Source: Chloroflexota bacterium
GTDB lineage: Bacteria; Chloroflexota; Dehalococcoidia; Bin125
Assembly (NCBI GenBank): GCA_009838915.1
Contig: VXQT01000034.1
Span: 1-37,885 of the forward strand
DNA: 37,885 nucleotides
Direction of reading: 5' to 3'
Shown: one piece after another, positions 1 to 37,885 of the stretch
Position numbering within the stretch: the stretch's first letter is position 1
Layout: each line of letters starts with the position of its first letter
Translations under genes and position numbers: made by a program
Notes under the pieces: generated by a model
Database searches by the model: none
Seen by the model: the letters and a program-made list of their open reading frames with translations, nothing else
What the model was told of the DNA's origin: nothing

Positions 1-53
1 CCCCCCCCCCCCCCCCCCCGCGGGGGGGGGAGATGCCGAAGGCAGAGGGGGGC
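1..53 (+). repeat. GC-rich palindromic interspersed repeat, copy A (edge copy)
   Basis: A run of 19 C is followed by GCGGGGGGGGGAGATGCCGA and then AGGCAGAGGGGGGC. The right two thirds match the complete 45-bp copies at 15546-15590 and 19792-19836. The left arm here is pure C and lacks the TCC loop, so the sequence at the very edge is probably collapsed or erroneous; an assembler could easily stop in such a palindrome. Inside the element, TGCC-GAA-GGCA forms a second small hairpin. Confidence 0.75.
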
Positions 54-63
54 ACGCAAACAA

Positions 64-93
64 CGAAGGGCGGCGCGAATGCGCCGCCCTTCG
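64..93. terminator. Perfect 13-bp stem-loop, probable terminator
   Basis: CGAAGGGCGGCGC, loop GAAT, GCGCCGCCCTTCG: a perfect 13-bp stem. Read on the minus strand it is followed by TTGTTTG, a weak U-rich tail; on the plus strand the left arm follows AAACAA. It sits between the edge repeat and the -10-like box of the first gene, so it could end transcription from a gene beyond the left edge or act in both directions. There is no long U-run, so the terminator role is inferred. Confidence 0.5.
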
Positions 94-96
94 CCG

Positions 97-102
97 TATC
101 AT
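97..102 (+). promoter_or_regulatory. -10-like box for a leaderless transcript
   Basis: TATCAT lies 7 nt before the ATG at 110 and no Shine-Dalgarno sequence is visible. A TAnnnT box 6-7 nt before the start codon is the known signature of leaderless mRNAs. The same layout recurs at 1152, 6870 and 11098 in this window. Confidence 0.45.
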
Positions 103-109
103 TGACCCT

Positions 110-1144
110 ATGACTCGCCCGATCCTGGCCGTCGCGTTCGGCGTATGCGCGATGGCTGTAGCAGTGCTGGCGCTGGTCGGCAGCGCCTCGATCTCCGTCG
201 CCCAGGACGCGGACACCGTCCAGGTCCGAGCCAGGCTCCAGGCTTCTGGTTCGATTGAGTTTGCCCTGCGCGCCGACGGGAAGAACCTGGTGCCCAGGGC
301 GCGCCGATTTCCTGCCGGCGACCGAGCCACAGGATGGCTGTTCAGCTCCCCGTTGAAGCTGGGCAACGGCGCAGAGGTGCAGATCATGGCGCGACGGCAC
401 GAGAACCGCCGCGTCGAGTTCGCTGTTCGCACCGTCGAGCCGCGCAAGGTGTTTGCGCCGCGCGGTCGATTCTTCCCCGCCAACGCCAGGGTCGGTGTCT
501 GGCTGATCAGCACTCCCGTGAGCATCCCGCCCCCGCCCGAGCCCGTGGCCGAGTCGCAGACCCCAGAGAGTCCCGAACAGTCAGGCGACTCCAGTGAGAG
601 CGTCGAACGAATCTCAGGCGGGAAGCGTGACGGCGTCATCGTGAATGGCAGCATCCTTGGCGATCCTGACGCGCCGGTCCTAATCGTCGAGTACGGTGAT
701 CCGTTTTGACCGAACTGCAGAACCATCGCGACTCAGGTTGAGCCGCGACTGATCGACGAGTACGTCCGCACAGGAATCGCCAGGTTCCAGTTTGTCAACA
801 TCGCCTATGTCGGAGTCGCCTCCGAACGGGTTGGCTACGCAATGGTCTGCGCGACTCAGCAGAGCGGCGCATCGTTCTGGCGCTTTCACGACCGCTTCCT
901 GGTCGAGAACAGCCGCGCCGCATCGCGAGCGCAACTGATCGAGTATGCAGGTGAGATCGGTCTCGACTCCGACGACTTCACTGAGTGCTACGACGATCCC
1001 GAGACCCGCCGGACGCACGATCAGATCGTCAACGACGCTCGGGACATCGGTATCACCTACGGTCCACGAGTTCATGTCAACGGAGCCAGCGCAGGCACTT
1101 CGTTTGAGGCGATCCGACGCGCCGTCGAAGCCGCGACTCCCTGA
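110..1144 (+). CDS. Secreted DsbA-like thioredoxin-fold protein, candidate selenoprotein (TGA 707-709 read as Sec)
   Basis: Residues 1-32 form a signal peptide or membrane anchor. Residues about 45-140 hold two copies of an unrecognised module with the pattern [IV]EFA[LV]R...R.R.FPA..R.G.WL.S.P. A Pro/Glu/Ser linker follows, then a DsbA-family thioredoxin fold. The frame has a single TGA, codon 200, inside EYGDPF-U-PNCR. This is exactly the first position of the CxxC redox motif, and the second Cys (203) is intact. From 710 to the TGA at 1142 the frame stays open and encodes typical DsbA features: a helical insert with FWRFHDRFL, then YGPRV with Pro319 at the cis-Pro position. A SECIS-like hairpin follows at 726-748. 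The likely role is an extracytoplasmic thiol oxidoreductase. Other genes here use TGA as stop, so the code is not generally reassigned. The alternatives are a nonsense mutation or a sequencing error. If TGA is a stop, the product is a 199-residue protein lacking the thioredoxin fold. Confidence 0.75.
726..748 (+). promoter_or_regulatory. Bacterial SECIS-like hairpin downstream of the in-frame UGA
   Basis: TCGCG-A-CTCA, loop GGT, TGAG-C-CGCGA: nine base pairs with one A/C mismatch and a three-base apical loop beginning GG. The loop starts 26 nt after the UGA. Bacterial SECIS elements lie within the coding sequence just after UGA, with an apical loop roughly 16-37 nt downstream and a conserved G (often GU) in the loop for SelB. 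This hairpin meets those rules by eye; no folding energy was computed. Confidence 0.65.
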
Positions 1145-1151
1145 TCCGGCG

Positions 1152-1157
1152 TACTCT
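1152..1157 (+). promoter_or_regulatory. -10-like box for leaderless VOC operon
   Basis: TACTCT lies 6 nt before the ATG at 1164, inside the 19-bp gap after the selenoprotein-candidate stop codon. No Shine-Dalgarno sequence is present. It suggests that the two VOC genes can be transcribed independently of the upstream gene. Confidence 0.4.
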
Positions 1158-1163
1158 GACTGC

Positions 1164-1574
1164 ATGAAACCCAAGATCAGCATCATCACACTCGGCGTGT
1201 CCGACCTTGACGCCTCCGTCCGCTTCTACCGCGATGGACTCGGCCTTCCCGCGCCCAACTACAACGACGGCGACAGCATTTGCTTCCTCGAGCTTGAAGG
1301 CGCCTGGCTCTCGCTGTACCCCCGAGACAGGTTTCCGGACGAAGCCGACGTACCCTTCGCCGATCCGGCGTCGGGCACGCCGACAATCACGCTCGCCCAC
1401 AACCTGCCGTCGCGCGAAGCCGTAGACGCCGCCATGCAGGAAGCAGTCGACGCCGGCGCCACGCTGGTCAAGCAACCGGAAGAGGTCTTCTGGGGCGGCT
1501 ACAGCGGGTACTTCAGCGATCCCGACGGCTACCTCTGGGAACTCGCGTACAACCCGTTCACGGACCTGACCTGA
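1164..1574 (+). CDS. VOC (glyoxalase/bleomycin resistance-type) family protein
   Basis: This 136-residue protein has the two-module beta-alpha-beta-beta-beta pattern of the vicinal oxygen chelate superfamily. It opens with ITLGVSDLDASVRFYRDGLG, has a middle EAVDAAMQEAVDAGATLVKQ helix-strand, and ends with GYFSDPDGYLWELAYNP, where the Glu is the usual last metal ligand. The start was chosen at 1164 because the family begins a few residues before the first strand; the longer open frame to 945 overlaps the preceding gene. It is followed one base later by a second VOC gene. The substrate (glyoxalase, dioxygenase or antibiotic binding) cannot be told from the sequence. Confidence 0.85.
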   Translation: MKPKISIITLGVSDLDASVRFYRDGLGLPAPNYNDGDSICFLELEGAWLSLYPRDRFPDEADVPFADPASGTPTITLAHNLPSREAVDAAMQEAVDAGATLVKQPEEVFWGGYSGYFSDPDGYLWELAYNPFTDLT

Positions 1575-1575
1575 C

Positions 1576-1947
1576 ATGGCGCAGGTCACGGCACTGAGCG
1601 CCGTCACGCTCGCCACCGCCGACATGGCTGCGGCAACGGCATTCTACGAAGCGCTCGGCTTCGAGAAGCTCTACGGCGGACCGCAGGCCGGCTTCACCTC
1701 GTATCGAGCCGGCGATAGCTATCTCAACCTGATCGCCGCCGAACCGGCGTCCGGATTCTGGGGCCGCCCGATCTTCTATGTCGACGATGTCGACGGCTTC
1801 CACGCCAACGCCGTCCAGGCCGGCCTGAAGCCAGAGTTCGAACCCCGCGACGCTCCGTGGCGGGAACGGTACTTCCACATCGTCGACCCCGACGGCCACG
1901 AAATCTCGTTCGCCAAGCCGCTGGAGCGTTCTTCCCCTAGCGGTTGA
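1576..1947 (+). CDS. VOC family protein, second of a tandem pair
   Basis: The 123-residue protein begins with AVTLATADMAAATAFYEALG and ends with RYFHIVDPDGHEISFAKPL, the paired metal-binding modules of the VOC fold. It is shorter than its neighbour. The start ATG is separated from the preceding TGA by one base, implying translational coupling. The 3' end overlaps the convergent SDR gene by 11 bp. It may form a functional pair with the first VOC protein, since VOC proteins act as dimers or domain-swapped assemblies; this is inference. Confidence 0.82.
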   Translation: MAQVTALSAVTLATADMAAATAFYEALGFEKLYGGPQAGFTSYRAGDSYLNLIAAEPASGFWGRPIFYVDDVDGFHANAVQAGLKPEFEPRDAPWRERYFHIVDPDGHEISFAKPLERSSPSG

Positions 1948-2701
1948 GGTTGCTGGACGCGGTCAGGCCGCCGTCGACGATGAACTCGGATCCCGTGCTG
2001 TAGGTCGCGTCGGCTGCGATGAAGAGCATCATCTTGGCAATCTCGTCGGCTCGGCCCATGCGGCTGATCGGAATCCTCATCGGGCGGTCGCCGTGCTCGT
2101 CGCGCTTCGCGTCGGGATTGAACAGCATCGGCGTGTCAATAGGACCCGGGTGGACCGAGTTAACGCGGATGTTGTCCCCGCCCAGTTCGACTGCAGCGAC
2201 CTTGGTCAGTCCGCGCACGGCGAACTTGCTCGACGCGTATGCGCCCAGACCGGGATAGCCCTGAATGCCTGCCGTCGACGAGGTGTTGATGATGCAGCCG
2301 CCGCCTGCCTCGCGCATCGCCGCAATCACTGCGCGGATGCCGAGGAACACGCCGACGAGGTTCACGTCCACGACTTCGCGGAAGTGTTCGAGCGTGGCGT
2401 GCTCGATCGTGGCCACAGGCAGAATCCCGGCGTTGTTGAGCAGCAGGTCCACGCGACCAAACTCGGCCACGGCCTTGTCGACAATGTCGCTCCAGTCGGT
2501 CTCGCTGGTCACGTCGAGATGGACGTAGGCGGCCTGTCCGCCGGCGTCGATGATGCTCTCCGCGACGCGCTGACCGTCCTCGTCGAGAATGTCGCCGAGC
2601 ACCACCGCCGCACCCTCGCGGGCGAACAGGCGGGCCTCAGCCTCGCCCTGTCCACGCGCGCCGCCTGAGATGATGGCGACCTGGCCGTCGAGCTGTCCCA
2701 T
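1937..2701 (-). CDS. Short-chain dehydrogenase/reductase (classical SDR)
   Basis: A 254-residue NAD(P)-dependent oxidoreductase with a complete classical SDR motif set: the Gly-rich cofactor loop SGGARGQGEA near residues 12-21, NNAG at 89-92, Ser141/142, the catalytic Tyr155-x-x-x-Lys159 in AYASSKF, and PGPIDTPM after the active site. An acidic residue (Asp37) at the end of the second strand favours NAD(H). A GGAG Shine-Dalgarno sequence lies 7 nt before the ATG. It is the second of two tandem paralogues downstream of a thiol dioxygenase; the near-identical N-termini show recent duplication. The substrate, probably an alcohol or hydroxysteroid-like molecule, is not predictable. Confidence 0.92.
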   Translation of the reverse strand: MGQLDGQVAIISGGARGQGEAEARLFAREGAAVVLGDILDEDGQRVAESIIDAGGQAAYVHLDVTSETDWSDIVDKAVAEFGRVDLLLNNAGILPVATIEHATLEHFREVVDVNLVGVFLGIRAVIAAMREAGGGCIINTSSTAGIQGYPGLGAYASSKFAVRGLTKVAAVELGGDNIRVNSVHPGPIDTPMLFNPDAKRDEHGDRPMRIPISRMGRADEIAKMMLFIAADATYSTGSEFIVDGGLTASSNLNR

Positions 2702-2739
2702 GTGGTTCTCCGTGTCTAGTTCGTAGAGTTGCGATTGGG

Positions 2740-3513
2740 CTACTCGATCAGCTGGCCGATATTGCCGCCGATCGTCAACCCGCCGTCGATCACGAATTCG
2801 GCCCCCGTGCTGTAAGAGGCGTCGGAGGCGATGAAGAGCATCATCTTGGCCACCTCGTCGGCTGTGCCAATACGCGGGATAGGACCGGCGAAGCTGAAAT
2901 CGTCGTCCGCGCGCTGAGAAAGCTCCGGGTCGCGAATCATCGGCGTGTCAATTGGGCCGGGATGCACCGAGTTGACCCGGATGTTGTACGGACCGAACTC
3001 GACGGCGGCCGACTTGGTCATCCCGCGCACGGCGAATTTGGAGGAGACGTAGGCGCTGAGCCCGGCATACCCCTCGAGCCCCGCGGTCGACGACGTGTTG
3101 ATGATGCAGCCGCCGCCGGCTTCCTTCATCGGCTTGACCGCCGCTCGCATGCCCAGCCAGACGCCAACCTGGTTGATGCGAATGACCTCCAGGTACTCTT
3201 GCAGCGAAGAGTCTTCAATCATCTTGACACGCGCGATGCCGGCGTTGTTGATCAGGATGTCCAGGCGACCATACTGCTCGACGGTCAGGTCGACCAGCTC
3301 CGCCCAGTTGGACTGATCCGACACGTCGAGCTTGGCGAACGTGGCCTGTCCGCCGGTGTCGATGATGCTCTCGGCGACGCGCCTGCCCTCTTCCTCAAGG
3401 ACGTCGCCGAGCACGACGGCTGCACCCTCTCGGGCAAACAGCCGTGCCTCCGCCTCGCCCTGTCCTCGCGCGCCGCCTGAAATCAGCGCGACCTGTCCGT
3501 CCAGCTTGCCCAT
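2740..3513 (-). CDS. Short-chain dehydrogenase/reductase, paralogue of the next gene
   Basis: This 257-residue classical SDR has the SGGARGQGEA cofactor loop, NNAG, an ASP-rich second strand, Ser141/142 and Tyr155/Lys159. It aligns without gaps to the SDR at 1937-2701 over most of its length. The two differ mainly in the substrate-loop region after PGPIDTPM, which suggests the copies were kept for different substrates. A GAGGAG Shine-Dalgarno sequence precedes the ATG. It lies 38 bp downstream of the thiol dioxygenase stop and 38 bp upstream of its paralogue, so the three genes are probably one operon read from the promoter near 4165. Confidence 0.92.
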   Translation of the reverse strand: MGKLDGQVALISGGARGQGEAEARLFAREGAAVVLGDVLEEEGRRVAESIIDTGGQATFAKLDVSDQSNWAELVDLTVEQYGRLDILINNAGIARVKMIEDSSLQEYLEVIRINQVGVWLGMRAAVKPMKEAGGGCIINTSSTAGLEGYAGLSAYVSSKFAVRGMTKSAAVEFGPYNIRVNSVHPGPIDTPMIRDPELSQRADDDFSFAGPIPRIGTADEVAKMMLFIASDASYSTGAEFVIDGGLTIGGNIGQLIE

Positions 3514-3551
3514 GTTGCCGCTCCTCTGTTTCTAGTGCTGCAGCAGGGAGA

Positions 3552-4127
3552 CTACTTGCCGCTCAGGTCGCGGCGGGTGCGCATGGCGAATGGTTCGACG
3601 CGGCCGGTCTCGAGGTCAAAGCGATAGCGCCACTGGCGCAGCAGGTCTAGTCCGTAGACGTGAATTGCGAGCGTCTTGCCCTCGTTGATCTCCACCGCGT
3701 GGATGTCAGCCGGCGGTTCGGAGATTACCGTGGTCGTACCCGTTGGCACCCGCGTCGGCTCCATCTCTTCCAGCTCCGCGAACCAGGGCGTCGATCCATC
3801 GTCCACGCGCTGGAAGTTGCGGTTGTACTCGACGCCCGAGATCACGCCCTCCATCGCCCAGCCGTTGTGGTTGTGCACCGGAGCGCCGACATCGGGCTGC
3901 CAGACCACCGCCATCACGGTCAGGTTGTCGGATCGGTGAATGACGAACCCTTTGTCCGGATCCGGATCGTCGTTCTCGGGTAGGTCGAGCAAGACGTCCC
4001 GGCGCTGGATGATCCGCTCCAGCGGATCCGCGATCTGCGCAATCTGCCGCTCGGCCGAGTCGCCCCGGTCGGCGATCCGCTGGGCTTCCTCGACAAAGTC
4101 CATCAACGTATACGTGGCGGTCGTCAT
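3552..4127 (-). CDS. Cysteine dioxygenase-family (thiol dioxygenase) cupin
   Basis: The 191-residue product is a cupin of the type I cysteine/3-mercaptopropionate dioxygenase family. The non-haem iron facial triad is visible as His85 and His87 in PVHNHNGW and His143 in ADIHAVEI. The family's C-terminal IHVYGLDL follows, with Tyr158. These enzymes convert a thiol to a sulfinate with O2. The WAME segment after the HxH resembles mercaptopropionate dioxygenase-like members more than mammalian CDO; the exact thiol is unknown. ATG at 4127 was chosen over the upstream in-frame codon at 4394 because the cupin family starts here, AAGGG is nearby, and the upstream extension runs through the divergent promoter region. 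Confidence 0.8.
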   Translation of the reverse strand: MTTATYTLMDFVEEAQRIADRGDSAERQIAQIADPLERIIQRRDVLLDLPENDDPDPDKGFVIHRSDNLTVMAVVWQPDVGAPVHNHNGWAMEGVISGVEYNRNFQRVDDGSTPWFAELEEMEPTRVPTGTTTVISEPPADIHAVEINEGKTLAIHVYGLDLLRQWRYRFDLETGRVEPFAMRTRRDLSGK

Positions 4128-4164
4128 CTCTCGACCCTTTCGTTGTGCCGTCGCACTGGCAACG

Positions 4165-4170
4165 ATTATA
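4165..4170 (-). promoter_or_regulatory. Consensus -10 (TATAAT) for the thiol dioxygenase-SDR operon
   Basis: The minus strand reads TATAAT, a perfect sigma-70-type -10, ending 37 nt before the ATG at 4127. This gives an expected leader of about 30 nt. No convincing -35 is visible 16-18 bp upstream. Confidence 0.5.
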
Positions 4171-4202
4171 GGTCGGTCGCGCCGGCATTCGAGGTTGTCG
4201 GC

Positions 4203-4208
4203 TAGCCT
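4203..4208 (+). promoter_or_regulatory. -10-like TAGCCT for the LuxA-like gene
   Basis: TAGCCT lies 36 nt before the ATG at 4245, which also has a GGAG Shine-Dalgarno sequence (4234-4237). The same TAGnnT box appears upstream of the genes at 11190, 14381 and 16843. Together with the TATAAT at 4165-4170 it forms a divergent promoter pair. Confidence 0.35.
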
Positions 4209-4244
4209 GCGCAGACGAGGAAACACGACCGATGGAGCGCGTCC

Positions 4245-5303
4245 ATGGCGTCTCAACAAGCGGAATTCGGCCTCTTCTATCAGCTGCCCCAGGCCGACGG
4301 ACAGGACGTGCCCCAGCGCTACCGCGATACCATCGCCCAGGTCGTGCATGGCGACCGGATCGGCTGGGATACCGCCTGGCTCGCCGAGATGCACTTTGTG
4401 CGCGAATTCTCGGTCCTGCCCTCACCGATGCTCACGATGGCCGCGATCGCCGCACAGACCGAACGCATCCGGCTCGGTACCGGCGTCGCGCTCCTGCCGC
4501 TCGCCGATCCGATCCGCAGCGCCGAGGACGCAGCGACGCTGGACATCATCTCCAACGGCCGCGTCGATTTCGGCGTTGGGCGCGGCAGCATTGGCGAACA
4601 CTTCGCAGGCTTCAACATCGACATCGCCGAGCGAGCCAGCCGCTTCGAAGAAGCGCTGACCGTCATTCGCCAAGCCTGGCTCGACGGACCGGTCAACTTC
4701 GAGGGCGACCACTTCCGTTACCGCAACGTCCAGGTCGTGCCCAAGCCGATCCAGCGCCCGGGCCCGCCGATCCGCATCGCCGCCAACAGCGATGAGTCCT
4801 TCGACCGCGCCGCGACGGATGGCTGGCGCGTCTTCGCCAGCCCAATCACCGCGTTCGCCGAGGACCTTGATCGCCGCTTCGCCACGTACCACGAGGCGCG
4901 ACCCGATGCGCCCGCCGCCGATGCCGGCATCCTGCTGCCCGTTCACGTCCACGAGTCATCCGAGACGGCCAAGGAAGAGGCGCGCGCCAGCCTGCAGAGC
5001 TATCTCAGGGTGGTTACCGATACCGGCATGCGGAGCTGGACGCGTCGCGGCGGCGATCCGGACGACCTCCCGCCGCTATTGAATCGCAATCGCAACTCCA
5101 GCTACGAAGAAGTCCTGGATCAGATGTGCGCGATTGGCAACCCGGACGAAGTCACAGCCAAGCTCAACGCCGTCGGCGAGCGCTATGGCGTCGGCCACTT
5201 CATTACCTGGTGCAACGCCGGCGGCATCATCCCCCACGACCAGGTCACGCGCTCGATGAGCCTGTTCATGGAGCAGTGCGCGCCCAACATCACGGCTGGC
5301 TGA
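4245..5303 (+). CDS. LLM-class (LuxA-like) flavin-dependent oxidoreductase
   Basis: This 352-residue TIM-barrel protein of the bacterial luciferase-like monooxygenase family uses reduced FMN or F420. It shows the family's opening strand EFGLFYQLP, the GWDTAWLAEMHF segment, IRLGTGVALLPLADPIRSAE, the DIISNGRVDFGVGRG phosphate-binding region, and the later PPIRIAANS strand. GGAG at 4234-4237, 7 nt before the ATG, fixes the start. The last 14 bp overlap the convergent methyltransferase. A flavin reductase gene lies 0.8 kb away and could supply reduced flavin, but it is on the other strand and not in the same operon. Confidence 0.88.
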   Translation: MASQQAEFGLFYQLPQADGQDVPQRYRDTIAQVVHGDRIGWDTAWLAEMHFVREFSVLPSPMLTMAAIAAQTERIRLGTGVALLPLADPIRSAEDAATLDIISNGRVDFGVGRGSIGEHFAGFNIDIAERASRFEEALTVIRQAWLDGPVNFEGDHFRYRNVQVVPKPIQRPGPPIRIAANSDESFDRAATDGWRVFASPITAFAEDLDRRFATYHEARPDAPAADAGILLPVHVHESSETAKEEARASLQSYLRVVTDTGMRSWTRRGGDPDDLPPLLNRNRNSSYEEVLDQMCAIGNPDEVTAKLNAVGERYGVGHFITWCNAGGIIPHDQVTRSMSLFMEQCAPNITAG

Positions 5304-6129
5304 CTTCGGCCTGTGGCAACCTGGCCCGCATGACCTCCACCGCTTCAGGGTTGTCATCGATCAACAGATAGCGCCGACCCAGCCGCTCAGCCGCCGCGCC
5401 GACCGTACCGCTGCCCGCGAATGGATCCAGGACCAGCTCGCCCTCATCGCTCGACGCGCGGATGATCCGTTCGGCCAGCGCGACGGGCTTCTGCGTCGGA
5501 TAGCCGGTCCGCTCTTTCGCGTTCGTGCCCACTATCGTCTGCCACCAGACATCGGTCGGCAGTTTGCCGCGTTCCGCTTTCTCCTTGCTCACCAGGCCGG
5601 GCGCGAGATAAGGCACGCGGTCAATCGCCTCACGATTGAACACGTAGCTCTCGCGGTCTTTGACGTACACGAGAATGTTGTCATGCTTGGCCGGCCAGCG
5701 ACGCCTGGGGCGTCCGCCGTAGTCGTATGCCCAGATGATCTCGTTCAAGAAGCAGTCGCGACCGAACATCTCGTCCAGCGCCACTTTGACGTAGTGCACT
5801 TCGCGCGCATCCAGGTGCAGATACAGGCTGCCGTCGGCCCGCAGCACCTTCCAGATCTCCATCAGCCGTGGCGCCAGGAACCCCAGGTACTCTTCGAACG
5901 CATCGCCATACGAGTAGGACACATCTGTTTCGGAACGGTACCGTCGACCGCCGAACCCGACGCGATCACCGGACTCGTCTTGTGTCGTGCGCAGCCGTTG
6001 ATACGTCCGCACGTTGCCGGTGTTGAACGGCGGATCGGTATAGACGAGCTGCACACTCTCCGCTTGCAGCGATCGCAGAACTGACAGGTTGTCGCCTTCG
6101 ACGATCCGACCGTACGGCGGTGAACTCAC
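5290..6129 (-). CDS. Site-specific DNA methyltransferase (adenine-N6 or cytosine-N4), orphan
   Basis: The 279-residue protein has catalytic motif IV DPPF (residues 32-35, in TDPPFNTGN) before the AdoMet-binding motif I DPFAGSG (235-241). This order is that of beta-class amino-methyltransferases. The family segments TGYPTQKPVAL and RYLLIDDNPEA are present, while a target-recognition region lies in the middle. No restriction endonuclease or specificity subunit is next to it. The start is GTG at 6129 and overlaps the flavin reductase TGA in GTGA, so it is translationally coupled to that enzyme. The 3' end overlaps the convergent LuxA-like gene by 14 bp. It is probably a solitary epigenetic or former restriction-modification enzyme. 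Confidence 0.85.
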   Translation of the reverse strand: MSSPPYGRIVEGDNLSVLRSLQAESVQLVYTDPPFNTGNVRTYQRLRTTQDESGDRVGFGGRRYRSETDVSYSYGDAFEEYLGFLAPRLMEIWKVLRADGSLYLHLDAREVHYVKVALDEMFGRDCFLNEIIWAYDYGGRPRRRWPAKHDNILVYVKDRESYVFNREAIDRVPYLAPGLVSKEKAERGKLPTDVWWQTIVGTNAKERTGYPTQKPVALAERIIRASSDEGELVLDPFAGSGTVGAAAERLGRRYLLIDDNPEAVEVMRARLPQAEVSQP

Positions 6130-6863
6130 GCTTCCGGCAACTCACGCGGCAGGCTCGAAGTCGTCGGTTCGACTTCGCCTCGCCGTTCCTCTTCCTCGCG
6201 GCGTTCGGCCTCTTCCTCGCGCTTGATCCGCCGCTCCGCCTCGGCCTCTTCCAGTTCGCGGCCGATGCCTTCCTCGATCATTTGCTCGACCGGGCGCTGC
6301 TCAACCGTGGCATCGAATCCGTCGTCGAGGACGCTGTAGCTTCGACCGCCCATGTACATCAGCGGCTTGTACTCGTCGTCGTCCAGCGACCACATGCCGG
6401 TGTTGAAATCGAACCCGTCCGTGTCGGCCTGGGCGGACACGACCTTGCCGATAAACAACGTGTGATCGCCCATCGTGTAGAAGTCGTGCAGCGTGCATTC
6501 GATCCAACCGATACAGCCTTCCAGCAGGGGCGAATCGATCTCCTTGCCCTTGAACGTCGGGACCCCCGATGCTTCCAGCTTGTCGCCGATCGTGTTCGAG
6601 ACCATGCCCAGCCACTGCGTGTGATTGAGCAGCACCTTGGACGGGATGTTGATCGCGAACTCTTCGCCGAACTTGATCATGTCGTGTGTGCGGCGTGAGG
6701 GATGCACGGCGATCGCGACCAGAGGCGGATTGACCGAGACCGGCATCGACCATGCGATCGGCGCCGCATTACCCACGCCGCGCCAATTCGTACTCACGAT
6801 CGCCACCGGGGAGCCGCCCAACAGCCGACGCGCGTCGTCCTCGAGCATGCGTTTGCGAACCAT
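6126..6863 (-). CDS. Flavin reductase-like FMN-binding protein with charged C-terminal tail
   Basis: The first ~180 of 245 residues match the flavin reductase-like split-barrel domain: SPVAIVSTNW, then NPPLVAIAVHPSRRTHDMI (FMN phosphate contact region) and EFAINIPS, later GDHTLFIGKVV. Such proteins reduce flavin with NAD(P)H or act as FMN-binding oxidoreductases. Residues 188-245 are an added, very Glu/Arg-rich, probably helical or coiled tail that the family does not normally carry. A -10-like TAGACT lies 6 nt before the ATG with no Shine-Dalgarno sequence, so the mRNA is probably leaderless. The methyltransferase gene follows with a 4-bp overlap. Confidence 0.85.
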   Translation of the reverse strand: MVRKRMLEDDARRLLGGSPVAIVSTNWRGVGNAAPIAWSMPVSVNPPLVAIAVHPSRRTHDMIKFGEEFAINIPSKVLLNHTQWLGMVSNTIGDKLEASGVPTFKGKEIDSPLLEGCIGWIECTLHDFYTMGDHTLFIGKVVSAQADTDGFDFNTGMWSLDDDEYKPLMYMGGRSYSVLDDGFDATVEQRPVEQMIEEGIGRELEEAEAERRIKREEEAERREEEERRGEVEPTTSSLPRELPEA

Positions 6864-6869
6864 GCCGAA

Positions 6870-6875
6870 AGTCTA
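6870..6875 (-). promoter_or_regulatory. -10-like box for leaderless flavin reductase mRNA
   Basis: The minus strand reads TAGACT, then TTCGGC, then ATG at 6863. The 6-nt spacing puts the expected transcription start at or next to the start codon. The opposite strand of the same 62-bp gap has TACGCT at 6890-6895, 30 nt before the acyl-CoA dehydrogenase ATG. Confidence 0.45.
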
Positions 6876-6925
6876 TCCCGCAGGTGGAGTACGCTGCGAT
6901 CCAGTGATCCAGATGGAGACGCAAG

Positions 6926-8110
6926 ATGGTTGACTTTCACGACAACAACGAAGAAGCCGCCTTTCGCACTGAGGTGAAGTCGTTCATCGAGAACGAGTTC
7001 CAGCCTCGCCGCAACAAGATGCGCGAAGAGGCTCGCTCCGCCCAACCGTTCGACCGACCGCCGACCCAGCGCGAGTGGGAGAAGGAACTGGCCAACCGCG
7101 GTTGGGTCGCTCCCGCCTGGCCCAAGCAGTACGGCGGCGCCGGCCTCTCGGTGATGCAGCAGTTCATCTTCAACGAGGAGATGGCTGAAGCGCGCGCGCC
7201 GAGGCCGGGCGGCATCGCGATCGGCATGGCCGGCCCGACGATCATCACGATCGGCACTGATGAGCAGCAAGAGGAACACCTGCCGCCGATCCTCAGCGGG
7301 GAGGCCATCTGGTGCCAGGGCTACTCCGAGCCCGGCTCCGGTTCCGACCTCGCCTCGCTGCAGACCCGCGCCGTCAAGGACGGCGACGACTTCGTGGTCA
7401 ACGGCCAGAAAATCTGGACCTCGGGCGCACACAAGTCGGACTGGATGATCCTGCTCGCCCGAACCGACCCCGACGCGCCCAAGCACCGGGGCATCACCTA
7501 CTTCGTGCTCGACATGCACTCGCCCGGCGTCTCGACCCGCCCACTGGTCAACATGGCCGGCACGCACGAGTTCAACGAGGTGTTCTTCGAGGATGTCCGA
7601 ATTCCCCAGCGCAACGTGCTCGGCGAGGTCAACCGAGGCTGGTATGGCGCGGTCACCACGCTCGATTTCGAGCGCTCCAGCATCGGCTCCGCCGTCGGCA
7701 TGCAGCAGTCGGTTGAAGACGTCATCCGCTATGCCAAGGACAACCGCGGCACTGGACTCTCCTCAATCGACCGGCGAGAGACCCAGCTCGCGCTCACCGA
7801 TCGCTACATCGAGACCCAGACCGCGCGGATGATCTCATACCGCATCGTCTCGATGCAGAACCAGGGCCTGATCCCCAATCACGAGGCCTCCATGGCCAAG
7901 CTGTTCGCCATGGAACTCAACCAGCGCATTACCGCCACCGCCGTCAAGGTGCTCGGCCTGCACGGCCAGCTCCAGGGCAAGAACGCCCCGCGCCGGGGCC
8001 GCCACGCCTACGGCTTCATCCGCTCGATCGCCAACACGATCGAGGGCGGCACCTCCGAGATCCAGCGGAACATCATCGCCACCCGAGGCCTCGGTCTGCC
8101 TCGCGGGTAG
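6926..8110 (+). CDS. Acyl-CoA dehydrogenase
   Basis: A 394-residue FAD-dependent acyl-CoA dehydrogenase with the usual three-domain layout. The N-terminal helical domain contains WVAPAWPKQYGGAGLS. The middle beta-domain carries CQGYSEPGSGSDLASLQTRA and NGQKIWTSGAHKSDW. The C-terminal helical domain ends with IEGGTSEIQRNIIATRGLGL. The Glu in IEGGTSEIQ sits where the catalytic base of medium-chain-type enzymes is found. GGAG 7 nt before the ATG supports the start. It belongs to the same subfamily as the enzyme at 21121-22329. It probably oxidises an acyl-CoA to the enoyl-CoA; chain specificity is unknown. Confidence 0.93.
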   Translation: MVDFHDNNEEAAFRTEVKSFIENEFQPRRNKMREEARSAQPFDRPPTQREWEKELANRGWVAPAWPKQYGGAGLSVMQQFIFNEEMAEARAPRPGGIAIGMAGPTIITIGTDEQQEEHLPPILSGEAIWCQGYSEPGSGSDLASLQTRAVKDGDDFVVNGQKIWTSGAHKSDWMILLARTDPDAPKHRGITYFVLDMHSPGVSTRPLVNMAGTHEFNEVFFEDVRIPQRNVLGEVNRGWYGAVTTLDFERSSIGSAVGMQQSVEDVIRYAKDNRGTGLSSIDRRETQLALTDRYIETQTARMISYRIVSMQNQGLIPNHEASMAKLFAMELNQRITATAVKVLGLHGQLQGKNAPRRGRHAYGFIRSIANTIEGGTSEIQRNIIATRGLGLPRG

Positions 8111-8157
8111 CACCGGTCTCTCCGATCTCCTCCCGGTTTTCAGGGCGGAGCGGAGGA

Positions 8158-8589
8158 TCACTCACCGAGCAGCAACGTCGCGTGGAGATCTTCCGGACTC
8201 AACGTCTCCCGCGGATTGAACCAACCGCTGAGGCCCTCAACCAGGACCAGCGGGTCACCGCACGCGATGCGCACACTTGCCGACTGCCACTCCGCGTTCA
8301 GATAGATTCCACCGCGCCGTTGACCGGGTTGTCTGCGCTGAAAGATCAGCCCGTCGGGCTCAGTCCGGTCGTGAAGTGTGAGCGGAGACGGACCGACTGC
8401 GGCAGCGAGCGCCGCGGCGATCCGCGCCGTGTGTAGGTCGTCGGCGCCCGAGGCGATGATCCATGTCCGCTGATTGAACGGGACGCCGGCGTCGTCGAGC
8501 ATTTGCGCCGCCTCTCGCGCGAGGGCCTCAGCTCGCCGACGGGTCAGTGTCGAAGCGACGGCGATTGCCGCCTGATCGTCGTGATTCAC
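8158..8589 (-). CDS. Hypothetical protein (143 aa)
   Basis: I do not recognise this family. It is a soluble-looking protein with an Ala-rich helical N-terminus, a predicted strand-rich middle and the C-terminal GDPLVLVEGLSGWFNPRETL. It starts with GTG at 8589, overlapping the upstream gene's TGA in GTGA, so it is almost certainly translated together with that membrane-anchored partner. It is the last gene of a three-gene unit led by the double-esterase lipoprotein. The 47 bp to the convergent acyl-CoA dehydrogenase stop show no clear terminator. Confidence 0.6.
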   Translation of the reverse strand: MNHDDQAAIAVASTLTRRRAEALAREAAQMLDDAGVPFNQRTWIIASGADDLHTARIAAALAAAVGPSPLTLHDRTEPDGLIFQRRQPGQRRGGIYLNAEWQSASVRIACGDPLVLVEGLSGWFNPRETLSPEDLHATLLLGE

Positions 8590-9152
8590 CGCGTCACCTC
8601 CGCAATCCGCATGGCCTGGACAGCCTCCGCGATCCGCGCTGCCAAACCCTCACCGGCGGACAGGCTGACCGCGTTCCCGCAGGACGCCGCCGGTCCGACC
8701 ACAACGACGCGCTCCCAGTCATCGCACAGTCTCCGAATTGGCGCGCCATCAAAGGCGGCCAGGACCGACAGCTCCACGGGCACATGATCGACCACCCGCT
8801 CAACAAGGGACGACAACACGACCGCGTCTTCAACTCCGGGCGCGATCAGCAGCGCCAGCAAGTACGGCTCCACCTGCTCGAGCAGGCCGAGGTCTTGTAC
8901 CGCGCTCCAGATGTGCCGCTGATCATCGGCGAGGATGACGACAACGGCGGCCGACTCGGGCGGTTCGTCGGGCACGACCAGCGCCGCGTCGGGATCGTCG
9001 CTCAGACGCAGGACCGTGTGGTCGACCGCGAGCTGCTGTGAGCCTGCGTCGAACGTCGGCGCCGACGTGCCAAAGGCGAACAGGTAGATCAGAGCACCGA
9101 TGATCGCGACCAACGGCGTCGCAAGACCAACCATGGCCAGTCTGCGCAGCAT
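8586..9152 (-). CDS. Hypothetical membrane-anchored protein (188 aa)
   Basis: One N-terminal transmembrane segment or uncleaved signal (about residues 5-28, LAMVGLATPLVAIIGALIYL) is followed by an alpha/beta-looking extracytoplasmic domain with hydrophobic strands AAVVVILADD, YLLALLIAPG and RVVVVGPAAS. No family is recognised. It begins 6 bp after the stop of the double-esterase lipoprotein and overlaps the next gene by 4 bp. This suggests an envelope function shared with the lipoprotein, but nothing in the sequence names it. Confidence 0.6.
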   Translation of the reverse strand: MLRRLAMVGLATPLVAIIGALIYLFAFGTSAPTFDAGSQQLAVDHTVLRLSDDPDAALVVPDEPPESAAVVVILADDQRHIWSAVQDLGLLEQVEPYLLALLIAPGVEDAVVLSSLVERVVDHVPVELSVLAAFDGAPIRRLCDDWERVVVVGPAASCGNAVSLSAGEGLAARIAEAVQAMRIAEVTR

Positions 9153-9158
9153 CGCGAC

Positions 9159-11090
9159 TCAGTTCGTCCGCGAACCATTGAAGAGCCAACCCAACAGGTG
9201 ATCGGGCCAATCACTGTTGAAGAAGGGATAGTGGTCGGCGCCTGCGATTGACCAGAGTTCGACCGTGTTCCCATCTGCGCATCCGTCACGGTGGCGCCGC
9301 ACTTCGGTCTCTACGCCTTCGAGCACGTCATCAAGGTCGATTGCCGGCAACACTGACGTGTGTTCGAGGTCGCAGCCGGCTCGCTCTGCCCACCGTTCAG
9401 TCACCTCAACTGCCCCGGGATATCCGCCCTCGTACTCCAGCGTGCCCGCGTAGGGAATGTCGAGGTCGGCCGTGCCGTGGATCTGCAGCACCGAGACCGG
9501 CGGCGCATCAGCGCAGCGATCGGGGTCGCCGAATGATGAGCCGGCCAGGCTCACGATCGAGACCAGGCCCTTCAACCCGTCGCATGCCAGCCGATAGGCC
9601 ATGAATCCGCCGTTGGAGTAGCCGACTACGTGGACGCCCGAGATGTCCACGATCTCGCTCGCTTCCGTAACCAGCGCGCTCAACCAGCCGGCGTCGTCCA
9701 CATCGCTGCCATCGAAGTTGCAGCAGGCGTCGGTCGCGTTCCAGAAGGCGTTGCCGCGCGAGTCGGTCGTGCCCTGCGGCGTGATCAATGCGAAGCGATA
9801 CTCAAGAATCCGCTCAGAGAGTCCGAAGTACCAATCGTGGGCCGCTGCCTCACCCGAGTAGCCGTGCAGCGACAGCACCAACGAGATCGCGTCACCTTCG
9901 GTCTCTGGCGGGTACTGCAGACGCGCGGTGCGCTCGCCGCCAATCACGCGCTCCTGGACCTCCAGCGCCGACTGCGTCGCTGCCGCGTACCGATCTTCAA
10001 TCCAGTGGAGGATCCCGGGCGTGAAGTCTGTGTCCCAGACCAGCGGTATGTGACCGCCGCCCTCGATCGTCCACAGCTCCATCACCGTTCGATTCACGCA
10101 GCCCTGCTCGTAGCGCTCGATCGTGGTCTCATCGCCCTCCACGGCCATGTCGGTGTCCAGCGGTTCAAGCTCCACGACTGCCGACGGATCGCACCCGGCC
10201 CGTTCGGCCCAGCGCGTCACCGATGCCCACGCGCCCGGCACGGGCTGCCGATCCGGATCCGGGTGCGTCGGTAGTCGCCCGCCCTCGTACAGGACGATTT
10301 CGTCGTTGGTCCCATGGATTTGCAGGACCGAGAGCGGTGTCGGCACGCGGCAGTCATCAGGGTTGGAGAATGCCCCGCCGGCCAGGCTGACGATCGCCGT
10401 CAGACCGGGCACGTCCTCGCAGGCCAGCCGGTACGACATGAACCCCCCGTTGGAGTGTCCCACGGCAATCACCTGGTCGAACACGGCTATCTCGCGCGCC
10501 TCTGCGATCAGCGACGTGAGATAGCCGACATCGTCGATCTCGACGTCGAAGATGTCGCAGCACTCGTCCGTGCCGTTCCAGTGCCGTGCGCCAAACTGGT
10601 CGACTGTTCCTTCGGGATAGAGCACGCCGAACCCGCGCTCGTCAATCCAGCGCGACAGCTGGAAGTACTCGTCCACCTGTCGCGCGAAGCTGCCGTAGCC
10701 GTGCAGCAGCACGATCAACGGCCTCGGAGCTGCCAGGTCTGCTTCGGCCGGAACGACCAGCGACGCCGGCCGCCCGCCGCCGAGTACGAACTTGTTCTGC
10801 GGCAGATCGTTCTCCTCGGGAGTCTCCTCTTCCGCTTGCAGGGACTCCTGCTGGGACGAATCCTGCTGCTGCGCCGGCGTTTCTTCCTGGGCCGCGGCGG
10901 ACGCTTCTTCGTCCTGATCCGGCTCCACGGCAACCGCCTCATGCACTTCTGCCTGCTCCTGCTGCGCGACTGAAGGTTGAGGGTCGGCCTCCTGCGTCTG
11001 AGGAAGCGGCTGCTGCGAGTCGCCGCTGCAGGCGAGCGCCAGCGCGCCAAGCACTGATACCACGACGGCGAACAACAAGAGTCGGCGCAT
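9159..11090 (-). CDS. Lipoprotein with two tandem PHB-depolymerase/feruloyl-esterase-like domains
   Basis: The 643-residue protein starts with a lipoprotein signal ending LALA-C21. It then has a Gln/Glu-rich stalk (residues 22-97) and two homologous alpha/beta-hydrolase domains of the LpqC/polyhydroxybutyrate depolymerase-like esterase type. Domain 1 (~100-370) has LLHGYGS, nucleophile Ser213 in GHSNGG, Asp263 in HGTND and His347 in GGGHIPL. Domain 2 (~385-640) has LHGYSG, Ser492 in GYSNGG, Asp542 in HGTAD and His620 in GADHYPF. Both triads look intact, and conserved Cys pairs (DECCD, DACCN) suggest disulfides. It is probably a surface hydrolase of polyesters, phenolic or carbohydrate esters. 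It leads a three-gene unit with two unknown proteins. Confidence 0.85.
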   Translation of the reverse strand: MRRLLLFAVVVSVLGALALACSGDSQQPLPQTQEADPQPSVAQQEQAEVHEAVAVEPDQDEEASAAAQEETPAQQQDSSQQESLQAEEETPEENDLPQNKFVLGGGRPASLVVPAEADLAAPRPLIVLLHGYGSFARQVDEYFQLSRWIDERGFGVLYPEGTVDQFGARHWNGTDECCDIFDVEIDDVGYLTSLIAEAREIAVFDQVIAVGHSNGGFMSYRLACEDVPGLTAIVSLAGGAFSNPDDCRVPTPLSVLQIHGTNDEIVLYEGGRLPTHPDPDRQPVPGAWASVTRWAERAGCDPSAVVELEPLDTDMAVEGDETTIERYEQGCVNRTVMELWTIEGGGHIPLVWDTDFTPGILHWIEDRYAAATQSALEVQERVIGGERTARLQYPPETEGDAISLVLSLHGYSGEAAAHDWYFGLSERILEYRFALITPQGTTDSRGNAFWNATDACCNFDGSDVDDAGWLSALVTEASEIVDISGVHVVGYSNGGFMAYRLACDGLKGLVSIVSLAGSSFGDPDRCADAPPVSVLQIHGTADLDIPYAGTLEYEGGYPGAVEVTERWAERAGCDLEHTSVLPAIDLDDVLEGVETEVRRHRDGCADGNTVELWSIAGADHYPFFNSDWPDHLLGWLFNGSRTN

Positions 11091-11097
11091 GGCTGCC

Positions 11098-11103
11098 AGC
11101 CTA
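11098..11103 (-). promoter_or_regulatory. -10-like box for leaderless lipoprotein mRNA
   Basis: The minus strand reads TAGGCT, seven bases, then the ATG at 11090. No Shine-Dalgarno sequence is present. The spacing matches the leaderless pattern seen at 97, 1152 and 6870. Confidence 0.4.
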
Positions 11104-11134
11104 TCGCGAGAGCCGATCGCGGCATGTCCCGACT

Positions 11135-11142
11135 GTTAGCCT
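11135..11142 (+). promoter_or_regulatory. Extended -10-like box upstream of tandem zinc dehydrogenases
   Basis: TGTTAGCCT (TG-n-TAnnnT, running from 11134/11135 to 11142) lies 47 nt before the ATG at 11190, which has its own GGAG ribosome site at 11179-11182. The nearly identical TGTTAGCGT precedes the gene at 14381 by 45 nt. No -35 is evident, as is common for extended -10 promoters. Confidence 0.35.
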
Positions 11143-11189
11143 TGCCGCGAATCCGACCCTTACCTGTGGCAGCCGATTGGAGCCGACCG

Positions 11190-12230
11190 ATGCGACGCGC
11201 CGCCTGGAATGCCGACCGCACCCTGAGCGTCCACGACGATCCCTATCGCGCGCCCGCCGAGGGCGAAGTGCGAGTACAGGTAGTCAACGCCGGCATCTGC
11301 GGCTCCGACCTGCACTGGTACCGCGGCGACTTCCAGCCCGAAGCGCTCCGAACGCCCGGACACGAGATCGGCGGCATCGTCGCCGCGGTCGGGCCCGGCG
11401 TCGAGCACGTCAAGGAAGGCGACGTCGTCGGCGTTGAGCCGCTCTTGCGTTGCGGCGAGTGCGGGCACTGCATCTCGGGCCACTACAACCAGTGCCAGGT
11501 CGCAGGCGGGCTAATCGGCATCGCCGTGGACGGCGGCATGGCCCAGGATGTGTTCGCCCCTGGCGTCGCTGTGTTCAAGGCGCCGCCCGGCATTGACGGT
11601 GAAGTCGCCGCTCTCGCCGAGCCACTCGCCTGCGGGGTCCACGGCTACAACATGGCCACGCTGGGACAGGGTGAGACTGTCCTCGTGATCGGGGCGGGGA
11701 CGATCGGCCTCACCGCTCAGCTCGCCGCCCAGGCCGCCGGGGCCGACGTGATCGTCTTGGCAAGGCACTCGCACCAGCAGCAGGCCGCACGCAACCTCGG
11801 CGCCGCTGAAGTGATCGGCGAGGACGAAGCCGGCCAACAGCGGCTCAAAGAACTGACCGACGACGACGCCATCGACGTCGTCGCGGAGTGCGTCGGCGGC
11901 CATGCCGACACGATCCGCCAATCCGTCGACGTCGTCCGCCGACTGGGTCGCGTGATCGTGCTCGGCGTCTTCGCCATCGACAACGCAGGTCTCAACCCGC
12001 TCACGCTACTGGGCAAGGAGATCACGATCGTCGGCGCCGTCACCTACGGTAAGCTCGGCGGTCGCCCCGCTGACTACCAGCAGGCCCTCGATGTCCTCAC
12101 CGGCTGCAGCGAACAGGCACGCTCCTTGATTACGCACCGTTACGGCCTCGACAACGTGAACGACGCCTTCGACACCGCACTGGACAAGTCCTCGAAGTCG
12201 ATCAAGGTCCACATCACGCCGAACGCGTAG
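11190..12230 (+). CDS. Zinc-dependent alcohol/polyol dehydrogenase (MDR superfamily)
   Basis: The 346-residue medium-chain dehydrogenase has catalytic zinc ligands Cys37 (GICGSD), His58 and Glu59 (PGHE), and the later Glu in LAEPLAC. It has a complete structural zinc lobe (Cys88, 91, 94, 102) and the Rossmann motif VLVIGAGTIGLTAQ. The family includes threonine and sorbitol dehydrogenases. The start at 11190 is set by alignment with the downstream paralogue, equal length, and GGAG 7 nt upstream; an earlier ATG at 11124 would add 22 unrelated residues. It is followed 22 bp later by its paralogue. The substrate is unknown. Confidence 0.9.
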   Translation: MRRAAWNADRTLSVHDDPYRAPAEGEVRVQVVNAGICGSDLHWYRGDFQPEALRTPGHEIGGIVAAVGPGVEHVKEGDVVGVEPLLRCGECGHCISGHYNQCQVAGGLIGIAVDGGMAQDVFAPGVAVFKAPPGIDGEVAALAEPLACGVHGYNMATLGQGETVLVIGAGTIGLTAQLAAQAAGADVIVLARHSHQQQAARNLGAAEVIGEDEAGQQRLKELTDDDAIDVVAECVGGHADTIRQSVDVVRRLGRVIVLGVFAIDNAGLNPLTLLGKEITIVGAVTYGKLGGRPADYQQALDVLTGCSEQARSLITHRYGLDNVNDAFDTALDKSSKSIKVHITPNA

Positions 12231-12252
12231 TACGCAAGAGACGGAGCCGACC

Positions 12253-13293
12253 ATGCGTCGCGCAGCCTGGAATGCGGACGCCACCCTGAGCCTGATCGAA
12301 GATCCCGATCTGACGCCCGCGGCGGGCGAAGTCGTTGTTCGGGTGATGAGCGAAGGCATCTGCGGCACGGATCTGCACTCCTACCGCGGTCATCTGCCGC
12401 CAGAGGCCGGGCGAACTCCGGGACACGAGATGGGCGGAGTCGTCAGCGCTGTCGGGCCTGGCGTCGCTCATGTCCAAGAAGGCGACACAGTCGGAGTGGA
12501 GCCGCTGCTGCGTTGCGGCGGGTGCCGACTCTGCACAGCCGGACACTACAACCAGTGCCAGATAGCCGGCGGGTTGATCGGTCTCCACGTTGACGGCGGC
12601 ATGGCGCAGGAGGTGCTCGCGCCGGCACCGGCGGTCTTCAAGTCACCACCGGGCGTCGACGCGGAAATCACCGCCCTCGCCGAACCGCTGGCCTGCGCCG
12701 TCCACGGTTTCAACCAGATCACAGTCGGCCAGGATGAAACCGTGCTCATCATCGGCGCCGGCACAATCGGCCTGACCGCGCAGCTCGCAGCCCAGGCCGC
12801 CGGCGCCGCCACAATCGTGCTCGCACGCCATCCACATCAGCAAGAGGCGGCGCGGCGACTGGGGGCCGCCGAAGTCCTGGGTGAGGAAGAAGCAAGCCAG
12901 CAACGGCTGGCTGATCTAGCCGTCCAGGACTCCATCGATCTGGTTGCGGAATGCGTCGGTGGTCATGCCAACACGATCGGGCAGTCGATCGACGTCGTGC
13001 GGCGCTTGGGCCGCGTCCTCGTCCTGGGTCTGTTCGCCATCGAGAGCGTGCCAATCAACCCGGTCAACCTCATGCTGCACGAGGTCACGGTTGTCGGATC
13101 GGTCACCTACGGAGCGCCCGGCGGGCGGCCCGCCGACTACCAACAAGCTCTCGATGTTCTGGCCAGCTATCAGGCAGAAGCGCGTTCGCTGATCACCCAC
13201 CGATTCGCGCTCGACGATGTCAATGCCGCATTCGAGACGGCGCAAGACAAGGGCTCAAAGTCGATCAAGGTTCAGCTCACGCCGAACAACTGA
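12253..13293 (+). CDS. Zinc-dependent alcohol/polyol dehydrogenase, tandem paralogue
   Basis: The same length (346 residues) and motif set as the preceding gene: GICGTD, PGHEMGG, a four-Cys structural zinc lobe CGGCRLCTAGHYNQC, LAEPLAC and VLIIGAGTIGLTAQ. It aligns end to end with its neighbour, including the C-terminal KSIKV segment, so the pair arose by tandem duplication. Differences cluster in the substrate-side segments, for example LHSYRGHLPPE versus LHWYRGDFQPE. GGAG lies 6 nt before the ATG. The stop is 6 bp from the convergent cyclase-family gene. Confidence 0.9.
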   Translation: MRRAAWNADATLSLIEDPDLTPAAGEVVVRVMSEGICGTDLHSYRGHLPPEAGRTPGHEMGGVVSAVGPGVAHVQEGDTVGVEPLLRCGGCRLCTAGHYNQCQIAGGLIGLHVDGGMAQEVLAPAPAVFKSPPGVDAEITALAEPLACAVHGFNQITVGQDETVLIIGAGTIGLTAQLAAQAAGAATIVLARHPHQQEAARRLGAAEVLGEEEASQQRLADLAVQDSIDLVAECVGGHANTIGQSIDVVRRLGRVLVLGLFAIESVPINPVNLMLHEVTVVGSVTYGAPGGRPADYQQALDVLASYQAEARSLITHRFALDDVNAAFETAQDKGSKSIKVQLTPNN

Positions 13294-13299
13294 CCGAGA

Positions 13300-14250
13300 C
13301 TAGAAGATCGCCAACGGATTTGCCGGACTGCCTGTCCCGCCGATGATCCGCAGCGGACTGAGCACGAACTGAAACTCGTGCCGACCGAATCGACTCGCCG
13401 CCTCGGCGACATCCTCGAGCTGCATGTTGTCCATAAGCCACAGCCCCATGTGGACGATCCCGACGGCGTGAATCGGGATTCGCAGCGTCTCGTAGCCCGA
13501 AGGATTGACATCGGTCGCTGTGTCCGCGCCGATCACTGCGACGCCGCGCTCATGCAGCCAGGGCAAGCAGGCCACGTGCCAGCCCGGAAAGCCGGTCTCC
13601 AGCAGCGGCTCGCGACCAACCTCCCGCTTGCGCTTGCCGTAACCGGTGCGCAGCAGCACCGCGTCGCCCTCACGGACATGAACGCCCTGGCGAGCTTCCG
13701 CCGCTTCGAGGTCTTCGGGGAAGACCCCCTCGCCCGGCTCCATCCAGTCGACGCCCTTGACCGCCGCGACATCGAGCAACACGCCGCGAGTCACGATGCC
13801 GTCGCGCAGCTCCGTAATCGGCAGGTGCGTGGCGCCGGCCGTCGCATTGACCAGCCGCGCTGGGTTGCCGTTGTACATCTTGCCGTCCCAGAAGATGTGG
13901 CAGAGGCCATCCAGATGCGTGATCGCGTAGCCGTGGTAAACGAGGCCGAAGAACTCCATCGCGCCGCCCATTCGCGACACACCCGCCTCGGCGATCGCCG
14001 CCGCCGACTCGCCGGTCGCGACCATGTAGCGCTGCGGCGTGCCCATCGCGTGGTCGGGCTCGTGCACGTTTTCGATGTCCCAGGCGCAGGACACCGACAC
14101 TCCCTCCGAGACCAACGCCGCGGCCGCCCTGCGGACCTCGGGCGTCACATGGTTCAGCGTCCCCAACTGATCGTCGTCGCCCCAGCGTCCCCAGTTGGAC
14201 AGCGAGTCCATCATCGCCATCACCTCAGCTTCAGTCGGAATGTTTGGCAT
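13300..14250 (-). CDS. Cyclase-family (kynurenine formamidase-like) metal-dependent hydrolase
   Basis: The 316-residue protein belongs to the cyclase family that includes bacterial kynurenine formamidase. The metal-binding signature appears as THLDGLCHIFWDGKMYNG (Thr111, His112, Asp114, His118), and a later strand VREGDAVLLRTGYGK is typical. Family members hydrolyse amides or lactone-like bonds. The longer N-terminal region, WGRWGDDDQLGTLNHVTPE, is characteristic of the environmental subgroup whose substrates are unknown. GAGAGGA lies upstream of the ATG. It is transcribed divergently from the beta-lactamase-like pair, sharing a 130-bp region with an inverted repeat at 14273-14300. Confidence 0.85.
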   Translation of the reverse strand: MPNIPTEAEVMAMMDSLSNWGRWGDDDQLGTLNHVTPEVRRAAAALVSEGVSVSCAWDIENVHEPDHAMGTPQRYMVATGESAAAIAEAGVSRMGGAMEFFGLVYHGYAITHLDGLCHIFWDGKMYNGNPARLVNATAGATHLPITELRDGIVTRGVLLDVAAVKGVDWMEPGEGVFPEDLEAAEARQGVHVREGDAVLLRTGYGKRKREVGREPLLETGFPGWHVACLPWLHERGVAVIGADTATDVNPSGYETLRIPIHAVGIVHMGLWLMDNMQLEDVAEAASRFGRHEFQFVLSPLRIIGGTGSPANPLAIF

Positions 14251-14272
14251 CGGAGGGTCCTCTCTAGGTCAT

Positions 14273-14300
14273 CCTGTCAGGCCGGATTGACGCCGACAGG
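14273..14300. promoter_or_regulatory. Inverted repeat in divergent promoter region
   Basis: CCTGTC-A-GGC, nine-base spacer, GCC-GACAGG: a nine-bp dyad with one unpaired A, between the divergent cyclase-family gene and the hydrolase pair. The remaining gap holds an extended -10-like TGTTAGCGT at 14327-14335. The dyad is placed like an operator, but no regulator gene is nearby. Confidence 0.35.
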
Positions 14301-14326
14301 CTACTCGCTGAGTCCGGCGCTCGACC

Positions 14327-14335
14327 TGTTAGCGT
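14327..14335 (+). promoter_or_regulatory. Extended -10-like box upstream of beta-lactamase-like pair
   Basis: TGTTAGCGT lies 45 nt before the ATG at 14381, which has AAGGA upstream. It is nearly identical to the box at 11134-11142. No clear -35 is seen at the normal distance. Confidence 0.3.
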
Positions 14336-14380
14336 TGCCTGCGAACGACAACGTCAGCAGCTCCCGGCAAGGAACCACCA

Positions 14381-15541
14381 ATGACCGACGCCCCGATTCA
14401 TGGTTGGAACGATCCCAGGTTTGACGCGGTCCGCGACGCGTTCGCGGCCAACTTCGCCGAGCACGGCGAGGTCGGCGCAGCCGTCTCGATCTACCACCAC
14501 GGCGAGCCCGTCGTCGACCTCTGGGGCGGCTGGTATGACACCGACCGCGAGCGCGAGTGGGACCGCAACACACTGGTCAACGTGTTCTCGACGACCAAGG
14601 GTTTGGCCGCCTTCTGCGCGCACCGATTGGCGGAAGAGGGCCGCCTCGACTTCGACGCGCCGGTCTCGCAGTACTGGCCTGAGTTTGGCCAGGCGGGCAA
14701 GGGCGAGTTGCCGGTCCGCTGGCTGATGTCACACCGCGCCGGTATGGCCGCCGTCCGTCGTCCACTGGTCATGGAAGACCTCTACAACTGGGACACCATG
14801 TGCGAAGCCCTGGCCGAGCAGGAACCGTGGTGGACACCGGGTGAGCAGCACGGTTACCACGCCCTGACCTACGGCTGGCTTGTGGGAGAAGTCGTGCGTC
14901 GGATCGACGGACGCTCGATCGGTCTCTATTGGTGGGACGAGTTCGCTGCGCCGCTCGGCCTCGACGCGCACATCGGCACCGGTCCCGAGTTCGACGGCCG
15001 CATCTCGACGCTGATCAACGCGCCGGCGGACCCGAACGCACCGAGTCTGGTTGATCTGCTGGGCGAGGACAGCGTCGGCGCGGCGGCATTCTCGAATCCC
15101 CCGATCGGAGGTCCTGATGAGGACAACATCACCTCCAGCAGAGGCTGGCGCGGCGCCGAGATCCCCGCTGCCAACGGCCACGCCACGGCGCGTTCGCTGG
15201 CACGGCTCTACGGAGGAGCCGCCAACGGGGGCCAGATCGACGGCATTCACATCATCGACCCCGACACGCTCGACACCGCGATCATCGAGCAGTCCAACGG
15301 CCCCGACACCTGCTTGATGATCCCGACCCGCTTCGGACTCGGCTTCATGCTCACCGGCGAGTTCCTCCCGCTGGGACCCAACCCGCGCGCCTTCGGACAC
15401 CCCGGCGCGGGCGGCTCGCTTGGCTACGGCGACCTCGATGCCAACATCGGCTTCGGCTACACGATGAACCAGATGCAAAACAATCTCAGCGGAGACCCCC
15501 GAGTCCAGGGCCTGCTCAACGCCGTCTACGCCTCGCTGTAG
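14381..15541 (+). CDS. Serine hydrolase of the class C beta-lactamase/EstB family
   Basis: The 386-residue protein has a serine beta-lactamase fold: the S-x-x-K nucleophile motif STTK (Ser70, Lys73), the Y-x-x motif in LTYGWLVGE (Tyr164), and the C-terminal HPGAGGSLGYGD replacing KTG. Together with the absence of a signal peptide this points to a cytoplasmic EstB-like esterase, lactonase or amidase rather than a true beta-lactamase. It starts after an AAGGA site and leads a tandem pair. The intergenic region to its paralogue carries palindromic repeat copy B. Confidence 0.88.
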   Translation: MTDAPIHGWNDPRFDAVRDAFAANFAEHGEVGAAVSIYHHGEPVVDLWGGWYDTDREREWDRNTLVNVFSTTKGLAAFCAHRLAEEGRLDFDAPVSQYWPEFGQAGKGELPVRWLMSHRAGMAAVRRPLVMEDLYNWDTMCEALAEQEPWWTPGEQHGYHALTYGWLVGEVVRRIDGRSIGLYWWDEFAAPLGLDAHIGTGPEFDGRISTLINAPADPNAPSLVDLLGEDSVGAAAFSNPPIGGPDEDNITSSRGWRGAEIPAANGHATARSLARLYGGAANGGQIDGIHIIDPDTLDTAIIEQSNGPDTCLMIPTRFGLGFMLTGEFLPLGPNPRAFGHPGAGGSLGYGDLDANIGFGYTMNQMQNNLSGDPRVQGLLNAVYASL

Positions 15542-15545
15542 TTTC

Positions 15546-15590
15546 TCTCCCCCCGCTCCGCGGGGGGAGATGCCGAAGGCAGAAGGGGGC
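15546..15590 (+). repeat. GC-rich palindromic interspersed repeat, copy B
   Basis: A 45-bp element: TCTCCCCCCGC, loop TCC, GCGGGGGGAGA, then TGCC-GAA-GGCA and GAAGGGGGC. The first part is an 11-bp perfect stem. It starts 5 bp after the stop of one hydrolase gene and ends 24 bp before the start of its paralogue. It differs from copy C by one base in the last G-run. The position right after a stop codon is typical of REP-like mRNA-stabilising or attenuating elements. Confidence 0.85.
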
Positions 15591-15614
15591 TCCCCCCGAG
15601 CACGGAGATCACCA

Positions 15615-16775
15615 ATGATCACCCCAATCCACGGTTGGAACGACCCGCGATTCGATGCCGTCCGACAGGCCTTCGAAAGCAACTTCGCCGAGCGCGGCGA
15701 TATCGGCGCGGCGGTCAGCATCTACCTGCACGGCGAACCCGTCGTCGACCTCTGGGGCGGCTTCTACGACGAATCCCGCGAGCGCGAGTGGGACCGCAAC
15801 ACGCTGGTAAACGTCTACTCCTCGACCAAGGGCCTGGTCGCCTTCTGCGCTCACCGGCTGGTCGAGCAGGGCAAGCTCGACCTCGACGCTCCCGTCGCCG
15901 AGTATTGGCCCGAGTTCGCCGCCTCGGGCAAGCAGGACATCCCCGTCCGCTGGCTGCTCTGCCACAAGGCCGGTATGGCTGCTGTCAAGCGCGAGCTGGT
16001 CACCGAGGACATGTTCGACTGGGAGACCATGACCTCGGCCCTGGCCGAGCAGGAACCGTGGTGGACGCCGGGTGAGAAGCACGGCTACCACGCGATGACC
16101 TTCGGCTGGCTGGTCGGCGAAGTCATCCGCCGCATCGACGGCCGCTCGGTCGGCACGTACTTCCGCGAGGAGTTCGCGGCGCCGCTCGGTCTCGACGCCC
16201 ACGTCGGCACCGGACCGGAGTTCGACGCGCGCATCTCTACCGTGATCGAGCCGCAGATCGCCGCCGAGTTCCCGCCCACCAGCGACCTCTTCGGTGACCC
16301 CGACAGCGTCGGCATCGTCGCCGTGATCAATCCGCCCGTCTTCAATCCCGGCGGCCCGGCCATGGCCTCGCGCCGCGACTGGCGCGCCGCCGAGATCCCG
16401 GCTGCCAATGGTCACGCCACCGCCCGGGCGCTCGCCCGCATCTACGGAGGCGCAGCCAACGGCGGCCGGATCGACGGCGTCCACGTGCTTGATCCGGAGA
16501 CCATCGAGCGAGGAATCGAAGAGCAGACCAACGGCCCCGACACCTGCATCGGCATCAACACCCGCTTCGGTCTCGGCTGGGCCCTGACCGGCGAGTCAAC
16601 GCCCTACGGCCCAAACCCCCGAGCCTTTGGACATCCCGGCGCCGGAGGCTCCCTCGGCTACGCCGACCTCGACGCCGGCATCGGCTTCGGCTACGCCATG
16701 AACCAGATGGGCACGGAAGTCGCCCACGATCCCCGATGCGCGGTCTTGATCGACGCGCTCTACGAGTCGCTGTAG
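15615..16775 (+). CDS. Serine hydrolase of the class C beta-lactamase/EstB family, tandem paralogue
   Basis: At 386 residues it is the same length as the preceding gene. It has SSTK (nucleophile Ser and Lys), MTFGWLVGE where Phe replaces the Tyr of the Y-x-x motif found in its paralogue, and the same HPGAGGSLGYAD ending. The Tyr-to-Phe change at the general-base position could alter or weaken catalysis. The start at 15615 was preferred over an in-frame ATG at 15570 because that codon lies inside the palindromic repeat, GGAG sits 7 nt upstream of 15615, and the length then matches the paralogue exactly. Confidence 0.88.
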   Translation: MITPIHGWNDPRFDAVRQAFESNFAERGDIGAAVSIYLHGEPVVDLWGGFYDESREREWDRNTLVNVYSSTKGLVAFCAHRLVEQGKLDLDAPVAEYWPEFAASGKQDIPVRWLLCHKAGMAAVKRELVTEDMFDWETMTSALAEQEPWWTPGEKHGYHAMTFGWLVGEVIRRIDGRSVGTYFREEFAAPLGLDAHVGTGPEFDARISTVIEPQIAAEFPPTSDLFGDPDSVGIVAVINPPVFNPGGPAMASRRDWRAAEIPAANGHATARALARIYGGAANGGRIDGVHVLDPETIERGIEEQTNGPDTCIGINTRFGLGWALTGESTPYGPNPRAFGHPGAGGSLGYADLDAGIGFGYAMNQMGTEVAHDPRCAVLIDALYESL

Positions 16776-16796
16776 ATGGCCGTCCTCATCGAACCA

Positions 16797-16819
16797 AGAC
16801 AGCACTCATGTGCTAGTCT
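16797..16819. promoter_or_regulatory. Inverted repeat overlapping an extended -10-like box
   Basis: AGAC-AGCAC, loop TCAT, GTGCT-A-GTCT: nine paired bases with one bulged A. The right arm contains TGCTAGTCT (TG-n-TAnnnT, 16811-16819), 23 nt before the ATG at 16843. A dyad embedded in a -10 box is the expected position for a repressor operator. It could alternatively end the hydrolase transcript, though no U-run follows. Confidence 0.35.
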
Positions 16820-16842
16820 CCGATTAGGAGGCCCCGTACAGC

Positions 16843-17709
16843 ATGCCCGACTGTGGTCGCATCGTTGAGATTCGTTCGAATCGATCGGCCGGCGAGTGGA
16901 CATTGATCGTCACGACCCGTCCATCTTCGATGCTTGACCACTTCAGCACCCTGTTGAAGCGTGCGCTGCCGGCAGGGGTGGACGTTCGGGTGGGCACGCC
17001 GCAGGGGACGATTCTGTTCACGTCCAGTCGTGCCGAACAACTTGAATCTACCCGCGCATTCATGGAACTCCTTCGGGACAGTGTGACGATCGATGACGAG
17101 GCCGTCATGTCTCATGCACTGGGAGTGCACTGGTTCGCGGACATCAAGGAACGCTCACAACTTGGGGACCTCGTCGAACGGGCCAAAGACTACGGAAGTA
17201 GCAACCCTTCCGATCCGGCAGCAGTGGAGCAGATCCAGAACGCCACCTTGAGCTGGCTGGCAAGGCACCCAGTGATTCGGTCAGTGGACGCGGTCGCCGC
17301 GATTCCAGGAACGCAGCCGAAGGACGTCGACTTGCCCGCTACGCTCGCGGACACAATCAGCGGGAGGCTTGGATTACGACGGCTTAGTTTGCGGTCGCGA
17401 AATCAGAGGCCACAGAAGGGCCAATCCGGCTCCACTGCTTCCCGCGCCCGGTCGCTCGGAGCATTGATGAATGCCGACAGAGACGCCTTCGGGCGTCGCG
17501 TGCTGCTGGTCGATGACATCTATCGCAGCGGCAATTCGATGATGGCGGGACTCAGAGCGCTCCGACGTGCGGGAGCGAGCACAATCATCTGTCTCGCCAT
17601 CACGAAGACCGCCCGAGACTGCAACGGACTACCGGCCAGTGTGGACAACTGGCCGGACGAGTTGCCGGAGACGCTCGAAGCCGAATCTTTCGACGTACCA
17701 TTCTGCTGA
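16843..17709 (+). CDS. Phosphoribosyltransferase-domain protein paired with a DprA-like protein
   Basis: The C-terminal half of this 288-residue protein is a type I phosphoribosyltransferase fold. It has AVAAIPG as an early strand and the PRPP-binding signature RVLLVDDIYRSGNSM (residues ~219-233) with the two adjacent Asp, followed by RRAGASTIICLAITKT. The first ~130 residues form a separate module I do not recognise. A strong TAGGAGG ribosome site lies 11 nt upstream. The DprA-like gene starts 11 bp after its stop. Codon third positions are visibly less GC-biased than in the flanking metabolic genes, which hints at horizontal acquisition. The role is probably in nucleotide-linked conflict or DNA uptake rather than purine salvage; this is inference. 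Confidence 0.75.
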   Translation: MPDCGRIVEIRSNRSAGEWTLIVTTRPSSMLDHFSTLLKRALPAGVDVRVGTPQGTILFTSSRAEQLESTRAFMELLRDSVTIDDEAVMSHALGVHWFADIKERSQLGDLVERAKDYGSSNPSDPAAVEQIQNATLSWLARHPVIRSVDAVAAIPGTQPKDVDLPATLADTISGRLGLRRLSLRSRNQRPQKGQSGSTASRARSLGALMNADRDAFGRRVLLVDDIYRSGNSMMAGLRALRRAGASTIICLAITKTARDCNGLPASVDNWPDELPETLEAESFDVPFC

Positions 17710-17720
17710 CAGGCGGAGCA

Positions 17721-18404
17721 ATGACCACAACGCAATCTGCGGCTTCAGGAGTCGAGCCCACCTTCAATAGTCTGGCAGTGCGCGGCCACAGGAATCGGCT
17801 TCGCGAGCCCGGCATCGCCCTATGCGGCTCACGGGCCGCAGGAGTTCAAGGGATTGCGTTTGCGAACGCAGTGGGCACGTTCGCCGCTCAGGCCAACCTG
17901 TCGCTCGTGAGCGGCTACGCGAAGGGCGTTGACATTGCTGGCCATGTGGCCTGCGTCGAGGCGGGCGGACACACGGTCGCCGTGTTGGCCGAAGGACTGG
18001 GGCGTTTCCGACTGCGACGCGAACTCCAAGCGGCGATCGAGCCGTGGGATGAGCTTGAGCGGCACTTGACTGTCGTTTCCCAGTTCGAGTCGAACGCCGG
18101 CTGGACAGTTTGGCGGGCAATGCAACGCAACGACCTCATTTGCGCGCTCGGTGTTGTGCTCGTCGCCATCGACCCGGGAGACAGCGGCGGAACCTACGAC
18201 GCCGTCAACAAAGCGTTCAAGCGTGAGATGCCAGTCGTGATTGGCTGGTCCGACCCTGAGCGTGAGCGCGATCATGTCGACTTGTGGCTCTCGAAGCCGC
18301 GCGTGAGATTGGCATCGTCTGAAGGCGAGTTGATCGCGGCGATCGACGGGGCCATGACGAGCGAAGCTCCGACGCCGGAGATTAGCCAACCGACGTTGTT
18401 GTAG
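17721..18404 (+). CDS. DprA/Smf-like SLOG-domain protein
   Basis: The 227-residue protein has the Rossmann-like SLOG core of DprA: GIALCGSRAAG (31-41), SLVSGYAKGVDIAGH (61-75), and GGHTVAVLAEGLGRF (82-96), then VALVVIDPGDSGGT-like sequence near residues 146-158. It lacks the SAM domain and the C-terminal winged helix of full-length DprA. A stand-alone SLOG protein next to a phosphoribosyltransferase fits nucleotide-derived signalling or defence pairs better than the natural-transformation DprA. It is convergent with the CoA-transferase gene, 3 bp apart, and shares the lower GC bias of its partner. Confidence 0.75.
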   Translation: MTTTQSAASGVEPTFNSLAVRGHRNRLREPGIALCGSRAAGVQGIAFANAVGTFAAQANLSLVSGYAKGVDIAGHVACVEAGGHTVAVLAEGLGRFRLRRELQAAIEPWDELERHLTVVSQFESNAGWTVWRAMQRNDLICALGVVLVAIDPGDSGGTYDAVNKAFKREMPVVIGWSDPERERDHVDLWLSKPRVRLASSEGELIAAIDGAMTSEAPTPEISQPTLL

Positions 18405-18407
18405 CGC

Positions 18408-21053
18408 TCACACCGAAGTCAAACCCTCCGCGATCACGCCTTCATCGGCCAGGCGCGAAATCTCCGACGTGCTCATGCCCAGCAGCTCGCCGAGGACGTA
18501 GTGGTTGTCCTCTCCGTAGCAGGGGGCGCCGCGATCGATGGGGCCGCCCATGAACGGCGGGGTCTGGCTCCACTTGACCGGGACTTCCTTGGTTGGCCAG
18601 GCGCCCATCTCCGAGTGCTCGACCTCGGTCAGCCAGTTGAGGTGGGCGAGCTGTGGGTCGACCTCGAGCCGGTCCTGCGCGTCCTGGCAGACGCCAGCGG
18701 CGATTCCCGCTTCCTGTAGGCGCTGCATCAGGTCCCAGCGGTCGTGCTGGAGAGTCCACTCGCTGATTCGCTCGTCCAGCTCGTCCTGGTTGGCCAGGCG
18801 GTCGGCGAGGCTGGCGAACCTGTCCAAGGACGCCCACTCGGGGTCGCCCATCACCCGCCGCAAGGCCTGCCAGTCCGACTCGTCGAAACAGGCAAGCGCC
18901 ATCCAGCGGTCGTTGGACTCGATGTCGTCGCGGCAGCGGTAGGCGCCATGCGGCGCGGCCGGCTTGTAGGGCGAGCGGTTGCCGTAACGCTGCCAGATTG
19001 TTCCGTTGGCCGACCACTCGAGCACTGAGGTGCCGTTCAGGTAGATGCCGGCGTCGACCTGGGAGGAGTCAATCCACTGGCCCTTGCCGGTGCGATCGCG
19101 GTAGTAGAGCGCGGCCATCATTGCATTGGCCAGGTTGTAGGCCCCGAACCAGTCGAGGTAGCTGTAGCCCCAGCCCGCCGGCGCGTACGGCTCCGGCAGG
19201 CCCGACAGCTCGGACACGCCGGCGAACGACGCGGCGATCGGCCCGACCGTGCGGTAGCGTCCGTACACGCCGACCTGACCCATGCCCGACTGCGAGAGGT
19301 AGATGATGTCCGGCTTGATCTCATTCATCACCTCGTAGCCCAGCCCCCAGCGCTCCATCACGCCGGGCGAGAAGCCCTCGGCCACGATGTCGGAAACCGC
19401 GACAAGCCGCTTGGCGATCTCCAGCCCGCGCGGGTCGCGCAGGTTGAGCGAGAGTCCGCGATGCCCGGCGTGGAAGTCGTTGAACTGTCCCGAGCGATTG
19501 ATCGTCGAGTTGTCGGGCGGCAGCGGCGCATCGCCAACGCCCAACTCCTGTCGCGCCGCCTTGCCGCCCTCCGGGAACTGCGCCATACCCATGCGCAGAT
19601 CCATGTTCTGGTGCCACTCGACCTTGATGTCCTCCGCCCCCAGCGCCGACAAGAATCGCGGCGCACCGCCCGACGCCAACCACCAGGTGAAGTCGAGAAT
19701 CCGCACGCCCTCCAACGGAAACGCCGTCCCCCAGCGCGACCTTGCGTTCCCCTCTCCCCCACCCTGCGGAGAGGCTGCGTTTCCATTCCCATCTCCCCCC
19801 GCTCCGCGGGGGGAGATGCCGAAGGCAGAGGGGGGCTTCCGTTCAGCCAACTCCGCCAAAATCTCCTCATTGTGCTCACCGAGCAGCGGAGCGCGAGGCC
19901 CCACCTTCCACGACGTCTCCGACGACACCCACTTGCTCGATGTGTAGACGAACTCCTTCTGGTGCTCGGGATGCTCGACGTTGGCGAAGCTGCCGCGCTC
20001 CCACCAATGAGGGTCAAGCGCGTTCTCGTGTGGCTTGCGCAGCGGCGCCCAGAGATGGCCCAGGTCCTGCGCATCGCGCCAGGGCACGTCCTCGAAGCGG
20101 AACTTGCGGATCAGCCGCTGCGACACCTCCTGCAGGTGCGCCGCAGTCTCGCCGCGAGACCGAGTGCCCGCGCCGCCCGCCTCCGGCGGCGTCTCCTTGA
20201 GATCGGCCGACATGTCGTAACGGTCGAGAAAGTCGATCAGCGACTGCGAGCGCCCGCGCGGCAGCGCCATCACCCAGCGGCCGTCCTTGGTCGGACCGAT
20301 CATCGGCAGCGGCGAGACCTGCTCCATCGCGTGCCGGCAGGTCTGCCGATAGAACCGCGCCCGCCGGTAGACCCAGCTCATCAGGTCCAGCTCGGTGTTC
20401 TTGGCGACCGCGTCGTGAACCGCGGTATGCAGCGTCTGCGCCCGGCCGGAACGTCCGCGATCGATCAACGCGCCAATTGCGTTCATCACCGTAAGCTCGC
20501 CCGCGATGTGGTAGGCCTGCCACATCTGGGGCGCGATCGGTGGCGTGTCGTAGGTCCCGTCGGGCTGCGGGTCGTAGCCGCAGTTCATCATCGGCCCGCC
20601 CAGCGCCAGGTGAACCAGGTCGGAACCGCGAAAGTCAGCCCACGGCCCCGAGTCGCCGAACGGCGACATCCGCGCAATCACGATCTCCGGATTGGCTTCG
20701 CGGATCGCGTCTTCGTCGGAACCACGTTCGTCGATATCGGACTTCGGCCGCGCGTCCAGGAACAGATCGGCCGTGGCCATCAGTTGCAGCAAATTCGAGC
20801 GGCCGTCTTCACTGGCGAGATCGAGAGTCAGCGAGCGCTTGCCGATGCTGTAGTGCCACCAGAACAGCGACCGCTCGGGCCCGGGCTCATCCTCATAGAA
20901 CGGTCCAATCTGCCGAGTCGAGCAGCCCTCGAGCGGCTCAACCTTGATCACATCCGCCCCAAGCCCCGCCAGCAGCTTGCCCGCGTAGGCCGAGATCTCG
21001 TCGCCAACCTCGATCACGCGAACGCCATCGAGGAGGTGTTCTTCGTTGCTCAT
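18408..21053 (-). CDS. Fused double CaiB/BaiF (family III) CoA-transferase
   Basis: The 881-residue protein contains two full family III CoA-transferase units. Unit 1 (~10-420) begins GVRVIEVGDEISAYAGKLLA, has GADVIKVEPLEG and a candidate catalytic Asp in AQTLHTAVHDAV, and ends LLGEHNEEILAEL, a typical family C-terminus. Unit 2 (~460-880) begins GVRILDFTWWLASGGAPRFL, has GAEDIKVEW and a candidate catalytic Asp in GQWIDSSQVDAG. Between them about 40 Gly/Asn/Pro-rich residues are encoded by palindromic repeats (19751-19836). ATG 21053 with AGGG upstream was preferred over GTG 21068. It transfers CoA between acyl groups, probably a dicarboxylate or branched acid. It sits 67 bp downstream of an acyl-CoA dehydrogenase. 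Confidence 0.88.
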   Translation of the reverse strand: MSNEEHLLDGVRVIEVGDEISAYAGKLLAGLGADVIKVEPLEGCSTRQIGPFYEDEPGPERSLFWWHYSIGKRSLTLDLASEDGRSNLLQLMATADLFLDARPKSDIDERGSDEDAIREANPEIVIARMSPFGDSGPWADFRGSDLVHLALGGPMMNCGYDPQPDGTYDTPPIAPQMWQAYHIAGELTVMNAIGALIDRGRSGRAQTLHTAVHDAVAKNTELDLMSWVYRRARFYRQTCRHAMEQVSPLPMIGPTKDGRWVMALPRGRSQSLIDFLDRYDMSADLKETPPEAGGAGTRSRGETAAHLQEVSQRLIRKFRFEDVPWRDAQDLGHLWAPLRKPHENALDPHWWERGSFANVEHPEHQKEFVYTSSKWVSSETSWKVGPRAPLLGEHNEEILAELAERKPPSAFGISPRGAGGDGNGNAASPQGGGEGNARSRWGTAFPLEGVRILDFTWWLASGGAPRFLSALGAEDIKVEWHQNMDLRMGMAQFPEGGKAARQELGVGDAPLPPDNSTINRSGQFNDFHAGHRGLSLNLRDPRGLEIAKRLVAVSDIVAEGFSPGVMERWGLGYEVMNEIKPDIIYLSQSGMGQVGVYGRYRTVGPIAASFAGVSELSGLPEPYAPAGWGYSYLDWFGAYNLANAMMAALYYRDRTGKGQWIDSSQVDAGIYLNGTSVLEWSANGTIWQRYGNRSPYKPAAPHGAYRCRDDIESNDRWMALACFDESDWQALRRVMGDPEWASLDRFASLADRLANQDELDERISEWTLQHDRWDLMQRLQEAGIAAGVCQDAQDRLEVDPQLAHLNWLTEVEHSEMGAWPTKEVPVKWSQTPPFMGGPIDRGAPCYGEDNHYVLGELLGMSTSEISRLADEGVIAEGLTSV
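19751..19774. repeat. Second inverted repeat in the CoA-transferase linker
   Basis: CCTCTCC, ten-base spacer CCCACCCTGC, GGAGAGG: a 7-bp inverted repeat in coding sequence, 17 bp from palindromic repeat copy C. The two palindromes together occupy the linker between the two CoA-transferase units. It resembles intergenic stem-loops rather than domain-coding DNA. Confidence 0.55.
19792..19836 (+). repeat. GC-rich palindromic interspersed repeat, copy C, inside a coding region
   Basis: The 45-bp element is identical to copy B except for one base: TCTCCCCCCGC, TCC, GCGGGGGGAGA, TGCC-GAA-GGCA, GAGGGGGGC. It lies in frame inside the fused CoA-transferase gene, where the minus strand encodes the peptide PPSAFGISPRGAG. 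It falls exactly between the two CoA-transferase units. Confidence 0.9.
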
Positions 21054-21120
21054 GGAGACACCCTGCACTGTTGCATCTCAGTGGAGGATACGTGCAGGTG
21101 GGTCGGCGCTCGAAAGTTCG

Positions 21121-22329
21121 CTAAGCCCTCGGCAGACCCAGACCCCGCGTCGCTATCACGTTGCGCTGGACCTCGGAGGTGCCTCCGCGGATTGTTGCGG
21201 GCACCATGCCGACGTAACTGCGGGTGAACGTGCTGGCCGGGGGAGCGTCGCTCCAGTGCTGGGCGTGGAGCCCGAAAACCTTGGTTGCGGTCAACGCCAG
21301 CCGCTGGCTCAGTTCAGAGGCGAACAGCTTCGCCGTCGACGCTTCGTAGTTGGGCACCAGGCCGGCCGACTGCATCGAGATGATGCGGAAACTGAACTGA
21401 TAGAGCGTCTCGGTTTCGACGTAGCGGTCGACGATCTCCTGGCGCAGCTCCGGCGTGACCCGCTCCCGCGCGCCTTGATCGTTGTTATGGATGTGCGTGA
21501 TCAGTTGCCGCAACTGACGCCGCGCCGCCACAGCGCCGCCGATGTTGGAGCGCTCGAAGTCGAGCAGTGTCATCCCCACGTACCAGCCGCGATTGAGCTC
21601 GCCGACCAGGTTGCTGGCCGGAATCCGCACGTCCTCGAAGAAGACCTCGTTGAAGTAGTGGTCGCCGTTGATATTGATCAGCGGACGCACCGTGATGCCC
21701 GGCGTCTTGATGTCGTCGATCATGACGAACGAGATCCCGCGATGCTTGGGCGCGTCGGGGTCGGTGCGGACCAGCGCAAACATCGCGTCGGCCGTGTGCG
21801 CGGCCGAGGTCCAGATCTTCTGTCCGTTGATGATGAAGTCGTCGCCGTCGCGCACGGCGCGAGTGGTCAGCGAAGCCAAATCGGAGCCGGAGCCGGGCTC
21901 GCTGTAGCCCTGCGCCCAGGTCACTTCTGCGCCCAGAATCGGCGGCAGGTACTTCTCCTTTTGCTCCTCCGAACCATGCACGATCAGCGTTGGCCCGAGC
22001 ATGTTGACGCCCGAGCCGCCGACGCCTGGCGCGCCCGACTCGGCCAGTTCCTGATTGAAGATGAACTGCTCCATCGACGAGAGTCCGCCGCCGCCGTACT
22101 CGGTCGGCCAGTGCGGGGCGACCCAGTGCCGCTCGGCTAGCGCGGCGTGCCAGTCGATGGCGGCTTGCAGCGCGACTGGATCGTCCGACTTGCGATCGTT
22201 TTCCCAGGCTCGCTCGGGCATCGCGCCGCGCGCAGCCAACTCGCGGTATCGCTGCGGCAGCCGCTGCTCAATCAGGGTCGAGACTTCGTTGCGAAAGGCC
22301 GCCTGTTCCGCTGAGTCGCGCCAGTCCAT
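21121..22329 (-). CDS. Acyl-CoA dehydrogenase, second copy
   Basis: The 402-residue enzyme has WVAPHWPTEYGGGGLSSMEQ, AQGYSEPGSGSDLASLTTRA, NGQKIWTSAAHTADAM and a C-terminal RGGTSEVQRNVIATRGLGL. It is clearly related to the enzyme at 6926-8110, but Arg (IRGGTSEVQ) replaces the Glu (IEGGTSEIQ) at the position equivalent to the catalytic base of medium-chain-type enzymes. Many environmental members vary here, so another Glu may serve. GGAGG lies 6 nt before the ATG. It is followed by the fused CoA-transferase, an arrangement that suits activation and then oxidation of an organic acid. Confidence 0.92.
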   Translation of the reverse strand: MDWRDSAEQAAFRNEVSTLIEQRLPQRYRELAARGAMPERAWENDRKSDDPVALQAAIDWHAALAERHWVAPHWPTEYGGGGLSSMEQFIFNQELAESGAPGVGGSGVNMLGPTLIVHGSEEQKEKYLPPILGAEVTWAQGYSEPGSGSDLASLTTRAVRDGDDFIINGQKIWTSAAHTADAMFALVRTDPDAPKHRGISFVMIDDIKTPGITVRPLININGDHYFNEVFFEDVRIPASNLVGELNRGWYVGMTLLDFERSNIGGAVAARRQLRQLITHIHNNDQGARERVTPELRQEIVDRYVETETLYQFSFRIISMQSAGLVPNYEASTAKLFASELSQRLALTATKVFGLHAQHWSDAPPASTFTRSYVGMVPATIRGGTSEVQRNVIATRGLGLPRA

Positions 22330-22374
22330 CGTCGCCTCCGGTCGGGGATGCGTTCAGTCTTGCTCAGCAACCCG

Positions 22375-23025
22375 CTAGAGACCTGGAACCGCCAGTGCCA
22401 CCGCGGCCTGGATCTCGTCGAGCGTGCGATTGACGCTCATACCGATCAGGTCCATCCGTGCGAGCTGTTCGATGCGCGGCTCCACGCGGTCGAGGTACTC
22501 GCGCGGCAGCAGCAGCTCCAGCAATCGGCTCGCGCGCGCGAGGCCAATCAAGGCCACCGTCTCAGGATCGGGAATCTCGTCCGAGAGCAACACATCGATC
22601 AGCTTGCGCTGCACATCGCGGACCACCTGTGGATCGGTAGGCGGGAACTTCTCGGACTTCAGCACGATCAGTCGGCGACCGGCCTCGCGATGGATGATGT
22701 TGCGCTCCGAGAGATCCTCGATGATCTGCTGCCGTAGCACCAGCGCATAGCGTGCGATCTCGGAGATCCAGTACGAGATCGGCTGATTCGGCGGGCCCGA
22801 GTTGATCTGGTGCAGGACGCTGTCGAGCAGCGGGTTGCCGGTCGCGTCGGCCGAAATGATGAACAGCCGATTGGGATCGGTGTCGATGCGGTCCATGAAC
22901 GAAAGATCGAGCAGCGAGGCGCCGGCGATCGCGTAGTCCAGCCTGCCGTCGTATGGACGCTCCAACACGCCGTCTTCACCGAGGCCCAGAAGCACTACCT
23001 GATCGCTGATTGAGAGTTCAGTCAC
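22375..23025 (-). CDS. GPP34 (GOLPH3/VPS74)-family protein
   Basis: The 216-residue, largely helical protein has the family's conserved blocks: QVVLLGLGEDG near residues 9-19, YAIAGASLLDLSFMDRI (31-47), and ATGNPLLDSVLHQI (61-74), followed by a long helical C-terminus. In eukaryotes the family binds phosphatidylinositol-4-phosphate and sorts Golgi glycosyltransferases. Bacterial members, best known in actinomycetes, have no settled role. GTG at 23025 was chosen because GGAAGG lies 9 nt upstream and the family motif begins soon after; an in-frame TTG at 23052 would remove that ribosome site. It lies between a zinc dehydrogenase and an acyl-CoA dehydrogenase, all on the same strand. Confidence 0.75.
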   Translation of the reverse strand: MTELSISDQVVLLGLGEDGVLERPYDGRLDYAIAGASLLDLSFMDRIDTDPNRLFIISADATGNPLLDSVLHQINSGPPNQPISYWISEIARYALVLRQQIIEDLSERNIIHREAGRRLIVLKSEKFPPTDPQVVRDVQRKLIDVLLSDEIPDPETVALIGLARASRLLELLLPREYLDRVEPRIEQLARMDLIGMSVNRTLDEIQAAVALAVPGL

Positions 23026-23158
23026 GTGTTGGACCCTTCCGATCTGTGTCAAGACGGCAATCGCCGCATGGATGTGTTGATGCGCCGGTACTCAATACTC
23101 CTGGCACAATCCTACTCGACCGTCTCATCGAAGATTCGCCGAGTCTGACGAACGTGCG

Positions 23159-24259
23159 TCACAGCCACGGTTCGATCGTCACGTTGATCGCCGGCTCCGC
23201 CGTTTCGCCCGCCAGCGTGTCGATCGCTGCTGCCGCCTCGTCAAGCGCAAAGGCGTGGCTGTGCAGCCGATCCAGCGGAAATCGCCCCGAGCGAATCGTG
23301 TCGATCGCCTGGACAAAGGACTCATGGTCGACGCCGAGTACTCCACGAACCGTGAGATGACGGGTGACGATGTCGTCGGAGTCAAACTCGGCAACGCGCC
23401 GGCCGCCCTTGAGCCCGGCCAAGATCACGTTGCCGCCGCGCCGCGCCATCTTCATCGCATCCGAGACCGGATCAGTCGCATACGGCGTCACGTCCACCAC
23501 CACGTCGGCGCCGCGCCCGTCGGTCGCCTCAAGCACACGCTCGACGACCGGATCGACATCCGCGACCAGCGTGAGGTCGGCGCCAAACTCACGTGCCAGC
23601 GACAGCTTGTGCTCGTCGCGCGCGAGTCCGGTCGCAATAATCATGCCTGCGCCCGCGGCGCGGGCCGCGATGATCGAGCACAACCCTCGCTGACCCGATC
23701 CAAGCACGACCACCGTCTGGCCGACCTGCAGCTCCGCGGCGTTGACCGCCCAGGCGAATCCTGCGCCCAACGGGTTGTACAGCGCCGCCAGCCGGGGCGG
23801 CATGTCGTCGGGCATTCGGTGCATCACGGTCGCCGGATGCAGGTACAGGTACTCGGCGTATCCGCCCCAGAGCGACGGCGCGCGCGAGGTCAGGGTGTAG
23901 CCGATGCCTGCGCCGTCGCTGCATTGCCGACCCTCGAGGCACTGCTTGCAGCGGCCGCAGCGCACGCCGGGCTCGACCGCGACCAGGTCCCCTGCGTCGA
24001 CGCCCCAGCGCTCACGCGCTCGCTGGCCCAGGGCCGCAATCCGGCCGACCGGTTCGTGGCCGGGGATGACTGGGACGCGCGGCGAAAAGTCGCCGTTGTA
24101 TTGCTCGTAGTCGGACCCGCAGATACCGCAGACTTCCATCCGCAGCAGGCCGTCGTCAGGGCCGAGCTCAGGGATGGGGAACGTCTGCATCTCCAGCTCG
24201 CGCACACCAGTCAGGACCATCGCGCGGGCGGAGTCGGGAAGATCTGCCATGTCGGGCAT
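23159..24259 (-). CDS. Zinc-binding alcohol dehydrogenase-like protein (MDR) with atypical catalytic-zinc segment
   Basis: The 366-residue MDR protein has VCGICGSDYEQY, PGHEPVGR and a Cys-rich structural lobe VRCGRCKQCLEGRQC. Its Rossmann motif is VVVLGSGQRGLCS, where GSGQRG replaces GAGPVG. The segment that normally reads EPL, carrying a zinc ligand or its neighbour, is YNPLG, so catalysis may differ from the tandem pair at 11190-13293. ATG 24259 was preferred because AGGA lies 8 nt upstream and overlaps the preceding stop; ATG 24280 is in frame but has no ribosome site. It is probably co-transcribed with the SDR immediately upstream. Confidence 0.85.
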   Translation of the reverse strand: MPDMADLPDSARAMVLTGVRELEMQTFPIPELGPDDGLLRMEVCGICGSDYEQYNGDFSPRVPVIPGHEPVGRIAALGQRARERWGVDAGDLVAVEPGVRCGRCKQCLEGRQCSDGAGIGYTLTSRAPSLWGGYAEYLYLHPATVMHRMPDDMPPRLAALYNPLGAGFAWAVNAAELQVGQTVVVLGSGQRGLCSIIAARAAGAGMIIATGLARDEHKLSLAREFGADLTLVADVDPVVERVLEATDGRGADVVVDVTPYATDPVSDAMKMARRGGNVILAGLKGGRRVAEFDSDDIVTRHLTVRGVLGVDHESFVQAIDTIRSGRFPLDRLHSHAFALDEAAAAIDTLAGETAEPAINVTIEPWL

Positions 24260-24269
24260 GCTCAGCGTC

Positions 24270-25145
24270 CTAGCGCTCATCGATCAGCGGCTGCAGCCGC
24301 GCGGTGCGCTCCATGCCGGCCTGCATGTGACGCGCCCGCTCCTGGCCGATCTCCGACTCCGGATCCTCCATCAGCCGTCCCCCGGCCGCGTTGCGGATGC
24401 CGCCGTCCATCAGCAGGTAGCTGCCGGTCATGAAGTCGGCGTCGGGGCCGACCAGGAACGAGATTAGACCGGCGATGTCGGACGGCCGTCCTTCACGTCC
24501 CAGTGGTGTCGAGGCTTCCAGCGCCGTGCGAATCGGTCCGCCTTCATCACCGGCAAGGGCATGCGCCAGCGGCGTGTCGATTACCCCCGGACCGATCGCG
24601 TTGATGTTGATCCCGTGCGGTCCGAGGTCGGCGGCCCAGCCGCGGACCATCATCGCCACGCCGGCCTTGGTCGCCGAGTAGCTCCACATCAACTCGTTGG
24701 TGCTCAGCGCGGCGAGCGACGAGATACAAACAATGCGGCCGCCGCTGCCGGCCGAAACCATCCGTTGCGCGGCGGCCTGCACGGTCAGGAAGACGCCGGT
24801 CAGGTTGATGTCGACCTGGTCCTGCCAGTCCTTGAGCTCCATCTCCAGCACCGAGCCGCCGCGACCGATGCCGGCGTTGGCCACCGCGATGTCGAGGCTG
24901 CCCAGCTCGGCGACACAGGCGTCGGCAGCGCTCTGGACTTGCTCTTTCGAGGCGACGTTGCAGCGGACGATGTGGGCCGAGCGGCCAAACTCGCGGACCA
25001 TCGAGGCGGTCTCCTCTGCCCCGTTGATGTCGATCTCGGCGATGCAGATGTCGGCGCCGTCGCGAGCCAGACGCACTGCCGTCCCCTGCCCGATGCCGCT
25101 GCCCGAACCGGTGATCAGCGCGACCTTGCCGGATAGATCGGCCAT
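24270..25145 (-). CDS. Short-chain dehydrogenase/reductase downstream of the ABC permeases
   Basis: The 291-residue classical SDR has TGSGSGIG at 12-19, NAG at 90-92, Ser142/143 and Tyr156-x-x-x-Lys160 in WSYSATK, plus a long C-terminal extension (GGRLMEDPESEIGQERARHM) beyond the usual 250 residues. Asp/Glu at the end of the second strand (IAEIDI) favours NAD(H). ATG 25145 was chosen for its GGAGG, about 6 nt upstream; the longer frame to 25409 overlaps the permease gene. It is 68 bp downstream of the last permease and directly upstream of a zinc dehydrogenase, so the two oxidoreductases may process an imported compound. Confidence 0.9.
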   Translation of the reverse strand: MADLSGKVALITGSGSGIGQGTAVRLARDGADICIAEIDINGAEETASMVREFGRSAHIVRCNVASKEQVQSAADACVAELGSLDIAVANAGIGRGGSVLEMELKDWQDQVDINLTGVFLTVQAAAQRMVSAGSGGRIVCISSLAALSTNELMWSYSATKAGVAMMVRGWAADLGPHGININAIGPGVIDTPLAHALAGDEGGPIRTALEASTPLGREGRPSDIAGLISFLVGPDADFMTGSYLLMDGGIRNAAGGRLMEDPESEIGQERARHMQAGMERTARLQPLIDER

Positions 25146-25213
25146 GCGTGCCTCCAATGCTCCGTCGCCGTGCCTCGGAGTAGAAGGTAGCGAAATCGCT
25201 GCCGACGCGAGGT

Positions 25214-26407
25214 TCAGACCAGCTCGTGTTCGTCCGACCACTCGAAACTGTCGGTGGAGTCCTCCGGCGCACCCGCAGGAGAGTCGGAACTCGGGCCGTG
25301 AGGCGTCAGCAGGTTCTTCAACCCACTGCCGAAGGCGTAGTGGCCCAACAACAGAGAAGTGAGCGCCAGACCAGACATCAGCGTCATCCAGGGCGCAGCG
25401 AGCATCCACTGCCGCCCGTACGCGATCAGCACTCCCCAGCTGCCGGGCTCCGCTCCCAGACCGAGGAAGCTCAGCACCGCCTCGAAGAGCAGGGCGAGGA
25501 TCATCACGTCGCGGAACACGCGCACCAACGATGGCGCCCGTTCGCGCAGGAACGTCGGCAGCGAAGATGCGGCATCTGTCTCGGATCCTCGTTCGACCAG
25601 TTCACGCCAGACCAGAGGCAACGCGATCGCAGCCAACGGCAGCGTCAGTGCCCAGGTGCCTCCGTCGTGACCGAGCAGCACGAGCAGCAGCAGCACGATC
25701 GGAGGCAAGGCGAGCAGACCGTCGAGGACGCTCTTGATCGCCGCGCTGACTGCGCCGCCATGCCGCATTGGCGCCAGGACTCGACCCACTACCGCAACCA
25801 GCGCGCCGCCCGAGACGCCGAGCAGCGCAGCCAGAAGTCCGATCAACCAGCCCTGCCAGGCGAAGTCGACCACGGCGGCGTAGATGTCGTGGCCAACGCG
25901 ATCGGTGCCGAACCAGTGATTCCACGAAGGCGGCTTCAGCGCGGCTGGCATCAGGGGTCTTCTGCTGTCGCGAATCAGCCCGGTGTCGGCCTCGCGGAAG
26001 ACTCCATCCACCTCCTCGAGCCAGGGCCGTCTGCCCTCCAGGAGCAGCGGAATCAGCGTCTCGTCCCCGACCAGTGGTTGCACGAACTGCTGGATCAGCT
26101 CTTGCGCGCCGACGGCATCGGCGACGCCGCCGTAGACTTCCGGCGCGGCGAGCAACTCGCGCAACTCCCGGTTGGGGACGTCGGACGGCACGCCGTCTAG
26201 CGCCAGCGAGACCCGATAGTAGACAAACTCCGGATTGAGTTCCTGGAACACGTCAGCGCGGTCGTAACGGCCGACGCCGAGCCAGCCGCCGCCCGAGCCG
26301 ATTGCGCCGATGGCGAGCACCGACCAGAACAGCAGGACGAGCAGGCCCAACGCGCCGACCGGCTCACGACGAGCCAATCTCCACGCCCAGCGCAGCCGGG
26401 CATTCAT
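25214..26407 (-). CDS. DppC-like ABC permease, expanded loop, no EAA motif (pair 1)
   Basis: The 397-residue protein has the DppC layout: first TM helix around residues 17-38, then SGGGWLGVGRYD, an expanded extracytoplasmic loop of ~120 residues, WFGTDRVGHDIY, and further TM helices ending EAVLSFLGLGAEPGSWG. Compared with its two paralogues in this window it lacks the cytoplasmic loop with EAAR.G (ATPase docking). A shorter segment, GSETDAASSLPTFLRERAPS, replaces it. Its ATG overlaps the partner's TGA in ATGA. No binding protein is dedicated to this pair. It may be an uncoupled or regulatory permease-like subunit, or a decaying copy, but the frame and membrane helices are intact. Confidence 0.82.
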   Translation of the reverse strand: MNARLRWAWRLARREPVGALGLLVLLFWSVLAIGAIGSGGGWLGVGRYDRADVFQELNPEFVYYRVSLALDGVPSDVPNRELRELLAAPEVYGGVADAVGAQELIQQFVQPLVGDETLIPLLLEGRRPWLEEVDGVFREADTGLIRDSRRPLMPAALKPPSWNHWFGTDRVGHDIYAAVVDFAWQGWLIGLLAALLGVSGGALVAVVGRVLAPMRHGGAVSAAIKSVLDGLLALPPIVLLLLVLLGHDGGTWALTLPLAAIALPLVWRELVERGSETDAASSLPTFLRERAPSLVRVFRDVMILALLFEAVLSFLGLGAEPGSWGVLIAYGRQWMLAAPWMTLMSGLALTSLLLGHYAFGSGLKNLLTPHGPSSDSPAGAPEDSTDSFEWSDEHELV

Positions 26408-27846
26408 GCCGCCTGCTCCCGTCTTTCGAGCAACGCGCGCACGCCGTCGAGCATCAGGAACGACCAGACCAGGAACAGTGCGGTCACCGCGACGATTGCA
26501 ACGATTACCGGCGAGTCGGCCTGGTAGATGCGCTGCAACAGGAGCAGGCCGAGTCCGTTGATGTTGAAGAGCAGTTCCAGCACCAGGTTCAGGCCGACAA
26601 ACGCCGGCAGGTATATGCGCAGCGAGTCGACCAGGGCGCGCAATAGCGAACTCAGTTGGACCGGATCGGCGGCCTGGGTGAGCTGCCGCCGGATCGCCGT
26701 TGCGAACAGCCCGGCCAGCAGCAGACCGCCTGACAGCGCCGGAATCGAATACAGCGCGAAGAACTGTGACGCCGAGTCGGTGATGTTGCGGGCGTCCGGA
26801 TCCGTGATCGGAATGGTCCAGATACCGCCGTCGAACAGTCCATCCGGCGTGACCACGATGATCAGCAGTAAGGCGAGCCAAAACGAGGGCACGACAAATG
26901 CCACAGCAGACAACAACCGTCCAATACGTCTTGACTTGAATCCGGCGCGGCCAGCCGCAACGAGTCCCAATGGAATCCCGATGACGAGCGCCACGATCAG
27001 CGCAAACAGATTCAGTTGCGCGGTCTTGGCAAGTCCAGAGCGGAGCACTGCAAGCGACGGTTCCTGCGTCTGGAAGGATGCGCCAAAATCGAACCGGACC
27101 GTGTCCCAGAGGAAGGTCGCGTAGCGCTCGCCGAGCGATGCGGCGATGCCCAGTCTGTGCCGAATCGCCGCTTCGGTTATGCGCCCGATGGGCAAGATGA
27201 TCGGATCGCCGTGCCGCAGGATCGATTCAGCCGCCAGGCGGCCATCGGGATTGCCGACCGAACCCGGCGGATTGACTTCGAGCAGGTCCTCGGCCGTGAG
27301 CCGTCGAAGCGTCGCAAACTCGGCCACGCTGACTCCCTCGTGCAGCGTGAGCGTCGTTCCTTCGCGGGCATACGCGCGGCCGCCGATCGATGAGAACGTG
27401 ACGTCGGGATTTCGCGAGCGCAGCAGCGCAACTCCGTCATCTGCGTCCTCCCGCAGGACCACTCGATAGCGAACGGCCAGTTCGTCCAGCCATTCGCCGT
27501 CGAGCAGCACGACTCTCAGGTTCCGCGTCAGCGGCTCGTGAGCATCGAGGTTTGGATTGAGCGAGGCCAGGAGTCCAAGCGGCACTCCCTCGCGCTCAGC
27601 CACCTCGGCCAGGGTTGTTCCCAAGCCCGCGGACTTGGTGGTCGTTGTGACCGTGGCCTGACCGATCACCTCGTCAACTCGCTGGCCCGCGCCCTGGTTC
27701 TCCAGGTTGGCCAGTTTGACGGTCAGAAAGTCGGCGGGCGCGACCTTGGCGAGCAGGAAGAGGATCGAGAGCGCAACCCAAAGAGAGACCAGCGCCAGCG
27801 CGAGACGTGCCAGCAGCCTGCGCCGATCCTGGGCGGAGAGCCGCAT
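26404..27846 (-). CDS. DppB-like ABC permease with LysM-like loop, no EAA motif (pair 1)
   Basis: The 480-residue protein has TM1 at about 12-33, then a ~180-residue extracytoplasmic insert. The insert has a LysM-like module (~72-115, including LGTTLAEVAEREGVPLGLLA and NPNL) and a second (~166-217, including LTLHEGVSVAEFATLRRL and NPPG). DppB homology then resumes at RLGIAASLGERYATFLWDTV. The remaining helices follow, ending FNINGLGLLLLQRIYQAD. The conserved cytoplasmic segment of its paralogues, YVRTAWSKGLRER...HALRNA, is missing; about 19 residues are deleted there. It starts 9 bp after the pair 2 DppC stop, so it is part of the same transcription unit. Confidence 0.82.
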   Translation of the reverse strand: MRLSAQDRRRLLARLALALVSLWVALSILFLLAKVAPADFLTVKLANLENQGAGQRVDEVIGQATVTTTTKSAGLGTTLAEVAEREGVPLGLLASLNPNLDAHEPLTRNLRVVLLDGEWLDELAVRYRVVLREDADDGVALLRSRNPDVTFSSIGGRAYAREGTTLTLHEGVSVAEFATLRRLTAEDLLEVNPPGSVGNPDGRLAAESILRHGDPIILPIGRITEAAIRHRLGIAASLGERYATFLWDTVRFDFGASFQTQEPSLAVLRSGLAKTAQLNLFALIVALVIGIPLGLVAAGRAGFKSRRIGRLLSAVAFVVPSFWLALLLIIVVTPDGLFDGGIWTIPITDPDARNITDSASQFFALYSIPALSGGLLLAGLFATAIRRQLTQAADPVQLSSLLRALVDSLRIYLPAFVGLNLVLELLFNINGLGLLLLQRIYQADSPVIVAIVAVTALFLVWSFLMLDGVRALLERREQAA

Positions 27847-27855
27847 CCGCGAGCC

Positions 27856-29091
27856 TTATCGGCTGCCTCTGAGCCTGGGATCGAGCACGTCACGCAGGGC
27901 GTCGCCGAGCACATTGAAGCCGAACACCAACGAGGTCAAGGCCAGACCCGCCCACAGCGAAGTCCAGGGCGAGTAGACGATGAACTGCCGACCATCGGCG
28001 ATCATCTTGCCCCAGGACACGTCGAGCGTGCCCAGGCCGAGGAAACTCAGCGCCGCCTCGGCGAGGATGAACGCGCCGATGGTGATGGAGAAGATCACGA
28101 TTAGGGGCGCGAAGATGTTGGGCAGGATGTGAAATCCCATGATCCGTGTCGAGGTCGCGCCGATCGTCCGCGCCGCCTCGACATACGGCATCTCGCGAAT
28201 CTGGATCACGCTGCCGCGCACAATCCGGTTGGTGGGTGCCACTCCGAGCACCGAGAGCGCGATCGTCACCCACAGCGCAGAGGGATCGGTCGCCGCGGCC
28301 ATCAGCAACAGGAACACGATCGGCGGATAGGACTGGATTGCGTCCATGACGCGGTTAACGGCAAGGTCAACGGTGCCGCCCAGGGATCCGGCGATCAGGC
28401 CGACCAACGTACCCACGCCGACGCCGATCAAGGTGGCGAAGAAACCGATGTAGAGCGAGAGCCGCGCGCCCTCAAAGACTCGGGCAAAGAGATCGTGGCC
28501 GGCGCGATCGGTCCCGAACCAGTGTTGGCTCGACGGACCCAGCAACGACGAGGTGATCAAGGGATTGTCGGTGCCTGCGGCGAGCAGACTGTCGACGTCG
28601 GCGATCACACCGTCGTTGATCTCGATCTGTTCGGCCTCCAGCAAGGTGTCGAGCACCGTGCCTGCTTCGATCTCCGCCAGCGCGTACTCGACCATCTCGT
28701 GTTCGACGCCGGCGACGACGGCCGCGTCGCCGTAGGCCTCAGGGACTGCGATCAGGCTACGCAGCTCGGAATCGGAGAGATTGGCAGGTTGGCCGTCCAG
28801 CGCATTGGCGATCTTGTCGTCGGCGTACTTGACCGACGCGATCTCGAAGACGGTGCGGGAATCGTAGCGTCCAACGCCGAGCCAGCCGCCGCCGTCGCCG
28901 ACGGTACCGACCGCGATGAAGCTCCAGAAGAAGACGATGATCACGCCGGCCGCGCCCAGCCGCTTGCGCACCATGAAGTCGCGGAAGCCGCGCGTCAACC
29001 GGCGTGCGCCGGCACCGCGCTCGGGGCCGACCGCGGCCAATGAGTCGAGAGGGGCGCTGACGGCCGTTGGGTCCGGAGGCAGCTCACTCAT
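27856..29091 (-). CDS. DppC-like ABC permease with expanded extracytoplasmic loop (pair 2)
   Basis: The 411-residue inner-membrane subunit of a peptide/nickel-type importer has a cytoplasmic N-tail of ~45 residues, TM1 (GVIIVFFWSFIAVGTV), the signature DGGGWLGVGRYD, about 120 extra extracytoplasmic residues, then WFGTDRAGHDLFARV where DppC homology resumes. The ATPase-docking EAA motif is intact: YVEAARTIGATSTRI, followed by HILPN. The C-terminus DPRLRGSR is shared with the pair 3 copy. It starts 19 bp after its DppB partner. The extra loop is mostly predicted helical and acidic. I found no LysM pattern in it. Confidence 0.9.
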   Translation of the reverse strand: MSELPPDPTAVSAPLDSLAAVGPERGAGARRLTRGFRDFMVRKRLGAAGVIIVFFWSFIAVGTVGDGGGWLGVGRYDSRTVFEIASVKYADDKIANALDGQPANLSDSELRSLIAVPEAYGDAAVVAGVEHEMVEYALAEIEAGTVLDTLLEAEQIEINDGVIADVDSLLAAGTDNPLITSSLLGPSSQHWFGTDRAGHDLFARVFEGARLSLYIGFFATLIGVGVGTLVGLIAGSLGGTVDLAVNRVMDAIQSYPPIVFLLLMAAATDPSALWVTIALSVLGVAPTNRIVRGSVIQIREMPYVEAARTIGATSTRIMGFHILPNIFAPLIVIFSITIGAFILAEAALSFLGLGTLDVSWGKMIADGRQFIVYSPWTSLWAGLALTSLVFGFNVLGDALRDVLDPRLRGSR

Positions 29092-29110
29092 CGCGGTTCC
29101 ATTATCCCGA

Positions 29111-30592
29111 TCAGCTATAGCGGATGCGCGGGTCGATCAGCGCGTAGCTGATGTCGATGAGGATGTTGATCACGATCACGAACAGCGCCAGGAAAAACAC
29201 CATCGTCTGGATTACCGGGTTGTCGGCCTGGTAGATCCGCTGCAGCAGCGCCAGGCCGATTCCGGGAATGTTGAACAGCACCTCAAGGATGATGTTGCCG
29301 CCGACCAATGCGGCGAGCTGGAGCCCAAACACGCTGAGCACCGGAACCATTGCGTTGCGCAACGCATGGCGGCGGATCACCGCGCGCTCACGCAGGCCCT
29401 TGGACCAGGCGGTGCGCACGTAGTCCTGACGCAGCACCTCGAGCAGCTCGGAGCGCGTGATCCGCATCAGGCCGGCGCCGGCGGCAATCCCACCGGCGAC
29501 AGCGGGGATCGTGTAGAGCGCAAAGAACCCTTCAACAGACGAGAAGATGCTGCGCGCCTCCTCTTCCGCGAGCGGAATCGACCACAGCCCTCCTTCGAAC
29601 AGCGATCCGGGCGAAACGACGAAGATCAGCATCGTCGCGATCCAGAACGGCGGCGCGGCGAGGGCGAAGATCGCGAATCCGCGCAACAAGTAGTCGGGCG
29701 CCTGGTCCTGGCGCATCGCCGAGAAAATGCCCACCGGAAGCGCCACAATGATCGCAACGATCAACGCATAGATGTTCAGGTGCAGGGTCCGCGGCAGCGT
29801 CCGCAGGAAGATGTCCATGGACGGTTCGTTGGTCTGGAACGAGGGGCGGAACTGGAAGCGGATCGTGTCCCAGAGAAACTCCACGTACTGAACGCCGAGG
29901 GCTTTGTCGATTCCGAGCCGGTTCTTGATGCTGGCTTCGGTGATCTCACGCGTCGGCGAGATGAACGTCTCACCCGGGAACAGCGGCGTGTCCGGAGTCA
30001 GGTTGCCATCCTCGTTCGCCGGTGTGCCCTGGAGGTTGACGTTCATGTAGTCCTCTGGGCTTACCCGATTCACCGCCGCAAGCTCGCGCAACGTCGTGCT
30101 ATCGCGCAACGTGAGCGTGATGCCCGAGGGTGCATACGGCGCGCCTGCGTACGTGCCAAACTCGACGTCAGGATTGCGTTCCTGCAGCAACGCGACGCCG
30201 TCGTCAGTGTTCTCGGGTAACGCCAGCCTCGCCGTGCGCGAGATGCTGGACAGGAGCTGACCATCGATCACGATGATGGTCGAGCCCGGTCGAAGCTCTG
30301 AATCGGCGTTGAGATTGGGATTGACCGCGAGTAACTCGTCGACGGTGCCGCCGTAGTTCATCGCGACCGACGCCAGCGAGTCGCCGCCAACGACTCGGTG
30401 CAGCGTTTTCTCCACTTCATGCTCGCCGACGACGTCCGCCTCGATCTTGGTCGCGCCCGATGCCTCAAGGTTGGCCAGCTTGATCGTGACGTAGTCGCCG
30501 GGCAACAGATTGAGCCCGATAAACAGAAGTGAAATCACCAACCACAACGTCGGAATGACGAGCAGAATGCGGCGAATGATGTACTTCTGCAT
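29111..30592 (-). CDS. DppB-like ABC permease with LysM-like repeats in the first extracytoplasmic loop (pair 2)
   Basis: The 493-residue protein has TM1 at 9-30 and PGDYVTIKLANLE, then an insert of ~170 residues. The insert has a clear LysM-like module at 64-109 (LHRVVGGDSLASVAMNYGG, then VDELLAVNPNL and RPGSTIIV) and a second at ~157-210 (TLRDSTTLRELAAVNRVSPE, then DTPLFPGETF). DppB homology resumes at NRLGIDKALGVQYVEFLWDT. The EAA-type segment DYVRTAWSKGLRERAVIRRH is complete, so it should couple to an ATPase. No Shine-Dalgarno sequence is visible at the ATG; the gene lies 28 nt after a long hairpin that separates it from the binding-protein gene. Confidence 0.9.
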   Translation of the reverse strand: MQKYIIRRILLVIPTLWLVISLLFIGLNLLPGDYVTIKLANLEASGATKIEADVVGEHEVEKTLHRVVGGDSLASVAMNYGGTVDELLAVNPNLNADSELRPGSTIIVIDGQLLSSISRTARLALPENTDDGVALLQERNPDVEFGTYAGAPYAPSGITLTLRDSTTLRELAAVNRVSPEDYMNVNLQGTPANEDGNLTPDTPLFPGETFISPTREITEASIKNRLGIDKALGVQYVEFLWDTIRFQFRPSFQTNEPSMDIFLRTLPRTLHLNIYALIVAIIVALPVGIFSAMRQDQAPDYLLRGFAIFALAAPPFWIATMLIFVVSPGSLFEGGLWSIPLAEEEARSIFSSVEGFFALYTIPAVAGGIAAGAGLMRITRSELLEVLRQDYVRTAWSKGLRERAVIRRHALRNAMVPVLSVFGLQLAALVGGNIILEVLFNIPGIGLALLQRIYQADNPVIQTMVFFLALFVIVINILIDISYALIDPRIRYS

Positions 30593-30620
30593 GGTCGGCG
30601 CTTACGCGATCAACGAATGG

Positions 30621-30665
30621 GCGGAGCGAGGGGGCATCTGCGGTTCGCAGATGCCCCCTCTCCGC
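30621..30665 (-). terminator. Long stem-loop between binding-protein and permease genes (attenuator or mRNA stabiliser)
   Basis: GAGGGGGCATCTGCG, loop GTT, CGCAGATGCCCCCTC: a perfect 15-bp stem. It is extended by GCGGA/TCCGC after a 2-nt bulge. It starts 32 nt after the lipoprotein stop and ends 28 nt before the permease start. There is no U-run on the minus strand. In known binding-protein operons, such hairpins protect the upstream message or partly terminate transcription, raising binding-protein dosage. Confidence 0.7.
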
Positions 30666-30697
30666 GTTGATTGAGCTTCCCGGAACGAGGCCCTGTC

Positions 30698-32698
30698 CTA
30701 GGCCGAGTACTCCGGGTGGCTGGTGTCGACCCAGGCCTTGTCGAAGTTGTGCGAATCGTGCGCGAACTGCCAGGTGTGGTCCGGGCGGTTCACGTACGGC
30801 CACCAGATCGTCGGGGAGATGCCGTTCATCACGCCGAACCATCCGAAGATGCCGTCCAGTCCGTGCTCTTCGTCGACGCCGAGGCCGATGCGCTGCACGC
30901 GGAGACCCATATCGCGGCGCTGTTCCGTGTCCAGGGTGACCGCCATCTCGTCGACGATTTCCTCGGTCGGCGCGTAGTTGTACTGGGTCAGGTTGGACGC
31001 GCCGCCGACTTTGAGCGAGAGCGTGAACTGCGCCGTCGGGTCGAGGTCGGCCGGCGGGTTCGTCCACGTCGGCGCGCGGCCGGGGAACGTCTGGTTGTCG
31101 TAGCGGTCCTGCATCACCGTGTAGGGCTGAATGTCCAGCTCGACGTTGATGCCGGTCGCCTCGGCGTACATGTTCCGGGTCGTCTCGGTGATGCCCGGGT
31201 AGGTCTGCTCCCAGAGGTCCGGAATGTAGATCGTCACCGTGCGATCGGTGTCGAAACCGGACGCGGCGATCAGTTCCCTGCACAGCGCGATGTCGTCGTC
31301 GCGGTTGAGGCGGAAGCCCGGAACCGTGCGCAGTTCCTCCGGCGGAACAGTCCAGTAGGTCGAGAACCAGGGGCAGAAGTGGGTCGCCGACGGCTTGGCC
31401 GCGCCCAGGTAGACCGCATCGATGAGCAGGTCGCGGTCGACCGCGACCTGCATCGCGTAGGCGAAGCGGCGGTCCAGGTAGGGGTTGCCCAGGCCGTCGG
31501 AGCCTTCCCAGCCTGGCTGGTAGGTGCCCATCACGGTGACAATGGTGAACCCGAACGCGGCCTCGCGGACCTCGTGGTCGGGGAAGTCGCCGGCCAGCTC
31601 CTCCACCTGCACGGCCGAGAGCGGGAACGCGCCGATGTCGATGCCCTTGCCGCGATAGGCGGCGTCGACGGCGGTCGCGTCGGTCAGGTTGACGAACTCC
31701 ACGGCGTCCATGAACGGCAGCTGGCTACCGTCGTCGGCGTTCTTCCAGTAGTTGGGGTTGCGGTCCAGGTAGATGCCGATGTCCGGGTCGTACGACTGTG
31801 GAATGTACGGTCCGGTGCCGGACGACAGCGAGACGTTGGCAGTCTCGTCGCGCCAGCGGGTGCCAAACTCCTGGATGCCCTCTGGCGAGGTGATCCAGGA
31901 GAACGGGCGGAGGATCGTGCCGCCGAGGTAGGTCGCATCCGGACCATCGGTGCGCGCCAGGAACGTGGACTCGTCGACCGCCTCGTGGAAGGCAGTCTTC
32001 TTGAACGCGTCCTGTCCGCGGAAGCGCGCGTCGGGGTTGCCCTCAGCGTCAAGCGCCGCGATCTGACGGTCGAAGTTGATCACGATGTCGCTGGCGGTCA
32101 CATTGCGGCCGCCCTCGGTCGGGTACTGATCCCAGAAACGGGCGCCGCGGTCGACGCTGAAGATGTAGGTCTCGGCGTCGGGCAGCTCAGGCAACGAGGT
32201 GATGTCTTCCTCGATGATCCCGCCCTCCTTCGAGGCCCAGCGGATCATGTAGTTCATGTAGAACCCCATCCAGTACTGGGTGGGGCCGAACACGCCGCGG
32301 TGCGGGTCGAAGAAGTCGTGCGTGGCCGCAGGGGTGGAGAAGCGCAAGGTCCCGCCGTAACGGTCGACGCCGGCCGGCTGCGCCTGCTGCGCGGCCTGCT
32401 GCTGCTCCTGATCCTCCTGTTGCGCAGCGGCGACGGCCTGTTGCTCCGCCTGCTGCTCATCCTGCTGCATCGTCTGTTGCTGCTGCTGCATGGCCTGCTG
32501 CTGTTGCTGCATCGCCTGCTGCTGCGGTTGGTCTTGCTGCTGCACCTGGGCGGCCGCCTGGCCGTCGTCGTCATCGTCGCCGCAGCCAACCAGCGCCAGA
32601 CCGGCGGCGCCGACGCCGGCGCGACCCGATGCGCGAAGCAGCGCGCGCCTGCTCATCCGGTTGCGCTTCATCCGCTGCCAATAGTTGCGTTCGCTCAT
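30698..32698 (-). CDS. Substrate-binding lipoprotein of a peptide-type ABC importer (family 5), Gln-rich stalk
   Basis: The 666-residue protein has a twin-arginine lipoprotein signal (MSRRALLRASG, Arg17-Arg18, lipobox LALVG-C39). A run of Asp and a Gln-rich stalk to about residue 110 include repeated AMQQQQQ units. The family 5 (DppA/OppA) binding fold follows: GGTLRFSTPAATHDFFDPH, then SSGTGPYIPQSYDPDIGIYL, and LDRRFAYAMQVAVDRDLLID. The start at 32698 has AAGGAG upstream; the longer in-frame extension is unrelated to the signal peptide. The ligand is probably a peptide or other small polar molecule. It precedes the pair 2 permeases and is separated from them by a hairpin. Confidence 0.92.
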   Translation of the reverse strand: MSERNYWQRMKRNRMSRRALLRASGRAGVGAAGLALVGCGDDDDDGQAAAQVQQQDQPQQQAMQQQQQAMQQQQQTMQQDEQQAEQQAVAAAQQEDQEQQQAAQQAQPAGVDRYGGTLRFSTPAATHDFFDPHRGVFGPTQYWMGFYMNYMIRWASKEGGIIEEDITSLPELPDAETYIFSVDRGARFWDQYPTEGGRNVTASDIVINFDRQIAALDAEGNPDARFRGQDAFKKTAFHEAVDESTFLARTDGPDATYLGGTILRPFSWITSPEGIQEFGTRWRDETANVSLSSGTGPYIPQSYDPDIGIYLDRNPNYWKNADDGSQLPFMDAVEFVNLTDATAVDAAYRGKGIDIGAFPLSAVQVEELAGDFPDHEVREAAFGFTIVTVMGTYQPGWEGSDGLGNPYLDRRFAYAMQVAVDRDLLIDAVYLGAAKPSATHFCPWFSTYWTVPPEELRTVPGFRLNRDDDIALCRELIAASGFDTDRTVTIYIPDLWEQTYPGITETTRNMYAEATGINVELDIQPYTVMQDRYDNQTFPGRAPTWTNPPADLDPTAQFTLSLKVGGASNLTQYNYAPTEEIVDEMAVTLDTEQRRDMGLRVQRIGLGVDEEHGLDGIFGWFGVMNGISPTIWWPYVNRPDHTWQFAHDSHNFDKAWVDTSHPEYSA
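32378..32563 (-). repeat. CAG/CTG-type low-complexity repeat encoding the Gln-rich stalk
   Basis: An imperfect trinucleotide-rich stretch encodes residues 46-107 of the lipoprotein, mostly Gln with Ala and Met. The unit AMQQQQQ appears twice, followed by TMQQ. Such tracts vary in length by replication slippage. The second lipoprotein (35891-37873) has a similar but not identical Gln/Ala stalk. Confidence 0.75.
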
Positions 32699-32812
32699 GG
32701 AAGTCGCTCCTTCATCTCGCGCGTGCTCTCGCGTCGAGTGTCTGCGCAGTCTAGCGCACAGTTGATAGCCGGTTGCCAACCAGTGTCGGGAGAGGTTTGG
32801 AGATGATTGCCG

Positions 32813-34054
32813 CTAGCGACTGCCCCGCAGCCTGGGATCGAAGACGTCGCGCAGTGCGTCGCCCAGGACGTTGAAGCCGAAGACGAGGCTGGTAAGCGCG
32901 AGTCCGGCGAACAACGAAGTCCACGGCGACTGCACGATGAACTGCCGGCCGTCGGCGATCATCTTGCCCCAGGATACGTCGAGCGTGCCCAGGCCGAGGA
33001 AGCTGAGCGCCGCCTCGGCAAGGATGAACGCGCCGATCGTGATTGAGAAGATCACGATCAACGGGGCGATGATGTTGGGCAGAATGTGCATCAACATGAT
33101 CCGCGCGTTGGTCGCGCCGAGCGTTCGCGCCGCCTCGACAAACGGCATCTCGCGCAGTGCGATCACCGCGCCGCGCGTGATCCGCTGCACCGGAGCGACT
33201 GCCAGCACCGACAGGGCGAGCGTCACCCAGATCGCCGAAGGCTCCGTGACTGAGCGCAGGAGCAGCAGCAACACGATCGGCGGGAAGGAGAGCAAGGCGT
33301 CGATTAGCCGGCTGATGGCCAGGTCGATGTTGCCGCCCAGACCGCCGGCAGTGAGCCCTAGCGCCGTGCCCGCAACCACGCCAATGAGCGTGGCAAAGAA
33401 CCCAATGTAAAGCGACAGCCGCGCGCCCTCGGTCACTCGGGAGAAAAGGTCATGACCGGCTCGGTCGGTGCCGAACCAGTGCTTGCCCGATGGTCCTTGC
33501 AGAGACGACGTCGTCAGCGGGGTGTTTGTACCTGTCGCTAACAGATCATCGACATCGACGATTGTGCCGCCTCGAATCTCAATCTGCGCGGGATCCAGTG
33601 TTTCCAGGTGCGTCAGCACCGAACCAGTTGCAATCAGGTCCTCGACGTACTCCAGCATCTGCGGGAGTACTCCCGACTCTTCCGCCAGGGCCCCATAGAC
33701 CTCTGGGTCGAGCAGTAGTGTGCGCAGATCGGCATCGGAGATATCCGCCGATTCACCGTCCAACACGTTCGCCATCTTGTCGTCGACAAAGTTTGGGTTG
33801 GCGATCTTGAACACTTCCTGCGAGTCGTAACGGCCGAGGCCCAGCCAGCCGCCGCCGGAGCCGACCGTGCCCACGGCAATCGCCGACCAGACGACAACCA
33901 GAACCAGGCCGAACGCGCCCAGAGGCTTGGTGCGAAAGAAGCTAAGGAGCGCCTTGCCAATCATCGAGAGCGTCGTGCGCTCTTCAATCCGCAGACCCTG
34001 TGCCTGCGCGAACTCTTCCAGTTCCTGGGAGGTCGTTTGACGAGCGTCGCTCAC
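32813..34054 (-). CDS. DppC-like ABC permease with expanded extracytoplasmic loop (pair 3)
   Basis: The 413-residue protein has an N-terminal cytoplasmic tail of ~45 residues, TM1 (LGAFGLVLVVVWSAIAVGTV), GSGGGWLGLGRYD at 66-76, and an added loop to about residue 185, including DISDADLRTLLLDPEVYG and VDVDDLLATGTNTPL. WFGTDRAGHDLFSRV then follows. The EAA motif is intact: FVEAARTLGATNARI then HILPN. The start is GTG with GAGGAG 8 nt upstream. It lies 24 bp after its DppB partner. The second lipoprotein gene starts 115 bp further downstream, so a separate promoter could exist there. The expanded loop aligns with the pair 2 copy. Confidence 0.9.
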   Translation of the reverse strand: MSDARQTTSQELEEFAQAQGLRIEERTTLSMIGKALLSFFRTKPLGAFGLVLVVVWSAIAVGTVGSGGGWLGLGRYDSQEVFKIANPNFVDDKMANVLDGESADISDADLRTLLLDPEVYGALAEESGVLPQMLEYVEDLIATGSVLTHLETLDPAQIEIRGGTIVDVDDLLATGTNTPLTTSSLQGPSGKHWFGTDRAGHDLFSRVTEGARLSLYIGFFATLIGVVAGTALGLTAGGLGGNIDLAISRLIDALLSFPPIVLLLLLRSVTEPSAIWVTLALSVLAVAPVQRITRGAVIALREMPFVEAARTLGATNARIMLMHILPNIIAPLIVIFSITIGAFILAEAALSFLGLGTLDVSWGKMIADGRQFIVQSPWTSLFAGLALTSLVFGFNVLGDALRDVFDPRLRGSR

Positions 34055-34078
34055 GATGCGTCTCCTCAGTCAACCCGG

Positions 34079-35704
34079 TTAGGTGTAACGAATGCGCGGG
34101 TCGATCACCGCGTAAGCGATGTCGATCACGATGTTGACAATGATGATGAACAGCGCGAAGAAGAACACCATCGTCTGCACAACCGGCAGGTCGGCCTGGT
34201 TGATTCGCTGAATCAGCAGGAGGCCGATGCCGGGGATGTTGAACAGCAGCTCGAGGATGATGTTGCCGCCCAACAGGGCCGCGATCTGCAGGCCGAGCAC
34301 GCTCATGACGTTGACCAGCGCGTTTCGCATTGCGTGGCGCCGAATCACGGTCCGCTCGCGCAGACCCTTCGACCATGCGGTGCGCACGTAGTCCTGCCGC
34401 AAGACCTCAAGCAGCTCCGAGCGGGTGATCCGCATCAGACCAGCCCCCGCTGCGATGCCACCGGCCACTGCCGGAATCGAATACAGCGCCAGCGCTCCTG
34501 TGAATGAGGTGAAGACCGAGCGCGCGTCCTCGGACGTCAGCGGGATCGACCAAATGCCGCCCTCGGAGATGCCGCCCGGTGTGACGACGAAGATCATCAT
34601 CGTCGCGATCCAGAACGACGGCGCGGCCAGCGCCAGGATGGCGAATCCGCGCAACGCGTAGTCCAGCGGGCGGTCCTGCCGCATTGCCGAGAGGATGCCG
34701 ACCGGGATCGCGATCACCAACGCCACGACCAGCGCGTATATGTTCAGATGCAGCGTGCGCGGCAGCGCCCGCAGGAAGATATCGAGCGATCCCTCTTGCG
34801 TCTGGAACGAGGGACGGAACTTGAGCCGCACCGTTTCCCAGAGGAAGTCGATGTACTGCTGACCCAGCGGTTTGTCGATCCCAAGCCGGTTGCGAATGTT
34901 GGCCTCGGTGATCTTGGTCGTCGGCGTGACGATCTTGTCAGAGGGGATGTGAATCTGTGTGCCCGCCTCCAACGGCACCGAAGGATCGACACCTCGATTC
35001 GCCGATGTCAACGCTTCGATGTCGCGACTGAGTGCGGTCGCGTAGCCCTCCAGCGTGTCGCCCTCCTCGGCGACCACCAGCGCAGTCGGCAGGAGTTGCG
35101 TCTGCGCGGTCAACTCCCCATCCGGGTTGCTGGGGCTGCCGGTCGGGTTGACCGCCAGGATGTCGCTCGCCTCAATTCGATTGACATGTGCCAACTCGTC
35201 GAGCGTCTGGCTCGTGCGAATCGTCAGGATCGACCCCGACTCCGCATACGGTTTCCCCTGGTACAGGGGGAAGTTGGTATCGGGGTTGCGATCAATCAGG
35301 AGCTGAACGCCCACATCCGCTTCTTCAGGCAGCGACACCTTCTGGCTGACCGCCACCTGCTCGAGCAACGTCCCGGGGATGACGATGATCCTGGTACCGG
35401 GGCGTAAATCTGCCGACGTATCCAGGTCGGGATTCTGCGCGAGCAACTCGGACACTGTCGTCTCGTTCGCCAGGGCGATCGATTCCAGCGTGTCGCCGGT
35501 GATCACGCGGTGGGTGGTGTCTTCGACCTCGATGTAGCCGATGATCTCCGACTCACGCTGCTCGGCGCCCTGGTTCTCCAGGTTCGAGAGCTTGCGGGTG
35601 ACGAAGTCGCCCGGCAGCGCGCGCAACGCCAGGAACAGCAGCGACACCACCAACCAGATCGTCGGGATCACAAGGATCAAACGTTGGATGAGGTATCGCT
35701 GCAT
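34079..35704 (-). CDS. DppB-like ABC permease with three LysM-like repeats in the first extracytoplasmic loop (pair 3)
   Basis: The 541-residue protein is about 200 residues longer than a standard DppB. TM1 spans 9-30. The insert holds LysM-like module 1 (65-110: HRVITGDTLESIALANETTV, ELLAQNPDL, LRPGTRIIVIP), module 2 (~160-208: LTIRTSQTLDELAHVNRIEA, DILAVNPTG) and module 3 (~215-262: VVAEEGDTLEGYATALSRDI, EALTSANRGV, LEAGTQIHIPS). DppB homology resumes at IRNRLGIDKPLGQQYIDFLW. The EAA-type segment DYVRTAWSKGLRERTVIRRH is intact. AGGAG lies 7 nt before the ATG. LysM modules typically bind peptidoglycan or chitin-like glycans, so this permease may be attached to a wall glycan. Confidence 0.92.
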   Translation of the reverse strand: MQRYLIQRLILVIPTIWLVVSLLFLALRALPGDFVTRKLSNLENQGAEQRESEIIGYIEVEDTTHRVITGDTLESIALANETTVSELLAQNPDLDTSADLRPGTRIIVIPGTLLEQVAVSQKVSLPEEADVGVQLLIDRNPDTNFPLYQGKPYAESGSILTIRTSQTLDELAHVNRIEASDILAVNPTGSPSNPDGELTAQTQLLPTALVVAEEGDTLEGYATALSRDIEALTSANRGVDPSVPLEAGTQIHIPSDKIVTPTTKITEANIRNRLGIDKPLGQQYIDFLWETVRLKFRPSFQTQEGSLDIFLRALPRTLHLNIYALVVALVIAIPVGILSAMRQDRPLDYALRGFAILALAAPSFWIATMMIFVVTPGGISEGGIWSIPLTSEDARSVFTSFTGALALYSIPAVAGGIAAGAGLMRITRSELLEVLRQDYVRTAWSKGLRERTVIRRHAMRNALVNVMSVLGLQIAALLGGNIILELLFNIPGIGLLLIQRINQADLPVVQTMVFFFALFIIIVNIVIDIAYAVIDPRIRYT

Positions 35705-35825
35705 CGCTGCTCCTGGTCAGGTCGGCCGCTACTCCTGCACCGGCACCGGCTCAGACTCGGATTGGCAGAGTGTAAGCGATTTGACACGACACGCGCCAAT
35801 CGGCCCGCCACCAGATAGTGGATCA

Positions 35826-35869
35826 CCCGGCCGCCAGACCCGTCCAGGACGGGTCACAGGCGGGCCGGG
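35826..35869 (-). terminator. Long stem-loop between binding-protein and permease genes (second instance)
   Basis: CCCGGCCGCC-A-GACCCGTCC, central A, GGACGGGTC-ACA-GGCGGGCCGGG: about 19 paired bases with small bulges. It lies 21 nt after the lipoprotein stop in a 186-bp gap. There is no U-run on the minus strand. It occupies the same relative place as the hairpin at 30621-30665 but has a different sequence. The rest of the gap holds a weak minus-strand promoter candidate (TTGGCG, 19-bp spacer, TACACT, ending at 35769). Confidence 0.7.
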
Positions 35870-35890
35870 CATCCACATGTCCCGGTTTGA

Positions 35891-37873
35891 CTAGGCCGGG
35901 TAATCCGGGTGGTTGACGTCGATCCAGGTGTCGTCGTAGCGATGGCTGGCGTGGGCGAACTGCAACGAATCCTCACCGTGGTGCACGAATGGCCACCAGA
36001 GCACCGGCGAGATGCCGTTCATGACCGCCGGCGCGTTCGCGAGGCCTTCGATCCCGTGGTCGGGGTGCGTACCGAGCAAGATTCTCTGCGCCTCGTGGGC
36101 CATGTCACGGCGCTGCTCGCGGTCGAGCGTTACGCGCATAGTCTTGGCCAGCTCCTCCATTGGAGGGAAGTCGTACTTGAGGTTGTTGCCACTTCCGCCG
36201 ACGACGTACCCGTTGTTGAATCCAGTCGTCGGGTCCAGGTCGTCCGGAGGATTGGTCCACTGCGGCCCGCCGCCCGGATAGGTCCCTTCGATCCATCGCT
36301 GGAGCAGCACGGTGTAGGGCTGGATGTTGAAGTCGACGGTGATGCCGAGCGCCTCCTCGTACATGCTCTTCTCGGTCTCGAGGATGCCCGGGTAGGTCTG
36401 CTCCCAGATGTCGGGCGCATACAGCAACAAGGGGCGGTCCTTGTCCCAGCCTGAGGCGTCGATGTACTGGCGGGCCTCCGCGATGTCCGCCTCGCGGTCC
36501 GGGCGGTAGCCGGGCGTCTGCAGCAGCTCCTCATCGGAAATGGACCAGTAGGCGTTGTACCACGGAGTGGCGCCCAGGCCTGAGGGCTTCCCGGATCCGA
36601 GGTACACCGCATCGATCATCAGATAGCGGTCGACCGCGACGTGCAGCGCGTAACAGAATCGCCGGTCCAGGTAGGGGTTGCCCAAGCCGTCTTCACCATC
36701 CCAGTCCGGGTTGTAGTTGAAGACTCCGGTAATGATGGTGAAGCCGAAGGCAATGTCGCCATTGCCGTGGTCGGGGAAGTCGTTCAAGATCGCTTCCGCC
36801 TGCACGGACGACAGCGGGAACCTGCCGTTGACAATCTCCTTGCCGCGATAGGCCGCCTCGACCGCGGTGGGGTCGGTGAGGTTGGACAGCGTCACGGTGT
36901 CGTAGTACGGAAGCGGCAATCCGTCTGCGCCCATCTTCCAGTAGTTGTCGTTGCGAATCATGTCGATCCCGATGTCGGGATCGAACGTCTGCGGGATAAA
37001 CATGCCCGTGCCCGACGAGAGCTCGACGTTGGCCGCTTCGTCGCGCCAACGGTCGCCGAACTCATCGATTGCCTCGGGACTTGTGATCCAGCTAAAGGGA
37101 CGCAAGGGGACCCCCAACCAGGTGGCGTCGGGTCCATCGGTTCTGGCTACCCACGTCGTCTCGTCCGGCACATCCATTGATGCCGTCTGACGAAACGCGG
37201 ATGCGCCAAGGAACGTACCGTCTTCCGCGCCGCTGGCGTCAACCGCAGCGATCTGTCGCTGGTAGTTGACGAGAATGTCTTCAGCGGTGACGAGTCGCCC
37301 GCCCTCCGTCGGGTAGCGGTCCCAGTATCTCGCGCCTTGATCGATGCTGAAGATGTAGGTCTCCTCGTCCGGAGTCTCCGGCAATGAAGCGACATCGGCC
37401 TCGAGGATGCCTTGTTCCTTGTTGCGCCAGCGGATCAGATAGTTCATGTAGAAGCCCATCCAGAACTGGGTGGGCCCGAACACGGCGCGATGCGGATCGA
37501 AGTAGTCATGGGTCGCGGCGGGCGTAGAGAAGCTCAGGTCGCCGCCACGCACTATGTTGGACGCCGATGCCTGCTGCTGTTGTTGCTCGACAGCCTCCGC
37601 GACAGTCTGTTCTTGCTGCTCCGCCTGTGCTGCCTGCTGGTCGGCCACCTGTTCCTGGGCCTGCGGCTGATCTGCTTGCTGCCGGGCCGGCTGCGCGGCC
37701 TGTTGCTGTTGCTGCTGGGCTGCCTGCGCCGCCGCTTGCGGCTGTGCGTCGTCGTCATCGTCGCCGCAGCCGACCAAGGCCAGACCCGCCCCCCCGACGC
37801 CCGCGCCGCCCCACGCACCCAGCCACCACCGCCGGCGAATCTTCTTTCGGCGCATCCGAGGGCGATATTTCAA
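35891..37873 (-). CDS. Substrate-binding lipoprotein (family 5), second copy, possibly 5'-incomplete
   Basis: It is a paralogue of the lipoprotein at 30698-32698. It has a basic N-terminus (MRRKKIRRRWWLGAW), lipobox LALVGC followed by Asp residues, a Gln/Ala-rich stalk of ~70 residues, then the family 5 fold: GGDLSFSTPAATHDYFDPH, SSGTGMFIPQTFDPDIGIDM and LDRRFCYALHVAVDRYLMID. The twin-arginine motif is less canonical than in its paralogue. The given start is a TTG; an ATG at 37855 is in frame and the frame stays open to the window edge, so the true start may lie outside. It heads the permease run in this window, upstream of the pair 3 permeases. Confidence 0.88.
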   Translation of the reverse strand: MKYRPRMRRKKIRRRWWLGAWGGAGVGGAGLALVGCGDDDDDAQPQAAAQAAQQQQQQAAQPARQQADQPQAQEQVADQQAAQAEQQEQTVAEAVEQQQQQASASNIVRGGDLSFSTPAATHDYFDPHRAVFGPTQFWMGFYMNYLIRWRNKEQGILEADVASLPETPDEETYIFSIDQGARYWDRYPTEGGRLVTAEDILVNYQRQIAAVDASGAEDGTFLGASAFRQTASMDVPDETTWVARTDGPDATWLGVPLRPFSWITSPEAIDEFGDRWRDEAANVELSSGTGMFIPQTFDPDIGIDMIRNDNYWKMGADGLPLPYYDTVTLSNLTDPTAVEAAYRGKEIVNGRFPLSSVQAEAILNDFPDHGNGDIAFGFTIITGVFNYNPDWDGEDGLGNPYLDRRFCYALHVAVDRYLMIDAVYLGSGKPSGLGATPWYNAYWSISDEELLQTPGYRPDREADIAEARQYIDASGWDKDRPLLLYAPDIWEQTYPGILETEKSMYEEALGITVDFNIQPYTVLLQRWIEGTYPGGGPQWTNPPDDLDPTTGFNNGYVVGGSGNNLKYDFPPMEELAKTMRVTLDREQRRDMAHEAQRILLGTHPDHGIEGLANAPAVMNGISPVLWWPFVHHGEDSLQFAHASHRYDDTWIDVNHPDYPA

Positions 37874-37885
37874 GGCGTGTGGGCG

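Follow-up and report, generated by a model that had tools for sequence, protein, structure and literature searches.

The gene at positions 110-1144 of a 37,885-nucleotide stretch of Chloroflexota DNA (the window, i.e., the whole stretch analyzed) encodes, with a probability that we place at roughly 95%, an exported selenoprotein in which the UGA at codon 200 would be translated as selenocysteine (Sec) through a downstream hairpin and SelB, giving a selenol/thiol oxidoreductase of the DsbA/BdbD fold. What looks like a stop codon in mid-gene is very likely read as Sec in a predicted exported disulfide-handling enzyme. The conserved UGA, the SECIS, the Sec machinery, the fold family and the export signal come directly from sequence and comparison; Sec insertion itself, the redox chemistry and its direction we infer. 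In the proposed mechanism, the ribosome would reach UGA at codon 200, SelB carrying Sec-tRNA(UCA) would bind the hairpin at 726-748, and Sec would be inserted to give a 344-aa protein rather than a 199-aa fragment. The product would then be exported via its signal sequence, without a lipobox, and work outside the membrane, with Sec as the attacking nucleophile and Cys203 as the resolving residue (UPNC). The features concerned are as follows.

110-1144, + strand: predicted selenoprotein gene, exported, Thioredoxin_4/DsbA-like, 344 aa, Sec at residue 200 (translation with TGA as U; PF13462; 13 genus orthologues with TGA)
110-208, + strand: hydrophobic N-terminal signal sequence of about 33 aa, no lipobox by eye (read from the sequence, MTRPILAVAFGVCAMAVAVLALVGSASISVAQD)
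209-547, + strand: beta-rich module, residues 34-146, two ~50-aa repeats, no Pfam family (AlphaFold2 pLDDT 88; recurs in L119-L122)
647-1129, + strand: Thioredoxin_4/DsbA-like catalytic domain (PF13462; Bacillus BdbD nearest in PDB)
707-709, + strand: in-frame UGA, putatively Sec, first residue of UPNC (TGA in genus homologues; class relatives that are not of the family have Cys here)
726-748, + strand: predicted bacterial SECIS, a 9-bp hairpin interrupted by one A.C mismatch and capped by a GGU triloop (736-738) (fold; covariation in 64 sequences; frozen wobble positions; RNA-model matches)
L124 (G000:C24:22895-23836), - strand, same genome: selD with an in-frame TGA, ARCGG-U-GSKFG (sequence)
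L119:3041-3913, L120:2479-3474, L121:72-4700 and L122:1653-4244, same genome: further carriers of the beta-rich module (sequence matches)

Conservation of the in-frame UGA

Translation showed that the frame has exactly one internal stop, TGA 707-709 (codon 200, in the context EYGDPF-U-PNCR), as a preliminary description of this DNA had stated, and that its own terminator, at 1142-1144, is also TGA. GC3 is much alike on either side of the internal TGA (0.78 and 0.73). The preliminary description went on to argue from this one sequence that a chance nonsense mutation was unlikely to fall here. That argument is weak, because single-TGA frames are common in the GC-rich window (13 long frames, open for 120 codons or more both before and after the TGA) and the hairpin is within chance: an equally long hairpin follows 76 of the 1016 TGAs in the window (7.5%; both strands, any frame), and the MFE z-score of the hairpin, -0.42, shows no stability beyond chance by itself. 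The claim is therefore carried by comparison. Two minor features lie near the start of the gene: a 13-bp inverted repeat with a GAAT loop at 64-93, just before the start codon, which is terminator-like with no clear T run, and the stretches of C and of G with which the contig opens (1-30), probably an assembly-end artefact.

All 13 orthologues found have TGA at the identical codon, at protein identities of 45-73% and in separately assembled genomes, and the orthologue sits within a conserved gene block in 13 of 15 genus genomes. A tandem cluster of three to four paralogues occurs in 14 genus genomes (47 paralogues in total, with TGA at the same place); their motifs are UPxC, UGxC or similar and a lipobox is apparent in most. 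In the 12 genus genomes with PF13462 matches, each match contains exactly one TGA, and in none does Cys take its place; no Cys version of the family was found in the genus. Homologues have either Cys or Sec at the column of residue 200, with Cys in class relatives outside the family, which, together with the domain match, agrees with the earlier proposal that the TGA occupies the position of the first Cys of a DsbA-like redox motif. In a tree, members from the genus and family formed an all-Sec clade and other families of the class mixed Sec and Cys, with just four usable Cys rows and changes of the Sec/Cys label poorly resolved. Across the class, Thioredoxin_4 proteins (L024, L026, L032 and others) likewise include Sec and Cys forms, and the Sec forms outside the family have different downstream hairpins. 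A contig scan for relatives recovered two genus relatives only, both public MAGs, and a search of plasmids returned merely distant thioredoxin-domain matches (<60% identity).

The genome itself contains four family members. Three tandem Sec lipoprotein-like genes lie near a contig end at L071:6407-9214 (G000:C9).

The downstream hairpin, the Sec machinery and alternative readings

A bacterial SECIS is a hairpin within the coding region downstream of the UGA, with a small apical loop that contains G (PMC1088965), and this is what was found at 726-748, shortly 3' of the UGA. The hairpin, UCGCG-A-CUCA-GGU-UGAG-C-CGCGA (core 728-746), has 9 bp, begins after 16 nt and has its GGU loop after 26 nt, all as previously described; the earlier account did not mention that the 9 bp fall into two runs (5+4) around an A.C mismatch. 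This position also lacks a standard pair in 18 other aligned sequences.

To this hairpin we aligned 64 sequences, 60 from the genus and four from the same family. Of the hairpin cells, 93.9% were paired, compared with 27-39% when one side was slid by 1-3, and the covariation score was 0.119 vs. 0.058 in shuffles, a value reached by 0 of 500 shuffles. Compensatory pairs occur at 27-35 (UA/CG/GC) and 29-33 (AU/GC). At pair 27-35, where the amino acid changes from Glu to Gly or Ala, a third codon position on the opposite side of the stem changes to match, and selection on the protein offers no account of this. Covariation is limited in extent, with changes on both sides at three pairs, and that measure alone was reached by 19 of 500 shuffles. 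Third-codon entropy in the orthologue hairpins is 0 in five of six codons and 0.44 in the sixth; across 46 of the 47 paralogues, it is 0-0.49 in the hairpin codons. Many neighboring codons lie at ~1-1.7. The downstream hairpin is conserved as RNA. An RNA covariance model (R1) gave 60 matches with E<1e-10, spread over 14 of the 15 genus genomes and including four in the genome under study (C31:707 and three in C9), and the next best match was at 1.5e-3; the 60 sites also built the model, so that the gap describes a SECIS type restricted to the family and is not independent proof. As some 60 naturally occurring SECIS variants at constant spacing, the sites are a resource for studies of recognition by SelB.

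The preliminary description had named the Sec machinery as one test of its reading, and the genome contains all of it: selA (528 bits), selB (320 bits), selD (350 bits, with an in-frame TGA) and tRNA-Sec (70.8 bits, anticodon TCA, i.e., UCA). Searches of the window with Rfam (gathering cutoff) and for tRNAs found nothing, the machinery being located elsewhere in the genome. Conserved TGA, conserved RNA hairpin and Sec machinery together support the view, put forward at the outset, of a putative exported, Sec-containing thiol oxidoreductase. One genus member, G003, is the sole one without the family; it also has neither selD nor tRNA-Sec over the cutoff and keeps selB. Considering that this assembly is 89% complete and in 470 contigs, its profile would fit either a lineage that recently gave up selenium or an incomplete MAG.

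If the TGA were a nonsense mutation or a sequencing artefact in an ordinary Cys gene, the chance abundance of single-TGA frames in the window and the insignificance of the hairpin alone would fit. However, separate genome assemblies agree on a TGA at this codon even where identity falls to 45%, the downstream frame and hairpin are kept, and the wobble positions of the hairpin are constrained, so a pseudogene or error is scarcely credible. Recoding of the UGA to Trp or Cys, whether across the genome or through a specific tRNA, is very improbable: although a UGA tRNA that inserts Cys would suit an in-frame TGA at a Cys position too, the recoded sites are tied to a downstream SECIS, and tRNA-Sec(UCA), SelA, SelB and SelD are present, selD with a TGA as well. 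Genome-wide recoding is further disfavored because the gene itself ends in TGA, at which orthologue homology also stops.

The UGA might also be a real stop, with a 199-aa exported beta-module protein as the product and readthrough as an occasional event or a selenium-dependent switch. Such a truncated product could fold, given that other predicted secreted proteins have the module and lack this thioredoxin domain, but the downstream thioredoxin domain is strongly conserved across the genus, and the tandem paralogues, whose UGA comes after 66-194 codons, show no match to the module; we regard this alternative as unlikely. Under low selenium, a dual product (199 aa and full length) may be made.

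Domain architecture and known relatives

Residues 180-340 match PF13462 (Thioredoxin_4) with 70.3 bits (E 2.9e-19), above the gathering threshold of 23.2 bits, and the match to PF01323 (DSBA) is weaker (26 bits). The closest solved structure, by both profile and fold, is B. subtilis BdbD (PDB 3eu3/3eu4; profile E 1.4e-12; VIA-align Z 10.5, rmsd 3.6, 161 aligned); BdbD is a Cys enzyme, whereas the window protein would carry Sec. Residues 144-336 also match NF041057, the Rcas_1661 family thioredoxin-like (seleno)lipoprotein, with 116.1 bits (E 1.9e-33), below the curated cutoff of 190 bits, which was exceeded in no class genome searched. Rcas is a locus prefix of Roseiflexus (Chloroflexota). Like that family, the window protein has a Thioredoxin_4-type domain, a Sec-first UxxC motif and a predicted export signal; it differs in lacking a lipobox, in carrying an additional beta module at the N terminus and in having Gly rather than Thr before the cis-Pro. 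This Gly (YGPR and similar) is found in 11 of 13 orthologues and Thr in other members, including the two earliest-branching orthologues, which retain it.

Selenoproteins of this kind have been described before. A 2026 review lists 119 prokaryotic selenoprotein families or subfamilies, including DsbG-like (UxxC; NF041057 in its Table 1) and DsbA-like (UxxC) proteins (PMC13188914), both of which date from 2005-2006 (PMC1088965, PMC1794560). Sargasso Sea DNA is the reported source of DsbA-like protein form 1, a UxxC selenoprotein of PF01323 (PMC1088965); it shares with the window protein a DsbA-like fold, UxxC and a SECIS whose small apical loop contains G, but the window protein fits PF13462 better than PF01323 and belongs to a different subfamily. 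By these comparisons, the window protein is a divergent new member of the already known UxxC selenoproteins, below the NF041057 cutoff and with a domain architecture of its own. The preliminary description therefore made the right call in its reading, but the gene is not solitary, as one of four family members in its genome, and its kind was already known. A literature text search, with subscription journals outside its coverage, found no paper pairing SAR202 with a selenoprotein, and among papers pairing Chloroflexota with selenocysteine none appears, from titles and abstracts, to describe these selenoproteins. The gene adds a well-supported predicted selenoprotein lineage for Chloroflexota related to apparently sponge-derived MAGs; sets of sponge MAGs that include Chloroflexota are available (PMC8163846). 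Standard annotation would truncate the gene at 709 or break it into two.

For the N-terminal module, Pfam returned no hit even with the cutoff relaxed to E<1, and a PDB fold search with its predicted structure gave no clear match (best Foldseek E 0.3); SlaA was rejected as a fold relative, its VIA-align Z of 6.5 being within the chance range. The duplicated module recurs in predicted secreted proteins of the genus, at either the N or the C terminus, beside thioredoxin-like and repeat domains. Carriers in the genome under study include L120, by eye a thioredoxin protein of TlpA-like type, and the large repeat proteins L121 and L122.

Gene context and possible redox role

Across the genus, the conserved block around the window gene comprises a luciferase-like monooxygenase upstream (in relatives) and two glyoxalases and two SDRs downstream; considered as a hint to function, it gives none. 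The genes flanking the tandem cluster encode a conserved DUF885 protein and a 680-aa protein that matches no Pfam family, and no redox partner was found among them. BdbD acts with a DsbB-type membrane partner. Searches of the genus genomes detected no VKOR; 81 of 393 class genomes have one, and in several class relatives it adjoins a Thioredoxin_4 gene of the Cys or Sec form. Every genus genome searched has a transmembrane protein of the CcdA/DsbD type. Since the genus yielded the CcdA/DsbD-type protein but no VKOR, a role as reductase or isomerase is slightly favored over that of a DsbA-like oxidase. A broader scheme, which we offer tentatively and hold to be rather doubtful, is that the exported DsbA-like proteins of the genus have become fixed as selenoproteins and expanded (four to five per genome) into a selenium-dependent extracytoplasmic reductase/isomerase system that is reduced by the CcdA/DsbD-type protein and does without VKOR, with the beta module of the window subfamily binding substrate or surface. 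With Sec predicted in every detected PF13462 protein, several of them in tandem, the genus offers a good natural setting in which to ask why selenium is favored in thiol chemistry outside the cytoplasm.

A separate observation concerns VKOR itself. In another family of the same class, a VKOR gene (G026:C216) has an in-frame TGA (L129:1825-1827) at its catalytic CxxC (AIUPWCVAE), where other VKORs of the class have Cys. A Sec-VKOR has no entry among the 119 in the published table (PMC13188914). The form occurs in one of the 81 VKOR-bearing class genomes, the only genome of its order compared, and sequencing error may lie behind the TGA. This candidate Sec-VKOR gene is directly 3' of a Sec Thioredoxin_4 gene, and its TGA is followed by a strong hairpin able to put GGUC in the loop.
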